A stretch of 64,000 bases of DNA from Niastella koreensis GR20-10 (GTDB lineage: Bacteria > Bacteroidota > Bacteroidia > Chitinophagales > Chitinophagaceae), in contig NC_016609.1 of NCBI RefSeq assembly GCF_000246855.1, positions 7,328,744-7,392,743 of the forward strand, read 5' to 3'. Below the pieces are notes generated by a model that was given only the letters and a program-made list of their open reading frames with translations, did not search any database and had not been told where the DNA came from. The position numbers and the translations under genes are program-made. Every line of letters begins with the position of its first letter. Within the stretch, counting starts at the first letter, position 1. Positions 1-64,000 of the stretch are shown here, piece after piece.

Positions 1-558
1 AAAATTCAGATGGAAGCCTGACTTACTATATTGATCGTAAACCCCGCTATAATGTTTAATAAGTGCAGTCAGCGTATTTTTATCTGCGGCCCCCAGGTAC
101 TCTTTCAGCCATTTCAATTGGATCGCATGCGGATGTACTTTCTCCTCACCAAACTGGTCCTTGAAGGAATTTAAGATAAAGTGGAATACTTCTAACAGGG
201 TAACATGGTTCTGTAAAAAAGCTAACAGGGTGTTCCAGTCCTGTTCTGTACCTGTGGCATCTACCTGTTGCGCCATCCGTATAATAAACGACTGCATTAC
301 ATTCAACCAGATCTCAGGAGCGGTGATCACATTCAATGCCAGCTGATCGTTATGGTTCCACTGCTGTGGAAGTTGTAACAGCATGGTAAGGTCCTTGAAA
401 TAATAATTGTCGTAGGCATTAGCAAGTCCGGTTAATGTATTTGTTTTACCGGTCAGATAGTCGTTTACTAATACGATATTATTTTTTACGTCCTGAGATT
501 TATAACCAGGTGTGATGTGCTCATTAAAGGGACGGAGTTGTTCAACCGTAAATGCCAT
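1..558 (-). CDS. Unknown protein at the end of the MoxR/vWA operon (partial, cut by left edge)
   Basis: An open frame of 186 codons runs from an ATG at 558 off the left edge, so the C-terminus is missing. I do not recognise the family. The visible part begins MAFTVEQLRPFNEH, is rich in leucine and predicted helix, and shows no signal peptide, membrane segment or catalytic motif. It starts 12 bases after the stop of the vWA gene on the same strand, so it is almost certainly co-transcribed and belongs to the same MoxR/vWA module. It could be the start of a large helical scaffold protein, but that is a guess from composition. Confidence 0.75.
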   Translation of the reverse strand, partial: MAFTVEQLRPFNEHITPGYKSQDVKNNIVLVNDYLTGKTNTLTGLANAYDNYYFKDLTMLLQLPQQWNHNDQLALNVITAPEIWLNVMQSFIIRMAQQVDATGTEQDWNTLLAFLQNHVTLLEVFHFILNSFKDQFGEEKVHPHAIQLKWLKEYLGAADKNTLTALIKHYSGVYDQYSKSGFHLNF

Positions 559-570
559 AGGGTAAGTAGT

Positions 571-1713
571 TTATTTTTTAATGACCATGTCTTCTTTTGC
601 GGCCCACAGCCCAATATCCTGTTTACTCAAAGCGGCAGCCATCAGGTCGGGAAATTTATCGGGGGTACAGGCAAAAACAGGAATGCCCAGGTTGGAAAAG
701 TACTGTGCATTGTTATGGTCGTAAAAGGGCGCGCCTTCATCGTTCAATGCCAGCAATACAACCACCTGCACACCAGCTGCTACTAACTCTGCCGCGCGTT
801 GACGCATTTTCTCCTGGTTGCCGCCTTCGTACAAATCGGTGATCAGCACCAGCACAGTATCGTTGGGTTTGGTGATGATCTGCTGGCAATAGGTAAGCGC
901 CAGATTAATATCTGTTCCGCCCCCCAATTGCACGCCAAATAATAATTCAACCGGGTCGGTCAGTTCTTCGGTGAGGTCCGATACCACTGTATCAAATACC
1001 ACCATCTTTGTTTTAATGGCGGGAATGGAAGCCATTACCGAACCAAAGATACCGGAATACACTACCGAAGTCCCCATCGATCCGCTTTGGTCTAAACACA
1101 GCACTACATCTTTTAACGCGGTTCGTTTACGGCCATAGCCGATCCTGGTTTCGGGAATGATGGTTTTATAATCGGGTTGATAATGTTTCAAATTCTTTTG
1201 AATGGTAGCATGCCAGTTGATCTCGTTATGCCGTGGGCGGCGATTGCGGTCGCTCCGGTTCAAACTGCCAATGATGGCCTGTTGCGTGGGTTGCGATAAT
1301 TTACGCATCAACTCATCTACCACTTTGCGCACCACCTGGCGGGCGGTATCTTTTGTTTTATCTGGAATTACTTTGCTCAATGTCATCAACGTGGCCACCA
1401 GGTGCACATCGGCTTCCACATTTTCCAGCATTTCTTTTTCAAACAACATTTGTGTCAGGTTCAAACGATGCAACGCATCCTGTTGCATAACCTGTACAAT
1501 CGATGAGGGGAAGAAGGTACGAATATCTCCCAGCCAGCGGGCAACATTGGGCGAGGAAGGGCCCAGTCCGCCCTGACGGGTGGTGTCATACAATGCTTCC
1601 AGGGTTTTATCCATTTGCAGATCGCGCTCGTTCAGGGTAACACCAGTGCCATCATTTTCTTTTCCACCCAATATCAGGCGCCATTTGCGGGTATGTTGTT
1701 CGTTGTTGCTCAT
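571..1713 (-). CDS. vWA domain protein (canonical MIDAS) of MoxR-vWA system
   Basis: A 380-residue cytoplasmic protein with a C-terminal von Willebrand factor A domain (about residues 200-365). The metal-ion-dependent adhesion site is intact: D208-x-S210-x-S212 in CLDQSGSMG, T267 in GGGTDIN and D293 in ITDLYEGG. The N-terminal 190 residues are helical with no recognised fold. vWA proteins of this type are partners or substrate adaptors of MoxR AAA+ ATPases. The start overlaps the DUF5682 stop by ATGA, which implies translational coupling. No signal peptide or membrane segment is seen, so it probably works in the cytosol with the MoxR ATPase encoded at 4102-5181. Confidence 0.9.
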   Translation of the reverse strand: MSNNEQHTRKWRLILGGKENDGTGVTLNERDLQMDKTLEALYDTTRQGGLGPSSPNVARWLGDIRTFFPSSIVQVMQQDALHRLNLTQMLFEKEMLENVEADVHLVATLMTLSKVIPDKTKDTARQVVRKVVDELMRKLSQPTQQAIIGSLNRSDRNRRPRHNEINWHATIQKNLKHYQPDYKTIIPETRIGYGRKRTALKDVVLCLDQSGSMGTSVVYSGIFGSVMASIPAIKTKMVVFDTVVSDLTEELTDPVELLFGVQLGGGTDINLALTYCQQIITKPNDTVLVLITDLYEGGNQEKMRQRAAELVAAGVQVVVLLALNDEGAPFYDHNNAQYFSNLGIPVFACTPDKFPDLMAAALSKQDIGLWAAKEDMVIKK

Positions 1714-3962
1714 TGGTTGGTTTTTATGCCTAATAATTGCATGATAACCGGAAGGCCCTGTTTGGCTCTTTCGGCATCTATATTACTTTCAACCTGTTTA
1801 ACGGGTGTACCGCTACCGCCTGATTTTACTTTCTCCCCCAGCTTTTTTCTTTCGGGGGAAGAAAAGCCGGCAAAAGTTCTGCGCAACAGGGGTAATACTC
1901 TGGTGAAGGTTTCTTCATCCAGGGAATCAACCCAGTTGTTCACCAGATTCCAGAGATCATTATCTATTAACAAAATGGTACCGCTGCCTTTCAGGAAACC
2001 TTCCAGCCAGGCGGCTGCTTTATCGGGCAGCGTAGCGGCAGACATGGCATAATAAAATACGCGCACCAGGTTATCGCCTTCCAGTAATTTATAATCGGCC
2101 AGCAGGCGGGTAGCATAACCGGCAATGGTTGGCGAGGTATTGCCGCCTGTTGCGATGGTTTGCAACGTTTGCTGCCATTGATTAGTAATATCTGCCTGCT
2201 GTAATACATTCACTGCATCGTTTAACTTAAAGAACGACTCGAGCAGTTTTTGTGCAGCATCATCGCTTACGGCGGTACAGGCGGCGGGTAAACTTATACA
2301 AATACGGGTAAGCATGCTGTTCACAATTCCCAGCACCAGGTCGGCATCGGTTTTTCGTACACTGCCGTAACGGCTTGCCTGCACCAGACCCGGCACTACT
2401 TCCATCAGTTGCAGCACATCGCCGCTGGCCGCTGCCAGGTTATTGATGCGTTGGATACAGAGTTCAACAGCCCGGTGTAATTCGGCGGGAATGGTGTTTT
2501 CCAGTAAAGCAGTCACATCGCTTAACGAATTTGCATCACTGGCTTTTGAGATCACGAATTTTTCAGCCGCTTCTTCTACTGTATTGCCCCAATTGCCTTT
2601 TTCAATAATATTGATCGACAACTCCGGGCTCCATTGCAGGCGCCATTGTTCTTTAAAAGTTCCTTTACCTGTTACCTCCTGGCGTTCGCCCCAGTTTATT
2701 TCGAGTAACTGCAGCCGATGTAAGAAGATGCTTCGTTCCAGGTCGTTTTCCTTGCGCAGGTCCAACGTATAATCCTTCCAATCGGCCGTTGCGGGTAATC
2801 GTAGTCTCTTTTGCATTTTCTCTATATCCAGCTGTAATGGCGGTTTGGGGATCTCCTGGGGCACTTCACCAATGCGGTTGCTTACGATCAGCTCATCGTT
2901 GATCAATTGCATCTGGATGCTTTCCCCATTGCACAACACGGTGCGGGTAGCCTCATTCAATTCATCTAACCCGGCTTTATACAAGTTGCGCATGCTGGCC
3001 AGTGATTCGGCCAGTCGCACGGCTTCTATTACATGCGCTACGGAAGTATCCATTTGTTTTGTTCTGAATAGCTGGGCCACCTTCGCCATCCAACGCGTGC
3101 CATCGTCGGCAGGGAAATTCCAGATGTGATCGTACCACCCGGGTGATTCAATACCGGCGCCATAGCCACTGTAATAGCTCAGGCGGCTGTATGTCCAGGG
3201 GATCCAGGTACATTCTACTTTCACTTTTGGCAACCCTTTCAGCAGTTCATTATCTTCTTTGGCAGGCGGCATGGTAACCAATGCAGGTGCATGCCAGGCG
3301 CCACAGATCACTGCTATGTTCTGGAACATTTCTTTTTCTGCCTGTCGAATGGTTTTTCGCATCCAGGCTTCGCGGCATTGTTCTGCGCGGTCATCCTTTC
3401 CCGGCATGGTTTCTCGCAACACCTGCATCGCTTCTGTTACCGCATCAAATACCTGCTCATTGCTTTGCCGGTGCTCAAACATATGTTCCCACCATTTCTC
3501 GCCATCATCGTAACCGGCTGCTTCTGCCAGGTACGAGATGGGATCTTTGGCGAATGCTATTTTTTGTCCTGCTTCATTGTTCCGGATAATATAGTTGTTC
3601 ACTGAGGGATCAGCTGATGCTTGTGGTGTTTCCTTTTTTTCTTTTTCCAGTGCGATCTGGTGGCTGATGGGCAGGTCCATAAACCGTACATGAATATTAT
3701 TGCGACGCGCATAGGCGATCGCCTGCCATTCGGGTGAAAACTCTGCAAAAGGATAAAACGACGACCGCTGCGGATCATCGGGTTGATACACCAGGATGGC
3801 TACCGGTGGTTTCAAGGCTGCATGGTTTACCCATTGCAGCAGCGGGTCCGCTTCGGGCGGGCCTTCTACCAATACAATATCCGGCTTTACTGCTTCCAGA
3901 AACTCTTTTACATTTCTGGCTGAACCGGGACCATGGTGTCGGATGCCTAGTATGTGGATCAT
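1710..3962 (-). CDS. DUF5682 family protein of MoxR-vWA system
   Basis: A 750-residue protein. The N-terminus carries the hallmark of DUF5682: GIRHHGPGSARN (H9, H10, G11, P12, G13) followed by a conserved LVEGPPEAD (E33), and a later CGAWHAPAL segment near residue 230. Histidine/glutamate motifs of this kind recall the EreA/ChaN/TIKI-like superfamily, so an enzymatic role is possible but not shown. The C-terminal half is helical. It lies between the MoxR ATPase gene (139-base gap) and the vWA gene (ATGA overlap), an arrangement known for this family together with SWIM and DUF5691 proteins. Confidence 0.85.
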   Translation of the reverse strand: MIHILGIRHHGPGSARNVKEFLEAVKPDIVLVEGPPEADPLLQWVNHAALKPPVAILVYQPDDPQRSSFYPFAEFSPEWQAIAYARRNNIHVRFMDLPISHQIALEKEKKETPQASADPSVNNYIIRNNEAGQKIAFAKDPISYLAEAAGYDDGEKWWEHMFEHRQSNEQVFDAVTEAMQVLRETMPGKDDRAEQCREAWMRKTIRQAEKEMFQNIAVICGAWHAPALVTMPPAKEDNELLKGLPKVKVECTWIPWTYSRLSYYSGYGAGIESPGWYDHIWNFPADDGTRWMAKVAQLFRTKQMDTSVAHVIEAVRLAESLASMRNLYKAGLDELNEATRTVLCNGESIQMQLINDELIVSNRIGEVPQEIPKPPLQLDIEKMQKRLRLPATADWKDYTLDLRKENDLERSIFLHRLQLLEINWGERQEVTGKGTFKEQWRLQWSPELSINIIEKGNWGNTVEEAAEKFVISKASDANSLSDVTALLENTIPAELHRAVELCIQRINNLAAASGDVLQLMEVVPGLVQASRYGSVRKTDADLVLGIVNSMLTRICISLPAACTAVSDDAAQKLLESFFKLNDAVNVLQQADITNQWQQTLQTIATGGNTSPTIAGYATRLLADYKLLEGDNLVRVFYYAMSAATLPDKAAAWLEGFLKGSGTILLIDNDLWNLVNNWVDSLDEETFTRVLPLLRRTFAGFSSPERKKLGEKVKSGGSGTPVKQVESNIDAERAKQGLPVIMQLLGIKTNQ

Positions 3963-4034
3963 TTGGTGAGTGGTCAGTGGTGATGAATCAGCAAACGTGA
4001 ATCGGCAATCGGCAATCGAGCCTCACGACAATTT

Positions 4035-4091
4035 TCAACCTGTTAACTTGTCAACTTGTTAACCCTGTCAACTATATCAACCCTATCAACT
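4035..4091. repeat. Degenerate GTTRAC-type short-period repeat in operon gap
   Basis: In the only sizeable gap of the operon (3963-4101) the plus strand reads as successive units of about 8 bases of the type ntGTTAACn / ntGTCAACn / ATCAACCC. The same kind of repeat, in opposite orientation, lies at 27481-27591. No protein-coding potential or clear hairpin is seen; it looks like a dispersed intergenic repeat of this genome. Confidence 0.6.
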
Positions 4092-4101
4092 TCTTACTTC
4101 C

Positions 4102-5181
4102 TTACAACAAATCTCTACAAGCCCGATAAATATCCTTCCAGTCCTCCCGGGGTTTAACTACCGTCTCCAGGTATTCCTGCCAAACCAGTTTATCCTGCAC
4201 CGGGTCTTTCACTACGGAGCCTATAATACCGGCTGCAAGGTCAGCTGCTTTCAACTGGCCATCGCCAAAATAGGCGGCCATGGCCAGGCCATTATTTACT
4301 ACCGAAATGGCTTCTGCCGTACTGAGCGTACCAGTGGGGGTTTTTATTTTTGTTTTTCCATCGAGGGTAACGCCGCTGCGCAATTCCCTGAAGATGGTTA
4401 CAATCCTGCGGATCTCTGATAATGCAGGTGGCTCGGCTGGCAATTCCATTACTTTTTCAAAACTTTCCACCCGGCGTTTTACGATATCAATTTCTTCGTC
4501 CATGGAATCAGGAACGGGTAAGATAACCGTATTGAACCGGCGCTTTAACGCGCTCGACAATTCATTCACCCCTTTATCACGGTTATTGGCGGTGGCGATT
4601 ACATTGAACCCTTTTACCGCCTGTACTTCTGTATTCAATTCAGGGATGGGCAATGTTTTTTCAGACAGAATGGTAATGAGCGTATCCTGCACATCGGCGC
4701 CGATCCGCGTCAACTCTTCTATCCGTACGATCTTGCCATCTTTCATAGAGCGCATCACAGGTGTTTCCACCAATGCTTTTTCCGATGGACCTTCCGCCAG
4801 CAAACGGGCATAGTTCCAGCCATACCGGACGGATTCTTCGCTCGTTCCGGCCGTACCCTGGATGATCATGGTGGAGTCACCGCAAACCGCTGCTGCCAGG
4901 TGTTCGCTCACCCAGCTTTTTGCTGTACCTGGTAATCCATATAATAACAACGCGCGGTCGGTGGTTAAGGTAGCTACTGCTATTTCCATCAGGCGCTTGT
5001 TGCCAATGTATTTGGGCGTTACCTCAAATCCATTCTTTAGCTTGCCGCCAACCAGGTAAGTTACTACCGACTGTGGCGTTAATTTCCAGTTGCTTGGGCG
5101 TTTGCCGGATTCCTGTTTTTGCAGTTCCTCCAATTCCTGGGCATATAATTGTTCGGCGTGTTGACGTAGTAAGGAAGACAT
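4102..5181 (-). CDS. MoxR-family AAA+ ATPase (second system)
   Basis: A 359-residue AAA+ ATPase. Walker A is G82-LPGTAKS-89. The Walker B position reads IVRIEEL (151-157), with Glu-Glu at 155-156 where Asp-Glu is usual. Sensor 1 is in IATANNRD (N199/N200), and the arginine-finger region is LKRRFN near residue 213. An N-terminal extension of about 60 residues precedes the core. MoxR ATPases act as chaperones that work with vWA proteins; its likely partner is the vWA protein at 571-1713. It is preceded by DUF5691 (19-base gap), so it belongs to the SWIM-DUF5691-MoxR-DUF5682-vWA block. Confidence 0.9.
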   Translation of the reverse strand: MSSLLRQHAEQLYAQELEELQKQESGKRPSNWKLTPQSVVTYLVGGKLKNGFEVTPKYIGNKRLMEIAVATLTTDRALLLYGLPGTAKSWVSEHLAAAVCGDSTMIIQGTAGTSEESVRYGWNYARLLAEGPSEKALVETPVMRSMKDGKIVRIEELTRIGADVQDTLITILSEKTLPIPELNTEVQAVKGFNVIATANNRDKGVNELSSALKRRFNTVILPVPDSMDEEIDIVKRRVESFEKVMELPAEPPALSEIRRIVTIFRELRSGVTLDGKTKIKTPTGTLSTAEAISVVNNGLAMAAYFGDGQLKAADLAAGIIGSVVKDPVQDKLVWQEYLETVVKPREDWKDIYRACRDLL

Positions 5182-5200
5182 AAGGTGTTATTATTTTTAA

Positions 5201-6655
5201 TCAGTTAAAGGATTGTATCGTTTGTTTTTTCAGGTTGATGAGCGTGGTGATGTATTCACTGGTATTGCTCCAGGTGGTTCTTAAATAATCTTCACCCGGT
5301 GCGCACTTCTCCAGTTCGGGAACAACTTCAACCGGTATACAATGGATGTACCGGCTGTAGAACGAGCGATTATATTGATAAACACTCCTGGCAGTTTTTA
5401 TAAAGATAGCCCGGGTAAGATCAACACTCCAGGTATCTTCCCGTTTGATAGCATGTTCTATTATATTCTCCGAGAACTGGTCCATGAACCTGATGCTGTA
5501 AAACTCCTGCTCTTTCACCGGCAGCAAAGGAATGATGTCGATGTAAAACACCTGGCTGTTTTGCATAAGCGCCGTTGCCCAGCGCTGGTCTTTAAACGCC
5601 ACCACGGCCTGTACCAATGCGGGCATTAATTTTTTACCAATGGGATCTTTTTGCATGGACCGGATGATGATATCGGGTTCACTATCCAACCGGGTTTCCC
5701 AAAAGGGGGGCGGTACCGCCTGCACCAGCTGATAGATGATGTATTCCTCATCCGTAAAATCTTTGCTGTTGCTCAGTTTATCGAGGCCGGTGTTTTTGAA
5801 TAGCTGCTCATCCAACCCGGCGGGCAGTTTTATCTGTAAGCCCTTTTTACCGATGGTGATCGTTTTTTGCAGTACCTGCCGGTATTGCTGTACAACCGGC
5901 GAATCGGGTATTTGCTTCAGCAGCCAAAGCGCCACATCTTTTACCTTCTTACTTTTCTCTTTTGACAGGCTTTCCAAAAATTCAATATCATCCTCACCAA
6001 TGTTAATGGCCATAATCATCAGCCATTCTACCTTTGTGCCGGCATCTTCCTGCGCCCAGGTTTGCAGTAACCAGGTTCTTGCCATGGCCGGATCGTCTTT
6101 TCGTAATTGTTCCAGCACGGCTTTACGCTGTTCGGCAGAACCGGTTTGCCACAATTCTTCCTGCGTAGTGGCGGTTGAGAAATTCCATTCAGGATTGAAC
6201 TTACTTAACCAATCGCCCCGTTTGCCGCAGCAGGCTACTACCAGGTTTTGTAATTTCTTTTGTTGCGTGCCAATGGTGAGCAAGGCAGGGACTAACTCCG
6301 GTGTAACGATGCGGCTTTTCGCCTCGCACAGTTGTAACCAGAATTGTAATAATGAATTGCTTTCCGATTCAAGAATGTCCCTTAATGTTTGAATGGCCAG
6401 TTGTGAACAATATAGCTTTTCTTCAATGGCTGCTTTGGAAACCGATACGCCTTCTTTTTTCAGGGGCAATACCCCGCACTGGCGATAATTGAATGCCAGC
6501 GAGGCTATTTGTAAAAACTGTTCTTCTTTATCGGTTGTACTATTTTGAATGAGTGCAGCCAACTCCGCCAGCTCAGCCGGTAATTCATTGGCGGCAAGCG
6601 TTCGTTTGTCTGTACCCAGCAAAGCTGTATTAATAATCTGATCCCAGGTTTGCAT
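5201..6655 (-). CDS. DUF5691 family protein
   Basis: A 484-residue protein recognised as DUF5691 by its N-terminal signature TALLGTDKR (residues 10-18) and by its position between a SWIM zinc-finger gene and a MoxR ATPase gene. The rest is alpha-helical, in the style of HEAT repeats, without membrane segments or a catalytic motif I can identify. DUF5691 has no established biochemical function; the constant gene neighbourhood suggests a scaffold or regulatory subunit of a MoxR/vWA machine. The ATG at 6655 lies 30 bases after the SWIM gene stop. Confidence 0.85.
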   Translation of the reverse strand: MQTWDQIINTALLGTDKRTLAANELPAELAELAALIQNSTTDKEEQFLQIASLAFNYRQCGVLPLKKEGVSVSKAAIEEKLYCSQLAIQTLRDILESESNSLLQFWLQLCEAKSRIVTPELVPALLTIGTQQKKLQNLVVACCGKRGDWLSKFNPEWNFSTATTQEELWQTGSAEQRKAVLEQLRKDDPAMARTWLLQTWAQEDAGTKVEWLMIMAINIGEDDIEFLESLSKEKSKKVKDVALWLLKQIPDSPVVQQYRQVLQKTITIGKKGLQIKLPAGLDEQLFKNTGLDKLSNSKDFTDEEYIIYQLVQAVPPPFWETRLDSEPDIIIRSMQKDPIGKKLMPALVQAVVAFKDQRWATALMQNSQVFYIDIIPLLPVKEQEFYSIRFMDQFSENIIEHAIKREDTWSVDLTRAIFIKTARSVYQYNRSFYSRYIHCIPVEVVPELEKCAPGEDYLRTTWSNTSEYITTLINLKKQTIQSFN

Positions 6656-6685
6656 ATCCTCAATTTGATTAGTGTGTCAATCCCC

Positions 6686-7987
6686 TTATAAAATCCTGTA
6701 CTCATTCTGATACCAAACCCCAAAGGGTTCGTATTCTTTTTCTTTTCCTACCACGGCCATATTCAAAGCCTCGCCGCCGCTTAACGATAACAGCTTCCAG
6801 AGATTCTTAAATCCCCCCCTGATGTTCATCATGGCATTGTTGCTGTCCTGCAGCCACCATTGCTGGTTATAAAAAACCGGTCGCACCTGTTCAACAATGA
6901 ATGGTCTTTCACTGTAAAAAGGCAATGCGCCCGCATGCACGGTTTCGGCCTCCACCACCTGTTGCCAGTTGGTAAAGCCTTTGTATTGCTGCACCTTTTC
7001 GGTATTGATCTGTTTTTTTATTATTGCTCTCAGCGGGGAAACGGAAGGGTAGAACACCAGTTCGGCCTGTACAAACAAGCCCGGTGTCAATGCCAGTTGC
7101 GCTCCCTGGCCCCGGATCAGGAATTGCAGCACCAACGCGTATTGGTTGCTGTTGATGCCATAGAGCCAGTTCCTTTCAACGGTTAAATTCTCTTCTTCGG
7201 TAACCTGTTTGCCCAGCACCAGCCAGGTATCGGTAACGCCGGTTTGTTCTTTTAACTCTTCCTGGTTTTGGGTAAAACCAATCCAGGTACGAAGGTCCTG
7301 TTGTAATAAGGCCGGAAGGGTGTCGTTGTTTTTAAATCCGGTAGCAATAATATAAATCCGCAATAACTGATCTATGAATTCTGTTTGCCAGCCATCGCGG
7401 TAGAAATTTATTTCAGCCAGGTTGCGGATCATGCCCGCCAGGCCGGGCGCCTGTGCATCCACCATGCGGCGCGACATATTCTCGAACCAGGCAGACCCTT
7501 TTTCAGGTATGCTGATGATCCCATTACGAATGATATCTTTTATCCATTGTAATAATTCCTCGATGCCATCGCTTACTTTTTGTTCGCGGGCCTGGCGGCG
7601 CTTGGCTTGCGCGGCTTCATCAACCGGCTTTTCCTTTTTCTCAGCTTGCTTTTCCTGTTTCTCAGATCGTTTGCTGATCCAGTCCGATACCCAGGCGGGC
7701 ATGTCGTGAGTGATAAAATCATTTTTTGTACGAACGTACAGGAGCAGCAATCCAACGCCGTGTTTACAGGGGAATTTGCGGCTGGGGCAGCTGCATTTAA
7801 AGGCAATGTTTACCAGGTCAACCTGGGTTTGGTAGGGCTTACTTCCACTGCCCTGGCATTCGCCCCAAAGCGCCAGCTCGTTTACTCCTTTGCTTACCCA
7901 CTTGCCCGGGCCGGACAATTCTTTTCCTGACTTTTTAGACGATTCGTCGGGCGCCAGTGCAAGTACTTGTTCTTCGGATAATTGCAA
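6686..7987 (-). CDS. SWIM zinc-finger protein
   Basis: A 433-residue protein with a SWIM zinc finger near the N-terminus: C65-x-C67-x6-C74-x-H76 in FKCSCPSRKFPCKH. The preceding segment, LALAPDESSKKSGKEL, is typical for this SWIM subfamily. A lysine/glutamate-rich linker (about residues 108-135) follows, and then a helical and beta C-terminal region of unknown fold. SWIM fingers bind nucleic acid or protein. The start is the rare codon TTG at 7987: an in-frame TAA lies six bases upstream and no ATG precedes the zinc finger, so TTG initiation is the most economical reading. It heads the second MoxR block. Confidence 0.85.
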   Translation of the reverse strand: MQLSEEQVLALAPDESSKKSGKELSGPGKWVSKGVNELALWGECQGSGSKPYQTQVDLVNIAFKCSCPSRKFPCKHGVGLLLLYVRTKNDFITHDMPAWVSDWISKRSEKQEKQAEKKEKPVDEAAQAKRRQAREQKVSDGIEELLQWIKDIIRNGIISIPEKGSAWFENMSRRMVDAQAPGLAGMIRNLAEINFYRDGWQTEFIDQLLRIYIIATGFKNNDTLPALLQQDLRTWIGFTQNQEELKEQTGVTDTWLVLGKQVTEEENLTVERNWLYGINSNQYALVLQFLIRGQGAQLALTPGLFVQAELVFYPSVSPLRAIIKKQINTEKVQQYKGFTNWQQVVEAETVHAGALPFYSERPFIVEQVRPVFYNQQWWLQDSNNAMMNIRGGFKNLWKLLSLSGGEALNMAVVGKEKEYEPFGVWYQNEYRIL

Positions 7988-8035
7988 GCTTTATAGTTTT
8001 AAGATGTAAGGTAATGGTTAGTTAGATCCCGCCCT

Positions 8036-10735
8036 TTACTCCCTGATATCATGCAAAGTTATCTTTCCATTTGATTCCAAAACGCCTAGTTGGTCACGAT
8101 TGGTGCCGGGAAAAACAGCGATTATCTCATTTTCAACCTCATGCTCCCAAATCTTACTAAAGACAGAACCATCATAGACCAATACATTTTTTTTACCGGC
8201 AACAACAAAACGACTATCAAAAAGAACTTCAACCTCCACAACCTCTATGTCAATAGTAATAGTATGTGTCTCCCCCTGATCTTGTATTACAAACAAAACC
8301 TTATTATTGACCCCAAGACCCACGGTTAAAGATCCATCATGCTGTTGATTGACTACCATTTTGTGAATAGGCGCATCAGCCTGGTACAAAACATCTATTG
8401 TGCCTAGCTCAGAAATACGCAACAAAAGGTTTCGGCAGATCAAATAATAATTACCATCACACCAGATCATTTCACGAACAAGATCTCTTGGCGGACCATA
8501 CCCCTCACCAGTATAGGTACAAGGAACGTCTTCCAGTTCCTCACCCTTCAACGAATAGCGGATCAGGAAAATTTTAGAAAGATCTATTCCACGATTTAAA
8601 ACAACAATTTCTCCCTGATGCATACATATACCTACCGCTTTGGAGCCTAAAAAATCAGGGCAGCTAACTATCAACTCATCCTGAAAATGTTTATTCTTAG
8701 GCAAACATTTTTCCGTTAGCGGTTCATCGAAGCCATATAACAAGATCCGGTTTGCATGTCCGGGATCTGCCAGAGCAACAATAGGCGTATCCAAACTTAG
8801 TTTCTCATACCAGCTAAAATATTCTATATACCCATCCCAATTCATTCTTGCCAGCACCATTCCTGATGGCTTCACTCCCCAAACCAGCAATTGGTTATTC
8901 CAGGTAATTGTCTTTTTCCAATGCACGTCATTCATCAACTTAAATTGACGAGGCGCCGGTTTTTGTTTGGGGGCATCCTTTATCGTATGCAGGAACCGGT
9001 AACAATCGGGCGTCAACAACTGATCGCCTGTTACAAAATTCCTGAGCACATGTAAACTGGCCGGGTTGCCGGCACTCACCTGCTCACTCACGATTTCATA
9101 AGCAATACCCTGGCAGGTATTTTCCAGTTCTGTTGTTTTATACTTTTGATTTACCTTGTCTATTACATTCAGGAAAGCCATTTCTTTATTGACCACCTTG
9201 TTATTGGCATAGAATGCTTTCACCACCGAATGTATTTCTTCTTTATTGTCATCAGCCGCCAGCTCAAAGTATTTTACCAGGCAGGCTTCGGGTTGCTTTA
9301 CATCGTTCCAGCCGCTTAACAATACTTTCTTCGCCCTGGGTTTATTGCCTATTTTATCAATTACCAATCGCGACTCTTCCAGGTAATCTTTATTGGCGGC
9401 TGCGGCCACTACACATTTTTCATAGCAGTTAAGGGCTGGTTCTTCCTGCCCCATGTCCCTGTATAGATCGCCTGCTTTTTCATGTTGGCCCAATTCGGTA
9501 TATAACTCAATGGCATCTGTCAGCAACCCACCTTCTTCATAACAGGAGGCCGCCATAGAAAGATTCTTTAAATGCTCTTTATACAACACCGCTGCTTCGC
9601 GGTAATATCTGCCCTGCCTCAAGGTGGCAGCTGCTGAATTATAATCGCCCAATAATTGCGCATAGATGTAGGCTGCCTTTTTAAAATCTTTCTCCTCGAT
9701 TGCTTTCTGCGCCGCTTTCAGGTACTTAGCCCGTAACTCGCTGTAATAATTATCTACATTCCAGCCATCCACTGCATGACCGCCGCCGAGCCGGCCCAGG
9801 TTGAACTGGGTGGAACGTTTTGTTAAACTGCCCGATTGCCTGCCGGTACCCCTGCTTAAATAAGGGCTGTTTAATGGAATGGCATATTGCAAGGCCTCTT
9901 CGATATTCTTATCGAACATGTCCGACAGGCGCTTTAATTCACTGTCACGTTGTTTTTCCAGGTCCTCGATCTTTTCTTCCATCCAGTTTATGAACTTTCT
10001 AAACAAACCCGGACTTTTACCTTCGTCACGCCCATTCTCTCCACTTCCACTGCTGCCCAACAAGCCTTGAGGCAGTAGGGAATTTAACCCGCTGAGCACG
10101 GTGAATACGCCTTTAAAAAGCCCGCTGGCGAATGGATTGTTCAGCCAGCCCGGCACTTCGCTCTTATTTGATTTCGGAATATCTGTAAGCGGCTTATTAC
10201 CGATGTGCTCTTTGAAAGATTCAAAAACTTCCTCCGCTGTCAGACGCTGTACACCAATCTGGTTCAAGGGTATCCAGGGTTGCAGGCCTGCCTGCGCATA
10301 TCCCCAGTAAACATTCCGGGGTTCCGTATATTCCAACAGATCAGCCAGGTTAATCCGGTCTGATCTTTCAAACCCTATAAACCCGATGGTTGGATGAAAA
10401 ACCTGGTAATCCCAGATCAACAGGGATTGCAATTCTGATTCGCTGATGGCGGGCGATAATTCCGCATTAACCGGTAGATACAATTTACCACCCAGCACGG
10501 TATAAGGATGCATAACCTGCAATAACGCGGGCATTTTTTCCCTGCCGAAAATAACAAACAAACCAGCCGCATTGACCGGGTTATTGTTTTCAGCAACAAC
10601 AAAACATACCAGTTTATCCAATGGTACCTGCCAGGCGTTTATCTCCTGCAACCATACGCCAGGATCGTTGCCCCGGATAAAGGCAGCGCTTAACGCCTGC
10701 GTGGCATGCTCATTATATTTAAGCGTTAGTTGCAT
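8036..10735 (-). CDS. bpX-type protein with coiled coil, TPR-like repeats and C-terminal beta-propeller
   Basis: An 899-residue cytoplasmic protein in four parts: an N-terminal alpha/beta domain (about 1-180) resembling the bpX domains described for MoxR-vWA-beta-propeller ternary systems; a charged, probably coiled segment (about 235-290); TPR-like helical hairpins (about 330-440, e.g. AASCYEEGGLLTDAIELY); and a C-terminal region of about 300 residues of beta blades, read as a propeller. The exact bpX subfamily cannot be fixed by eye. The start overlaps the upstream gene by 17 bases, so the two are translationally linked. It probably serves as the large sensor or scaffold partner of the MoxR ATPase at 13935-15089. 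Confidence 0.8.
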   Translation of the reverse strand: MQLTLKYNEHATQALSAAFIRGNDPGVWLQEINAWQVPLDKLVCFVVAENNNPVNAAGLFVIFGREKMPALLQVMHPYTVLGGKLYLPVNAELSPAISESELQSLLIWDYQVFHPTIGFIGFERSDRINLADLLEYTEPRNVYWGYAQAGLQPWIPLNQIGVQRLTAEEVFESFKEHIGNKPLTDIPKSNKSEVPGWLNNPFASGLFKGVFTVLSGLNSLLPQGLLGSSGSGENGRDEGKSPGLFRKFINWMEEKIEDLEKQRDSELKRLSDMFDKNIEEALQYAIPLNSPYLSRGTGRQSGSLTKRSTQFNLGRLGGGHAVDGWNVDNYYSELRAKYLKAAQKAIEEKDFKKAAYIYAQLLGDYNSAAATLRQGRYYREAAVLYKEHLKNLSMAASCYEEGGLLTDAIELYTELGQHEKAGDLYRDMGQEEPALNCYEKCVVAAAANKDYLEESRLVIDKIGNKPRAKKVLLSGWNDVKQPEACLVKYFELAADDNKEEIHSVVKAFYANNKVVNKEMAFLNVIDKVNQKYKTTELENTCQGIAYEIVSEQVSAGNPASLHVLRNFVTGDQLLTPDCYRFLHTIKDAPKQKPAPRQFKLMNDVHWKKTITWNNQLLVWGVKPSGMVLARMNWDGYIEYFSWYEKLSLDTPIVALADPGHANRILLYGFDEPLTEKCLPKNKHFQDELIVSCPDFLGSKAVGICMHQGEIVVLNRGIDLSKIFLIRYSLKGEELEDVPCTYTGEGYGPPRDLVREMIWCDGNYYLICRNLLLRISELGTIDVLYQADAPIHKMVVNQQHDGSLTVGLGVNNKVLFVIQDQGETHTITIDIEVVEVEVLFDSRFVVAGKKNVLVYDGSVFSKIWEHEVENEIIAVFPGTNRDQLGVLESNGKITLHDIRE

Positions 10736-13229
10736 ATTTTTTGATTCTGTCTATGAACCGTTGAATATAATTTTCATAAAAGGCGGTTACCGCAGCGCCT
10801 TCTGTGCCAGCCTTGCCGGTAAAATAGGGTGAGCCGCAAACGTTGCCATCTGAAGACCAGCAGGCAGTTGGCTTGCCAACGATCATCACAATGGTAATTT
10901 CACCAATGGAGCTATCTGCGCTTTTTAAATGCAAAAGACCCCTCGAATCTGCCACTACTTCACTCCCTTCGGGCCATATAAATCTGGAGAATTTAAGGTA
11001 AGTATTAGGTAGGTCAATAACAGGCATCTCTCTTTTTATTGCTTCCAATGCCACGGTGTTTTTGCCTTTTTCCTGACGATTTTGTTCAATGACGATCATT
11101 TCATTTATTTTCTCACTACGTGACCGTAAAGAAATGTGCCGTTCGTCAAATCCCAATTCTCCATCTGCATTCAAATAAACACCCTTTACGGTATTGATGG
11201 TAGTGTACCCCTCATTCACAAATTTTTTATAGAAGTTCAGGTTTACGTTCCCGAATGCTTTTCTATTCCGCTCCAGCATCAGGGTAAAAACGCCTATCCG
11301 GTCTTTGCCGGGATATGCTTTACCTGTCGAAGCTTCTATAGCAAACAGCTCGTTAGCTGTCTTAACATAAAAGTAGCCTTCGTCAAAAACCATTTCGGCC
11401 AGCCCGGTTATGGTATCCGGTAATTTAGTGATTTCTACGGTACCCGATTCCAGATCCACTTCGTACAGCCGCACATACTTTGGGCCACCCGAATAAACGA
11501 GGATGTATAAAGTAGTGTCGCCAGCTGAGCCAAAACAAATCTGGCCAAACTCCAGGTATTCGATGATCTCCCTGGCGCCCCGCATTCTATTGTTCCAGTA
11601 TAAAACCCGCTGGTCGATGGTAACACAAACCAGGTGGTTTTTTTTCACTTCAAAGAAACAGTCGGCATTGAATTTTATTTTAGATGCTGGTAAAAACAGC
11701 GGACCCGGCAGGTATTGCATAAAGGCAGGCGCATGTAACAAGCTCCTGTTTTTCCTGACGCTTTTTTCCTTTTTGGGCGCGGTCGCAGGGAATAACAATT
11801 CCTGCAGATCGAACCGCGCTTCGCTCAATTGTTTTTTACGCCCTTTGATGTATTCATAAAATCGCAACTCACCGCTTCTGCTAACCGTAACTAAAAAATT
11901 CACCGGCTTTTTTAAAGAAGCCAGGATAGATTGAAACAAGATGCCGTGCGTACCTGCTTCTTCTGTTATTAAGAACACCTCGTCTTCTTCCCGCATGGCC
12001 TGCTGGCTCACAAATTGTGAAAGCCCCCGACCGCAGTGCAAGGCAGCATCCAGTTGTTCCAGCGCATTTACTACGCCATCTTTAGTGGTTAGGTCAATGT
12101 CATAATAGCCGGTTCCTGACAATGCATAGGATGCAATGCGCGCTTTTGCTTTATTATTATGGGCGCAGGCCAGTGCAGCCGATACGGCAAATACGCGGGG
12201 CAGGCCCCACATCTTTAAAGTGGTATCAACTAATAAGATCCGTTGCTTTTCGGGGTTGGAGGGCAATTCTTCGCGGCGCAGGTACAGGGCTTCATTATTA
12301 GCCAGCCTGGCCATTAACGACAGGTCATCATGCGCCAGTTCGCTTAGCAACAGCCGATCGAAATTGCCCCGGTTGGTAATATCCGATACGCCGCCAAACA
12401 ACTGATCGCTGCTGCCATGCGCATGCATGGGAATGTTCAGGGCGGCAATCAGGCGTTTTGTCAATTGCACCAGGCCGGTAGTGCGGTCGTCCTCTTCCAG
12501 TTGCTCCAGCAGATCGCCGGTTTCCAGGCTGGGTATTTCCAGCGCTACAGCCTGGGGTAATTTCCGGATGCCACTTCTAACCGCCACTTCCAGTTCCTGG
12601 GCTGTAGGGAATGCCATCAGGGCTTGGTGTAACGCCTCTATGTCCTGACTAAAGGTTCGCTTAACGTGACTACCGCCATGGTTCCCCGAAACTTCATCCC
12701 CCATCTCATCGTAATCATAGGGAGGTTCCCTGAAAATTTCATAATCATATTGGCCGCTGTTAAAAACATCAACAAGCTGGCTTGCAGCTTCAATTGAAAT
12801 TAGTTCCGCTACCTTTCCAAAAACCAGGTGCAGCAACCAGGTCCTGTTATTTCCCGTCCTTAATTCCAGTGGTAGCGCTGCTACATATTGCAAGAATCGT
12901 ATGGCCTTCAACATCTGGTCTTTCATCCCACCCAGCTTTTCGCTGTTCTTTTGCTGGTAATCCAACAGGCGCAACATACTCATGGGGATGCCGCCTTTGG
13001 CAGCAGGTGTATCAGCCCGTTCCTTACAGGCACTGATCACTAATAAGATGGCGCCGAAGGCGGGCAATCCATCTTTTGACAAATGTTTTAGAATAGGCAT
13101 CAGTTCATCGCGGTAACAAATAGTATCGCCATCCCGCCATTCAATTACCTGGCCACCATCGGCCCAACGCCAAAAATATTTATGGGGAGCCTGAAAGTAA
13201 TCGATCAGGCCCAACGTCAGGTTATCCAT
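10719..13229 (-). CDS. vWA-like / beta-propeller protein of MoxR ternary system (degenerate MIDAS)
   Basis: An 836-residue protein. The first 300 residues are helical. A vWA-like Rossmann core spans about 325-500, but the MIDAS is degenerate: ILLVDTTLKMWG has D335-T-T337-L-K339 in place of DxSxS, and the later metal aspartate position reads FLITEEAGT. The C-terminal 300 residues are beta-rich blades consistent with a propeller (e.g. VLYWNNRMRGAREIIEYLE). Genes of this architecture accompany a MoxR ATPase and bpX proteins in MoxR-vWA-beta-propeller ternary systems. It overlaps both neighbours (8 bases upstream, 17 downstream), so the whole set is tightly coupled. Confidence 0.85.
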   Translation of the reverse strand: MDNLTLGLIDYFQAPHKYFWRWADGGQVIEWRDGDTICYRDELMPILKHLSKDGLPAFGAILLVISACKERADTPAAKGGIPMSMLRLLDYQQKNSEKLGGMKDQMLKAIRFLQYVAALPLELRTGNNRTWLLHLVFGKVAELISIEAASQLVDVFNSGQYDYEIFREPPYDYDEMGDEVSGNHGGSHVKRTFSQDIEALHQALMAFPTAQELEVAVRSGIRKLPQAVALEIPSLETGDLLEQLEEDDRTTGLVQLTKRLIAALNIPMHAHGSSDQLFGGVSDITNRGNFDRLLLSELAHDDLSLMARLANNEALYLRREELPSNPEKQRILLVDTTLKMWGLPRVFAVSAALACAHNNKAKARIASYALSGTGYYDIDLTTKDGVVNALEQLDAALHCGRGLSQFVSQQAMREEDEVFLITEEAGTHGILFQSILASLKKPVNFLVTVSRSGELRFYEYIKGRKKQLSEARFDLQELLFPATAPKKEKSVRKNRSLLHAPAFMQYLPGPLFLPASKIKFNADCFFEVKKNHLVCVTIDQRVLYWNNRMRGAREIIEYLEFGQICFGSAGDTTLYILVYSGGPKYVRLYEVDLESGTVEITKLPDTITGLAEMVFDEGYFYVKTANELFAIEASTGKAYPGKDRIGVFTLMLERNRKAFGNVNLNFYKKFVNEGYTTINTVKGVYLNADGELGFDERHISLRSRSEKINEMIVIEQNRQEKGKNTVALEAIKREMPVIDLPNTYLKFSRFIWPEGSEVVADSRGLLHLKSADSSIGEITIVMIVGKPTACWSSDGNVCGSPYFTGKAGTEGAAVTAFYENYIQRFIDRIKKYATNA

Positions 13230-13923
13230 CGTTCCCCCCTTTTGTTAAACGGATGGCACTGCGGGTAGTTTGTACAAATGCATCTTTGGGAATTTCCTGC
13301 CAGGTACCATCAGTATCAAACAATAAGAAGGAGTCGTTATCGGGATTGAATTGCGAACTAATCAAATTACTTATAACCGCGGGATCAAATTCAAAACCAC
13401 AAGGTATTAATAAGGTATCTAGCAGTATATATTCCCTTCCCGGCAGGGCCGGTAATGGTTCGCCTATGATCAATACTTTATTTTCTTCCGAAACTGCAAA
13501 ACGCGTTTGTTGCAAACGCACCAGCGGCGCCGTTTCCCCATACGCTTTCCAGGTGTGCAAATCAGTGAGCAGGGAGTTGCCTTGCTGCGATTGTTGCGAA
13601 GGGACCAATCTTACGGGTGCCTGTTGACTGATCTTACCCGGCAGGGCCGATACAGGCAGCGTCACCGTAATATAAGTTGATAATGGCGCCCAGGTCATGG
13701 GCTGCAATTTTCCTACCGGCGTAAGGCCGTGGGGTGGAAATAAATAATCATCCGCATCCAGCGTGTAGGTATGCAAACTTGGCAGTTGTCTGATGCGCAG
13801 ATCAATTTCCTTGTTTACAGCAATCCCGCGCACCCAAATAAATCCCTCCCTTTCAGCTGCCTGCAAACCAGGTAAACAGCGTACTGATCCCAGCGCTGCT
13901 TTATCGGTTTGTGACAATACCAT
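13222..13923 (-). CDS. bpX-type small subunit of MoxR ternary system
   Basis: About 233 residues, all alpha/beta, with no signal peptide or membrane segment and no catalytic motif I can name. Its place between the MoxR ATPase and the vWA-propeller gene marks it as one of the bpX accessory proteins of these systems. I place the start at the ATG at 13923, because a strong AAGGAG lies six bases before it; an alternative ATG at 13938 overlaps the MoxR stop as ATGA and would add five residues. Longer in-frame starts would sit deep inside the MoxR gene. The stop overlaps the next gene start by 8 bases. Confidence 0.75.
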   Translation of the reverse strand: MVLSQTDKAALGSVRCLPGLQAAEREGFIWVRGIAVNKEIDLRIRQLPSLHTYTLDADDYLFPPHGLTPVGKLQPMTWAPLSTYITVTLPVSALPGKISQQAPVRLVPSQQSQQGNSLLTDLHTWKAYGETAPLVRLQQTRFAVSEENKVLIIGEPLPALPGREYILLDTLLIPCGFEFDPAVISNLISSQFNPDNDSFLLFDTDGTWQEIPKDAFVQTTRSAIRLTKGGNDG

Positions 13924-13934
13924 TATTAGCTCCT

Positions 13935-15089
13935 TCATTCGGCATGCATTATTTGTTGCCAGAGTGCATCGATCGGTTTTAATACGTACTTCTTCTGGTC
14001 TGCATTGCTGATCCATTCACAACGGCCATTCAGGTAGCGCAGTCTGTCTTTTATAACCGAACGTTCTGCGCCCGAGGTTTCGGAACGGTTCCATTGCTCA
14101 GTCATTTGCATTATCTCTTTATAAATGTCATCTGCATTGGGCATGCTGTTGACGGCCGCCCTGGGATGCAGTTGTTCCTGTTCTGTTTCTTCCTGGAGTT
14201 CAGCGTTAACAATACCGGCAATTACTTCACGCTGTTCATCGGTATCCCAGATGTAGCGCAACACCCACATATCACTGCGATAGGCTTTTGTTCGCTTACA
14301 TAAAATAGCGCTGGCAGCGATCAACCGCTGCAATTTCACGGCACGCCGGTCAGAGACCTGTACTCCGGCATTGCGTAATTTCTCAATGAGGTCGATGTAA
14401 TGCGAGCGAATCGCCTGCATATCAACCAGCGGGATCAAACTTTGCAACTGACGCACCTCTTCCGTTTCTATACCGGGGATGTCGCTGGTTTTCTTTTGTT
14501 CCAGTAACCAGCCGGCATCCAGCACATCGTTCAAATGATGCGGATCAACATAATCGCAACGCACGCGGATCAGAAAGCGGTCGAACAAAGCCTGTAAAGC
14601 TTCTTCTTCAGGCAGGTGGTTACTGGCGCCCACGATCATCAAAGCAGGTAAGTGCTTTGTTTCACGCCCGCGCCGGAAAATGCGTTCGTTCAATACCATC
14701 AGCAGGCTGTTCAGGATAGCGCTGTTGGCGTTGAGCAATTCATCCAGAAAGATCAAATGCGCTTCAGGCAGCATACCTTCTGTATTGGTCACCAGGTCGC
14801 CATCGCGCAAACGGCGGATGTCAAACGGACCAAACAATTCATTGGGTTCTGTAAAACGGGTTAGCAGGTATTCAAATGTTTTACCTTGTAGCAACCGGGC
14901 CAGTTCACGCACCAGGGCGCTTTTAGCGGTTCCGGGCGGGCCCAGTAAAAACAGGTTTTCACGACCTGCCAGGCAAACTCCCATCAGGTCAATAATATCA
15001 TCTTTACCAACAAAGGTGCTTTTAATGTGCTGCAGTACCGCATTCACTTTATCGACCAATTGAAAATCGATACCATTTTTGTTTTCCAT
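13935..15089 (-). CDS. MoxR-family AAA+ ATPase (first system)
   Basis: A 384-residue AAA+ ATPase with all canonical motifs: Walker A G50-PPGTAKS-57, Walker B LIFLDE (D116, E117), sensor 1 in VGASNHLP (about 154-160) and an arginine finger in LFDRFLIRVR. The segment TEPNELFGPFDI is typical of the RavA/MoxR group. It is the motor of the first MoxR-vWA-propeller set; predicted partners are encoded directly downstream (13222-13923, 10719-13229, 8036-10735) and upstream (15128-15793). Unlike the second MoxR protein of the window it has a normal Asp-Glu Walker B. Confidence 0.92.
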   Translation of the reverse strand: MENKNGIDFQLVDKVNAVLQHIKSTFVGKDDIIDLMGVCLAGRENLFLLGPPGTAKSALVRELARLLQGKTFEYLLTRFTEPNELFGPFDIRRLRDGDLVTNTEGMLPEAHLIFLDELLNANSAILNSLLMVLNERIFRRGRETKHLPALMIVGASNHLPEEEALQALFDRFLIRVRCDYVDPHHLNDVLDAGWLLEQKKTSDIPGIETEEVRQLQSLIPLVDMQAIRSHYIDLIEKLRNAGVQVSDRRAVKLQRLIAASAILCKRTKAYRSDMWVLRYIWDTDEQREVIAGIVNAELQEETEQEQLHPRAAVNSMPNADDIYKEIMQMTEQWNRSETSGAERSVIKDRLRYLNGRCEWISNADQKKYVLKPIDALWQQIMHAE

Positions 15090-15127
15090 GCTTACAATTC
15101 TTTTAATTCCGACCTGTCAGGTCCGCC

Positions 15128-15793
15128 TTAACAGCTCGCATTATCAGCCTGTGATTGCGAACCTGACAGATCCTTTTGCAAGGGTATCCAATCTGGCCAA
15201 AAGGTTTGGCCATGATCGCCCAATGCTTCCCTTATATATTCGTTTACCAGGTCATTATTACACCGGCTCCGGTCACGCGCTTCAATAATTCTATCGATAT
15301 AGGCGCGGCGCAAACAGGCGTCATTCATAATCACCTCCACATTCATCTCCCCTGTCACCTTCATTCCAACCGACGAGAATGGCCATTGGATGGCTGCTGC
15401 CTGTATTTGTTTCACCAATACATCCTCCGGCGCCAGGCCCCTTGCCAGCCCCAGCAGATTGGGTAAATAGCGAAAACTTAAATCAACCGACAAAATGGTT
15501 TCGGGTGAAACTGCACCAGTAAAAGAAGTGAGTAATCCGTTTACGGCATCTTCTCCCAGCTCGCGCAGCACCGTCAGTTGTACCGCACGATATAAATAAA
15601 TTGCTGCCCATACAGCCGCTTCTGGTTGAAATGCCGGCACCGGGCCGGTTAGTTCGGATAACTGATTGTCGTAATAAGCCCGCAGGTGTTCGGTTGTTTG
15701 TTGTGTATCTTCCTGAGTAAATGGAATTACCTGGCCGGCCACAATGACTTTTCCCTGCTGTATAATATCCTGTATAAATTGTTCAAGTTGCAC
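15128..15793 (-). CDS. Accessory (bpX-type) protein upstream of MoxR
   Basis: A 221-residue, mostly helical soluble protein with no recognised catalytic motif. The start is GTG at 15793 (GTG CAA CTT GAA), since no ATG occurs early in the frame. It sits 38 bases before the MoxR gene on the same strand and is a constant type of neighbour in MoxR-vWA-propeller systems, where small helical bpX proteins flank the ATPase. Assignment to a specific bpX family needs a profile search. The C-terminal tail after about residue 200 is polar and probably disordered. Confidence 0.7.
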   Translation of the reverse strand: MQLEQFIQDIIQQGKVIVAGQVIPFTQEDTQQTTEHLRAYYDNQLSELTGPVPAFQPEAAVWAAIYLYRAVQLTVLRELGEDAVNGLLTSFTGAVSPETILSVDLSFRYLPNLLGLARGLAPEDVLVKQIQAAAIQWPFSSVGMKVTGEMNVEVIMNDACLRRAYIDRIIEARDRSRCNNDLVNEYIREALGDHGQTFWPDWIPLQKDLSGSQSQADNASC

Positions 15794-15872
15794 GACTTCA
15801 AAATACGTTGTGATTATGAAGACAGGAAGTAAACAGGATAATAATAATTTGTCACCGTTATTTTGTGAGCAC

Positions 15873-16628
15873 TTATTTGCTTACCGCATTCATTTTCCTT
15901 ACTTCGTCTTTTGCATTACTGATCCATTGGTGATTGGCCCTGCGTTCACGCGCACTTAAATGCCCGCCTTCATAGATCATGGCATCCAATACCTCCTTCG
16001 CTTCCTGCGCACGGCCGGCCCTTTGTAAAAAGAGGGCATACTGATACCTTGCTTCAAAATAGGCAAAGCGGCCATTCATGGTTTTAAACTCCCTGTCTGC
16101 CTGCTCATTGTTCCCGGTTTTTTCCAGGGCTATGGCATATATTATATGCGCCTTGGATTTGGCAAACTGGGGCGAGTTATACATTTTCCTGGCAAGCGGC
16201 AGGATATCTGCAAAGCGGCCTACATTGGCATATGCAATGATCAGCTGCTTTAGTACGTGTTCGTTTTCTGTAAAAACGCCGGTGAGGCTTTGTTCGTATA
16301 AAACAATTGCATCGTTTGTTTGGGCCGCTGCCAGGTAGGCATCTGCCAACGCTACGCGGTTATGAAAAGTATCTGTAAACCGCAATTGTTCTTCCAGCTT
16401 CCTGATGCTCCCACCCGGATTGAATACCGAGCCCATACCTGAAGTTACATTATTCAGCTGGCGGCCATTGACCATTTCGGTAAAAATGTAAATCAGGGCT
16501 CCTATTACAGGTATGCACACGATGATCCAGATCCATTTATTCTGATTCCCTTTTCGCAAACAATGAATAACACAAATGGCCTGCAGAGCAACTGGAATGT
16601 AATACAGGTAGCTGTTTCCAAAATACAT
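15873..16628 (-). CDS. Membrane-anchored TPR protein (PLDc_N-like N-terminus)
   Basis: A 251-residue protein. Two hydrophobic segments at the N-terminus (about residues 5-22 and 32-49, the second reading WIWIIVCIPVIGALIYIF) resemble the PLD-nuclease N-terminal membrane module. The rest consists of tetratricopeptide-type repeats facing the cytosol (e.g. ALADAYLAAAQTNDAIVLYE). I start it at the ATG at 16628; an upstream in-frame TTG at 16634 would add only two residues. It is the first gene of the minus-strand MoxR unit, 79 bases before the next gene, and could anchor the complex at the membrane. TPR proteins also accompany MoxR/vWA genes in BatABCDE-type operons. Confidence 0.75.
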   Translation of the reverse strand: MYFGNSYLYYIPVALQAICVIHCLRKGNQNKWIWIIVCIPVIGALIYIFTEMVNGRQLNNVTSGMGSVFNPGGSIRKLEEQLRFTDTFHNRVALADAYLAAAQTNDAIVLYEQSLTGVFTENEHVLKQLIIAYANVGRFADILPLARKMYNSPQFAKSKAHIIYAIALEKTGNNEQADREFKTMNGRFAYFEARYQYALFLQRAGRAQEAKEVLDAMIYEGGHLSARERRANHQWISNAKDEVRKMNAVSK

Positions 16629-16920
16629 AAGCAATCAGGAGTTCGTTATAGGGTTCGTTTTTTCTTATTCCCAAAAATATAATTCTTTCTCCTTTACGCA
16701 TAGTTTTTTAAATTATGTTATACTTTTTCAACATATATACTACGGCAGCAGGTTAATTTTACAAAACTTCACATACACTTAATATTCTCTTAAAACACCG
16801 TGCGTACTGCGTTTTGTTGAAAAATAAAATAGTATAAACGATAGTACCACTTATTCGCCTGCGGAGTCTATAACTACAATCAGACTAATCACAATATTTA
16901 TTTAACCTAAAAACAATCCT

Positions 16921-18198
16921 GTGAAGGTACGTACGTATTGTGTTGCAGCTATTGCTGCAACAACATTGCTTGCCTGCGCCAAACAAACGCAGCCAACACC
17001 TGCCGATGACACATCCACCACCAACAACAAAGCCCGGGTTCCGGTAGTAAATTCCATAGCCGCCAATGTAACGGCTACCTATACCGACGAAAGCAGCTTT
17101 GTCAGTACTTTATCGTCTTATGGTTATAAAACACCCGATCAGTTGAGTTTAAACCGGGTGGGTACCAGCAGCGGTTATACTGCTGTTTATGGGTTTAACA
17201 TTCCTGCCGCCAACCAGGTAAAAGGGTTTAAATGGAACGATGGCGATGAAGGCACTACCGATTGGCGCCCGCAGGGGATCACTGGTTTTACCTGGGGTTC
17301 TAAAAATTATTTGCTCATCACCTGGTATGGCGTTGGACCCGATGATATTGCCGGCGTGAACAATCAGCAAAAGGGCGTTCGGGTCTCCCTGGTTGATATC
17401 ACCAGCATGAGTAACATTACCTATCGCCATATTCTATTGGTACAGAACAAAGCCAATATGTCGAACAGTGCATTGTATAAAGCAACCAACCCCTATACCC
17501 AACTCGATTCTTATGCACCGGTAACCATTCACGGCGGCGGCATTGCCTGCTATGGCAGCAAGGTGTATGTGGCCGATACCAAACTGGGTATTCGCGTATT
17601 TGACCTCACCCAATTTGTATCTGCTGCGGGCGATGCTACTGAAACCCGCTGCGGGGCCGATACAAATGGCACCTTGCAGGCATTTAACTATGCTTATATT
17701 CTGCCCGAAACCGGTTATTACAAGATCACCAATGCATCGCCTTTCTCCTGCATTGAAACAGGTACCGGCACTACGGCCTCCGACATCATGCTGTGGACCG
17801 GTCAATACATTACAGAAGATGAAACAGCAGTTCCCAAAGTGTTCGGGTTTCATTTAAATACCTCCGGACAAATTGTTACCAGCCCGGCGCCGGAGGTAAT
17901 TACACCCATCGATAACGACAATACCAATGTAAATGGCATTCAGGGTGTGTACCGCGCAGGCGCCAAAACATTTATGTCTACAACTGGTAACAGCAGTTAC
18001 GAAGGTTCAACCGCCCGGCTTACCCGTTATAATGATGGGGCTGCAGCCGGTGTTCGTTACCGCTGGCCTCATGGCGCCGAAGACCTGTATTATGAAACAG
18101 GCACCGGCTATCTGTGGAATTTAACGGAGTATGAAACGCAGAAATATGGTACTGATAACCGTTGTGTGTTTGCGGTTCGCGTATCTGATTATGATTAA
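16921..18198 (+). CDS. Secreted lipoprotein of unknown function
   Basis: A 425-residue protein starting with GTG. It has a lipoprotein signal peptide with lipobox LLAC (Cys19), followed by a Thr/Pro-rich linker of about 25 residues. The mature part is rich in Gly, Thr, Asn and beta strands (e.g. GITGFTWGSKNYLLITWYGVG, HGGGIACYGSKVYVADT), consistent with a propeller-like extracellular domain. I cannot assign a function. It is monocistronic, divergent from the MoxR unit across a 292-base gap and convergent with the dps operon. Confidence 0.8.
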   Translation: MKVRTYCVAAIAATTLLACAKQTQPTPADDTSTTNNKARVPVVNSIAANVTATYTDESSFVSTLSSYGYKTPDQLSLNRVGTSSGYTAVYGFNIPAANQVKGFKWNDGDEGTTDWRPQGITGFTWGSKNYLLITWYGVGPDDIAGVNNQQKGVRVSLVDITSMSNITYRHILLVQNKANMSNSALYKATNPYTQLDSYAPVTIHGGGIACYGSKVYVADTKLGIRVFDLTQFVSAAGDATETRCGADTNGTLQAFNYAYILPETGYYKITNASPFSCIETGTGTTASDIMLWTGQYITEDETAVPKVFGFHLNTSGQIVTSPAPEVITPIDNDNTNVNGIQGVYRAGAKTFMSTTGNSSYEGSTARLTRYNDGAAAGVRYRWPHGAEDLYYETGTGYLWNLTEYETQKYGTDNRCVFAVRVSDYD

Positions 18199-18238
18199 CT
18201 CTTTTTCTTTCCCGCTACCTGCTACTATGAAAGAAGAA

Positions 18239-18288
18239 GCCCCCCTCCTTACCTCCTCCGCCAGCTGGCGGAGAGGTTGGTGGGGGGC
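18239..18288. terminator. Long GC-rich hairpin between convergent genes
   Basis: A perfect 18-base palindrome CTCCGCCAGCTGGCGGAG (18256-18273) is nested inside a second arm pair, GCCCCCC (18239-18245) with GGGGGGC (18282-18288). It lies in the gap between the convergent lipoprotein and dps genes, so a bidirectional transcription stop is likely. There is no long T-run. It also resembles a dispersed intergenic palindrome. Confidence 0.6.
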
Positions 18289-18314
18289 CTTTCAATCTAT
18301 TACTAAAAGTTCTG

Positions 18315-18788
18315 TTACCGGAAATGTGCCCTTAACATCCAGGCCATTGTTTCATGCTCTTCCATCAAGCCGGTTAAAAAGTCGCTGGTACCAGCATCTT
18401 TATACTCATTGGCAATACGGTCGATGTTTTCACGCATGGAAACGATGATAGTCTCATGATCTTCCAGTAATTCGCGAATAAAACCAAGGCTGTCGTTTTT
18501 TTCGCGGCTTTGTTCTGTCAGGTGCGTGAGCTTTAAAAAATCTTTCAGCGTTCCAGGTGAATAATGTCCCAGTTTACGAATGCGTTCAGCTACTGAATCC
18601 ATGATCTCATCCAGTGCCTCGTACTGACCTTCAAAGAATTTGTGTTTGTCGTGAAAATCCGGTCCTTCTACATTCCAGTGCGCATTACGCGTTTTGGTGT
18701 ACAGCAAAAATTCATCTGCCAGTATACCGTTTAAAATGTGCGCTACAGCGGTTAGATTCTCCGGTTTGATCCCAATGTTAGGTTGCAT
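18315..18788 (-). CDS. dps: Dps, DNA-protecting ferritin-like protein
   Basis: A 157-residue ferritin-like protein of normal Dps length. It oxidises and stores iron and shields DNA during oxidative stress or starvation. The signature RNAHWNVEGPDFH is present. By alignment in mind with E. coli Dps the intersubunit ferroxidase residues are H37, H49, E53 (Asp in E. coli), D64 and E68. It is the last gene of a three-gene minus-strand operon, 12 bases after the pirin gene, which fits an oxidative-stress role. The hairpin at 18239-18288 lies downstream. Confidence 0.95.
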   Translation of the reverse strand: MQPNIGIKPENLTAVAHILNGILADEFLLYTKTRNAHWNVEGPDFHDKHKFFEGQYEALDEIMDSVAERIRKLGHYSPGTLKDFLKLTHLTEQSREKNDSLGFIRELLEDHETIIVSMRENIDRIANEYKDAGTSDFLTGLMEEHETMAWMLRAHFR

Positions 18789-18800
18789 ATGAATGTTATT

Positions 18801-19667
18801 TTAATAGCTTAAACTTCCAAACTTTCCATTTTTGTAATCATCTATGGCCTGTTCGACTTCTTCGGCCGTGTTCATTACAAAATTATCTTTTGCAGCAACA
18901 GGTTCGTCAAGGGGTTCGGCACTTAAAAATAAGAGCTGGGCATTTTCAGTAGCTGATACTGCGATCTCCCCGGCGGCTTTATCAAAAACTACCAGGTGAT
19001 GCATGTCTACAGGCTGGTCGTTTACCCTCACCTTTCCCTTTACCACGTACAGAAGGGTCCAGTAATCAGGTGGGGCATTCAATTCAATTTCCCTGCCAGC
19101 CTCTATTTCGCCGATCATGGAGATAACGGGCGTAAAGTTTTGAATGGGCCCGGTTTCACCGTTATAGTCGCCGCTTGCCAGCCGGAACTGCACACCCGCT
19201 TGATCGATCACCCGCGGCAACTGTTCGGCAGTGGCGGCCTGGTAAAATGGCTTGTCCCATTTATTGGCTTTGGGCGCATTTATCCAGAGTTGAATGAGCT
19301 CCTGTACGCCGCCCTTTTCCAACAGTTCATTGGTAGGCCCTTCGCTGTGCAGAATACCACTGCCGGCAAACATCCATTGCACGCCGCCTGCTTTTATAAT
19401 TTCATCATTACCGGCATTGTCGCGGTGAAAGCCTTCACCTTGTAACATAATTGTATACGGACTAAACCCGCGATGTGGATGCGGGTGGATCCTTGCCTGT
19501 TGTCCCGGCTGGTAGATAACCGGCCCGCCGTGATGTATAACTATAAAAGGGTTGGCAAAACGAAAGTCTTTATGGGGCAGGGATTGTCGCACAGTTTCCT
19601 CTTCAGTGATCTTCTTCTCACGGGCATATAGTATGTGATCGATCTTCTTTTTCATCTGTCGTGTCAT
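18801..19667 (-). CDS. Pirin family protein
   Basis: A 288-residue bicupin of the pirin family. The metal-binding motif IHPHPHRGF and the following HSEGP segment supply the histidine and glutamate ligands. Bacterial pirins are cytosolic metal-binding proteins, some with quercetinase activity and others regulating metabolic enzymes; which applies here cannot be told. The ATG at 19667 is used; a second ATG four codons later is possible. Gaps of 26 and 12 bases to the DinB and dps genes indicate an operon. Confidence 0.92.
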   Translation of the reverse strand: MTRQMKKKIDHILYAREKKITEEETVRQSLPHKDFRFANPFIVIHHGGPVIYQPGQQARIHPHPHRGFSPYTIMLQGEGFHRDNAGNDEIIKAGGVQWMFAGSGILHSEGPTNELLEKGGVQELIQLWINAPKANKWDKPFYQAATAEQLPRVIDQAGVQFRLASGDYNGETGPIQNFTPVISMIGEIEAGREIELNAPPDYWTLLYVVKGKVRVNDQPVDMHHLVVFDKAAGEIAVSATENAQLLFLSAEPLDEPVAAKDNFVMNTAEEVEQAIDDYKNGKFGSLSY

Positions 19668-19693
19668 TATTAGCCAGCCGGGTAAAGGTATTC

Positions 19694-20206
19694 CTAATTT
19701 TTAGGTTTCAGATAAATAAGCTGACCATAATGTGTGCTCTGGTGATTGGTTCTGTTCATCAGCACATTTAATTTATTGCGGTGGGGTTCTTTGGCAAAGT
19801 CTTCTGCCGATACGGAAGTATGTTTGGCTAACCACTCATCGGGCGAAACAGTGGCAATGGCAGCCGACAGTTTTGCATTAGCCTCCTTCCAGTATTGTTT
19901 CAACTCCTGTACAGAAGGTATTTCCTGGCCTGATTTGTCGGGCGTAGCCAAAAATGGTTTATCCAGTTGTGCATATGAACGTTCGCCCAATCCTAATAAT
20001 GGCAACATTCTATCGGTAACGGCGGTAAGATGACCCAACAAATAAATACCGGTGTTTCTGCCGGGGGCGGCTTCGGCCATTATTTGTTCATCACTCAATT
20101 CATCAAACAATTTTGTAACCTGGTTAGTGGAGGCGTTCCAGGCATCAACTACCATTTTAATAAACAGTTCTTTGGTAGGCTGGTTAGCTAAGGCAACATC
20201 ATTCAT
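19694..20206 (-). CDS. DinB-superfamily four-helix protein
   Basis: A 170-residue protein of the DinB/YfiT-like metal-binding four-helix superfamily, with histidines in GHLTAV and in the C-terminal NHQSTHYGQL motif as probable metal ligands. Family members include thiol transferases; the substrate here is unknown. It is the first gene of the DinB-pirin-dps operon. Confidence 0.85.
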   Translation of the reverse strand: MNDVALANQPTKELFIKMVVDAWNASTNQVTKLFDELSDEQIMAEAAPGRNTGIYLLGHLTAVTDRMLPLLGLGERSYAQLDKPFLATPDKSGQEIPSVQELKQYWKEANAKLSAAIATVSPDEWLAKHTSVSAEDFAKEPHRNKLNVLMNRTNHQSTHYGQLIYLKPKN

Positions 20207-20298
20207 AGTTGAATTTTTATTGTTATAAAAATAACAATAACCACCCGGCAGGCCATTTTGTTTAAATTAAATAATTCAAATATTATACAGCTTAACGG

Positions 20299-21000
20299 TT
20301 AATCGATGCCCAGGTCGTAGCCCAGGTGTTTCTCAGGAGTCACTTCATGTATTTCTACCCCCGCTATATCGGCAATAATGTGATCGATCACCAGTTCCAC
20401 CTCCTTTTGATTGGTACCGTTTTCCTGCACCATGGTGCCGTAGTTGAGCGTTAATACCAACCGGGCATAGTCGTTTAAAGCAGCAGGTTCAAAAACCGTT
20501 CTTACCGGATCAAGGACGTTGGAGATAAATTTTGTTAATAGCATAGCCAGCACCGGCAGTACATACAACCAGCGGGTATAATTAAACCGCAACACCAGCA
20601 CCAGGGAAACAACCCCGGTTCCAATAATCAATACACAGCCCGTAATCAGCAGTACAACTACCCAGCCCGGCGGTAATACCAGCGGCGGCAATTTTAACTG
20701 CAGCTCTTTTTCGAGTTTCCGGTACAGCATTCGCCGGTTTGCTACCGGGAAAATTTCATTCAGCGAAGCATCCAGCTCAATGGTTTCTTTGGGTACTTTG
20801 AATTTGGTGGCGAGGGTATAGCGGAGTTTGTGAAACAGTTGCTGCGTTTTGCATCGCATGCTTTGCCGGCCCTGGAGGGTTCGCCACACCAGACAATGAA
20901 TATCTCCTACAGTGGCTATTTTCTCCGCTTCATAATTGGAAATAGTGATACCGAATGCATTTTCTACATTCACGAGTATCTCTACGGAATCGAGTCCCAT
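20299..21000 (-). CDS. Membrane protein with split, permuted acyl-carrier-protein halves
   Basis: A 233-residue protein. It begins MGLDSVEILVNVENAFGI, which matches an acyl carrier protein from the phosphopantetheine serine onward (Ser5, helices II-IV up to about residue 42). The last 33 residues, ending in EVTPEKHLGYDLGID, match ACP helix I and the loop up to the Asp before that serine. Residues about 50-107 look like a second, degenerate ACP fold without the serine. Two membrane segments follow (about 110-132 and 142-160). An in-frame TAA 18 bases upstream of the ATG rules out a missing N-terminal helix. No partner gene is nearby. The function is unknown; a membrane-bound acyl or aminoacyl carrier is a reasonable guess. 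Confidence 0.75.
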   Translation of the reverse strand: MGLDSVEILVNVENAFGITISNYEAEKIATVGDIHCLVWRTLQGRQSMRCKTQQLFHKLRYTLATKFKVPKETIELDASLNEIFPVANRRMLYRKLEKELQLKLPPLVLPPGWVVVLLITGCVLIIGTGVVSLVLVLRFNYTRWLYVLPVLAMLLTKFISNVLDPVRTVFEPAALNDYARLVLTLNYGTMVQENGTNQKEVELVIDHIIADIAGVEIHEVTPEKHLGYDLGID

Positions 21001-21251
21001 AGCTAGTTTGGTTGTTTAAGGATCTACTGTGAAAAGGGTCAAAGCGCTAAAGATAAAAAATAAGCACCGTCTGTACCGGCAAGGTCGAAAAATTTTATAA
21101 ATTTAAGTTACAAACCACACTTAACACCCACTTCATAGTACGGGAACAGCGTTCCTTTTTCCACCCTGCTGTACTACACGAAAAACCTGCTGTAATATCC
21201 GTCAGACGGTGTACGATCTGATAAGGTACTTTATTAATTAAATTAACCACC

Positions 21252-23063
21252 ATGCCTGTAGTGATGCTTTGGCGGCTTTGGCCATACCCGATGTTGTGTA
21301 TATGCGTTTTGCTGGTTTGCTGTCAATCGGCTAAGCGGGCGCCGCTGCCTGCTGGCGACCCGGGCAATGGCGGGTTGTTTTTACCGGGCAACTTTGAGGC
21401 CGTGGTGGTGGCCGACAGCCTGGGGCGATCCCGGCACCTGACCGTAAACTCCAACGGTGACATCTACGTTAAATTAACCTATAACGACATTATGCATGGC
21501 AGCGGGGGAACGGTAGGCCTGCGGGATGCCGACAACGATGGCAGGGCCGACATCATTTCCTATTTTGGCAACTATAAAGATGAGGGCGGGTTACCCGCCG
21601 GCATTGCCGTACATGATGGTTATTTATATACTTCCACCGTTAAATATATTTTCAGAAATAAACTAATAGCCGGTCAGTTGTTCCCCGACCCCAAAACCGA
21701 TACTATTTTAATTGATGATGACTACGACCTGCGAAAACACTGGCATACCGCCAAACCTTTTGCGTTCGACCGGCATAACCATATGTATGTACCCTTTGGA
21801 GCGCCCACCGATGCGGCACAGGACATCAACACGGTTGGTCCCGCCGGGATCCCCGGTGGCAGGGGACTGGATCCCGCTCCCGATTTGAAAACACATGCGG
21901 GCATCTGGCGTTTCGATGCAGGTAAATTAAAACAAACCCAAAAAGACGGGTATCATTATGCCACCGGTATCAGAAGCGTGCTGGCAATAGACTGGAACCC
22001 TATGGACGATTGCCTGTATGTAGCCATGAACGGCATGGATAATTTCCACACCCGCTATCCCCATACCTATTCCGCCTGGCAGGCAGCTGTGCTTCCATCG
22101 GAGCCATTATTAAAAGTAACGGAGCATTCCAATTTCGGATGGCCTTATGCGTATTACGACCATATGCAGAAAAAAAATATGCTGCAACCCGGTTATGGGG
22201 GCGATGGCAAAACCATTGGCCGGGCCAGCCAGTTTGATGTACCTGTTATGGGTTTCCCCGGTCACTGGGCGCCCATGGACCTGCTTTTTTATACCGGCGA
22301 CCAGTTCCCGGAGCGGTATAAGAAAGGCGTCTTTATTGCTTTTCATGGTTCTACCGATCGTTCACCCTATCCGCAGGCCGGGTATATTGTTTGTTTTGTT
22401 CCTTTTGAAAATGGCAAACCCACCGGTGATTGGGAAGTTTTTGCCGATGGTTTTACCGGCGTTGATACGGTCTTCAATACCAGCGATGCCGTTTACCGGC
22501 CCATGGGCCTGGCCGAAGGCCCCGATGGATCGCTGTATATTTCCGAATCAAATAAAGGAAAGATCTGGCGCGTGATGTATAAAGGCAATAAAACAGCCTT
22601 TGGGCCAGCCCAGCTCGCGGCCATGGAACAACGCAAATCGCGCACCTATATTAAAACGCCCGATGAAGTGAAAGATAACCATGGACTGGGTGGCGAAATG
22701 AACGGCCTGATCTTATACAACAGTTATTGCGCCAGCTGTCACCAGCGCGATGGAAAGGGTGACAACAACCGCTATCCACCGCTGGCCGGTTCCGACTGGA
22801 TAGCAGGCAATAATGATCAATTGATAAAAATAATCTTAAACGGCATGCAGGGCAAAATAAGGGTGAATGGAAAAACCTATAATGGGGTTATGCCGGCCCA
22901 TGGCAGTTTTCTCGATGACCATGCCATTGCCTCCATTGCCACTTATATCAATAAACGGTTTTATAAAGAAAAAGACCTTGTTGCCTCGGCAGAAGTTACT
23001 AAATTGAGAAGCTCCACCACCAGTGCGGCCACCATGGTCAGGGCTAAAACCCCCGGCCCCTAA
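21252..23063 (+). CDS. Secreted PQQ-type sugar dehydrogenase with C-terminal cytochrome c domain
   Basis: A 603-residue lipoprotein (hydrophobic signal, then Cys-Cys at 23-24 as lipobox end in LLVCC). Residues about 45-450 form a six-bladed propeller of the glucose/sorbosone dehydrogenase type (blocks such as LGRSRHLTVNSNGDIYVKL, EHSNFGWPYAYYDHM and PMGLAEGPDGSLYISESNKG). A class I cytochrome c domain follows, with heme motif CASCH (C494-C497-H498) and a later Met ligand in VMPAHGSF. It probably oxidises a sugar or alcohol outside the cytoplasm and passes electrons to the attached heme. A CBM9-like gene follows after 39 bases. Confidence 0.88.
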   Translation: MPVVMLWRLWPYPMLCICVLLVCCQSAKRAPLPAGDPGNGGLFLPGNFEAVVVADSLGRSRHLTVNSNGDIYVKLTYNDIMHGSGGTVGLRDADNDGRADIISYFGNYKDEGGLPAGIAVHDGYLYTSTVKYIFRNKLIAGQLFPDPKTDTILIDDDYDLRKHWHTAKPFAFDRHNHMYVPFGAPTDAAQDINTVGPAGIPGGRGLDPAPDLKTHAGIWRFDAGKLKQTQKDGYHYATGIRSVLAIDWNPMDDCLYVAMNGMDNFHTRYPHTYSAWQAAVLPSEPLLKVTEHSNFGWPYAYYDHMQKKNMLQPGYGGDGKTIGRASQFDVPVMGFPGHWAPMDLLFYTGDQFPERYKKGVFIAFHGSTDRSPYPQAGYIVCFVPFENGKPTGDWEVFADGFTGVDTVFNTSDAVYRPMGLAEGPDGSLYISESNKGKIWRVMYKGNKTAFGPAQLAAMEQRKSRTYIKTPDEVKDNHGLGGEMNGLILYNSYCASCHQRDGKGDNNRYPPLAGSDWIAGNNDQLIKIILNGMQGKIRVNGKTYNGVMPAHGSFLDDHAIASIATYINKRFYKEKDLVASAEVTKLRSSTTSAATMVRAKTPGP

Positions 23064-23102
23064 AGGGGGAATACAGCTGCAAGCAAATACAGAAAACAAT
23101 AC

Positions 23103-23801
23103 ATGAGACTATCCGCCTACATATCACTGATAACAGCATTGTGTTTTTTCGCATCTGCAAACGCTCAAACATATACAGTTAAAAGAATACCCAAAAACAC
23201 CCTGGAAATAACCGGCAGGGGTGATAGCAAGGCCTGGCAAAAAGCCACCCTGCTTACTGATTTCACTTTTCCCTGGGAACCGGAGAAAGCCCCCGCTACG
23301 TCGTTTTCTGCGCTTTGGGATGGGGACTGGTTATATTGTTTATACCAGGTAAGCGATGATTCCATTATTTCCCCCGTAATTAAAAATAACAAGATAGACG
23401 CCGGCGCCTCAGACCGGGTAGAGCTCTTTATGACCCGCGACACTACTTTATTGCCTTACTATTATTGCCTTGAAATGGACGCCACCGGCAGAACGCTCGA
23501 TTACCGTGCCTCGTTTTACCGTAAAATGGATTATGCCTGGTCGTGGCCCAACAAGCAGTTTATTATTAAAACGTCGGTTACCACTACCGGATATACTGTT
23601 GAAATAGCCATCAGCGTACGATCGCTCAACAAGCTGGGGCTTTTACAAAACCAGCGGCTGCTGGCAGGTTTGTTCCGGGCAGAAAGAAAAACTGCACAGG
23701 GAGGGTATAACTCCTTTCACTGGATCAGCTGGGTAAAACCAACTACCCCGCAACCTGATTTTCATACACCTTCGGCGTTTGGGGTGTTGGTGTTGGAATA
23801 A
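23103..23801 (+). CDS. Secreted CBM9-like carbohydrate-binding protein
   Basis: A 232-residue secreted protein with a clear signal peptide (cleavage after ASANA, about residue 21). The rest is a beta-sandwich of the CBM9-like/DOMON-like family (ALWDGDWLYCLYQVSDDSI, DRVELFMTRD). Such domains bind sugars or, in some cases, heme. It follows the dehydrogenase gene by 39 bases, so the pair probably works on the same substrate. Its stop codon directly abuts the stop of the convergent aminotransferase gene, so there is no terminator space between them. Confidence 0.85.
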   Translation: MRLSAYISLITALCFFASANAQTYTVKRIPKNTLEITGRGDSKAWQKATLLTDFTFPWEPEKAPATSFSALWDGDWLYCLYQVSDDSIISPVIKNNKIDAGASDRVELFMTRDTTLLPYYYCLEMDATGRTLDYRASFYRKMDYAWSWPNKQFIIKTSVTTTGYTVEIAISVRSLNKLGLLQNQRLLAGLFRAERKTAQGGYNSFHWISWVKPTTPQPDFHTPSAFGVLVLE

Positions 23802-24911
23802 CTACCGCTTACTGGCTGCAATAGCCTCACTAACATGGTGCAGCCCCTGTGCAAATGCAACACCACCCAACCAGCCAAAGCCTATGCGCATATAGCTATC
23901 GGGCATGGCAAACCAATGACCGGCGCCTACCATGGTCTTGTATTTTTGTGCAAGGATTTCATAAAAACGGGGGATATCAATTGTATCGGGCTGAGCCAGC
24001 CGGGGAAAACACACAACACCACCCGCTGGCAATACATACTCAAGGGCAGGTTCCTGTTGCAACCAGGCGCACAGCAACTGAAAGTTTTCCATGGCCTTTT
24101 GGTTAATCACCGTTGCAAACTTTTCCTTTTGCCGGTAAAACTGTGTGGCCACTTCTTCATCCAGTGCGGCATTACTTATATACATCATTTCTTTTGCTGC
24201 CAGAAACTGCTCCATCAGGTTGGCATTGCGGGTTATAAGCCAGCCAATTCTTAACCCGGGTAACCCAAACGCTTTTGATAAAGAGGATACGCTGATGACC
24301 CGTTCGCTAATACCGGCCACTACCGGGTAGGGCGTGGTAAAACAGGTGTCGCGATAGGTTTCATCAACCAGCAGGTAGATATTTTTCCTTTCTGCCAGCA
24401 TTACCAACGCCTGCAATTCGGCCTCCGTCATTACCATACCGGTTGGGTTATGCGGCGTTGTGATGCTGATGAGTTTGGTGGCCGGGGTTATGGCGGCTTC
24501 AATAGCCTGCAGGTTTACACGCCAGCCATCTTCCAGTTGCAGATCAACATAACTGATGCTGCAACCTATCGTGAGCGGCACTTCAATATTGGTAGCATAA
24601 TTGGGGCGCACTACTATTAAATGATCTGCCGGCGTAAGTAAGGCGGTATTAATAATAAACAACGCGCCGCAGGCGCCGTTTGTAAGCAGTACCTGGTCGG
24701 GGTGTAAACCACCAGCGTCTGTTGCCAGCATTTGCCGCAGCTGTATGTTGCCCCGGTGGGGGATGTATTCCAGCTTCAGCTCGTTCAGCTGAATATTCAG
24801 TTCGCCAAAGGTGAGGTCGGTAACAGAACTTTCGGCCAGGTTGAACAGGATGTTATCATACCCCCTTTCTTCGGGTGATTCCTTTTCAATAGGCATTCTT
24901 TTGTAGAACAT
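23802..24911 (-). CDS. PLP-dependent class I/II aminotransferase
   Basis: A 369-residue fold-type I enzyme. Cofactor residues are visible: N155 in PHNPTG, D183 and Y186 in VDETYRD, and the Schiff-base lysine K213 in SSLSKAFGLPGLRIGW. Amino acid substrate specificity cannot be read from the sequence. It is the last of three minus-strand genes (VOC, DinB, aminotransferase), with gaps of 32 and 41 bases. Confidence 0.92.
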   Translation of the reverse strand: MFYKRMPIEKESPEERGYDNILFNLAESSVTDLTFGELNIQLNELKLEYIPHRGNIQLRQMLATDAGGLHPDQVLLTNGACGALFIINTALLTPADHLIVVRPNYATNIEVPLTIGCSISYVDLQLEDGWRVNLQAIEAAITPATKLISITTPHNPTGMVMTEAELQALVMLAERKNIYLLVDETYRDTCFTTPYPVVAGISERVISVSSLSKAFGLPGLRIGWLITRNANLMEQFLAAKEMMYISNAALDEEVATQFYRQKEKFATVINQKAMENFQLLCAWLQQEPALEYVLPAGGVVCFPRLAQPDTIDIPRFYEILAQKYKTMVGAGHWFAMPDSYMRIGFGWLGGVAFAQGLHHVSEAIAASKR

Positions 24912-24952
24912 AGGCAGGCAATTTATTCCTCCCTGCTAAAATACCTGTTTTC

Positions 24953-25459
24953 CTACACGCTTACCAGTTTTTCGCTGATCCGTTTTACCTGGTTGATATG
25001 GCGCTGGGTATGAAAGATCACAAAATAGATCAGCTCCAACCGGGTAGGCTCACCAAAGATGGGCATTTGACAGGAGGCGGTCAGGTCGAGCGATATAATA
25101 GCGTTACCAATCTGTTCCCGGCCAGCTTTAAACGCTTCCATCAGAATGTCTTTATCGTAGGTGGTGTCTTCCGGGATAATAAAATCGGGCGATTGCAGTT
25201 TGGTGCTGAAATCTAAAAAAACGGTGCGCAGGTTATCTACACCTGCATCTGGTGGGCGGTTGGTGGGATACACGGGGCCATTCAATGCACGCAACATGCC
25301 AATGTCCGACTTGCAAAGATGCTCCGTAACCTGGGCAGCCGTCCAGCTGCCCGGGTTCGGAACCGTATTTATTTCATCCTGGCTTAAGCCAGAAACAATA
25401 TCAAGATACCCATTGGTTGCTTCCTCAAAATCCTGTAAGAGATCTGTTGCTGTTTTCAT
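24953..25459 (-). CDS. DinB-superfamily protein
   Basis: A 168-residue DinB-type four-helix bundle protein. The metal-site histidines appear in TEHLCKSD, and FHTQRHINQVKRI near the C-terminus is the typical closing motif. It is distinct from the DinB-type gene at 19694-20206. Function unknown; members include metal-dependent thiol transferases. It is co-directional with the VOC and aminotransferase genes. Confidence 0.85.
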   Translation of the reverse strand: MKTATDLLQDFEEATNGYLDIVSGLSQDEINTVPNPGSWTAAQVTEHLCKSDIGMLRALNGPVYPTNRPPDAGVDNLRTVFLDFSTKLQSPDFIIPEDTTYDKDILMEAFKAGREQIGNAIISLDLTASCQMPIFGEPTRLELIYFVIFHTQRHINQVKRISEKLVSV

Positions 25460-25491
25460 AATACCAGGTTTAATAAATACTGTAAATGAAA

Positions 25492-25917
25492 TTATCGTTG
25501 ATTAGCATCGAAATTGATCATCCAGCGAATGCCGAACTTATCTTCACACATGCCAAAATACGCACCCCAAAAAGCATCAGACATGGGCATGGTTACTTTA
25601 CCGCCTGCTGATAATCCATTGAATAATTTATCGGCTTCTTCCCTGCTGGATGGCGCCAGGCTCAGTTGAATGTTATTTCCGGGTTCAACTTTACCCATTT
25701 GTTCGGGTACATCGCTGCCCATTAACACGCCACCGCCGGGGATAGGCAAAGAAATATGCATGATCTTATTGTCTTCATGGGCTGGGCCTTTGTATTCGGC
25801 AGGAATGTCTTTGAAACGCATAACCATGGCAAATTCACCACCAAATACCGATTTGTAAAAGTTGAAGGCGTCTTCGGTGTTGTTGTTGAAATTCAAATAA
25901 GGATTCAATGCTGGCAT
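25492..25917 (-). CDS. VOC/PhnB-like glyoxalase-fold protein
   Basis: A 141-residue PhnB-type member of the vicinal-oxygen-chelate superfamily. The pattern LNPYLNFNNNTEDAFNFY at the start, GGVLMGSDVPE in the middle and KFGIRWMINFD at the end is typical. Many such proteins have lost catalysis; the substrate is unknown. It is the first gene of the small VOC-DinB-aminotransferase operon. Confidence 0.9.
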   Translation of the reverse strand: MPALNPYLNFNNNTEDAFNFYKSVFGGEFAMVMRFKDIPAEYKGPAHEDNKIMHISLPIPGGGVLMGSDVPEQMGKVEPGNNIQLSLAPSSREEADKLFNGLSAGGKVTMPMSDAFWGAYFGMCEDKFGIRWMINFDANQR

Positions 25918-26014
25918 GTTCTTTTAATTTAATTGTTTGGAAATATTATAAAGTTCTTAATCCATGAAACAAACAGGCAATTACCTATGATAACTATTTA
26001 TTACATTTTGGGCT

Positions 26015-26224
26015 TTAGTCAAGCACTGTGCACAGAAATCCTTTTTGCGTAACAAGGGTCACTACTTTTTCTATGCGCAGGTTATTGCCTTCCACCCGTA
26101 GCACCTTGTCGCAATCATCCAGGTCGAAGTTGATCTTGCTGTTGGGAAAGTGCCTGTGTAATAAAGCCACCAGCTTTTGAGCCTCTGAAAACTCCTGTAC
26201 ATTAGTTTTAAAAACCTCAATCAT
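26015..26224 (-). CDS. Small conserved-type protein, HMA-like fold without metal cysteines
   Basis: A 69-residue protein beginning MIEVFKTNVQEFSEAQKLV. The pattern of beta-alpha-beta-beta-alpha-beta and the motif NFDLDDCDKVLRVEG suggest a heavy-metal-associated-like ferredoxin fold, but the CxxC metal motif is missing. The short length and clean ATG fit a genuine gene. The function is unknown. It is divergent from the GlxA-type regulator gene. Confidence 0.7.
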   Translation of the reverse strand: MIEVFKTNVQEFSEAQKLVALLHRHFPNSKINFDLDDCDKVLRVEGNNLRIEKVVTLVTQKGFLCTVLD

Positions 26225-26487
26225 AGTGCCTGTTTTTGTTTCGCTTTGGTATCACTAACTACATGCTGCAATCGTATTCAAATGTACACGCTTGGGTTAA
26301 CTTGAAAAGGGTGTAAAAGCGACCAATTAAGGGGTTGAATGCGACAATTGTTTTTTATCTTTATAAAGGGGAAAGCTACCATAAAACGCTGTTACTATGT
26401 CCATCACTTTTCACCCTTTATCATAGTAAAATCCTGATCCGTCGGAACTAATGTTTATGAGGCCGGAAAAAAACAAAAATTTACAGC

Positions 26488-27474
26488 ATGAAACATGTTT
26501 CTATCCTGATCCCCAAAGGGCATACCAGCCTGGTGAATATTGAAGGGACCCTCCAGATCTTTTCAGAGGTAAATAACCTGCGTACCAGCATGGGCAAGGC
26601 TCCTATGTTTGATATTCAAATGGTTGGGTTATCGAAGGAAACCAGTCAGCGCGAAGGCCTGTTCACTATCAAGCCCGATTGTTTATATACAGATGTTGCC
26701 AAAACCGACCTCATTATTATACCAGCCATTCATGGGCAGTTCCCTAAGATAGTAGAAGCCAACCAGGCGCTCATTCCCTGGGTCCGGCATCAATTTACCA
26801 ATGGGGCCGAGGTAGCCAGTCTTTGTATTGGTTCCTTCTTTCTGGCAGCTACCGGTTTATTAAAGGGTAAACAGTGCGCCACACATTGGCGTTTCGCCAA
26901 TGAATTCAGGTCTCTCTACCCCGATGTGGAACTTGTAGATGATAAGATCATTACCGATGGGGATGGCATTTATACCAGTGGCGGGGCATATTCTTATTTG
27001 AACCTGCTGGTATATATGATAGAAAAATACGCCGGCCGCGATCTGGCCATCCTTATAGCCAAGGCGTTTATGATAGATATCGATCGCACCCTGCAGTCGC
27101 CCTTCATCATTTTCCAGGGACAAAAATCCCATGAAGATGAAACCGTAAAGAAAGCCCAGGAGTATATTGAAAAGAACTTCGAGGAGAAAATAACGGTCGA
27201 CCAGATAGCCGGTACCTTTGCACTGGGCCGCCGCAGCCTCGAGCGCCGCTTCAAAAAAGCCACCTGTAATACGGTAACGGAATACATTCAGCGGGTTAAA
27301 ATAGAGGCGGCCAAGAAGGACCTGGAGACAGGGCAGAAGAACGTATACGAGGTTATGTATGATGTGGGCTATAGCGATGTAAAGGCTTTCCGAAGCATTT
27401 TTAAGAAGATCACGGGGTTGTCGCCCATAGAGTATCGCAATAAGTATAACAAGGAACTGCTTGTTATGGACTAG
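26488..27474 (+). CDS. GlxA-type regulator: DJ-1/PfpI domain plus AraC helix-turn-helix
   Basis: A 328-residue regulator. Residues about 3-185 form a DJ-1/PfpI class I amidotransferase-like domain; VASLCIGSFFLAATGLL carries the nucleophile-elbow cysteine. Residues about 225-325 form an AraC-type DNA-binding domain with two helix-turn-helix units (ITVDQIAGTFALGRRSLER; VYEVMYDVGYSDVKAFRSIF). Such proteins sense an unknown small ligand and activate transcription. The gene is monocistronic; targets cannot be named. Confidence 0.92.
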   Translation: MKHVSILIPKGHTSLVNIEGTLQIFSEVNNLRTSMGKAPMFDIQMVGLSKETSQREGLFTIKPDCLYTDVAKTDLIIIPAIHGQFPKIVEANQALIPWVRHQFTNGAEVASLCIGSFFLAATGLLKGKQCATHWRFANEFRSLYPDVELVDDKIITDGDGIYTSGGAYSYLNLLVYMIEKYAGRDLAILIAKAFMIDIDRTLQSPFIIFQGQKSHEDETVKKAQEYIEKNFEEKITVDQIAGTFALGRRSLERRFKKATCNTVTEYIQRVKIEAAKKDLETGQKNVYEVMYDVGYSDVKAFRSIFKKITGLSPIEYRNKYNKELLVMD

Positions 27475-27480
27475 AGTAAA

Positions 27481-27591
27481 GTTGACCAGGTTAACAAGTT
27501 GACGGGTTAACACGTTAACAAGTTGACAGGTTAACAAGTTAACAGTTGGTAAAAAGGTGCAGGTTGATAGCGTTGATAAGGTTGATAAAGG
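27481..27591. repeat. Degenerate GTTRACnn repeat tract
   Basis: Just after the GlxA-type gene the plus strand shows about ten units of roughly 8 bases of the type aGTTGACn / gGTTAACa, ending in GTTGATAAG units. It is related to the tract at 4035-4091. The rest of the 298-base gap (27475-27772) holds low-complexity tgcc/ttgcc runs and an 18-base palindrome but no gene I can support. Confidence 0.65.
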
Positions 27592-27691
27592 GTATTGTGA
27601 GTAAATTGTGAATAGCGTGCATATAAGCGAAATTCTGCCGCGTCGCAGCCTTTGCCCTTTGCCTTTTGCCGTTTGCCTTCCCACCACTGAA

Positions 27692-27709
27692 TCCCGATAG
27701 CTATCGGGA
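27692..27709. repeat. 18-base perfect palindrome between convergent genes
   Basis: TCCCGATAGCTATCGGGA is a perfect palindrome centred on AGCT. It lies between the convergent GlxA-type and ArsR-type genes and could form a hairpin that ends transcription both ways. Its plan, 7-base arms around AGCT, is the same as that of the palindrome at 18256-18273. Confidence 0.6.
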
Positions 27710-27772
27710 GCCCACTGCCCACTGCCTGCTGCCTTTCCCCTATTGTACGACACACACACTCCCCAATAACCA

Positions 27773-28111
27773 TTACTTCTTCCTCGTTGCCTTCCTCCTC
27801 GGGCTCTCCGTGGTATCCAGAAAATTCTCCAGGCTATCTAACCGTTCCGTCCATGTTTTCCGGTACTGTTCTGCCCAGTCAATAACCTCTGTAAGCCGCT
27901 CCAGGCGGGCTTCACAGAAACGTTCACGCCCAAACTGTGTAATTACTACCAGGCCGCATTCGGTAAGCATTTTAATGTGTTTATAGATGGCTGTACGGCT
28001 TACTGCAAAGTTCTCCGCCACCGCATTTACATTCAACGGCTGGTGCGCTATCATGTTTAGGATCTCCCGCCGGGTGGGGTCGGCTATCGCCTGAAATACG
28101 TCTCTACGCAT
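27773..28111 (-). CDS. ArsR-family winged-helix regulator
   Basis: A 112-residue regulator read from the ATG at 28111 (an in-frame TTG at 28141 would lie inside the operator). The MRRDVFQAIADPTRREIL start and the recognition helix region VSRTAIYKHIKMLTECGLV are classical ArsR/SmtB. No cysteine metal site is apparent, so it may belong to the metal-independent group often paired with START/AHSA1 proteins, though no such gene is next to it here. The C-terminal tail is basic. It probably represses itself through the inverted repeats upstream. Confidence 0.88.
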   Translation of the reverse strand: MRRDVFQAIADPTRREILNMIAHQPLNVNAVAENFAVSRTAIYKHIKMLTECGLVVITQFGRERFCEARLERLTEVIDWAEQYRKTWTERLDSLENFLDTTESPRRKATRKK

Positions 28112-28123
28112 AGTTTTAAAAAG

Positions 28124-28164
28124 GCAACCTTTAGGTTGCAAATATAATGCAACCCAAAGGTTTC
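28124..28164 (-). promoter_or_regulatory. Inverted-repeat operator overlapping the ArsR-type promoter
   Basis: A perfect inverted repeat GCAACCT-TT-AGGTTGC (28124-28139) is followed 25 bases further upstream of the gene by a second, imperfect copy GCAACCC-AA-AGGTTT (28149-28164). On the minus strand the sequence between and over them reads TATATTTG, a good match to the Bacteroidota -7 box TAnnTTTG. Binding there would block the promoter, as expected for ArsR autorepression. Confidence 0.6.
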
Positions 28165-28254
28165 ATAAAAAAATTTCTTATAAAACATGGATTTTAACAG
28201 GGGAATATTATGATAATTCACTTTCTTATTTATAAATTTGAGTATATTCACAAA

Positions 28255-28262
28255 TAGGTTTG
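28255..28262 (+). promoter_or_regulatory. Probable -7 box (TAGGTTTG) upstream of SWIB gene
   Basis: TAGGTTTG matches the Bacteroidota TAnnTTTG box exactly and lies about 75 bases before the SWIB gene start. A TTTG at 28237-28240 is closer than the usual 19-21 base spacing, so the -33 element is uncertain. Confidence 0.4.
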
Positions 28263-28337
28263 GTGCAAACAGAACTCCAGGCGCCAATAAAACTCAAACA
28301 AAAAGCATCATTATTCACTTTTAAATTTTAAAACACT

Positions 28338-28721
28338 ATGGCAAAAACAGCTAAGAAAGTTGCTAAGAAAGCAGTTAAAAAAGTAGCTAAAAAAGCAGCT
28401 CCGAAAAAAGCAGCAAAGAAAGTTGCAAAGAAAGCCGCTCCTAAAAAGAAAGCAGCTAAAAAGAAATCTGCAAGAAAACCAAACGCTGCCTTCATGGCGC
28501 CGCTCAACCCCAGCCCGGTTTTAGCTGAAGTTATTGGTAACAAACCTTTACCAAGAACTGAGATCGTTAAGAAGATCTGGGAATATATCAAAAAGAACAA
28601 ATTGCAAGACAACAAGAACAAAAGAATGATCAACGCCGACAGTAAACTGAAACCACTGTTTGGTAAAGATCAGATCTCTATGTTCGAACTGGCTAAAGTG
28701 GTTAACAAACACGTGAAGTAG
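28338..28721 (+). CDS. SWIB/MDM2-domain protein with histone H1-like lysine tail
   Basis: A 127-residue protein. Residues 1-46 are almost only Lys and Ala in repeats of the AKKVAKKA kind, as in histone H1-like and AlgP-like tails that bind DNA. Residues about 52-127 form a SWIB domain (SPVLAEVIGNKPLPRTEIV ... MINADSKLKPLFG). Bacterial SWIB proteins are thought to be nucleoid-associated. A strong -7 box lies upstream. The gene is monocistronic and is followed by a hairpin at 28751-28790. Confidence 0.9.
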   Translation: MAKTAKKVAKKAVKKVAKKAAPKKAAKKVAKKAAPKKKAAKKKSARKPNAAFMAPLNPSPVLAEVIGNKPLPRTEIVKKIWEYIKKNKLQDNKNKRMINADSKLKPLFGKDQISMFELAKVVNKHVK

Positions 28722-28750
28722 TTCGTATATGCGAATTGAAGGAATTAGAG

Positions 28751-28790
28751 CTTTTACAGGAACGATGGATGGTTTTACATCCTGTAAAAG
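28751..28790. other. 11-base-pair hairpin downstream of SWIB gene
   Basis: CTTTTACAGGA (28751-28761) and TCCTGTAAAAG (28780-28790) are perfectly complementary around an 18-base loop. There is no T-run, so it may be a transcript-stabilising 3' hairpin and not a true terminator. The rest of the 320-base gap to 29041 shows nothing I can call. Confidence 0.55.
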
Positions 28791-29041
28791 AACCGGGTTA
28801 GTAAGTACCTTTCTTTAAACATAATTCTCCTTCAATTTCTCTGGCCGCAAAAACGGGCCCTAAAAGGATGGATCAACAGGGCCTTTACATTATTCCTCGA
28901 TCGCCTTCCAAAGATATTCAGAACATTCATTACGGGTTTACGGGTATAACTGGCAGTTAAAGTCAAGCTACGATTGCACACACACCAGTCATATTCATGA
29001 ACCCTTTTTTTATTGTGTATTACCCCATTAGAGTAGCCTTT

Positions 29042-30652
29042 ATGCAAAAATCTATTGTTCTCTTTGCCCTTAGCCTGTTGTGTATTTGGGGATGCAGGGA
29101 TTCCGGTTCCAAATCAGGAGATAACCGTAAAAAGGATTCCATCAGTAAAGTGGTACAGGATGCCGCCCGGGACATTGCCGGTAACTTCAGCGAGCAAAGC
29201 TCCATGCGCTTTTCTGCCAACCGCCTCGCTTCATTTTTTGCCAGGTACGATTCCCTGCGCAGCTTTCAGAAAGACATCAATACATTTTATACCGGCCGCA
29301 ATTATTCCTTTGCCTGGTTTACCGACAGTGGATTGACCGAACAGGCCAGCCACCTGTATGTGCGTTTGGAAAACCTGCCCGAAGAAGGATTGAGCGTGTC
29401 ACTGCCTTATAAGCGCACCCTCGATACCCTTATAAACGCTGGTAACACCCAAACCCTTGAACAAAAAAGCGAGACTGAACTGCTTTTAACCGGCCTTTAC
29501 TTTTTCTTTGCCCAAAAAGTGTGGGGTGGCCTGGAAGAAAGCGCTACCCAAAAGGTAGACTGGCTGATGCCCCGCAAAAAATTATCGTACAGCGCCTTTC
29601 TTGACTCGGTACTGAAGCAGGGTAACACCGGCACCGTTAAAGAACCGGTTTACCGCCAATACAACCTGTTAAAAGAATACCTCAAAAAATATAAAGCCCT
29701 GCCGGCAGATAATATTACTGTTAGCCTGCCCGGGAACAAACCCATTCGCCCCGGCGATAATTCGCCAGAGATCATTAAGCTGCGCAAAAAGCTTTTCCTC
29801 CTCGGCGATTTAAACAATGCCAGCGACACCACTTCCCCCACTTACGACTCCACCCTGTTGAAAGCCGTTAAACGCTTTCAGAGACGACATGGGATGACGG
29901 AGGATGGCATTGCCGGTGGGGGTATGGTTAGGGAACTGAATATACCTGTGCCACAGCTGATTGAAAAAATAATGGTGAACATGGAGCGCAACCGCTGGTT
30001 ACCTACCGATGTTCGTGGCCGGTACCTGGCTGTAAACATTCCCGAGTTTGTGCTGCATGCCTATTATGATGATTCCCTCCTGTGGAATATGAACGTAGTA
30101 GTGGGTAAGGATGTAAACAAAACGGTGATCTTTGCCGGCACCATCAGCCAGGTGGTGTTCAGTCCTTACTGGAATGTGCCGCCCAGTATTTTGAAAAAAG
30201 AAATCCTGCCCGGTATTCAAAAGAACCCCAACTACCTGGAAAAAAATCACATGGAATGGAATGGCCCCGATGTTCGCCAAAAGCCCGGTCCCTGGAACTC
30301 GCTGGGTCAGGTGAAGTTTTTGTTCCCCAACAGCCATAGCATTTACCTGCACGATACGCCTTCCAAAGGTCTTTTCCAGGAGAGCAAACGCGCCTTCAGT
30401 CATGGCTGTATCCGCGTAGCCAATCCAAAGTTCCTGGCCACCTATATGTTGCGTGATGATTCAACCTGGACGGCAGACCGGATCGCCAAAGCAATGGCCA
30501 GCGGTAAGGAACAATTTGTTGGAGTTAAAAACCCCATGCCGGTTTTTATAACTTATTTCACCGCCTGGGTTGACAGGCAGGGCGACCTGAACTTCAGGGA
30601 AGATATTTACAAAAGAGACGCCCAGCTTTCAGGCCTGCTATTGAAGCGTTAA
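29042..30652 (+). CDS. L,D-transpeptidase (YcbB-type) lipoprotein with peptidoglycan-binding domain
   Basis: A 536-residue cell-wall cross-linking enzyme. I start it at the ATG at 29042, which puts a hydrophobic signal ending in a Cys (CIWGC, Cys18) right at the N-terminus; an in-frame ATG at 28997 would place 15 odd residues ahead of it. A large N-terminal region precedes a peptidoglycan-binding helix bundle (about 235-310, AVKRFQRRHGMTEDGIAG) and a YkuD catalytic domain (about 335-510) with SHGCIRV, catalytic Cys456. It acts in the periplasm to form 3-3 cross-links, or on related substrates. A clear terminator follows. Confidence 0.92.
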   Translation: MQKSIVLFALSLLCIWGCRDSGSKSGDNRKKDSISKVVQDAARDIAGNFSEQSSMRFSANRLASFFARYDSLRSFQKDINTFYTGRNYSFAWFTDSGLTEQASHLYVRLENLPEEGLSVSLPYKRTLDTLINAGNTQTLEQKSETELLLTGLYFFFAQKVWGGLEESATQKVDWLMPRKKLSYSAFLDSVLKQGNTGTVKEPVYRQYNLLKEYLKKYKALPADNITVSLPGNKPIRPGDNSPEIIKLRKKLFLLGDLNNASDTTSPTYDSTLLKAVKRFQRRHGMTEDGIAGGGMVRELNIPVPQLIEKIMVNMERNRWLPTDVRGRYLAVNIPEFVLHAYYDDSLLWNMNVVVGKDVNKTVIFAGTISQVVFSPYWNVPPSILKKEILPGIQKNPNYLEKNHMEWNGPDVRQKPGPWNSLGQVKFLFPNSHSIYLHDTPSKGLFQESKRAFSHGCIRVANPKFLATYMLRDDSTWTADRIAKAMASGKEQFVGVKNPMPVFITYFTAWVDRQGDLNFREDIYKRDAQLSGLLLKR

Positions 30653-30674
30653 AAGGCCAGGAAACGGATAAAAG

Positions 30675-30712
30675 AAGCCCTGATGTGTTTTACACCGTCA
30701 GGGCTTTTTCTA
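30675..30712. terminator. Bidirectional intrinsic terminator
   Basis: AAGCCCTGA (30675-30683) pairs with TCAGGGCTT (30698-30706), with an additional inner GTGT/ACAC pairing, and is followed on the plus strand by TTTCTATTT. On the minus strand the stem is followed by TTCTTTTAT. It sits between the convergent transpeptidase and channel genes and can serve both. Confidence 0.85.
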
Positions 30713-30776
30713 TTTAGATATGCGTTCTATAGCGGCTTTGCGAAACCTGAACAGGGCGTGTGCCAGGCTGCCCGGT

Positions 30777-31748
30777 TTAATTACTATTGGCGGCGGCATT
30801 AATAAAATAAATATTCAGCACCACATAGATCAGCAACAATACCTGGGCCATGATCATGTCAAAACGGTTGGCTTTTTCTGCCTTACCCTTTTTAACCAGT
30901 TGCAGCGACCAGGCGGTTGACGAAACTACCGCAAAAATAAAGCAAAGGGTCAATCCATGCAGGGTATCAACCAGGGTAAAAGAAGTGGATTCGGGCAAGG
31001 CGGAGTCAATGATATACTTGTTACCAATTACGGCAAACAGCGCGCCCACACTTAAACCAAAGCGCGAATCCATGCCATCGGAGTGAATATAAAAACATAC
31101 ATAAGCGATCAGGAAGGCGATGTACATGCCCAGGAACAGTTTCCAAAACATATCCATAGCCTCACGGTGTACGCTGAGCCTTACTTTAAAGTTGCTGTAT
31201 TCGGTATGGGGTTTCGGTAACCGGTCGTCGCCAAAGGCCGTTTCATAGGCTTTTTTCCCCGTGGCAATAATACAGCTGTCTATCAGCCAGCCACTCATGG
31301 CAAAACGTTTATCATAGTGATCACCAACGGTGTCGGCAACAAATACCAGGGACCGGGAATCGTATTGCGAATTCTCGATAGAGAACCGGAGCTTTTGTTT
31401 ATCAAAAGGAAAGTTCGCAATCTTCCAGCTATCTTTCATTACACATTGCAGCTTCATTTGCATGTATATTTTATCGCCCGAGCTGTCGATGGTTACAAAC
31501 GACTTGGTTACCTCCTTGGCGCCCGGCACTTCCAGGTTGTCGTAGAAATTGAATGCCCGGTTCCGGTATTTCAGCCAAAGCCATAAATTCACCGAAAACT
31601 CTTTTTCCTTGAAGTCGATATTATGGATGCTGGTAATATAAATGCCCGCGGAAACAGTGTCTGGTTTCTTATCCTGGGCGAAAGAAGAAAGGGATGCTAA
31701 ACATATACCTATGAATAGCAGGTGGTACGGAATCAATGGGTTTTTCAT
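30777..31748 (-). CDS. Pentameric ligand-gated ion channel homologue (Cys-loop superfamily, bacterial type)
   Basis: A 323-residue protein read from the ATG at 31748, which gives a clean signal peptide (cleavage near SSFAQ, about residue 25); an ATG 13 codons upstream is possible. The extracellular beta-sandwich contains the loop WKIANFPFDKQKL typical of the superfamily, without the two Cys-loop cysteines, as in other bacterial members. Four membrane segments follow, and the M2-M3 linker ALPESTSFTLVDT matches the conserved LPxxxxxTxxD pattern. A ligand-gated cation or anion channel of the inner membrane is expected. It lies 62 bases after the WG-repeat gene, probably in one operon. Confidence 0.85.
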   Translation of the reverse strand: MKNPLIPYHLLFIGICLASLSSFAQDKKPDTVSAGIYITSIHNIDFKEKEFSVNLWLWLKYRNRAFNFYDNLEVPGAKEVTKSFVTIDSSGDKIYMQMKLQCVMKDSWKIANFPFDKQKLRFSIENSQYDSRSLVFVADTVGDHYDKRFAMSGWLIDSCIIATGKKAYETAFGDDRLPKPHTEYSNFKVRLSVHREAMDMFWKLFLGMYIAFLIAYVCFYIHSDGMDSRFGLSVGALFAVIGNKYIIDSALPESTSFTLVDTLHGLTLCFIFAVVSSTAWSLQLVKKGKAEKANRFDMIMAQVLLLIYVVLNIYFINAAANSN

Positions 31749-31810
31749 CAGGTAATTTTTCAGGGCCGAAGATAAAAAATCAGCCATGAAATTACAAGAC
31801 CGGGCGGGAG

Positions 31811-32869
31811 CTACCCCTTTAAATAACCGATAACGGTATCGATGTCTTTCTGTACATATCCGGGGCTGTACTTTTCTATTCCATAACCATAAAAGCCAAG
31901 CGCCATTGGAATAACTGGTGACACCGGCACTCCTTTGCTAACGAAGTTGCCAGCCTTTGTAATGGTTACATTCAACACCCATAAAAAAGCGCTGTATTGT
32001 TCCCACTTCTGCTGATAGATGGTGCCGCAATGCGCACACTGGAACTGGTCGTTCCCCAGATCCTGCAAATGTTTCTTAAATACAGAAAACAGCATTTCCT
32101 GGTCAACAAAGCCAATGGGGTTATTCCACTGAATAAAGTCCCGGAACCGTTCATGCCCGCAGGGACACCCTGTTGCATACAGTTTGGTAATCAATTGTTC
32201 GCCGGCAGCCATAAACTGTTTCTTTCGCTGGTTGGCTTCATTCAAGTGGTCCAGGTTATTGTTCCATTTCACAGTTCCGCCAATGGTCAGTTCGCCTTCG
32301 CGGTATTCTTCTCCCTCCTGCACCTGTACGGTGACGGTATTGCGGTATACCCGGCCAATGGAAATATAGATCTGCGGAACAACGACAGTACCGGCCTTGT
32401 CAATCAGTCCCCAGGTTTTCAGATCGCCGAATTTGGCATAGCCTTTTTCAAAACTGGTCAGCACCGGAAACTGGTAACCGATCACCAGGGCCCCCTGTTC
32501 ATCGATGGCGCCATGCAGGTCTTTTTCATTCCGCACAATGGCCCGGCCATCTGAAAACTCATCAGCATACTCAAATTGCGGCGGAATAACTTCTACCCCC
32601 AGCATATTGATGAACCCCCATTTCTCCTGGCGCCGCACCCGTGCCAGTCCCCCGGTAAAATTGCCATACGCCTCATATTTATTGCTAAAAGGCAACACCT
32701 GGTTACCTGCTGTATCAAAGTAGGCAGTATAATCTCCTTCTTTTATGGTAAACAAACCATCCGACGAAAAGGCTACAAAATCGTAAATGGCAGGAATAAT
32801 AATTTCCCCGTCCGGGGTCTTGATTCCCATTTTATTGCCTTCGTAGAATTGAAAATATTCTGATTCCAT
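31811..32869 (-). CDS. WG-repeat protein with C-terminal zinc ribbon
   Basis: A 352-residue protein. The first 190 residues are WG repeats (units like KWGFINMLGVEVIPPQFEYAD and TWGLIDKAGTVVVPQIY). The C-terminal part has two cysteine pairs, CPCGH and CAHC, that could bind zinc. WG-repeat proteins mostly act as binding scaffolds. There is no signal peptide, so it is probably cytosolic. It precedes the channel gene on the same strand. Confidence 0.85.
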   Translation of the reverse strand: MESEYFQFYEGNKMGIKTPDGEIIIPAIYDFVAFSSDGLFTIKEGDYTAYFDTAGNQVLPFSNKYEAYGNFTGGLARVRRQEKWGFINMLGVEVIPPQFEYADEFSDGRAIVRNEKDLHGAIDEQGALVIGYQFPVLTSFEKGYAKFGDLKTWGLIDKAGTVVVPQIYISIGRVYRNTVTVQVQEGEEYREGELTIGGTVKWNNNLDHLNEANQRKKQFMAAGEQLITKLYATGCPCGHERFRDFIQWNNPIGFVDQEMLFSVFKKHLQDLGNDQFQCAHCGTIYQQKWEQYSAFLWVLNVTITKAGNFVSKGVPVSPVIPMALGFYGYGIEKYSPGYVQKDIDTVIGYLKG

Positions 32870-32873
32870 TAGT

Positions 32874-32945
32874 TGCCAGTTACAGGTTACAAGATACAGG
32901 TTTCAGGGTATCGGTTACCAGTCACCGGTTACCGGTTTCCGGGAA
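32874..32945. repeat. GGTTACC-type short-period repeat
   Basis: Upstream of the WG-repeat gene the plus strand repeats units like CAGGTTACA, ATCGGTTACC, CACCGGTTACC. It is a low-complexity intergenic tract like those at 4035 and 27481, though with a different unit. The following 32946-33134 has tgcc-rich low-complexity sequence and no gene I can support. Confidence 0.55.
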
Positions 32946-33134
32946 AACGCCGTGTCGTTGATCTCTGCCCTCTGCCTTTTTCACCACTGCCTACTGCCTC
33001 CTATGTAAAGAGTTTCGCTGCATCCAACAGCAGAAAGGGGCTTAACATTGAAGGCTGATATGTTTGTGTTTGTTCATAAATCATATTTTGACTTCAAAAT
33101 GTCTTAATTTATCACAGCCGGTCAATCTCCTATA

Positions 33135-33160
33135 AGCAGTCGGCCCAGCCGCCGCTGCAA
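33135..33160 (+). repeat. Left subterminal inverted repeat of IS element
   Basis: AGCAGTC (33135-33141), 12 bases, then GCTGCAA (33154-33160). Both blocks recur inverted at 34626-34648 as TTGCAGC, 9 bases, GACTGCT. The match is in two 7-base blocks with a variable spacer. Confidence 0.5.
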
Positions 33161-33186
33161 GTTTTTATTAATCCTTAAAAGTAAAT

Positions 33187-33434
33187 AGTATAAAGCTGCA
33201 GACTTTCAAGTGGCAGTATGTTCCAACTGCAGGCAGTAGGAAGCAGTCTTTATACTTTTGTGTTTTTTACCTTTCTGTGATACTTTACATACTTGAAAAG
33301 TAACTTTTTAATTTTGGTTTGTCAGCCTAAGAGGAAGCAGGCTCTGCCGGAGGACAACCTGCCAGCAATAAGGCTGATACTTATACGGTAATTATGAGCA
33401 GTCAATCACGGGCTGCTCATTTTTAATTATTACC
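33187..33434 (-). ncRNA. Candidate bridge (seek) RNA region of the IS element
   Basis: Between the transposase stop and the left inverted repeat lie three consecutive stem-loops. In transcript order (minus strand) they are: GGTAAT plus ATGAGCAG against CTGCTCAT plus ATTACC (33387-33434); TCAGCCT against AGGCTGA enclosing GCAGG/CCTGC (33322-33377); and AGTATAAAG-CTGC against GCAG-t-CTTTATACT (33187-33256). The last loop region contains GCTGCA and AGCAGTC, the same blocks as the element ends, as a donor-binding loop would need. IS1111-type elements carry their guide RNA downstream of the transposase. The RNA itself is inferred. Confidence 0.5.
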
Positions 33435-33481
33435 GGTAAGTTACATGGCTTAAAAAACTCATATTAAACATTTTACCTGTT

Positions 33482-34582
33482 TTAAGCTAGCATTCCTTTT
33501 TGATACTCCACCCCGGTTACCATCACGGTTCGTAGCCTCCTGAGTAATTTTCGGGCAATGTGAATGATTGCATATGTGCCGGTCATGCGTTTAGTCAGTG
33601 CCTGATAACACTCCAACAGGGCCGGATCTTTGCGTATGGCCTGCCAGGCGGATTCAATCAATGCCGTGCGTAATCTTTTATGCCGTCTTGAGGTAATGCC
33701 ACGGTCCCGGTCGGTTTCTCCGCTACTGCTTTTATCAGGGCAAAAACCTACAAAACTATTGAGCCGGTCAAACCCCTTAAATCGGTTTATGTCGCCTATT
33801 TCCAGTAAGAACAACATCGCCGTTGTTGGGCCGATACCAGGAACACTGGTTGCCAGACGTGCCGCTGAACTGTATTTGCCCTTTCTGAGCTGACGCAGTT
33901 GCGTTTCCACTTTCAGCAGTAATTGTCGCAATAATCTGATCTGTTCCAGCATCAGCAATAGCGTATCTCCAAAGTCATCTTTTAACGCCTGCTCCTGCAC
34001 CCACCTCAAAAAACAATTGCTCCAGTTGTTCTTGGCATAGGCCGCCGGTATTTCAATACCCTGGAATTTCAATAAGCTTTTCAGTCGGTTTTTACTTCGA
34101 TTGATATCACTGACCACACTTGAGCGGTAACGTATTAAGTTCCTTTCTTTTTGAAGCGATTCATCCGGTATATTAATCCCTTTTATATTCCTAGATTCAA
34201 GGTCTCGGGCCAGCTTCAAGGCATCTACCGGATCGGTCTTACGCTTTCTTTCTTTGTCTGTGGTTGACACGTCTGCCGCATTCACCACTATACAATCCAT
34301 TCCAGCTACGCTTAATCTTCTTTGCAAATTGAATCCCCACGCACAACTTTCGTACACACATTTAAAACAAGCACCAGGATAATGACTATGCAAATGCTTT
34401 ATTAATGCATCACTGTCGGCTGCCATTCGATGGTTGCCCAGACAAATCCCATTATACACTTTGGCTACCTGATAGTCTTTCTGATGGACATCTATTCCCA
34501 CACAAATCGTTTTACCGCTATAATCTATTATGTTTCTACCTTTGACTCGGGTTTCGGATGCGGCTGAAGCATGCTGTTTCAT
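33482..34582 (-). CDS. IS110-family DEDD transposase
   Basis: A 366-residue recombinase. The N-terminal RuvC-like domain has the acidic set D31 (VGIDVHQ), E78 (VYESCAW), D117 and D120 (KTDPVDA). The C-terminal Tnp_20 domain contains the helix-hairpin-helix SVPGIGPTTAMLFLLEIG and the FVGFCPDKSSSGE segment, where the catalytic serine is expected. The length is normal for the family and there is no frameshift, so it is probably active. It moves the element with the help of a guide RNA in characterised relatives. Confidence 0.92.
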   Translation of the reverse strand: MKQHASAASETRVKGRNIIDYSGKTICVGIDVHQKDYQVAKVYNGICLGNHRMAADSDALIKHLHSHYPGACFKCVYESCAWGFNLQRRLSVAGMDCIVVNAADVSTTDKERKRKTDPVDALKLARDLESRNIKGINIPDESLQKERNLIRYRSSVVSDINRSKNRLKSLLKFQGIEIPAAYAKNNWSNCFLRWVQEQALKDDFGDTLLLMLEQIRLLRQLLLKVETQLRQLRKGKYSSAARLATSVPGIGPTTAMLFLLEIGDINRFKGFDRLNSFVGFCPDKSSSGETDRDRGITSRRHKRLRTALIESAWQAIRKDPALLECYQALTKRMTGTYAIIHIARKLLRRLRTVMVTGVEYQKGMLA

Positions 34583-34625
34583 AAAATTTAATTTTTATGT
34601 TGTAAATAATCAGCAAAGTTCTTCA

Positions 34626-34648
34626 TTGCAGCCGATTTTCGGACTGCT
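34626..34648 (-). repeat. Right subterminal inverted repeat of IS element
   Basis: TTGCAGC (34626-34632) and GACTGCT (34642-34648) are the reverse complements of the two blocks at 33154-33160 and 33135-33141. A 7-bp hairpin TTTCGGA/TCCGAAA (34637-34643 and 34654-34660) overlaps it. Confidence 0.5.
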
Positions 34649-34681
34649 GCTGCTCCGAAACCCTTTTACATAAAGACTTTC

Positions 34682-35146
34682 CTAAAACCACCTAAAATAC
34701 GGCCTGCTGGTAAATGGTGAAAAATGCCAGGGTATGGATAAAAAAATAATCAGCAATGCAATGGTAAACCAAATGGCCATTGTTTTAAATTTTTGCTGAT
34801 CGGTAGTTTTTCTTTTCGTTTTTGCAGAACCAATGGTCAGCAGCACGATCGCAATCAGCATCATGGTAATATGCTCCATCCCAAAGAACCGGATCTCCCG
34901 CTGGTGTACCGCCGCTTTAAAATAATTCAAAAAATACCGTACCACCGGGCTGATGAAATACAGGGTAATTCCTATCACCAATTGAACATGAGCGCTGGTA
35001 GCCGCCACCACACGGGCCGTATTATCGGCTTTTAAAAATCGCCTATGGCCTAACCAACCCCTATAGGCCCGTACAATAGCAACCAGTAAACTAATTAAAA
35101 CCAGCCAGCGAACCAGGGAATGCAGAATTAATAATGATTGATACAT
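34682..35146 (-). CDS. Small cytochrome b-like membrane protein
   Basis: A 154-residue integral membrane protein with four hydrophobic helices (about 4-24, 44-66, 88-106, 122-140). Histidines H9, H53 and H92 lie in or near the helices and could bind heme, as in small cytochrome b-like proteins of Bacteroidota. No partner is nearby. It starts 68 bases from the divergent esterase gene. Confidence 0.7.
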   Translation of the reverse strand: MYQSLLILHSLVRWLVLISLLVAIVRAYRGWLGHRRFLKADNTARVVAATSAHVQLVIGITLYFISPVVRYFLNYFKAAVHQREIRFFGMEHITMMLIAIVLLTIGSAKTKRKTTDQQKFKTMAIWFTIALLIIFLSIPWHFSPFTSRPYFRWF

Positions 35147-35214
35147 GCTACAAACAACTTTTTGGGGGTAATATCGATAATTTTGTACAACTACATTCAG
35201 CTAAACTTTGTTCA

Positions 35215-36207
35215 ATGCTAAGGAATTGCTTTGCGGTAATGTCCCTTTTTGTTACGTTGGCCGCTTACCCTCAGGCGCAACATGTAAATGCTTTTTCGCC
35301 CTATGAAGACACCTCCTATACCACCTGGAGCGCCTATGTAAATACCCGTAAGACCAATCCGGACATCCGGATAGTACCGGAACTGAAGTCAAAAGAAATA
35401 GTCGCTAAAAAAGGGATCGAGTATATCCCGGCAGGTGGCAAATATATCCGCTGGGCTAATGCTTTTTACCCCGCCGGCAAATCAAAGGAAAAATATCCTG
35501 CCATAGTGATCATTCATGGTGGTGGCTGGCGTTCAGGTTATCCCGAACAACACAATCCGCTCGCTCAACATCTGGCAGCCCGGGGTTATGTTTGTTTTAC
35601 CCCCAGTTATGCGTTGTCTACCTATCGCCAATATCCCCAGGCTATCTACGACCTCAAACGGTTTCTGCGCTGGCTGATTGAACATGCCGATAAATATCAT
35701 GTTGATACCAGTAAAATAACGGTGCTGGGTTTTTCAGCCGGTGGTGAACTGGCGGCATTTCTCTCCACTACTATTGGCGACCCCAAATTCGAAGGACCCA
35801 TTTATGATAAGAAAGGCCCAACAACAGCACCCATCCATGCCTTGGTAGATATAGACGGCACCCTGTCTTTTACCCATCCCGAAACCGGGGAAGGGGATGA
35901 CAGTAAAAAGATCTCAGCCGCTACGTACTGGCTGGGCTATTCTAAAAAAGACAGCCTGGCTTTATGGAATGAAGCCTCGCCACTTACCCATGTTGGCCCG
36001 CATACGCCTCCTACCCTGTTCATCAACAGCGGCGTGGCCAGAATGCATGCAGGCCGCGAAGTTTTCATAAAAGTGCTGAACCAATACAACATCTATTCTG
36101 AGGTAAAAACCTTTGAAAATGCTCCGCATTCTTTTTGTTTGTTCGACCCCTGGTTTCAGCCAACCGTAAACTATATTGATGATTTTTTAAAACGCGTAAA
36201 TAAATAA
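35215..36207 (+). CDS. Secreted alpha/beta-hydrolase (carbohydrate esterase type)
   Basis: A 330-residue secreted esterase, read from the ATG at 35215, which opens a signal peptide ending near AAYPQAQ; a start at 35134 would put unrelated residues before it. The oxyanion-hole motif is IIHGGGW, the nucleophile elbow GFSAGGE and the catalytic His in NAPHSFCLF. The type is that of BD-FAE/acetylxylan-esterase-like enzymes. It overlaps the pectinesterase start by one base (TAATG), so the pair is translationally coupled and probably removes acetyl and methyl groups from pectin. Confidence 0.88.
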   Translation: MLRNCFAVMSLFVTLAAYPQAQHVNAFSPYEDTSYTTWSAYVNTRKTNPDIRIVPELKSKEIVAKKGIEYIPAGGKYIRWANAFYPAGKSKEKYPAIVIIHGGGWRSGYPEQHNPLAQHLAARGYVCFTPSYALSTYRQYPQAIYDLKRFLRWLIEHADKYHVDTSKITVLGFSAGGELAAFLSTTIGDPKFEGPIYDKKGPTTAPIHALVDIDGTLSFTHPETGEGDDSKKISAATYWLGYSKKDSLALWNEASPLTHVGPHTPPTLFINSGVARMHAGREVFIKVLNQYNIYSEVKTFENAPHSFCLFDPWFQPTVNYIDDFLKRVNK

Positions 36208-37235
36208 TGAAACAGCTTGCTTTCCTGCTTGCCGTCGCTTGTATAGGCTTTACCACTGTACAGGCACAAACCGCCAACCCGCAACAATACAAATATGTTT
36301 TTACCGTGGCCAAAGACGGCACCGGCGATTACAAATACATCCAGGACGCCATCGACGCCATGCGGGTATATCCCCTGGCGCCTATTACGCTTTATATAAA
36401 GAACGGGGTGTACAATGAAAAAATTGAACTGCCTGCCAGCAATACCGATGTAACCTTTATTGGCGAAAGCGTTGATAAAACCATTATTGTTTTCAACGAT
36501 TACTCAGGCCGTGGCAAGCTCACCACCTTCACTTCCTATACGGCCAAGATCTGCGGCAACCGTTTCAGGGCCGAAAACCTTACCTTTTCCAATTCTGCCG
36601 GTCCTGTTGGCCAGGCAGTAGCCCTGCATGTGGAAGCCGATAATGCGATGTTTGTAAACTGCCGCTTTCTCGGCAACCAGGATACCATTTTTACCGGGGG
36701 AGAAACATCCCGCCAGCTGTTTGTAAACTGCTACATCGAGGGCACCACCGATTTCATTTTCGGCCCGGCCACGGTTGTTTTTCAGGGTTGTGAGATCCAC
36801 AGTAAAACCAATTCATTTGTTACCGCCGCCAGCACCACCCAGGGTAAAAAGTTCGGGTATGTGTTCCTGGATTGTAAACTCACGGCAGACACCAGCGTTC
36901 ATAAAGTATTTCTGGGCCGTCCCTGGCGGGCAAATGCGAAGACGGTTTATTTGCGTTGCATCATGGGCAACCATATAGTGCCCGAAGGCTGGAACAACTG
37001 GAGCAATCCTGCCAATGAGCAAACTACGTTTTATGCGGAATACAAGTGCAGCGGTGCCGGCGCCTACATCGCCAACCGCGCCAAATGGAGCCACCAGCTT
37101 ACCGACAAAGAAGCGGCCAATTATACCCTGAACACTATTTTCAACAATGAAGGGGCCGCTTTACCGGTAAATGCAAAATGGTACCAGGAGCAGGGAACAC
37201 GGGCGTTTCAATGGCCGGGAAAGGCAGAGAAATGA
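36207..37235 (+). CDS. Pectinesterase (CE8)
   Basis: A 342-residue secreted pectin methylesterase with signal peptide (cleavage after VQA, residue 20) and the right-handed beta-helix of family CE8. All key residues of the plant enzyme have counterparts: Q136 (VGQAVAL), Q158 and D159 (GNQDTIF), D182 (GTTDFIFG), R238 and W240 (LGRPWRA). It removes methyl esters from homogalacturonan in the periplasm or outside. It is coupled to the esterase upstream. Confidence 0.95.
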   Translation: MKQLAFLLAVACIGFTTVQAQTANPQQYKYVFTVAKDGTGDYKYIQDAIDAMRVYPLAPITLYIKNGVYNEKIELPASNTDVTFIGESVDKTIIVFNDYSGRGKLTTFTSYTAKICGNRFRAENLTFSNSAGPVGQAVALHVEADNAMFVNCRFLGNQDTIFTGGETSRQLFVNCYIEGTTDFIFGPATVVFQGCEIHSKTNSFVTAASTTQGKKFGYVFLDCKLTADTSVHKVFLGRPWRANAKTVYLRCIMGNHIVPEGWNNWSNPANEQTTFYAEYKCSGAGAYIANRAKWSHQLTDKEAANYTLNTIFNNEGAALPVNAKWYQEQGTRAFQWPGKAEK

Positions 37236-37495
37236 GGAATAAAAAATGAAGAACAGAGAAACGAGAAAGGGAAGAAGAAAGCAAGCTATTTTGAATTAAA
37301 TAAAATGTCCGGATCGTTTAACGCAAACCACTTTCCGTCTACCCTTTGCCCTCTGCCCTGATGTGGAGCGAGTTCCACAGTTTAAACAGCCATTCTACAG
37401 TTGCAGCGGAATGAACCTGCCAAACCGAAAGGATTCAGGAGGTATAACCTTTGTACTATAACCAAAACCTATTGTGCATCTATGAATATGTGTGT

Positions 37496-37678
37496 ATGAA
37501 AGAAATCACGACGTCAGAGTATCTTATGAATCTGCATAAACAGTATATGGCCGAGGTAGGAAAGTTCCTAAAGGCATTAAAAGATAACGCTCCCCGCAAT
37601 GAGCTGGTCCTGATAAGAATGAATGTAAAAAAGCTGCTCGCCGAAATCAGAAGATACCCTTTACCCGGTACTAAGTAG
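37496..37678 (+). CDS. Small hypothetical protein
   Basis: A 60-residue soluble, basic, helical protein from the ATG at 37496 (MKEITTSEYLMNLHKQYMAE). An in-frame earlier start at 37451 adds 15 unlikely residues. No family is recognised. The preceding gap (37236-37495) has low-complexity tgccc-type sequence and nothing else I can name. Confidence 0.5.
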   Translation: MKEITTSEYLMNLHKQYMAEVGKFLKALKDNAPRNELVLIRMNVKKLLAEIRRYPLPGTK

Positions 37679-37800
37679 TTACCTTTAAATTCCCCAGTTT
37701 CATCCTCAATTCCACAAAATCAGCACGTTACAGGCTGGCCCAAAATTTTTATCATAGTAATAAAGAGATCCTGACCCTTGTAATTTTTAATTTTTATACT

Positions 37801-38190
37801 ATGGAAAATCATCAATCAACAATAGCTTTAGTGGACGACCATGCCTTGTTACGCAAAGCCGTGAACTACCGGTTAACCAGCATGGGATATAACGTTGTAA
37901 TGGAAGCCGAAAATGGCCAGCAGTTCCTCGACAAACTCGAAAAGAAAGAATCTCCCTCACCTGATCTCTGCCTGCTCGACATAAATATGCCTGTATTAAA
38001 TGGGTTTGAAACAGCCGCCCAGTTAAAGAAAAAATGGCCTGCTATAAAGATCATTTTCCTTTCCATGAATGATGGAACCGGCTTTAAGAACAAGGCAAAG
38101 GAATTAGGCGCTGATGGCTATATCTGTAAAGACGCCTCTTCTGAAGAATTTAATAAAGTACTGTATATGTTACTGCCACCTGCAGTGTAG
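37801..38190 (+). CDS. Stand-alone response-regulator receiver protein
   Basis: A 129-residue single-domain receiver. The acidic pocket D12/D13 (LVDDH), phospho-acceptor D60 (LLDINMP), S88 and K110 (YICKDAS) are all present. There is no output domain, so it must act by protein contact, for instance in a phosphorelay; no histidine kinase gene is nearby. The segment 37748-37760 upstream matches a stretch upstream of the GlxA-type gene. Its stop abuts that of the convergent GNAT gene. Confidence 0.93.
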   Translation: MENHQSTIALVDDHALLRKAVNYRLTSMGYNVVMEAENGQQFLDKLEKKESPSPDLCLLDINMPVLNGFETAAQLKKKWPAIKIIFLSMNDGTGFKNKAKELGADGYICKDASSEEFNKVLYMLLPPAV

Positions 38191-38700
38191 TTATCTTACA
38201 ATCAGCCACTCAAAATAAATGTGAGGCACCGTTTTATAAAGAATATGGCCCATTTGGGTGAAGCCACATTTTTCATAAAACCCACCCGCTCCGGCTACGC
38301 CTTCATAGGCATCGAGCCGTAAAGAATCGCCGGCCAGCGCAGTGGCCATTTTTTTTGCCTCCTCTATTAATGCCCGGCCCACGCCAATTCGCTGATAACC
38401 GGGGCGTACCGCCATATCAACCAGGTAAACGGGGCGGGGAACCGGCGTAAAATAGGCAGGGTCAATTACCCATGGCCGCGATGAAGTTAACCGCAGCGAG
38501 CCTATTACTTCCCCACCATTTTTGGCCACCAGCACCTTTGCTTTACTCATTCCATTCAACACGCCTTTTGCACTGGCAATTGCACTCCAATGCCCATGGC
38601 CATGTTTGGCCGTAAGGTCGTAAGCCGCCTCGCTGATCACATTGGCAATCGCCGCAGCATCTTCTGGTGTTGCCAGCGCTATTGATACGTTTATATTCAC
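38191..38700 (-). CDS. GNAT family acetyltransferase
   Basis: A 169-residue GNAT enzyme with the acetyl-CoA motif A, VRPGYQRIGVGRALIEEA, and a following DAYEGVAGAGGFYEKCGF segment typical of N-acetyltransferases. The acceptor is unknown. The start is GTG at 38700; no earlier or nearby ATG is available. It is convergent with the receiver gene without any gap. Confidence 0.88.
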   Translation of the reverse strand: MNINVSIALATPEDAAAIANVISEAAYDLTAKHGHGHWSAIASAKGVLNGMSKAKVLVAKNGGEVIGSLRLTSSRPWVIDPAYFTPVPRPVYLVDMAVRPGYQRIGVGRALIEEAKKMATALAGDSLRLDAYEGVAGAGGFYEKCGFTQMGHILYKTVPHIYFEWLIVR

Positions 38701-38760
38701 CTGTTAAATTTACGCAATCTGCCGTTACTGATTCTATAACACATTGCGGCTTTTGTTTTT

Positions 38761-39291
38761 ATGGCATTACTCAATTACTTAAATTACAACAAAATACTGC
38801 GAATGCCGCCTAACGATTCATATAAAATACTGGTCAATGGGTTCACTTTCCATTTTACTCCTGCCGATCTGGGATCCCTTGACCTGGTAGCGATCTCGCC
38901 CACTGAATTTAATGGCATCAGAGCTCACCAGTCAATAAACGCCCGGCTGCTGGCTGCAGACGAACTCAACAAAACCTTTACTATTGAAACCAGTGGTGAA
39001 ACCTTTGAAGTGGTTATCAAAAACGCCCTCGATCAAAAGCTGGAACAAATGGGTTTTGGCACTGCAACCAGCAAACAGATAAAACAAATAAAGGCGCCCA
39101 TGCCCGGACTGGTGCTGAACATCGACGTAACCGATGGCCAATCGGTAAAAGAAGGCGATCGCCTGGTGATCCTGGAAGCCATGAAAATGGAGAACAGCAT
39201 TTTGATCCATGCCGATGCCATTATTAAAAAAGTACTGGTTAAAGCCGGACAGGCAGTAGAAAAGAACCAGGTGCTTATAGAACTGGAATAA
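38761..39291 (+). CDS. Biotin carboxyl carrier protein of acyl-CoA carboxylase
   Basis: A 176-residue carrier protein. The C-terminal biotinyl domain (about 108-176) has the biotin-accepting lysine K142 in LEAMKMEN. The N-terminal part is a small beta-rich linker domain. An alternative ATG at 38803 would drop 14 residues; neither start has a strong ribosome-binding site. First gene of a three-gene operon; the biotin carboxylase follows after 24 bases. Confidence 0.9.
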   Translation: MALLNYLNYNKILRMPPNDSYKILVNGFTFHFTPADLGSLDLVAISPTEFNGIRAHQSINARLLAADELNKTFTIETSGETFEVVIKNALDQKLEQMGFGTATSKQIKQIKAPMPGLVLNIDVTDGQSVKEGDRLVILEAMKMENSILIHADAIIKKVLVKAGQAVEKNQVLIELE

Positions 39292-39315
39292 CATTCATTA
39301 ACAGAACAAGGAACG

Positions 39316-40782
39316 ATGCAAAAAATACTAGTGGCCAACCGTGGCGAAATTGCTTTGCGCATTATGCGCACCATCCGCCGGATGGGCATTAAATCGGTGG
39401 CGGTGTATTCTGAAGCCGACAGACATGCCCCGCATGTACTGTATGGCGACGAAGCCGTTTGCCTTGGCCCTGCGCCCTCCAACCAGAGTTACCTCAATGG
39501 CGACGCCATCATTGCCTTTGCCAAACAATTGGGGGTAGATGGCATACATCCCGGTTATGGCTTCCTGAGCGAGAACGCCAATTTTGCCAAAAAGGTAGAA
39601 GAAGCAGGTATCACATTCATTGGGCCCGGTCATGAAGCCATGCGCATTATGGGCTCTAAACTCGCAGCCAAGGAATGTGTAAAGCAATACGATATTCCCA
39701 TGGTGCCGGGTATTGATAAAGCCATCGACAATATTGGGGTTGCCAAAAAGATTGCTGCGGAAGTCGGCTATCCCATTCTTATTAAAGCTTCGGCTGGCGG
39801 GGGTGGTAAGGGGATGCGCGTAGCTGCCCGGGAGAGCGAACTGGAAGAACAAATGGAAAGAGCTACCAGTGAAGCACTGTCGTCCTTTGGCGATGGATCG
39901 GTATTTATTGAAAAATATGTAAGCTCGCCCCGTCATATTGAAATACAGGTGCTGGCCGATAATTATGGCAATACCGTTCATTTGTTTGAACGCGAATGCA
40001 GCATCCAACGGCGCCATCAGAAGGTAGTGGAAGAATCGCCCTCTTCTGTTTTAACACCTGAGATCAGGCAAAAAATGGGCGAAGCCGCCGTGATGGTTGC
40101 CAAATCGTGCAACTACCGCAGCACCGGCACCGTAGAGTTTTTGCTGGATGAACAACTGAATTTTTATTTCCTGGAAATGAACACGCGGCTGCAGGTTGAA
40201 CACCCGGTCACGGAGATGATTACCGGCATTGACCTGGTGGAAGAGCAAATAAATATTGCGCGGGGCGAAAAACTCCGGTTCCGGCAGGATGATCTTACCA
40301 TTAATGGCCATGCGCTGGAATTACGCGTGTATGCCGAAGATCCTTTACATGATTTTTTACCGGCTACCGGAACGCTTACCAAATACCAGCCGCCAAAAGG
40401 CGAAGGCGTTCGGGTAGATGATGGCTATACCGAAGGAATGGCCATCCCCGTCTATTACGACCCCATGATCGCCAAACTGATAACCCATGGGCGCAACCGC
40501 ACCGAGGCTATTCAAAAAATGAAAGCGGCCATTGCCGGTTATACTATTGAAGGCGTAGAAACCACTTTACCCTTTGGCAATTTTGTAATGGACCATGAAG
40601 CATTCCTTACCGGCCGGTTCGACACCCAATTTGTTCAAAAATATTACACGCCCGAAAAACTGCTGGCCCAACAAAAAAGCAAGGCTGAGTTAGCCGCGCT
40701 GATAGCCCTGCATTACTGGCTGCAGAAACAAAAAGAAGTAAAGGCTGTTGAATCAACGCCTACCAATTGGATAAAACGGTAA
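39316..40782 (+). CDS. Biotin carboxylase subunit (AccC/PccA type)
   Basis: A 488-residue biotin carboxylase with the biotin-carboxylase N-terminal fold ([17 protein letters not shown]), an ATP-grasp domain (glycine-rich [41 protein letters not shown]) and the C-terminal domain ([12 protein letters not shown]). It carboxylates the biotin of the carrier encoded upstream, using ATP and bicarbonate. It is slightly longer than E. coli AccC by a C-terminal extension. It ends 20 bases before the carboxyltransferase gene. Confidence 0.95.
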
Positions 40783-40802
40783 TAACCTGTAAAAGCTCCC
40801 TG

Positions 40803-42347
40803 ATGAAAAAAAACAAAACGGAAATATTAAAGCAAAAGATAGAGAAAGGTAAACTGGGTGGTGGTACGCATAGAAATGAAGCACAGCATAAAAAAGGAAA
40901 ATTAACCGCCCGCGAACGCATAACGCTGTTAATGGATCCCGGATCGTTTGAAGAAATTGGCGCCCTGGTGTTGCACCGTACCAAGGACTTTGGCATGGAT
41001 AGCCAGCAGTTTTATGGCGATGGCGTAATCACCGGGTATGGCACCATCAACGGCCGCCTGGTGTATGTGTTTGCGCAGGACTTTACCGTTTTTGGCGGTG
41101 CGCTGTCCGAAACGCATGCCGAAAAGATCTGCAAGGTGATGGACCTGGCCATGAAAACCGGCGCGCCCATGATCGGGTTAAATGATTCTGGCGGCGCCCG
41201 CATCCAGGAGGGTGTAAGATCGTTAGGCGGCTATGCCGATATCTTTTACCGCAATGTATTGGCGTCGGGCGTAATACCACAAATCTCAGCTATAATGGGG
41301 CCCTGCGCTGGTGGCGCGGTTTATTCACCCGCCATGACCGACTTTACCCTGATGGTGGAAAATACCAGTTATATGTTTGTAACAGGCCCCAATGTGGTAA
41401 AGACAGTTACCAATGAAGAGGTGAGCCCGGAAGAATTAGGCGGCGCCTCCGCCCATAGCACTAAATCGGGTGTTACCCACCTTACGGCCGCCAACGATAT
41501 GGAGTGTATAGCCGAAGTAAAAAAACTGTTGAGCTATCTTCCCCAGAACTGTGAAGACACCACACCAAAGATACCTTACACCCTGGGCGATGAATCGCGG
41601 CCTGCACTGGAAACCATCGTTCCCGAAAGTAATAACCAGCCATACGATATGCGGGCGGTAATAGAAGGCATTTGTGACGACGCTTCCTTTTTTGAAATAC
41701 ATGCCGACTATGCCACCAACATCGTGATCGGGTTTGCACGGCTGGCAGGCAGAAGCATTGGCATTGTAGCCAATCAACCTATAAGCCTGGCCGGTGTACT
41801 GGACATTGACAGCTCAAAAAAAGCAGCGCGGTTCACCCGCTTTTGCGATTGTTTTAATATTCCCTTACTGGTGCTGGTTGATGTACCGGGCTTTTTACCG
41901 GGCACCGACCAGGAATGGCATGGCATTATTACCAATGGCGCCAAACTATTGTATGCCTTCAGCGAGGCGACGGTTCCCCGGGTTACCGTTATCACGCGCA
42001 AAGCATATGGCGGTGCATATGATGTAATGAATTCAAAACACATCGGAGCAGACATCAACTATGCCTGGCCTACAGCAGAAATTGCTGTAATGGGCGCCAA
42101 GGGCGCCAGTGAGATCATTTTTAAGAAAGAAATTTCAGAAGCCGCAGACCCGGCCCAAAAGCTGGCTGAGAAAGAAGCTGAGTATGCAGAAAAATTCGCC
42201 ACGCCATACCTGGCAGCCGAAAGAGGTTTTGTTGATGAAGTGATAGAACCAAAATATACCCGCGCCAAACTGATAAAAGCATTTGCCATGCTGGAAAACA
42301 AAGTGGCTAAACTGCCTAAGAAGAAGCATGGGAATATACCGTTGTAG
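40803..42347 (+). CDS. Acyl-CoA carboxylase carboxyltransferase (beta) subunit
   Basis: A 514-residue carboxyltransferase with two crotonase-like halves. [16 protein letters not shown] and [15 protein letters not shown] form the first acyl-CoA/biotin site, and [12 protein letters not shown] with [12 protein letters not shown] the second. The start is the ATG at 40803; an in-frame TTG at 40767 lies inside the previous gene. The single-chain form is typical of propionyl-CoA or methylcrotonyl-CoA carboxylases; propionyl-CoA is the likeliest substrate but cannot be proven here. Confidence 0.94.
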
Positions 42348-42403
42348 GGTGGGAATTATTTCCGCCCAATCATTAAACCCGGTTTAACCCCGCCCTGTAT
42401 AAT

Positions 42404-42435
42404 GTATATAAAAACGGGGAACAATACGTTCCCCG
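42404..42435 (-). terminator. Intrinsic terminator of the SnoaL/ABM gene
   Basis: CGGGGAAC (42415-42422) and GTTCCCCG (42428-42435) form an 8-bp stem with a 5-base loop. On the minus strand the stem is followed by TTTTTATAT, so it ends transcription of the gene at 42458-43321. The convergent carboxylase operon may use the stem as well. Confidence 0.85.
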
Positions 42436-42457
42436 CTAAAAGACCTGATACATTATA

Positions 42458-43321
42458 TTAATTCTGCGATTGTGTATATATGCCACGATCTATCGTAATA
42501 TTCAATCTTTTGAACATGGCCTGGGCATCGAAACCCTGCTTTTTATATTCCGCCTGTACCGCTTCTTTAGCATTGTTCAATGCCTCACTGTTTTGCCACA
42601 AAGCTACTGTTACCAGAATTAAATTCCCTTCACTGTCATGATATTCATAAGCAGCATCTTCAATAAAACCAGGCAACGTTTTTATAAAGTTCCTGTTTAT
42701 GTGCACTCTTTCCTGAAATTCATTGACAGCAGCCGCCGGTACAAAGAATTTATCAATAAAGTTAACCTGTCCATTATGCGCCTTTTTATTGTACAACACA
42801 TTTACATCTGTGGGCAACACTTCCAATGCCTGTAAAAAACTTAACCGGTCTGTTAACACCTGGGCGCTTATTAATTTACCATCTTTCACGGTCATTACAC
42901 TCATACCTTCATTGGTGATTGTTTTGTTTGAACCTGCCAGGTTGAACCAGGGAGCTGCCTGTGTTCCCTGCCATTTCCAGTGCAGCGCTACCTTATCTCC
43001 ATCGCCAACCAGGTCAACAATATTCCATTGAATATCGGGAAAAGATTTTATCAATGGGAGCACAGGTGCTGCAAAAGCAGCGCCGCCTTTTTTATCCTGT
43101 AATCCGGTAAACTCTGCCGATACCAGTTCATTTACCAGCTCGAAGTTGCGCTTGTTCAAACCCTGCTCAAATAATTGTCGTACTACTTCTTTGTTTTGTT
43201 GTATCGTGTTCATAACTATCTCCTTTTTATTATTTTTTATATTAGTTGTTGCCTGCGCGTTTATGATGCCCGGAGCCATCAGCAGGCTTAACAGAAATAC
43301 TTTTGGTGGTAGTGACCTCAT
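42458..43321 (-). CDS. Secreted SnoaL-like / monooxygenase-like two-domain protein
   Basis: A 287-residue protein with signal peptide (cleavage near IINAQ, residue 23). Residues about 42-165 form an NTF2/SnoaL-like ester-cyclase domain (VVRQLFEQGLNKRNFELVNELV, ALHWKWQGTQ). Residues about 185-280 resemble an antibiotic-biosynthesis-monooxygenase (ABM) type ferredoxin-like domain. Neither has an assignable substrate. An internal ATG at residue 37 (MNTIQQNKEV) could start a cytosolic form, but the signal peptide is convincing. It has its own terminator. Confidence 0.75.
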   Translation of the reverse strand: MRSLPPKVFLLSLLMAPGIINAQATTNIKNNKKEIVMNTIQQNKEVVRQLFEQGLNKRNFELVNELVSAEFTGLQDKKGGAAFAAPVLPLIKSFPDIQWNIVDLVGDGDKVALHWKWQGTQAAPWFNLAGSNKTITNEGMSVMTVKDGKLISAQVLTDRLSFLQALEVLPTDVNVLYNKKAHNGQVNFIDKFFVPAAAVNEFQERVHINRNFIKTLPGFIEDAAYEYHDSEGNLILVTVALWQNSEALNNAKEAVQAEYKKQGFDAQAMFKRLNITIDRGIYTQSQN

Positions 43322-43400
43322 TGGTATTTGTTTAACACAAAACTACCATACCCAAAAGGTGGAGAATTGTAAAAAATCATTGATTTTATAAAAGGGAACG

Positions 43401-45959
43401 CTAGAAGGTGTGGTTCAACCGCAATTGCACCAGCCTGATCTCTTCGGTAATACCGTAAGTAGCGGAGAGGTTATATTTGTTGAAAGGCGCCAGTATTATG
43501 CCCGGCCCATAGGATACATGCATTTTGTTCGAGCGTTCACCGGGCAACCAAACGCGGCCCTGGTCAAAGAAAGCAAACACTCCTATTTTGCCATTCATTA
43601 TATAGCTACGGAAATTAGTGATGAACCGCAATTCATTGCTATTGTAAAAAGCGGTTTTGCCCCAGAACCGTTCACGCCTGAAACCACGTAAGAAACGCGG
43701 ACCGCCAATAATAGCATGCTCGTAAGCCTGACCGGTACCCAGCACATCATTGTTCACAATGGTTTCAGCCCCTGCTCTTATGGCCAGCGATACATGGTCA
43801 ATAATGGGAACATATAATTGAGCATGCGCATTGTATTGCTGATAAAATTCCTTTTGCAGGAAATTGTTTGCATACACCGCGTTGGCTAAAAATGTATACC
43901 CGCTTTCCGGTGTTACTGAATCTTTAACGTGTACATAGGAATAGGTTAACTGCAAGCCTGCATACGGATTTGCCTTAAACAGATCGTCGTTATTGGTAAA
44001 CACCTTTGATGGGTAGCGTTCCGGATCGTTCTTTCCCTGTGTTCGGGCGTAATAACCGGTTACTGCTACATTGCTTCTTCCAAAATTACGGTTCAACCCC
44101 GCAGCCGCATACCATTCCTCGCTTTGCAACCGGTAATAGTTGACGTTAGTGGTAACTGATTTGGTTTCATTGCCCGTACCATAAAAATTAGTCCAGCGAA
44201 TAACATCATAATCTGCCCGCATCACCAAATTCCACTGGCCCAATACATGTGGATATACAGCCGACCAGTAAAAACTTAGCGCATTCTGCGACAATGAATA
44301 CCGGACCCCAAATTGTTGCTCCCAGGCAAACGGGTCCTGCCGCCATTTGTATTTCCTGTACCGGTAACGCAGACCCACGAAAATGCGGTCTGCATTGTTA
44401 TAAAATGCCTCTGGTCTTATTCCTGATTTGTCGTATTTGAACCACTTATACTCCCAGTTGTGAATGCTTGTATCTGACGACAAATGCCTGCGGGCTGAAC
44501 TGGTTTGAAAAACATTATTGGTATCGTCATATACATACACCTTATGGTTCTTTTGAACGATAGAGTCTTTACCATCCCCGCCGATAATCCGGATGGTGAT
44601 GTTGTTCCGGTCGTTATTAACTACATAAACATCTTCTCCTTTTATCCCAAACAGCCGGATCTCTTTTGTTTCTGCAGGATTGAAGATCCTGTTATAATAA
44701 GGGGTGGCCGCTTTTTGTCCGTTCTCATTTATGTGGAACACGGTCACTGAAGTTTCATTGTTATCAGCGCCGGATACTTCAAAATATTCCTGCTGGCGGG
44801 TGCCGGTTATTTCCACTTGTTTTGCAATAAACCGGTAGTACTCTTTTGCAAACTTTGGTAACTGGTCGCGCCGGGATCTCAGTTTATCAATCAGCACCTG
44901 ACCTTTTATGGCAAATATTTCCGGCGGTAATTGCCTCACCGATTGCACGATCACTGAATCTGTCAGGGCTTTTTTTAAATCTTCTGCTTCATATACCCAA
45001 TCTGTAAGCGTGAGGGCATTGGTAAAAAACCGGTCCATGCTTCTTGCAGAGGAGTTCAAAAGATCAACATCCTTTAGCCTGTAATTGAAATGCTGCATAA
45101 AGCTAAGACCACTCCCCTGGATCACCTTATTAATGATAACCCCATTGTGATAAAAAAAAGCCTGGTCCCGGTCGCGGGGCACTGGTCTCAACTGAATACC
45201 ATTGGGTGTGGGTACTTCGCCCCAGCTCCAGTTGCCTTCGTGCCGGTCCCAATCACCTATCAGCATATCAAACAACCTGGCCCGGGCAAATGCATGTTGA
45301 TCTACTGTATAGGTATTATTCTGTTGTAATTTTACCAGCACTTCCTCGGTACTCAGAAAAGTTTTAAAATTGCCCAGGTTATCTGCTTCGCGCCAATCTC
45401 CCTCCGGCTTTTGTTCCAGCAAATACAGATCATTGCCAAATCTGGCATTGAATGTATCCAGCGCTTTTTGTTGAGGGAGATATACAAGAGTTGGAATGGT
45501 ATGATAAATGCCGGCATGCTGCATCATATTGCTCACGGCAAAGGCGCCGTAGGGATACGACATGGAAATGCCATCATTCACCATATCTTCGAGGAACGTA
45601 CCTTTTACCCGGGGAGGGATCACTTCCTTTCTTGATTTGTTTATAGAACGTAAGGCGTATTCCTTACCCTCTTTTGTTCGCAGCCGCAATGATTTCGATT
45701 CATTGCCACCACCCACCTTATAAGGTATTAACCTGCCAAAAGCTGTATCTAATAATAAAACCGGAACACATACCGGAGTAGCCCATTCAATGCGATGGTT
45801 GCGGCCCCATAACCATTGATAAAAGTGGGGCCGTTTGTAAACTGGTCCCGCAGCAATGCATTTATTGGTCGCCGTATCTGCTACGGGCGTTTGAGCTGTT
45901 GTTTTTAGGGATATGCATAAAAGCCCCAGCCATAAAATATATGATCTGACGTGGCGCAT
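43401..45959 (-). CDS. Outer-membrane beta-barrel protein with HipA/Fam20-like kinase motif
   Basis: An 852-residue protein from the ATG at 45959, with signal peptide ending near KTTAQ; an in-frame TTG at 46001 is rejected. The N-terminal domain (about 60-290) contains LIGDWDRHEGNW (D236, D238, H240, N243), then VPRDRDQAFF (D263, D265), a spacing like the catalytic loop and metal aspartate of HipA/Fam20-type kinases. The C-terminal 350 residues are alternating strands of a surface-antigen-like (BamA-superfamily) barrel ending in LRLNHTF, with terminal Phe. It faces the periplasm or cell surface; kinase activity is inferred only from motifs. Confidence 0.8.
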   Translation of the reverse strand: MRHVRSYILWLGLLCISLKTTAQTPVADTATNKCIAAGPVYKRPHFYQWLWGRNHRIEWATPVCVPVLLLDTAFGRLIPYKVGGGNESKSLRLRTKEGKEYALRSINKSRKEVIPPRVKGTFLEDMVNDGISMSYPYGAFAVSNMMQHAGIYHTIPTLVYLPQQKALDTFNARFGNDLYLLEQKPEGDWREADNLGNFKTFLSTEEVLVKLQQNNTYTVDQHAFARARLFDMLIGDWDRHEGNWSWGEVPTPNGIQLRPVPRDRDQAFFYHNGVIINKVIQGSGLSFMQHFNYRLKDVDLLNSSARSMDRFFTNALTLTDWVYEAEDLKKALTDSVIVQSVRQLPPEIFAIKGQVLIDKLRSRRDQLPKFAKEYYRFIAKQVEITGTRQQEYFEVSGADNNETSVTVFHINENGQKAATPYYNRIFNPAETKEIRLFGIKGEDVYVVNNDRNNITIRIIGGDGKDSIVQKNHKVYVYDDTNNVFQTSSARRHLSSDTSIHNWEYKWFKYDKSGIRPEAFYNNADRIFVGLRYRYRKYKWRQDPFAWEQQFGVRYSLSQNALSFYWSAVYPHVLGQWNLVMRADYDVIRWTNFYGTGNETKSVTTNVNYYRLQSEEWYAAAGLNRNFGRSNVAVTGYYARTQGKNDPERYPSKVFTNNDDLFKANPYAGLQLTYSYVHVKDSVTPESGYTFLANAVYANNFLQKEFYQQYNAHAQLYVPIIDHVSLAIRAGAETIVNNDVLGTGQAYEHAIIGGPRFLRGFRRERFWGKTAFYNSNELRFITNFRSYIMNGKIGVFAFFDQGRVWLPGERSNKMHVSYGPGIILAPFNKYNLSATYGITEEIRLVQLRLNHTF

Positions 45960-46055
45960 ATATACCCTTATTATAAAATTGTGCCACGGGTATTTTGCCA
46001 ATTACAGGTTGCTGCAACATCTTCTTTGCCAGCAGGTACAGACTGTATTGCCTGG

Positions 46056-47246
46056 CTATTTCGCCAGTTGTTTGGCGGCGCCCGCCAACGCCCTGAAGTT
46101 GGCCCTTACATTTATAAAGCCGAATAAATTCCCGTTTTTGGGATCATACTTCACTTCAAACGGTACCCAGATGTCATTGAAGATCCTTATGCGCACCGTA
46201 CCATTAAACCAGAGCTGGTTCTTGTCTTCATTTGCATAGATGCCATTAAAAATATGATAGTAGCCGCCACTGAACTTTAGTTCAAGATAACTCTTCCTGG
46301 TGCACTTTGTATTCAGCACCCAGTTAATACCGGGTTCAAAATTAAATACAGCCCGCTGCAGATCACGACCGGCTTTCAATGTATCGTCAACCAGCTGCAA
46401 TTGCGATCTGATATTCAATTCCAGGTCGTTCTTGGTTTTAGTATACTTATTAATGCTCTTTAAAAATTCGGTTTGAAATACCACATTGGTAAAAACAAAC
46501 TGGTTCTTTAAAGTGGTGTCGGTAACACCAACCGTCCACAACGCATTTTTATTGAAATTCATTTTCATGTCCTGGTAAAGACTATCGGTCGTGCGTTTCA
46601 GATTGAAGTTTGGGTTTTGCATAAGGGTTTCAAACAAAGCCCGCGTGCTGTCGCTGCTGGCGGCAAAAGCCAGCATGGAATCCTGCAATGGTTTACTTAA
46701 AGACCGGAAGTTTTTTAGCCCCTGGGTGAAATTGGAGTACTCCTGCATTAGTGCGCCCGGGTTGGGCATGGTAGGGATCTTTGCCACCATTTGATTGTTC
46801 AGGGCAAACAATTGTTTTACCGCCGCATTGGCAAGCACGGTTTTCAGAAACGCGTTCTGTACGGTTTCATCTCTTTTATTGATGATGGCATATTTAAGCC
46901 CGGCAGAGAACCCGTTGAACCGGTACGAGGTATCGAGCCGCAGGCCAAACGTATAGTTCAGGTTCCTGAGCGTTCTGTATCTTTTATAAACAGTATCAAC
47001 CAGCAACACGGTATCGAGCTTTGCCATAACGGCAAAAGGGGTACCGGTAAATTTTAATGTTTTATCGGGACTGGTGAGCCGGTCAAATGCCAATTGAAAA
47101 AAGCTGTTCAGTACATCTTTATAGTTTCCTGTAGCCAATGAATCTGCCGTTAATATAGGATTTGGAGTAGTACCCGTTTGTGCAACCAGCCTGGTGGTAA
47201 TGCAAAACAGCAGCACCATTACGACGCCCGAAATTTTTCCGATCAT
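46056..47246 (-). CDS. Secreted protein of unknown function, possible outer-membrane protein
   Basis: A 396-residue protein with signal peptide (cleavage near RLVAQ, residue 23). The middle is helical with many Asn and Leu, and the C-terminal 130 residues look like amphipathic strands (KSYLELKFSGGYYHIFNGIY, NQLWFNGTVRIRIF). No family is recognised. It follows the 141-residue gene by 13 bases and precedes the barrel gene by 96 bases on the same strand. Confidence 0.7.
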   Translation of the reverse strand: MIGKISGVVMVLLFCITTRLVAQTGTTPNPILTADSLATGNYKDVLNSFFQLAFDRLTSPDKTLKFTGTPFAVMAKLDTVLLVDTVYKRYRTLRNLNYTFGLRLDTSYRFNGFSAGLKYAIINKRDETVQNAFLKTVLANAAVKQLFALNNQMVAKIPTMPNPGALMQEYSNFTQGLKNFRSLSKPLQDSMLAFAASSDSTRALFETLMQNPNFNLKRTTDSLYQDMKMNFNKNALWTVGVTDTTLKNQFVFTNVVFQTEFLKSINKYTKTKNDLELNIRSQLQLVDDTLKAGRDLQRAVFNFEPGINWVLNTKCTRKSYLELKFSGGYYHIFNGIYANEDKNQLWFNGTVRIRIFNDIWVPFEVKYDPKNGNLFGFINVRANFRALAGAAKQLAK

Positions 47247-47259
47247 AATGCCTGTTTGA

Positions 47260-47685
47260 TTATTGAATTAAATAGCCTGCAATGATGATCCCGGCAGCAA
47301 ACTGTTGCGGGGAAGTGGGTATAGTTGGGGTATCAATAATAATTAATGCACTGCCGGTACAAACGCCATTCACCGAAATGGAATCGCCGCTTTGTACTTC
47401 TGAAAACTGAATATTACCGCTGCTGCTTATACTTTGCATGTTAATTAATACACCTTTTCTGAAAAGCAGCGAAGTGGCCTGTCCTATGCCACCGGTAAAT
47501 GTAAAGGCGATGCTCACCTGCAGGGAATGGGGGGCGCTTTCTGCAACCAGCGAAGTGGCAGTAAGCGTTGGCAGGTTGTTCGTTTTAGTTGTACTCTTAT
47601 CGGTAGTAGTGCTGGGGCCAGGCTGGGGCGTAAGTTGGGCTTGGGGCTTGCGTTTTGGTGTTGCCTTTTTTGCGCTTTTAGCCAT
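47260..47685 (-). CDS. Hypothetical protein with Lys/Thr/Pro-rich N-terminus
   Basis: A 141-residue protein. Residues 1-40 are basic and low-complexity (Lys, Pro, Thr, Gln). The rest is a small beta-rich, Ser/Ile-rich domain (VSIAFTFTGGIGQATSLLF). There is no signal peptide and no family I recognise. It is probably co-transcribed with the next gene, 13 bases away. Confidence 0.55.
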   Translation of the reverse strand: MAKSAKKATPKRKPQAQLTPQPGPSTTTDKSTTKTNNLPTLTATSLVAESAPHSLQVSIAFTFTGGIGQATSLLFRKGVLINMQSISSSGNIQFSEVQSGDSISVNGVCTGSALIIIDTPTIPTSPQQFAAGIIIAGYLIQ

Positions 47686-47836
47686 GGGAAGGGTTTTTTA
47701 ATGCATTAAAGCTACAAAAGAGAACGCGGGTAAACCCGCGTACAATCACCTTTTTATAAAGGTTTTTTTCACATCGGCACAGTCCGCTGCCGTTAGTATA
47801 CGACGTGAGCATTAAATTAAAAATACCCTGTTCGTG

Positions 47837-48877
47837 TTATTTTTGGTCAGGCTCTTCCTTCTCTTCCCGCTCATACTTCTGTATCGCCATGTTCAATCTT
47901 TTATGGATCCGTGACTTCAGGATGCGCGGAGCCAGTACTTTCATACATTCGCCAAAACCAAGGATCTCCCGCTCCAGTTCAAAGTTCAACACCACTTCAA
48001 TCCTGATAATAATCCCCTGGTCAGTTTCCTTCAGCAATGTCTGGGAATGATGGAGGGGTTTTGTCAACACATAGGGCGCATTGTATTTGTCAATAAACAA
48101 CACCACTCTGCTGGCTTTGTCGCTTTCGTTTTTAGTAACCCCTATCAGGTTATCAAAATAGCTGTCAAAATCAATTCCATCATGGTCATCGAACGGCTCT
48201 TTGGCCAGCTCCTGAAATTCTATAATGCGGTCGAGCGCCATGGTAAGTAAGAGTTTCCGCTTTTTATTCCGGGCTATCAGGAACCACCGGTTGCGGTATT
48301 CCTTCAGCAAATAAGGATAACAAATAATATGTTGGGAAGCGGCCGCTTTAAATGACTTGTATTCTACCAGCAACGATTTTTTATTCAGGATAAACTGGTA
48401 GAGTGGATTGATATGCTCCAGTCCCTTCAGCAAATGGTTTCCTTCAAATTGAATGCAATTGCGTCCCTGGTTAGTAGTACGCTGCAGGTTATTTTCCAGG
48501 CGGGCGATCATGTCGCTCATTTCATCGAAATAGGTAAACCCATTGAACTGCTTCAACACCCCCACGATCTCCTTCATTTTCTCTACGTCGGCCTGATTCA
48601 CCGGGGCATTGGTAATGCTGAATTCAGGATCGCTGTAGGAATAGAATTTTCTGTCAACAACAACAATAGGCGCATTGTAACCCAGTTTATCACTGCGCAT
48701 TATCTGAATATCGGCCTGAATGGTGCGCTTGCTCACCCCGGTGGTGATACCTTCCATTTCGTACAGCACATCCGCTACTTTTATAATCAGGTCGTCCAGG
48801 GTCCATTTACGATACCTGTTACGCAGGCAATCATCGATGGTTTTATAACGTATAAGGGCCAGTTTATTTATCGACAT
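47837..48877 (-). CDS. WYL-domain transcriptional regulator
   Basis: A 346-residue regulator from the ATG at 48877 (an in-frame TTG at 48925 is less likely). It has an N-terminal winged helix-turn-helix (about 15-75, VSKRTIQADIQIMRSD) and a central WYL domain (about 140-220, KKSLLVEYKSFKAAASQHIICYPYLLKEYRNRWFLIA region), then a WCX-type C-terminal extension. WYL domains bind nucleic acid or nucleotide ligands and control defence and RNA- or DNA-damage genes. It is divergent from the RNA-repair operon across the tRNA-fragment region and is the obvious candidate to control it. Confidence 0.9.
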   Translation of the reverse strand: MSINKLALIRYKTIDDCLRNRYRKWTLDDLIIKVADVLYEMEGITTGVSKRTIQADIQIMRSDKLGYNAPIVVVDRKFYSYSDPEFSITNAPVNQADVEKMKEIVGVLKQFNGFTYFDEMSDMIARLENNLQRTTNQGRNCIQFEGNHLLKGLEHINPLYQFILNKKSLLVEYKSFKAAASQHIICYPYLLKEYRNRWFLIARNKKRKLLLTMALDRIIEFQELAKEPFDDHDGIDFDSYFDNLIGVTKNESDKASRVVLFIDKYNAPYVLTKPLHHSQTLLKETDQGIIIRIEVVLNFELEREILGFGECMKVLAPRILKSRIHKRLNMAIQKYEREEKEEPDQK

Positions 48878-48918
48878 AGCATTGGTTGGGGCAGTAAAAA
48901 TAATATACGGGTTTTTAT

Positions 48919-49060
48919 TACGCAATACACTTGCGCAGATTGCCCTTATTTTTTTTAAATAGAAATTATTTTGAGCGTTAATTCCGTGTTAACCATACAA
49001 TTAAAAGCAGCAGGCGAAAATAATTTATCACTGCGCAATTGGGCTGCGTGATGCTGCGTG
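48919..49060. promoter_or_regulatory. Cluster of TGCGYR motifs in the divergent control region
   Basis: TTGCGCAG (48931-48938) recurs inverted as CTGCGCAA (49031-49038). An ACGCAA at 48920 and the direct repeat GCTGCGTG (49043-49050 and 49053-49060) share the same core. Five related cores within 142 bases of the WYL gene start suggest regulator sites, possibly for WYL itself. Confidence 0.4.
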
Positions 49061-49151
49061 CATATTTGCTCTATCAAATTCATGGTCAAGAAAAAGTTAC
49101 TTCAGCCGTTTTTTATAACAAAACTATTTCAATTACCGTTTTTGATTATCC

Positions 49152-49177
49152 GGAGCAGTAGCTCAGTTGGTAGAGCA
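49152..49177 (+). ncRNA. 5' half of a tRNA-like structure (acceptor 5' strand and D-arm)
   Basis: GGAGCAG (49152-49158), TA, D-stem GCTC/GAGC (49161-49164 and 49173-49176) around the loop AGTTGGTA with the conserved GG, then A. This is a perfect 5' half of a class I bacterial tRNA. It is followed by AAGAA but no anticodon arm. Its acceptor strand can pair with 49335-49341. Confidence 0.8.
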
Positions 49178-49220
49178 AAGAAAAGTTTTAAAATTACCAC
49201 CGGGTCAATTCAAATTTACT

Positions 49221-49275
49221 TCAAATTGGCATACTGTCCGCAAGGGCAGACCTGGTTCGAATCCAGCCCGTTTGA
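49221..49275 (+). ncRNA. Mini tRNA-like element with class II-type variable arm and T-arm
   Basis: A hairpin CTGTCC-GCAA-GGGCAG (49234-49249) is followed by a T-arm CTGG-TTCGAAT-CCAG (49252-49266) and CCCGTTTGA (49267-49275). The first hairpin looks like the long variable arm of tRNA-Leu/Ser. TCAAATTGG (49221-49229) can pair with CCCGTTTGA with one wobble and one mismatch, closing a three-helix structure of 55 bases. It has no D-arm or anticodon arm. Confidence 0.7.
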
Positions 49276-49317
49276 AAATTATCGTGGTCAATTAACGCTT
49301 ACTGCCTTACTTGGGTC

Positions 49318-49342
49318 GTTGGTTCGATTCCAACCTGCTTCG
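49318..49342 (+). ncRNA. 3' half of a tRNA-like structure (T-arm and acceptor 3' strand)
   Basis: T-arm GTTGG-TTCGATT-CCAAC (49318-49334) is directly followed by CTGCTTC (49335-49341) and a G. CTGCTTC pairs over all seven positions with GGAGCAG at 49152 (one G-U wobble), as in an intact tRNA. GGGTC before it (49313-49317) looks like a normal variable loop, and TACTT (49308-49312) could be a remnant of the anticodon stem. CCA is not encoded. Confidence 0.8.
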
Positions 49343-49429
49343 CTAAACTATGGTCAATTGTTGCTTACTACAATTCACTTTTTGGATAAAGCCCAGCAAC
49401 AAAATTATCAGGTTTTTAAATTAAGTACT

Positions 49430-51664
49430 ATGAATCCTTTATTAACAGTCAGCATTCGTCAAAAGGCAATCTATATCCCCGAAGGGGCCATCATCAACAA
49501 CTATGAGTCCATTACCCGAAACACGGGCTTATTAGTAGCCAATTTAACCAGCCTGGGTTATGGGGTTTCTGAATCGTTGCTGAAAACTTTAAATAATACC
49601 GCACCGGGGTTTCAGTTAACCCTGCTGGAAATGCTGCGTGATGTAACCGGTGTGAACAAGAACTGGACGCCGCTGACAAAAGACTGGCTGGTACCAACCG
49701 GTGAATCATTTGCAGATCATTTAGCTACCTGGTTTGCCAATATTTATAAAATCAAAGGGACTGTGCTGCCTTGCGGACATAATATCCCCGATGGAACCTT
49801 TCCATTGCACCGCTATAATGGCTGCCCATTCTGCGGTAAACCTTTTGAATTTGGTGACATTGAAAATTTCAAACAGGGAAGCAAACAGAAAATACTGGAA
49901 TTATGGTCATCAAAAGATGCTGCCGATTTCCTGACCGACCTGTTATCGTCTAAAACAGCGTTGGATGCTACCCAAATGGATAGCCTGAAAATCCTGTTGG
50001 CAGAATTGCCTTTACCTGCAGTATCTGTAGGTATGAAGGAAACGTTGATGGCCGTAATAGATATTTATATCACCCGCAACGAGGCGGAAAAAGCACAGGC
50101 ATTATTCACCTCACCTGCCGATGTGTTGCGTTACCTGTGGTATAAACATACGGGGTTCCTGCAGATTATAGAACCTGCTACCCTTATCAAACGCAAAGCG
50201 GCAAACAACAGCCATCGGGTAGGAATCCTGGATAAAAGCGCCAGTGCAAAATTCAAGGAAAAATCGCAGTTGAAACTGAAATACACCCGTAAGGAAAGCC
50301 TGATGGTAGCTACCTGGTTAAATAACATGAACCTGGATACCGCCGGAATGTGCGAAATGATGCATCCTAAACGCGGGATGTGGGTACGTTTTATCAGGGC
50401 TTTACGGCTTGCTGAATACAGCAAACGAAAAGGCTATGATAAACTGCGTGACCTGCTGGATAAATTCTATAAAGAAGATTACCAGGTATGGCAGGGAATG
50501 GTTGAACATTACAAATTGCGTTACGATGTAACTTCCACCTTCGCCTTATTGCAACAACGTCCTGGCTTATTTGCCCGTTCATTGTTCGCCAATATGCTGT
50601 GGTTTGGGAGTGATATTACCATTGCTGCCTTTATGGATGTCATCGATAAAGTACCGGCCCGTTTGTTGTTTACGCTGGCCATGTACGCCGATAATTATTT
50701 CGATATAACAAATACCCGAGTGGTAAAACCATTAGGGGGTGTGAACAAGAACATTCAGCCAAACCGGATGCTGGCTTTGTACAACAATGACCAGCTGCAG
50801 GAAATGAAGGAGGCTGTTGCCGACCTGTGCCTGCTGGCGGTTAAAACCCGCTTTGCGAGAATAGCGCCAACGGGTAAAAGCATGTATATAGCACCTTCGC
50901 TGTTCAAAATACCGGTTTCAATCGGTGATAGAAACGAAACCGTACAGGACCTGTCTGGCGTATTAATGGGTACCCGGTTTACAGTGGAAGGGGACGCTGT
51001 TCGCCTGTTCATGCAATGGGGAACCGGTTTAACCGCCCAGCATATGGATATGGACCTGAGCTGTTTGATTGCGTATAAAGACAGAACCGAACGTTGCTCT
51101 TACAGTGAGCTGACCGTTACCGGCTGCCAGCATAGCGGCGACGTTCGGTATATTCCTAATAAGATAGGTACTGCTGAATACATTGAAATGAATATCCCCG
51201 TATTGCAAAAAGCAGGAGCCTTATACGTAAGCTTTACGTGTAATGCATACAGCAATGGTGGTATAACGCCAAACCTGGTTGTGGGTTGGATGAACAGCAA
51301 ACATAAAATGACCGTTTCACAAAAATCGGGTGTAGCCTATGACCCTTCCTGTGTACAACACCAGGTACGGGTGGTAAATGATACCAGCAAAGGATTGGTG
51401 TTCGGCGTATTGGATGTGGCTAAAAGCGAGATCATTTGGCTGGAATTACAATTCGAGGGTCAGGTTGTACAGAACCTGGATACCAGAACGGTAGAAAATA
51501 TGCTGCAGAAACTGAACAGCAAATTAACCATTGGGCAGTTATTAAAAATAAAAGCCGAAGCCCAACTGCTGCAACTGGTTGAGGAACCAGGGCAGGCAGA
51601 TGAAGTGTACACTACCGCGTGGGCACAGAATACGGCTGCAGTGACCAAATTATTAATAGATTAA
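49430..51664 (+). CDS. RING-type zinc-finger and TerD-like protein (MXAN_6230/SCO0854-like)
   Basis: A 744-residue protein from the ATG at 49430. A zinc motif reads C115-x-H117 ... C132-P-F-C135 (LPCGHNIPDG ... NGCPFCGKPF), as in the RING-containing MXAN_6230/SCO0854 family, named here from memory. Residues about 150-520 are helical, HEAT-like, with a basic stretch near 270-300. Residues about 525-690 resemble TerD (MDMDLSCLIAYKD ... GCQHSGD). The frame stays open upstream to 49058, but that part is the tRNA-fragment array and is not counted. First gene of the RNA-repair-like operon; the next starts 6 bases later. Confidence 0.8.
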   Translation: MNPLLTVSIRQKAIYIPEGAIINNYESITRNTGLLVANLTSLGYGVSESLLKTLNNTAPGFQLTLLEMLRDVTGVNKNWTPLTKDWLVPTGESFADHLATWFANIYKIKGTVLPCGHNIPDGTFPLHRYNGCPFCGKPFEFGDIENFKQGSKQKILELWSSKDAADFLTDLLSSKTALDATQMDSLKILLAELPLPAVSVGMKETLMAVIDIYITRNEAEKAQALFTSPADVLRYLWYKHTGFLQIIEPATLIKRKAANNSHRVGILDKSASAKFKEKSQLKLKYTRKESLMVATWLNNMNLDTAGMCEMMHPKRGMWVRFIRALRLAEYSKRKGYDKLRDLLDKFYKEDYQVWQGMVEHYKLRYDVTSTFALLQQRPGLFARSLFANMLWFGSDITIAAFMDVIDKVPARLLFTLAMYADNYFDITNTRVVKPLGGVNKNIQPNRMLALYNNDQLQEMKEAVADLCLLAVKTRFARIAPTGKSMYIAPSLFKIPVSIGDRNETVQDLSGVLMGTRFTVEGDAVRLFMQWGTGLTAQHMDMDLSCLIAYKDRTERCSYSELTVTGCQHSGDVRYIPNKIGTAEYIEMNIPVLQKAGALYVSFTCNAYSNGGITPNLVVGWMNSKHKMTVSQKSGVAYDPSCVQHQVRVVNDTSKGLVFGVLDVAKSEIIWLELQFEGQVVQNLDTRTVENMLQKLNSKLTIGQLLKIKAEAQLLQLVEEPGQADEVYTTAWAQNTAAVTKLLID

Positions 51665-51670
51665 TCGAAG

Positions 51671-51994
51671 ATGAACAAATATGAACGGCTCAAAGCAGAT
51701 TTAGCGGGAGCCGGAACCGGAAAATTAAAAGCGTTTGGCAATTCCATGTTGCCAATATTGAAAAACGGTAGCCTGCTAACTTTTGTAAAGGCGCCTGATT
51801 ATAACATTGGCGATATCGTTTTCTGTAAAGTAAAAGGCAGGTACATCGATGCGCATAAAGTTGTAAAGAAAGATGCCAACAAAGGTTTCCTGATAGCCAA
51901 TAACCATGGCTTTGAAAATGGCTGGACGAAGATAGTTTATGGAAAAGTAGTAGTAGCCGAATATCAGGGCAGGATCATTTATAAAACGGAATAA
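51671..51994 (+). CDS. S24/S26 peptidase-like small protein
   Basis: A 107-residue protein with the fold of the S24/S26 (LexA/signal-peptidase) superfamily: GNSMLPILKNGS carries the Ser-Met-x-Pro motif, and NIGDIVFCKV is the usual following strand. The partner position reads IDAHKVVKK, with histidine next to lysine, so catalysis is possible but unproven. There is no membrane anchor and no DNA-binding domain. It sits 6 bases after the RING/TerD gene and one base before the first RlaP gene. Confidence 0.8.
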   Translation: MNKYERLKADLAGAGTGKLKAFGNSMLPILKNGSLLTFVKAPDYNIGDIVFCKVKGRYIDAHKVVKKDANKGFLIANNHGFENGWTKIVYGKVVVAEYQGRIIYKTE

Positions 51995-51995
51995 C

Positions 51996-52760
51996 ATGCA
52001 ACAACTGATAACAGATAAACTAACCGCAGTAGAAAAGGAGCACGGCATCCGCATCCTGTATGCCTGTGAATCAGGCAGCAGGGGCTGGGAATTCCCGTCA
52101 CCAGACAGCGATTATGATGTGCGGTTCATTTATGTGCATCCTTATAAATACTACCTGTCGGTAATGGATAGAGAGTACGATCTCAACTTTCCCATTAGTG
52201 GCGAGCTGGATATGTATGGCTGGGACATTCGCAAAGTGTTGCAATTGATGCGCAAATCGAATACCACCCCGTTTGAGTGGATCCAGTCTCCGATTATATA
52301 CCGGCAGGGGCCAACATTCAGGGACGATCTGTGGCAATTGAGCCAGTCTTATTTTAGCCAGATTTCCAATATTCATCATTACCTTGGGATAGCCCGGGGC
52401 GCCATGGAGTCAATTGAGAACGGCAACGAAATAAAGATCAAAAAACTGTTCTATGTGCTTCGTCCGCTGTTATCAGCCAAATGGTGTTTGGAAAAGCAAT
52501 CCATTGCACCTATGACCATCGGACCGCTGATGACATTGCTGCCCGATGCGCTAAAAAAGCAGGTGAGCGATTTGATCGCGCTGAAAGCTACTGCACCGGA
52601 AAGTTTTATTATAACTATCAATGCAGAACTGAAAACATACACCGATCACGAATTTGCCCGCATCAGCGAAGCAAGTACACATTTAAAAAGAGACCAGTTT
52701 ACTGCTGATGAACTGGATGCATTTTTTGTAAATACTATTACCCGGTATGACCATCAATGA
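51996..52760 (+). CDS. RlaP-type nucleotidyltransferase 1
   Basis: A 254-residue nucleotidyltransferase of the DNA polymerase beta superfamily, RlaP type (RNA-repair-associated). The active site reads ESGSRGWEFPSPDSDYDVRF, with the Gly-Ser motif and two metal aspartates in DSDYD. Residues after about 100 form a helical domain. RlaP proteins are found with RNA ligases and in RNA-repair loci and may restore or modify tRNA ends. It overlaps the next gene by 14 bases. Confidence 0.88.
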   Translation: MQQLITDKLTAVEKEHGIRILYACESGSRGWEFPSPDSDYDVRFIYVHPYKYYLSVMDREYDLNFPISGELDMYGWDIRKVLQLMRKSNTTPFEWIQSPIIYRQGPTFRDDLWQLSQSYFSQISNIHHYLGIARGAMESIENGNEIKIKKLFYVLRPLLSAKWCLEKQSIAPMTIGPLMTLLPDALKKQVSDLIALKATAPESFIITINAELKTYTDHEFARISEASTHLKRDQFTADELDAFFVNTITRYDHQ

Positions 52761-53805
52761 TATAAAAGAAAAGGGGCTGCTGCTTTTTGAATGCATCAGT
52801 GGCAGCAAAGCATACGGATTAAACACCGCTCAGTCTGATACAGATCTGAGGGGTGTTTATTATTTGCCAAAAGCGCAGTTTTATGGACTGGAATACATTC
52901 CGCAGATCAGCAATGAAACCAGCGATGAAGTGTATTACGAGCTGGGCAGGTTTGTTGAATTGCTCATTCGCAATAACCCCAATATCCTGGAATTGCTGGC
53001 ATCGCCGGAAGATTGTATCCTGCATAAACATCCCATCATGAACAGGTTCACCCTTGACCTGTTCCTGTCGAAGTTGTGCAAGGAAACCTTTGCCGGTTAT
53101 GCATTTACCCAAATAAAAAAAGCAAGAGGTTATAAAAAGAAGATCGTAAATCCGGTTGACCCGGTTCGTAAAACAGTACTTGATTTTTGTTTCATCCTGC
53201 AAGGGTATCAATCCATTTCATTACGGGAATGGCTGGCGCAAAACAAGTATAGCCAGGACCAGTGCGGGCTTACCAGCATTCCACATTCAAAAGGACTGTA
53301 TGCCCTGTTTTATGATGCCGCCAATCAACACAGGTACAGAGGCGTTATAAGTACTGAACTGGCTAATGAAGTTTCCCTATCGTCTATTCCTAAGGGCGAA
53401 AAAGAAAGCGCCTACCTGTTCTTTAACCTGGAAGGCTATTCTTCTTATTGTAAAGAATACCGCGAATACTGGGAGTGGATAGAAAAGCGAAATGAAATCC
53501 GTTACCAGGATAATGCTGAACATGGAAAAGGTTATGATGCCAAGAACATGATGCACACCATCCGGTTGTTACAGGTGGCCGAAGAAATATTGCGGGAAGG
53601 CAAGCTAAACGTAAAGCGGCCTAACCGGGAAGAACTGTTATCCATAAAGACCGGTCAGTTTCAATATGATGACCTGCTGGTAATGGCCGACTCCTTAATG
53701 CAACAGATAGAAACAGCGTATATCCAAAGCCCGTTACCAGACATGCCCGATAAAGAAAGGCTTGAGAGCCTGTTAGTGCAAATGCGGGAGGAATTATACG
53801 GGTAA
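52747..53805 (+). CDS. RlaP-type nucleotidyltransferase 2
   Basis: A 352-residue second nucleotidyltransferase of the same group, with active site ISGSKAYGLNTAQSDTDLRG (Gly-Ser and Asp-x-Asp). It is longer than its neighbour by a C-terminal helical extension containing YDAKNMMHTIRLLQVAEEIL, a block typical of this branch. Two adjacent, divergent copies suggest different RNA substrates or an obligate pair. Last gene of the operon. Confidence 0.88.
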   Translation: MTINDIKEKGLLLFECISGSKAYGLNTAQSDTDLRGVYYLPKAQFYGLEYIPQISNETSDEVYYELGRFVELLIRNNPNILELLASPEDCILHKHPIMNRFTLDLFLSKLCKETFAGYAFTQIKKARGYKKKIVNPVDPVRKTVLDFCFILQGYQSISLREWLAQNKYSQDQCGLTSIPHSKGLYALFYDAANQHRYRGVISTELANEVSLSSIPKGEKESAYLFFNLEGYSSYCKEYREYWEWIEKRNEIRYQDNAEHGKGYDAKNMMHTIRLLQVAEEILREGKLNVKRPNREELLSIKTGQFQYDDLLVMADSLMQQIETAYIQSPLPDMPDKERLESLLVQMREELYG

Positions 53806-53872
53806 CTATTTATTGTTCATGTAAGTGGGTATTTGACCTTGATAACTATCTGTTAAATCTACCCACCTTACT

Positions 53873-53890
53873 ATAACACTTAAGTGTTAT
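53873..53890. promoter_or_regulatory. 18-base perfect palindrome upstream of DUF2459 gene
   Basis: ATAACACTTAAGTGTTAT is a perfect palindrome in the 146-base gap after the second RlaP gene. A weaker stem, GTGGGTA (53825-53831) with TACCCAC (53860-53866), precedes it. It could be an operator of the gene at 53952 or a 3' hairpin of the repair operon. Confidence 0.4.
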
Positions 53891-53951
53891 TTGTACAAAA
53901 AATAGGTTACTTTCATGCGGTTGGCGGAATTAAGCTAAGATCAATAACCAC

Positions 53952-54629
53952 ATGAGACCATTTTTCAAATACACGGGTTATACCCTGTTAACCATTGTCC
54001 TACTCCTTCTCCTGTATTTGGGTAGTGCCTGGGTGCTATCGCACTTATCCGTAAAGGCGGAAGCCAATACAGCACACCAGGTTCCTATATATATTAAAAC
54101 AAATCCTGTACATACTGACCTCATACTCCCCGTGAAAACTGAGCTGAAAGACTGGAGTGAAAGTATTTTGTACACCAATACCCGCACCTGCGATACTACC
54201 TTCAGCTACATTGCCTTTGGCTGGGGCGATAAAGGATTCTACCTGGAAACGCCTACCTGGGCCGATCTGAAAGCAAGCACCGCCTTTAAAGCAGCCTTCT
54301 GGTTAAGCTCTTCCGCAGTACACACCAACTATCTTAAAAAAGTAAAAGAAGGAAAGAATTGTGTAAAGGTGGAACTCTCCAACGAGCAATACCAGCGGTT
54401 GATAACCTTCATTCAAAACAGTTTGCAAACCACTGCCAACGGGCAACCCATAGCCATCTCTGCTGCCAAACCTTATGGCGATCACGATGCCTTTTATGAA
54501 GCAAAAGGCAAATACAGTTTATTTCACACCTGTAATACCTGGGCTAACAATGCATTGAAGTCCTGTGGTCAAAAAGCCTGCTGGTGGACGCCCTTCGCTA
54601 ACGGAATTGAATACCAGTACGGGAAATAA
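53952..54629 (+). CDS. DUF2459 family protein
   Basis: A 225-residue protein with one N-terminal membrane segment (about 10-32) and a periplasmic domain of the DUF2459 (urease-region hypothetical) family. Hallmarks are TNPVHTDLILPV, AFGWGDKGFYLETPTWADL and the end block LFHTCNTWANNALKSCG. A cysteine-protease-like or Ntn-type fold has been suggested for such proteins, but the function is unknown. Convergent with the SGNH hydrolase gene with a one-base gap. Confidence 0.85.
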   Translation: MRPFFKYTGYTLLTIVLLLLLYLGSAWVLSHLSVKAEANTAHQVPIYIKTNPVHTDLILPVKTELKDWSESILYTNTRTCDTTFSYIAFGWGDKGFYLETPTWADLKASTAFKAAFWLSSSAVHTNYLKKVKEGKNCVKVELSNEQYQRLITFIQNSLQTTANGQPIAISAAKPYGDHDAFYEAKGKYSLFHTCNTWANNALKSCGQKACWWTPFANGIEYQYGK

Positions 54630-54630
54630 T

Positions 54631-55713
54631 TTATTTCTTTTCAGCCAGCGCCTTCTTTACCACCGGCAATACTGCATCGGCCATGCGGGTAAAACCCAGA
54701 TCGGTTAAATGAATGCCATCTATAGTGGCTTCGTGGTCATTACCTATCAACTTATCCGTTTCAAGATAATAGATGTTCTTCACCCCCTCTTTTTTTAAGC
54801 GCTCATAGGTTTTCCGGATTTCCTCGTTCTGTCTCTTAACCGTGTTGCCAACCTGTTGGTCCCACAGGCCGTTTTGCCTGAAGATGGTTTCTACCAATAC
54901 AATGGGAATGGCGGGTTGCTGTTCGTGCAGGTATTTAATAAAAGGATATGATCTTTCACTGATCTCTTCCGGGCTGGGGTTGGGAATGCAATCCAGCACA
55001 TAACAATCTGCGGGTACAGTAGCCAGGTATTTAGCCAGGGGCATTTCCATTTTGGCGCTGCCGCTAAAACCCAGGTTTATCCAATCGAAGCCGGTCCTGC
55101 GCTGCAGGATAGCAGGGTAGGCCATACCTGCTCTGCTCGCCGATGCACCCTGTACCACACTGGAGCCATATACTACAATTCTCCTTGCGGTATTAACAGC
55201 CGGCTTTGTTGGTTTGTTGATCGTTGCATTTTGCTGCACCCCGATCTGCAACTGGCTCACCCCATTGTACAAAGGCAGGTACAGCATGAATTGTTTCAGG
55301 CTGCTGTCCATATTCTGCACTATTATTTGGTTCTGGTTAATACCTGGCGCTACACGCCCTATACTTACAAACTGCCATTTGCCGGCTTTAAAACAATACA
55401 GGTCAAGCCCGCTGTGTGCATCGGGTGTCATGTTATGCAGGTACACTTCTTTTGGCAAATCCCATTTGGCCCGAATAATGCGGCTATTGGTCTCAAACAA
55501 GATCGCAATGCCTGCACTTTGTTTGGCCAGGTTCTTCACTGCCTGCGGCATCTCCTTCGCTTCTACACTATCTATGCGCTGATAAATGGAATCGGTTGTT
55601 TTGGCTTTCCCAACCATCATCAAAGTGGTGGCATCTGCATATTTAATGCTGTCCTGAGCATACGATAATTGAACAGCCAGGAGCACTATTGTAACTATGA
55701 AAATTTTATACAT
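54631..55713 (-). CDS. Secreted SGNH hydrolase
   Basis: A 360-residue secreted protein with signal peptide (cleavage near SYAQ, residue 19), an N-terminal beta-sandwich (about 30-160) and a C-terminal SGNH-hydrolase domain. Block I is VVYGSSVVQGAS (the usual GDS is GSS), block II glycine INLGFSGSAKM, and the block V His is in DGIHLTDLGF. It probably removes acyl groups from a glycan. Last gene of the SusC/SusD locus. Confidence 0.85.
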   Translation of the reverse strand: MYKIFIVTIVLLAVQLSYAQDSIKYADATTLMMVGKAKTTDSIYQRIDSVEAKEMPQAVKNLAKQSAGIAILFETNSRIIRAKWDLPKEVYLHNMTPDAHSGLDLYCFKAGKWQFVSIGRVAPGINQNQIIVQNMDSSLKQFMLYLPLYNGVSQLQIGVQQNATINKPTKPAVNTARRIVVYGSSVVQGASASRAGMAYPAILQRRTGFDWINLGFSGSAKMEMPLAKYLATVPADCYVLDCIPNPSPEEISERSYPFIKYLHEQQPAIPIVLVETIFRQNGLWDQQVGNTVKRQNEEIRKTYERLKKEGVKNIYYLETDKLIGNDHEATIDGIHLTDLGFTRMADAVLPVVKKALAEKK

Positions 55714-55725
55714 CTGAACTTTTAT

Positions 55726-56967
55726 TTATGGGTCCAATGGATCCATTGAATTTATCTGTCTCGAATTTTCTGCAGGAAGATATTCCGTTTCTGTAGCGCT
55801 TATTTTCTTTATTGAACTGAAGGGTGTATACCCCAGTTCCTTCACTACTTTATCTTTCATTGCCCCATTGATGTAATTCGTTTGCGCGCTGTCAGAAACG
55901 ATCAGGATCGGTTTATCAGCCGGCATTTTTTCTTCAAAAACAAAGCGGCTGGTATTGCGTAAGTTGGTAGTAGTATGCCGGGCATATGGCTCTATGATAA
56001 TATCATACACAGGAATATGATGTACTTCCATCAAATAACGCCGCATTTCAATTGCCTCGCAATAAGGTGTTTTATTAGGATGAACATGCCCGCCCGATAC
56101 CACAATAAATGGCGCCAGTTTGGCCTTATAACGGATAGCAGCACTATCGCATCTTCTGGCGCCGCCAGGGTCAAGCGCTACTCCAGGTTGTTCAGGCCCA
56201 AGCCCCGGCACCAGGATCATACTATAAGGGAAAGAATCCCATTTGGTATGTCGTGACCTTGCAAAAGGCCAGTCATTCCCTCCTCCAATATAATCATGTT
56301 CGTATTGAACGGCCACTTCGCGCCCATTCAACTGCAGTGCTTCCAGTGCAACCCGTACAGGCAGATCCAAACAGATCATCTTTTTTCCGTACCGGTCCAA
56401 TACCTTTTCAACCCTGGCAACAATACTGTCACGAAATGCGGGACTATCTTTCTGAAAGCTGATGGAATCGATCTTCGGATACAGGGGAGCGTACCCTTCC
56501 ACATAAACCCGCAGAATATTGTTTACCCCGCGGGCATCCGCCTGCCAGGCTTTGCGAATAAAAGCAGTATCATCATTCGTTGTAAATAGAGCATAGTGGC
56601 CATCCGCTTTAAGTTGCTGAACGCACGCCCTCAGCGCTGAATCTTTTACAACCAAACGCACCAGTTCATTGCCAATGGTCTGAATTTCCGCCTGGGTGAA
56701 TTGCAGGGTATTGCCAAAACAGGGAGCCGTTTGGCAATTTTTCAGTGCTGCCCGGGTGCTTCGTTCCAACCTTGCCCGAATGGCATCCATAGGTGCGTTT
56801 CCATACATGCACGTACGCTCAGCTAATTGAAGCTCGCAGACTAAAGGAAAAAGTTTCCTCAAGAGCTTGTCTTCTCTTATAAGTGTTGCCGGCAGGTTGA
56901 TTGAATAAACCAGCAGCATAATACAGCAACACAAAAATTTAGCAACAGGATAATTCATCATATTCAT
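55726..56967 (-). CDS. DUF218 (SanA/YdcF/ElyC-type) protein
   Basis: A 413-residue protein with an N-terminal hydrophobic segment (about 8-27). A helical domain of about 200 residues precedes a DUF218 domain: MILVPGLGPEQPG, FIVVSGGHVHP, EPYARHTTTNLRNT and ILIVSDSAQT. DUF218 proteins act in envelope metabolism, but their reaction is not established. It overlaps the upstream gene by ATGA and is followed by the SGNH gene after 12 bases. Confidence 0.82.
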   Translation of the reverse strand: MNMMNYPVAKFLCCCIMLLVYSINLPATLIREDKLLRKLFPLVCELQLAERTCMYGNAPMDAIRARLERSTRAALKNCQTAPCFGNTLQFTQAEIQTIGNELVRLVVKDSALRACVQQLKADGHYALFTTNDDTAFIRKAWQADARGVNNILRVYVEGYAPLYPKIDSISFQKDSPAFRDSIVARVEKVLDRYGKKMICLDLPVRVALEALQLNGREVAVQYEHDYIGGGNDWPFARSRHTKWDSFPYSMILVPGLGPEQPGVALDPGGARRCDSAAIRYKAKLAPFIVVSGGHVHPNKTPYCEAIEMRRYLMEVHHIPVYDIIIEPYARHTTTNLRNTSRFVFEEKMPADKPILIVSDSAQTNYINGAMKDKVVKELGYTPFSSIKKISATETEYLPAENSRQINSMDPLDP

Positions 56968-57833
56968 TTCAAATCCATTAATACCGGGTAGTGGTCTGAG
57001 TAGTAATCGGTGAAGTCATCTGTCAACACCCTGGCAGCCGCTATCTTTTTCACCAGGTCCCTGCTAACAAATATAAAATCTATTCTCGATGTTACATCAG
57101 TTCCGGTTTTCGGTTCAAACCGTTTGGGATGCACCGTTTTTACAAATGCCGGCGTTGTTGTTTTCAACGCATCCGTAAACCCATTGGCCACTATTTTATC
57201 TATCACTGTATAATCGAGTTTACCATTGGCCAGTTTTTGAATGGGCGCATATTTCTTTTCATAAGCCTGGTAATTGGCAACCATACGCCCATCGCTGTAA
57301 TTGGCAGAATCAGCCGGTGACACGGTATTGAAATCTCCCATAATTATCCATTGCTTTCCGGCTGGCTGTGTATGAATGTGTGCCAGCAGCAGATCAACCT
57401 CCTGCGCCCGCTTACGATAATCGAACGGTGTAAAATGTAGGCTTATTATGTTCATGTCTTTTATGCGCGCCATAATGAACCCACGGTCCATATTATCACT
57501 AACCTTTTGCACATTTACTATAGGGTATTTGGAGGTGAGGGCCACAGGATATTTCTCCCCCTCTATTAATAATACAGCATACGGATGGCCGTACGATTGC
57601 GCCAGTTTCTCCAGCGAAGCCTGAGTAAACCCGGTTACTTCCTGCAAAGCCAGCACATCGGGGTTCATTTGCTTCAGCCAGTTAACAAAATTAGGTTTGT
57701 CGGCCGAAGTATCCAGTTTCATCCCTTCCAGCATATTGTAGGTAATGAACCGCAACCGGCTGTATTGGGTAAAAGCAGGATACCCGGCAAACAAAAGAAT
57801 AACAAAAAGGATACGGGAAATCACAGTGCACAT
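56964..57833 (-). CDS. Secreted endonuclease/exonuclease/phosphatase-fold enzyme
   Basis: A 289-residue secreted protein (signal cleavage near PAFTQ, residue 22) of the EEP superfamily. Motifs: RFITYNMLEG, LALQEVTG (metal Glu), SLHFTPFD, IIMGDFNTV (Asp-x-Asn), SRIDFIFVS and the final SDHYPV (Asp-His). The family cleaves phosphodiester or phosphomonoester bonds in nucleic acids, sphingomyelin or inositol phosphates. In this locus a glycan or lipid phosphodiester is more likely than DNA. It lies 4 bases after the glycosidase gene. Confidence 0.9.
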   Translation of the reverse strand: MCTVISRILFVILLFAGYPAFTQYSRLRFITYNMLEGMKLDTSADKPNFVNWLKQMNPDVLALQEVTGFTQASLEKLAQSYGHPYAVLLIEGEKYPVALTSKYPIVNVQKVSDNMDRGFIMARIKDMNIISLHFTPFDYRKRAQEVDLLLAHIHTQPAGKQWIIMGDFNTVSPADSANYSDGRMVANYQAYEKKYAPIQKLANGKLDYTVIDKIVANGFTDALKTTTPAFVKTVHPKRFEPKTGTDVTSRIDFIFVSRDLVKKIAAARVLTDDFTDYYSDHYPVLMDLK

Positions 57834-57837
57834 ACAA

Positions 57838-59847
57838 CTATTTTATCACGATTTTAAATGTTTCATTGATCTGGCCAGCCGTAACATACATAAAGTACAA
57901 GCCTGCCGGCAAATGCGGCAAATTGATGGATTGCGAACCTCCCTGGTATTTTTTATCCAGCAGCTTTCTGCCAAAGCGATCTAATACCTGCAGGTTAAAA
58001 GAGGTTACAGCATATTGTTTAAAGTCAAGATTGAATATACCATTGCCCGGGTTGGGATAGATAGTTATCGGGGTTTTCGCGGGAAGACTGGCAGCTGGTG
58101 TTACCGCTACTGCTTTGGCCGTATCGGCCACCAGGCGTACGCCTGTTCCATCTGTGCCATTGGGGTCAACCATAATATCGTCAACAAAAATGAACCAGGT
58201 AGTGGATGTATTGGGTTGCGTAAACTCGAGCGCGTCTAAACGCACACCCGCACTTTCTAACTGTCCATCACCGGTGTCTGCCGTGGTACCATTCAAATTA
58301 GCCAGGTTCCAGGTGTATTTGTGCCAGTTGCCATCATTGTTGATGGTAAGCTGGGGCGATAACTCCGTTCCATCATTATCATCGAGCCAGAGCCTCACCT
58401 TGGCGCCGGTTTGGGCGGTGGAAGTTTTCAGGTAAAAACTGAACGTGCCGGTATTGGCGAAATAACGGTTATTCTGGATCTGGCCGCTGCCCGATAATAC
58501 CCTTGCCTTCCAGGCCGTGGTTACTGCCGCGTCATCATATAACTTTACTATCATGGCATGATACCCGCTATGGCAGGTAAGCGCGGTGGTTACTACCGAA
58601 GTGGTTGATACGCCTACCGTAGTGGAACTATACGTTGGATCATGATTAAAATGTCCTACCCCGTTTTCAAAATCATCGAGCGTAATACTGGAAAGATATG
58701 CCAGTAATGCGCTGGGTATGGCCCTGGGTGGATTATCAGACGGATTATTCCTTAGATCCCCCATATTGCCCACCATGGTGAAAGAGCCGCCGCCATCGAA
58801 GTTCAGGGCCTGGTAACAACCCAGGTACAGCATCAACGCACTCATTTCATCCAGTGTCATGCCTTCGCTTACACCTTCCTCTCTGCCATCCACCACCGTG
58901 AAATATATTTTATCCTTTGTTTGGTTAAACCCGATAGCTGTTCTGGGTTCCGCACTGGTAGGCACGGCGCCGCCTTCATCGGCCACACTGGTGGTAACGC
59001 AATTGGCGCCATCGAGCACCAGCCTCGTCCAGCCGCCGGTTAGTTGTTTTATATTGGTAAGCCCCGAAGGGTTGGTGATCACCTGCAGGTTCAGCGTAAT
59101 TACATCATTCACATTGATGCCATCGAGAAATGTTTTGGCTGTTCCCAGTCCATACAATACTGCCTCCCCTGAATCGATCGCCATATTACCAGCACTTGAT
59201 TTGGCGAGTACTTTACAGGAAATAGTGGCGTTGGCCTTCCAGTCGCCAATCCCATTCACCGGCACAATGCGCACTTCGGTACCTCCCGCTGCAGTACCTG
59301 TAGTGCTGCCTTTAAACCTATTATACATGATCAGCTGATCGGTACCGCCATACCTGTTAATATGATTGATAGTACGGTTATTACTGCCAGCTGTTACACT
59401 GTAACTGCCGTTGAGTTTGGTAATAAACGATGTTCTGTTTTCCGTAATGCCAAACACCGTACGGTTCAGCGTGGTGTCCCATAATAATTCCCCATCGCCG
59501 ATCATCATATGGCGGGGATTATATTGCGGGCCCTGGCTGGTAAAGAAATCGCAATTGATCGCGGCGGTTACATCATGCCCCCGGAAATCGTCGTGATCGG
59601 CAAACATGGTTTGCACCGTTTCCTTTGCCGCATTGATCACGCCACCCGATTTCACTACCTGTACATTGATGGTTGATTCGGTGAGGTCGATCTCCATTAC
59701 ATGGATCTGCCTGATCGGCGAAGCCGTGTGGTAATGTTTGTAAAAAACACCGGGCGACATCCGGCGGGTAGAATCAAGCGTGTATTGCCCCCAGGTTGCT
59801 GAACAAATGACCAGGCATAGCATGCCCATTACGAAGTTTTTCTTCAT
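57838..59847 (-). CDS. Phosphodiester glycosidase with T9SS sorting domain
   Basis: A 669-residue secreted enzyme. The signal peptide ends near ATWGQ (residue 21). Residues about 80-400 form a phosphodiester-glycosidase (NAGPA-type) domain (AVLYGLG, GGWTRLVLDGAN, YFTVVDGREEG, ALNFDGGGSFTMV). A beta-sandwich carbohydrate-binding-like domain (about 400-565) follows, then a C-terminal type IX secretion sorting domain (ITIYPNPGNGIF ... INETFKIVIK). It should hydrolyse sugar-1-phosphodiesters at the cell surface. Cotranscribed with the SusD gene (130-base gap). Confidence 0.9.
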   Translation of the reverse strand: MKKNFVMGMLCLVICSATWGQYTLDSTRRMSPGVFYKHYHTASPIRQIHVMEIDLTESTINVQVVKSGGVINAAKETVQTMFADHDDFRGHDVTAAINCDFFTSQGPQYNPRHMMIGDGELLWDTTLNRTVFGITENRTSFITKLNGSYSVTAGSNNRTINHINRYGGTDQLIMYNRFKGSTTGTAAGGTEVRIVPVNGIGDWKANATISCKVLAKSSAGNMAIDSGEAVLYGLGTAKTFLDGINVNDVITLNLQVITNPSGLTNIKQLTGGWTRLVLDGANCVTTSVADEGGAVPTSAEPRTAIGFNQTKDKIYFTVVDGREEGVSEGMTLDEMSALMLYLGCYQALNFDGGGSFTMVGNMGDLRNNPSDNPPRAIPSALLAYLSSITLDDFENGVGHFNHDPTYSSTTVGVSTTSVVTTALTCHSGYHAMIVKLYDDAAVTTAWKARVLSGSGQIQNNRYFANTGTFSFYLKTSTAQTGAKVRLWLDDNDGTELSPQLTINNDGNWHKYTWNLANLNGTTADTGDGQLESAGVRLDALEFTQPNTSTTWFIFVDDIMVDPNGTDGTGVRLVADTAKAVAVTPAASLPAKTPITIYPNPGNGIFNLDFKQYAVTSFNLQVLDRFGRKLLDKKYQGGSQSINLPHLPAGLYFMYVTAGQINETFKIVIK

Positions 59848-59900
59848 TTGAAGTAAGGTTAAATGAATAATGACAATAGTTATATTTGGCCAAAGCGCGT

Positions 59901-59970
59901 TTCGACCTCGCTCAACGCTTTGTGGGCTTATCCCTTCGGTCCTTCGGCTCCGCTCAGGACGCTCAGGGTT
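59901..59970. repeat. GC-rich intergenic repeat (CCGCTCAGG-type)
   Basis: The gap between SusD and the glycosidase gene contains CTTCGGCTCCGCTCAGGACG and related blocks, a recurring intergenic sequence style of Bacteroidota genomes. It shows partial internal repetition (CGCTCAGGACGCTCAGG) and no coding potential. Function unknown. Confidence 0.5.
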
Positions 59971-59977
59971 TTCGCCA

Positions 59978-61720
59978 TTACCAGTTCGGACTTTGTGCGA
60001 GATTAGGGTTCAGGGTTATGTCTTCAGTTGGTACCGGATAATAATAATCCTTCTTCTCATCAAAAGTGCACGGAGTACTGTACATGGGATTGAAGTTGCC
60101 CGATGTACTATTGGTTAAGCGCTTTTGATTAACATTAATAATACTGGTAGTGCCTGCAGGTGCAGGGGTGGTATTATCGGTGCGTAAAAACACATCTGTT
60201 TTGCCATCATTATTAAAATCAAAGGCGCCCAGGCCCGGGAAATACATCCCCACCATTGGTTTTTCGAGTTTCTTTCCTTCTTTCCACCGCATCAGATCAT
60301 CCCAGCGTATGCCTTCATTGAAAAGCTCAATGCGCCGCTCTCTTCTTATTTCCAATATTACTCCCTTATTCAAACCCTGATCTACATTCGGATACCAGTA
60401 TTCGAGATAGGGGTCGGGGCTTGCATTGGCAGCAGCCAGGTTTAAATTGGGCATACCGGCACGTGCCCTGAGTTTATTGATGGAATTATCCAGGTCGGTT
60501 TGTGTTAGCGTACCCAGCTCAGCTTTTGCTTCTGCCAGCACCAGCAAGGCTTCTGCAAAGCGATAAATAACTATGTCGTTATAGGAGTTGAGCGATCCCC
60601 ATTGGTCGCGGCTGGGAAGCCCCTTTATTACCCGGTAACCGGATGTAGTGATGCTCAGGTTCACCGGTTCTCGGGTGGTTTCTTTGTACACCGAAAAATC
60701 AGGACCGGCAGTAGTTTGCGTAAGGCGGGGATCCCGGTTCTGCATTTCATCATAAAACCCTTTTGTCTGGTACCCGGGTTGATCGGTAAACCGGGTCCCG
60801 TCTTTCATCAGATAGCTGTCGATCATATCTTTCGGAATGCCATATACGCCGGCAGTGGGCGCCGTCATTAAATACCCCACACTCTGGCGGCCATAGGTGG
60901 TGTTATAATCGCGCGCCAGGATGGTTTCCGTAGCGTCCTGGTCGTTGCGGGCAAACAACTCGCGATAGGCAGTAGCAGCGCCACCGGTTGTAAACAGTTT
61001 GTAGGCGTTGGAAGCGATCAATTCATTTGCAGCCGCCGCAGCTTCAGTTAAAAATTTTTCATGGTCCCCCAGGCTATGGTATTTTCTGAATGTGCCCTCA
61101 AACAAACAAATGCGGGCCTTTAACAACAAGGCCGTATATTTTGTGATCTCATTCAGTTTTACTTCTTTGGGAATATTGGCAACAGCATAATTAATATCGG
61201 CCAGTACCGAATCCATTACCAGCTTGCGCGAATCGCGGCCTTTGTACAGATCAGGATCGTTGGCAGACAACACTTTGTTATAGAACGGTACGTCGCCATA
61301 GGTCTTCACTTTTTCATAGTAAAAGTAAGCCCTGAAAAACCGGGCAATACCGCCATATTTCAGTTTGGCAGCATCATCAGTACATTTCTGATAGTTTTCC
61401 AGAAAGAAATTGATACTTCGCAGATCATCCCATACCCATTTGGTACTGGCATTGGTAGGAGGTACAATGCGGGCTCCTTTCACCCGGGCATCTACCGACA
61501 ATGGAATTAAATTATCACTCTTTGAATCTTCGTCGGTATACAGGGTGTAGGTAGGCAACATTTCATAAAAGCCATTGGTATATACCTGCAGATCGGTAGC
61601 CGTGTTAAAGAACTTTTGCGCATCGATACTGTCTTTTGTATCCTTATCCAGCAAACCACTTTTTGAACAACCTGCCAGTAGTGTAACAATAGCTACCGAG
61701 ATCTTATATATTCGTTTCAT
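59978..61720 (-). CDS. SusD/RagB family glycan-binding lipoprotein
   Basis: A 580-residue lipoprotein from the ATG at 61720 (signal LLAGC, Cys18); an ATG at 61741 would add seven residues. TPR-like helices and blocks such as ALLLKARICLFEGTF, IVIYRFAEALLVLAEAKAEL and RERRIELFNEGIRWDDLMRWKEG are typical of SusD. It binds the substrate at the cell surface and caps the SusC transporter. Directly follows SusC. Confidence 0.95.
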   Translation of the reverse strand: MKRIYKISVAIVTLLAGCSKSGLLDKDTKDSIDAQKFFNTATDLQVYTNGFYEMLPTYTLYTDEDSKSDNLIPLSVDARVKGARIVPPTNASTKWVWDDLRSINFFLENYQKCTDDAAKLKYGGIARFFRAYFYYEKVKTYGDVPFYNKVLSANDPDLYKGRDSRKLVMDSVLADINYAVANIPKEVKLNEITKYTALLLKARICLFEGTFRKYHSLGDHEKFLTEAAAAANELIASNAYKLFTTGGAATAYRELFARNDQDATETILARDYNTTYGRQSVGYLMTAPTAGVYGIPKDMIDSYLMKDGTRFTDQPGYQTKGFYDEMQNRDPRLTQTTAGPDFSVYKETTREPVNLSITTSGYRVIKGLPSRDQWGSLNSYNDIVIYRFAEALLVLAEAKAELGTLTQTDLDNSINKLRARAGMPNLNLAAANASPDPYLEYWYPNVDQGLNKGVILEIRRERRIELFNEGIRWDDLMRWKEGKKLEKPMVGMYFPGLGAFDFNNDGKTDVFLRTDNTTPAPAGTTSIINVNQKRLTNSTSGNFNPMYSTPCTFDEKKDYYYPVPTEDITLNPNLAQSPNW

Positions 61721-61744
61721 TGTAATTTCTTTTGCGATCATGTT

Positions 61745-64000
61745 TTAGAGTGTAAGGTTGATGCCTGCAGAAAATATTTTACCAATAGGGTAATCTTCCG
61801 CTCGTCCGCGGGTATTGGCATTTTGGGGATCTGAATAACTAACACCGGCGCCCGCCATTTCCGGATCGAGGTACCGGGTAAGATGGCCAAACCGCCAGGT
61901 GAAAATATTTTCCCCACTGAAGTATACCCGCAGTCGTTGAATTTGCGCACGTTTGGTCAGTTTTTCCGGCAGGGTATATCCTATCGTAAGGTTCTTCACC
62001 CGTAGATAACCAACGTTGGTGAGGTAGTAGCTATTGGTTTCTCCCAGTGACCGCAGGCCGCTGGTGTTAAGCGCCGCATAACCCCTGTTTATTTGTGGAT
62101 AGCGATTGTTAGGATGTTCCGGCGTCCAGGCATTGCTTACCAGGTCTTTGCGGATGAATGATAAATAAGGCCGTTCATATGTACCCCAGTAAATATCTCC
62201 TGAAGGATACCAATCCTGTTTGGCAACACCTGCCCCGGCTATTGACAGATCAAAACTCTTCCAGTCGGCGCTGATGTTAAATCCAAATGGACAGGTAGGC
62301 ATGGCATTGCCGATGTCGGTTATGTCGCCATGATCGGCCAGGGTATTCTTGCCCTTATTGATAGCAGAGTCGCCGTTGAGGTTAACATATTTCAGATCAC
62401 CGGCGCGCAGTTTTTTCCATTCTGTATTCTGCACAACATTTAACTCATAGTTGTACACCTGCCCCAGGTTGGTGCTGGGATTGTTGTAACTGCTCTGATA
62501 GTCCTGTGCTTCTTTATCGCTCTGGAACTGTCCTGCCACTTTATACCCATAAATAGTTCCCAGTTTCTGTCCTTCCCAGTAGGTGCTCATTAAACCATTC
62601 GGGTTGGGATATTTGGTGATAACCCCCACAAAATTGTAGGTACTGGCGGTTGCTCTGAAATGTAATGGACTACCAAATAGATTAAAGGTATTATTGTACG
62701 TAAGGCTCAATTCAAATCCGCGGTTACGCAAACTGGCAATATTTTCTTTGGGTTCCTCGGCGCCAAATACAGAAGGCAGCGGCTGGCCCGGCAGGTACAT
62801 CCCTTCTACATTCTTTTCATACCAATCGAAGGAAGCCATTAACCGGTCATTAAAGAACCCAAGATCAGCCCCGAAATCGATGGTGCGTGAATTTTCCCAG
62901 CTTACCACTTTAGGTAAAGGTGAGGGCGTCGTAGCGTAGTTTGCCCTGATGCCATTGATCAACCAGTTGGTTTGTTTGGTCAGCAACAACTGCCTGAATG
63001 TATTTACGCCGATACTCTGATTTCCTAATTTTCCATAAGAGGTCCTGAGCTTGAATGAACTCATTATATTTTTGAACGGCTCATAAAATTTCTCCTTGCT
63101 CACATACCAACCTGCTGATACCGATGGGAAAAAGCCCCAGCGGCTGTTTTCCGGGAATCGCGACGAACCATCATACCGGGCATTTACCTCTAACAGGTAT
63201 TTATTTTTGAAGTCATAATTCAGACGACCAAAATAACCCTGAACACCCCAGGTATATCCACTGCCAGTAGCCGAAAACAATTCAGTACCCAGGTTAAGGC
63301 TGGCAAGGTTATTATCCAACAAATTGTTCTGCCCCGCGGTTACATTGTCGGTATTCATTTCTTCCTGGTTATATCCTAAAAGCAATTTCAGGTTATGTTG
63401 TTCCCTTATGCTTTTTGAATACGTACCATAGATATTCAGGGCATTATAATAGCTGCGGTCCCGTTCCTCAATAAGCCGGTTCACCCCGCCTGTTGCAGGC
63501 AATATTTTTTCGCCGCTTAAATAGTTGAACTGATTTAAACGGGTGGTTTGGGCATATTGGTTGATCGTGTTACTATAGTCGATGTTGATCTGAAGGTCTT
63601 TTAACGGCGTGAGCTTTCCGCTTAAAGTGTTTATCAGTTGATCACGGCGTGTTTGCACGTAGTTCGATCTATCATGCAGCGCTCCTTGTGCCCCGCTGGC
63701 GAAGAAGTCGAATGGAACGCCATCAATTTCCGTTGGATAAAATGGGAAGAGAAAATACCAGGTGGTATTGCTCCACAACCCGCCATAGCCCGACTTGGCA
63801 CCGGCAAACTCCAGGTTATCGTCACTGCTGAACTGGGTATTATTACTTATCTCCAGCAAGTTGTTGGCCTTTAGTTTTATGGTACCCTTCAGGTTGTATT
63901 TTTTCAGATCGGCATCATTGATATTTTGGATACTCTGGGTTTTGTATACGCGGGCAGAAAGATAACCCTGGATCTTATCGGAACCACCCGAGATTGAAAG
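61745..64000 (-). CDS. SusC/RagA TonB-linked outer-membrane transporter (partial, cut by right edge)
   Basis: The C-terminal 751 codons of a SusC-type receptor; the frame is open to the edge, so the plug and signal peptide lie outside. Typical barrel blocks are visible: LLGYNQEEMNTDNV, NYDFKNKYLLEVNARYDGSSRFPENSRWGFFPSVSAGW (two consecutive strands), LGNQSIG and the C-terminal YPIGKIFSAGINLTL. It imports oligomers together with SusD, powered by TonB. The nature of the cargo is suggested only by the downstream enzymes. Confidence 0.95.
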   Translation of the reverse strand, partial: LSISGGSDKIQGYLSARVYKTQSIQNINDADLKKYNLKGTIKLKANNLLEISNNTQFSSDDNLEFAGAKSGYGGLWSNTTWYFLFPFYPTEIDGVPFDFFASGAQGALHDRSNYVQTRRDQLINTLSGKLTPLKDLQINIDYSNTINQYAQTTRLNQFNYLSGEKILPATGGVNRLIEERDRSYYNALNIYGTYSKSIREQHNLKLLLGYNQEEMNTDNVTAGQNNLLDNNLASLNLGTELFSATGSGYTWGVQGYFGRLNYDFKNKYLLEVNARYDGSSRFPENSRWGFFPSVSAGWYVSKEKFYEPFKNIMSSFKLRTSYGKLGNQSIGVNTFRQLLLTKQTNWLINGIRANYATTPSPLPKVVSWENSRTIDFGADLGFFNDRLMASFDWYEKNVEGMYLPGQPLPSVFGAEEPKENIASLRNRGFELSLTYNNTFNLFGSPLHFRATASTYNFVGVITKYPNPNGLMSTYWEGQKLGTIYGYKVAGQFQSDKEAQDYQSSYNNPSTNLGQVYNYELNVVQNTEWKKLRAGDLKYVNLNGDSAINKGKNTLADHGDITDIGNAMPTCPFGFNISADWKSFDLSIAGAGVAKQDWYPSGDIYWGTYERPYLSFIRKDLVSNAWTPEHPNNRYPQINRGYAALNTSGLRSLGETNSYYLTNVGYLRVKNLTIGYTLPEKLTKRAQIQRLRVYFSGENIFTWRFGHLTRYLDPEMAGAGVSYSDPQNANTRGRAEDYPIGKIFSAGINLTL

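Follow-up and report, generated by a model that had tools for sequence, protein, structure and literature searches.

The closest described counterparts of the locus reported here are the YrlA RNAs, the Ro60 (Rsr) proteins that they accompany and the RNA-repair operons in which they are found. As described, a YrlA RNA (Rfam RF02553) combines a stem with a tRNA-like domain possessing D, T and acceptor arms (PMC8394870, PMC7790460), uses the loop of the stem to hold this tRNA mimic (PMC8394870), and occurs in RNA-repair operons, such as the RtcR-rtcBA operon of Salmonella, which unites RNA repair genes, a Ro protein and tRNA-mimicking RNAs (PMC7790460). The locus examined here, from the bacterium Niastella koreensis, is comparable: a conserved, structured RNA array is linked to one particular protein, P0003, and often to RNA repair genes, and it carries an element that is also found in Y RNAs. 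We consider it likely that the array is a leader that encodes a group of Y-RNA-like RNAs serving P0003, a divergent Ro-like protein; the array looks like the RNA component, with P0003 as the partner protein, of a ring-shaped complex akin to that of Ro60 with Y RNA. The inspected titles and opening lines of abstracts, which cover part of the literature hits, contain no description of this layout, and an earlier mention of the family or of its RNAs is possible.

The window analyzed is a 64,000-nt stretch of the N. koreensis GR20-10 genome (GCF_000246855.1, NC_016609.1, 7,328,744-7,392,743, forward strand), and positions below are those of the window. The array region (48878-49429) lies between a divergently oriented gene for a WYL-domain regulator (47837-48877, minus strand; Pfam WYL 1.9e-9, WCX 8.5e-8) and the operon headed by P0003. 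It contains four copies of the sequence GGTCAA-N7-TTACT (49084-49101, 49203-49220, 49286-49303 and 49352-49369), and across the 9.03-Mb genome this pattern matches four times on the forward strand, always within this array, and never on the reverse strand, while the same pattern written backwards gave 8 and 6 matches. The four-copy repeat that a first-pass annotation of the sequence had placed in front of the operon is therefore real, although its consensus required correction to GGTCAA-N7-TTACT, the first copy reading GGTCAAGA, not GGTCAATT. Overlooked at that stage was the partner of each repeat, a spaced strand with the sequence x'-NAUUAYC. As the upstream sequences of homologous genes reveal, each repeat supplies one side of a hairpin with the plan GGUCAA-x8-UACUUC ... 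x'8-NAUUAYC, in which x8 is highly variable and x' tracks it (GTATAAGA with TCTTATAC in locus L023, TATCAACT with AGTTGATA in L049).

Three types of module built on this hairpin are found across the arrays: plain hairpins, hairpins that display a small tRNA elbow and a T arm in the loop, and whole tRNAs with an inserted stem. Plain hairpins form the first and the last module in the window and in many other arrays. The first one in the window (49084-49137, plus strand) pairs GGTCAA-x8-TACTTC (49084-49103) with x'8-AATTACC (49123-49137) through 7 of 8 x/x' pairs; the last one (49352-49409, plus strand) pairs x8 TTGTTGCT with x'8 AGCAACAA at 8 of 8 positions and ends 20 nt before the start codon of P0003. 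Upstream of the modules, an inverted repeat, TACGCA-N7-TGCGCA (48919-48937), is a candidate operator for the WYL protein. The corresponding pattern, T[AG]CGCA-N7-TGCG[TC]A, precedes the array in 35/45 homologous regions, a count made without a shuffled control; a looser second inverted repeat (49031-49049), not matched by this pattern, lies beside a promoter-like site, TTG-N21-TATTTG (49039-49068, plus strand). We take the latter to be of the Bacteroidota-type promoter consensus, and its signal is weak, with such sites in 18 of the 45 regions vs 11 when the reverse strand was read.

Between the two plain hairpins lies a tRNA-like element (49152-49342, plus strand), which the Rfam tRNA model spans end to end with 40.2 bits (E 4.4e-7; 581 bases searched), leaving 129 nt between the two model-covered parts of the anticodon arm. 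Its arrangement, taken also from the comparative structure of its relatives, is a 5' part (49152-49177), an x' strand (49184-49198), an x strand (49286-49303), a T arm (49318-49334) and the acceptor 3' strand with the discriminator (49335-49342), such that a Y-like stem lies inside the anticodon arm. Nested between the x' and x strands is an elbow module (49203-49283, plus strand) made of an x stem and a loop with a TTGG... stretch and a T arm, CCTGGTTCGAATCCAGC. Because the tRNA model fits the entire segment with a long insertion in the anticodon arm, the 5' and 3' "halves" recognized in the first-pass annotation are one tRNA shape. The tRNA pieces it had noticed among the repeats were thus correctly seen, and what it called a class II-like 3' piece does lie within 49203-49283 but proves to be the nested hairpin with its T-arm-like elbow. 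Its suggestions of an array of tRNA halves and of a record of captured tRNA ends found no support, since the halves constitute a single fold whose acceptor-stem pairing is kept through compensatory changes.

Copying of the halves from a host tRNA was also considered and rejected, as the matches of the region within its own genome (E<=0.1) all cluster near the D arm and none falls in the 3' parts: the 16 non-self matches among the 17 lie in query positions 83-121, around the conserved D arm, and ordinary tRNAs reside at several of the 16 sites. A split or intron-bearing tRNA gene, from which the insert would be removed and the exons joined by repair enzymes into a working tRNA, would account for rejoined anticodon stem-loops that are often complete tRNA arms in the relatives. 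We regard it as very unlikely, because the anticodon stem of the window element, rejoined over the insert, forms 4 of 5 pairs and closes a non-canonical loop that is no working anticodon loop, because the plain and elbow modules contain no exons, and because the Ro60-linked array of the same genome, discussed below, has such a stem with a circularly permuted tRNA. ARAGORN called no tRNA in the window, and the element has neither this call nor the complete anticodon arm that mark a functional tRNA gene.

The alignment of homologous upstream regions that the first-pass annotation had suggested yielded an array in every usable case, and neither the array-less homologues nor the recent debris that it had named as refuting outcomes were encountered. 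From 54 P0003-type loci (L009-L062), 51 upstream regions were obtained, and removal of three duplicates (L026, L057, L038) and three unusable ones (L052, L056, L062) left 45; all 45, among which close relatives such as L030 and L036 remain, contain the repeat, with 184 repeat strands altogether and from one strand (L013) to eight (L049) per array within 1.5 kb. P0003 homologues were found in 16/244 genomes of the family, 17/298 of the order and 11/395 of the phylum, the genome of the window being counted each time, as well as at 13 named loci from Niastella, Longitalea, Chitinophaga, Flavobacterium, Xanthocytophaga and others.

Pairing in these relatives confirms the hairpin. With partners selected by position alone wherever both strands were found, x and x' form 7.37 of 8 pairs in last modules (n=43; shuffled mean 5.18, maximum 5.72), 6.86 of 8 in first modules (n=36; 5.09 and 5.67) and 7.12 of 8 in tRNA-type elements (n=41; 5.81 and 6.17). 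None of 1000 shuffles, in which the partners were dealt randomly, attained the observed pairing, and the row of the window (L009) in this test contains an inner strand. T-arm-like loops were recorded in 19 rows by script, two of which (L042 and L044) erroneously span a tRNA-like element; 12 of the 19 also contain a D-loop-like stretch, e.g. TTGGTAA. In tRNA-type elements the order is 5' part, x'-NAUUAYC, loop, GGUCAA-x-UACUUC, 3' part, so that the stem is entered from its other end.

Altogether 52 tRNA-like elements were found, of which 37 (110-135 nt, distinct, the window copy left out) were used in a pairing test of the whole element. Their 29 proposed pairs are formed in 97.5% of cells, vs 82.6% when shuffled (0/500 shuffles as high), and in at most 49.2% with slid partners, a comparison that is favored because the structure was drawn from the same 37 sequences. 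Stronger evidence comes from the compensatory counts: double-sided changes occupy 168 cells vs 43 in the shuffled sets. They affect all stems (six in total) except two, namely the D stem, which is invariant, and the GGU/AYC stem, which varies on one side only. Such changes, and the presence of the array in all usable homologues, speak against the debris of tRNA genes or of a tRNA-integrated element, or a chance repeat, an explanation that might appeal to the decayed anticodon loops of some copies and to a complete tRNA inside one array (L049). We find it hardly credible, and in the form of recent debris or a chance repeat it was rejected in view of covariation, conservation and the genome-wide pattern count. 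The tRNA in question (L049, 4965-5038, minus strand; 74 nt, 70.4 bits) lies within a Y-like array and has the loop CTTTTAA, which by our own reading would make it a Lys-type tRNA. In a long array that precedes position 4001 of L029, an uncultured Microscilla record, three tRNA-like elements were found within about 1.25 kb.

Anticodon arms were counted in 48 of the 52 elements, L036, L059 and two elements shorter than 100 nt being left out. When the two sides are rejoined over the insert, 39 of the 48 have a fully paired anticodon stem (shuffled mean 4.7, maximum 12), and Y32, U33 and R37 are all present in 23 of the loops, where TTT is the commonest triplet (10/23, eight of the ten from Flavobacterium-type loci). 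These arms, together with the repair genes that adjoin the arrays, would suit a bait or decoy for anticodon nucleases, in which anticodon loops, often of the Lys-type UUU kind, carried on a protected RNP absorb or report cleavage while the operon repairs the ends; a related idea, YrlA as a competitive nuclease inhibitor, appears in PMC7790460. We hold this as a possible but not the favored explanation, given that the other 25 of 48 loops are non-canonical, that of the window included, that the nuclease examined in Salmonella reportedly left YrlA uncut, and that the regulator is a WYL protein, not RtcR.

The reading of the array as Y-RNA-like RNAs draws further on P0003 (49430-51664, plus strand; 744 aa), in which a helical part and a zinc-finger-like stretch are followed by a C-terminal TerD domain. 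The zinc-finger-like stretch (about residues 109-137) matches Prok-RING_4 below the cut-off, and does so in 25/25 members of the family at E<=0.1; the TerD domain (about 512-690) is indicated by the predicted fold (3ibz, Z 13.7), and Pfam TerD matches 1/25 members. Ro60 had been set as the hypothesis before any fold search. When the full-length model was compared with 998 chains, four Ro60 entries were the sole whole-length alignments among the best 50, with Z values of 7.2-7.8 over up to 328 residues (2i91, Z 7.8), a range that the tool labels as common without kinship. For residues 1-511, Ro60 again came first (9nep, Z 7.1 over 209 residues); the unrelated 8qx8 was tied with Ro60 at Z 6.8 but over 102 residues only, and most other chains align over about 100 residues. 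The resemblance in predicted fold to the HEAT ring of Ro60 is suggestive but not proof. Membership in the TROVE family by sequence found no support, as Pfam TROVE (PF05731) matched 0/25 P0003 members at E<=0.1 and hhalign against 12 TROVE proteins returned a probability of 0.1% and no profile similarity; likewise, no Pfam vWA match was listed for the members, Foldseek found no match for P0003 at E<=0.001, and a sequence search of the PDB gave nothing useful. Ro60 consists of a TROVE domain followed by a vWA domain. Relative to Ro60 (Rsr), the nearest predicted fold across its whole length, P0003 differs in lacking a TROVE sequence match, in its zinc-finger-like insert and in having TerD where Ro60 has vWA, a placement that follows from the whole-length alignment. 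By sequence, residues 351-682 of P0003 match the MXAN_6230/SCO0854 RING family (NCBIfam NF041916; E 2.3e-33), but P0003 scores 115 bits where the cut-off is 600, and thus falls outside this curated family.

An internal comparison is available, as the same genome also encodes an ordinary TROVE-vWA Ro60. Downstream of its gene and on the same strand is an array that matches Rfam YrlA with E values of 7.6e-6 and 2.8e-4, both below the gathering threshold (L004, 1240-1760; L111, 2639-3157; minus strand), and in which GUGCCGUA-x-UUACUUC precedes a circularly permuted tRNA-like domain. This association extends beyond N. koreensis: for 12 TROVE genes of the phylum, the flanks downstream contain TTAC[TC]TC 22 times in sense and 0 times in antisense orientation, and this or a D-arm motif lies downstream in 11 of the 12 loci. 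The x-UUACUUC element is thus common to the P0003 arrays and to the Y RNAs of the genome's own Ro60. The guess in the first-pass annotation that the nearest idea was that of tRNA-mimicking Y RNAs next to Ro genes is the part of its interpretation that stands.

The P0003 arrays nevertheless differ from YrlA in lying upstream of the gene and in having GGUCAA/NAUUAYC instead of GUGCCGUA as the base motif. In both a tRNA-like domain is joined to a conserved stem, but in the P0003 arrays the order is reversed, because the tRNA-type element ends at the acceptor stem and holds the stem inside the anticodon arm, whereas YrlA, which binds a Ro60/Rsr ring and tethers PNPase, ends at the base of its binding stem. 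The elbow modules share the YrlA order, with their ends paired at the stem base and the tRNA mimic in the loop. As we read the sequences, the P0003 arrays and the Ro60 array of the same genome would both place the stem in the anticodon arm and differ in where the chain ends. Rfam YrlA (RF02553) and Y RNA models found no match at E<=1 in 48870-49450 of the window or in the L037 array. Since this test and the Pfam TROVE test both fail, our claim is that the system works like a Y RNA system, not that it is a member of one.

The rest of the operon points toward RNA repair. P0003 is followed on the plus strand by a small S24-like peptidase gene (51671-51994; Pfam 1.3e-7) and two genes for RlaP nucleotidyltransferases (51996-52760, Pfam RlaP 1.3e-70; 52747-53805, 5.4e-25). 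Among homologous loci of about ten kb searched by tblastn with the proteins of the window, a WYL homologue was present in 8/13 and 5/5, and RlaP homologues in just 2/13 and 2/5. Ten neighboring proteins were tested: Flavobacterium loci encode a T4 Rnl1-like ligase with a PNKP kinase-phosphatase (L030) or Hen1 with a PNKP ligase (L033), and RtcB is present in L126 and L127. RNA end-repair or ligation genes thus adjoin the arrays, and in several loci none was seen; because these enzymes change between loci and can be missing from view, the protein and the array form the core. RtcA, RtcB and RtcR were absent among the six genes scanned in the window, and where the RtcR-rtcBA operon of Salmonella has RtcR, the operon of the window has a WYL regulator and a pair of RlaP genes. 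The genome has three RtcB genes elsewhere (G000:C1:8266164, 4351949 and 7641997), none of them in the P0003 operon.

The x8/x'8 stem of each module is largely free to vary in sequence and fixed in its geometry. On the reading of the array as Y-RNA-like RNAs for P0003, the constant strands that flank this stem, GGUCAA together with NAUUAYC to one side and UUACUUC to the other, would be the binding site of P0003. RNase P and RNase Z would trim the tRNA-like elements out of the transcript, and a P0003 protein ring would bind the stems. Some modules bear a tRNA mimic, be it a D/T elbow of small size within the loop or a complete tRNA that holds the stem in its anticodon arm. This mimic may then dock tRNA-handling or repair enzymes (RlaP, RtcB, Rnl1) or compete with tRNAs for them, and in this manner steer cleaved tRNAs to repair. 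Decoy or sensor roles are conceivable too, those of the canonical anticodon loops (23/48) included.

Of 39 last modules scored, 35 have their end some 14-31 nt ahead of the inferred start codon, a position that might allow P0003 to limit its own synthesis. This position, and the location of array and operon on the same strand, would equally be expected of a purely cis-acting leader, i.e. an untranslated region that senses the state of tRNA or of RNA repair, regulates the genes behind it and yields no RNA product acting in trans. We think this rather improbable: the number of repeat strands per array ranges from a single one in L013 up to eight in L049, the tRNA-like elements retain a full acceptor stem, and the YrlA-type arrays of the phylum, located downstream of the Ro60 gene, cannot be leaders. 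A bolder scheme, to which we assign a similarly low likelihood, is that Ro-TerD RNPs of bacteria and some phages use permuted Y RNA arrays to display several different tRNAs, along with their anticodon loops, as replaceable baits; a cut by an anticodon nuclease would alter the RNP and raise the operon, and RlaP and a ligase would mend both bait and tRNA. If true, the system would be an immune sensor of tRNA damage, and the choice of tRNAs in the array would determine its specificity. Irrespective of mechanism, a divergent Ro-like family appears to travel with structured RNA arrays that have a covarying stem in each, and the linkage to RlaP, RtcB, Rnl1 and Pnkp/Hen1 makes a testable question of what the tRNA mimic of Y RNAs is for.

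A covariance model built from these arrays (R1) can be used to find more of them. Its E-value alone finds ordinary tRNAs everywhere (244/244 and 395/395 genomes), so that only the best scores per genome and the long matches are informative; among the matches listed, tRNAs of ordinary length reach about 69 bits, whereas 123 bits is the top score of the array RNAs. Within the family, the best E was <1e-12 in 10/244 genomes, all ten among the 16 P0003 carriers, and the remaining 234 genomes (6 with P0003, 228 without) begin at 2.8e-11. In the phylum (395 genomes), 9 of 11 P0003 genomes were recovered. Scores slightly over the tRNA level (71-77 bits) came from G254, G511, G500 and G544, and a long match of 64.6 bits from G328, all five lacking P0003 at the search threshold.

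These additional R1 genomes encode another protein family (L101-L104 and L108-L112, except L111, which covers the Ro60 locus of N. koreensis itself) with upstream arrays of similar plan and the motif GGCAAA-x-GUUCCUAU. Four sequences of this second family align with P0003 by hhalign over 509 columns, the TerD part included (E 4.4e-4, probability 34%), and show no TROVE similarity by the same method. The gene order in G254 is WYL, RtcB, array, protein, RlaP, RlaP. In L108 (G254:C1:689500-702000), L112, L109 and L110, tRNA-like RNAs and hairpins with this motif lie before the TerD-like protein of this second system, and L110 also contains genes for RtcB, a release-factor-like protein (RF-1 domain) and an RNase T-like exonuclease.

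Distant relatives of P0003 (22-24% identity) are encoded in four phage records that represent three different phages, and 21 stretches in IMG/VR fit a pattern for P0003 relatives, none of them confirmed. With a motif pattern that had been widened after the RcXuper and MT835874 sequences were inspected, runs of UUACUUC-like motifs lie upstream in RcXuper (L121) and MT835874 (L120), with 4 sense and 0 antisense matches each; in Weasels2 (L122) the run is downstream (4 sense, 0 antisense; upstream flank 0 sense, 1 antisense), and in L110, where the array is linked to RtcB, 7 matches are in sense and 2 in antisense orientation. By a fixed 8-nt rule, x' pairing in the phage and RtcB-linked arrays was not above that of the shuffled control. 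RcXuper also possesses an RlaP gene, and Weasels2 an annotated RtcB. The stretches in RcXuper and MT835874 match Rfam tmRNA models, the permuted tmRNA model among them.
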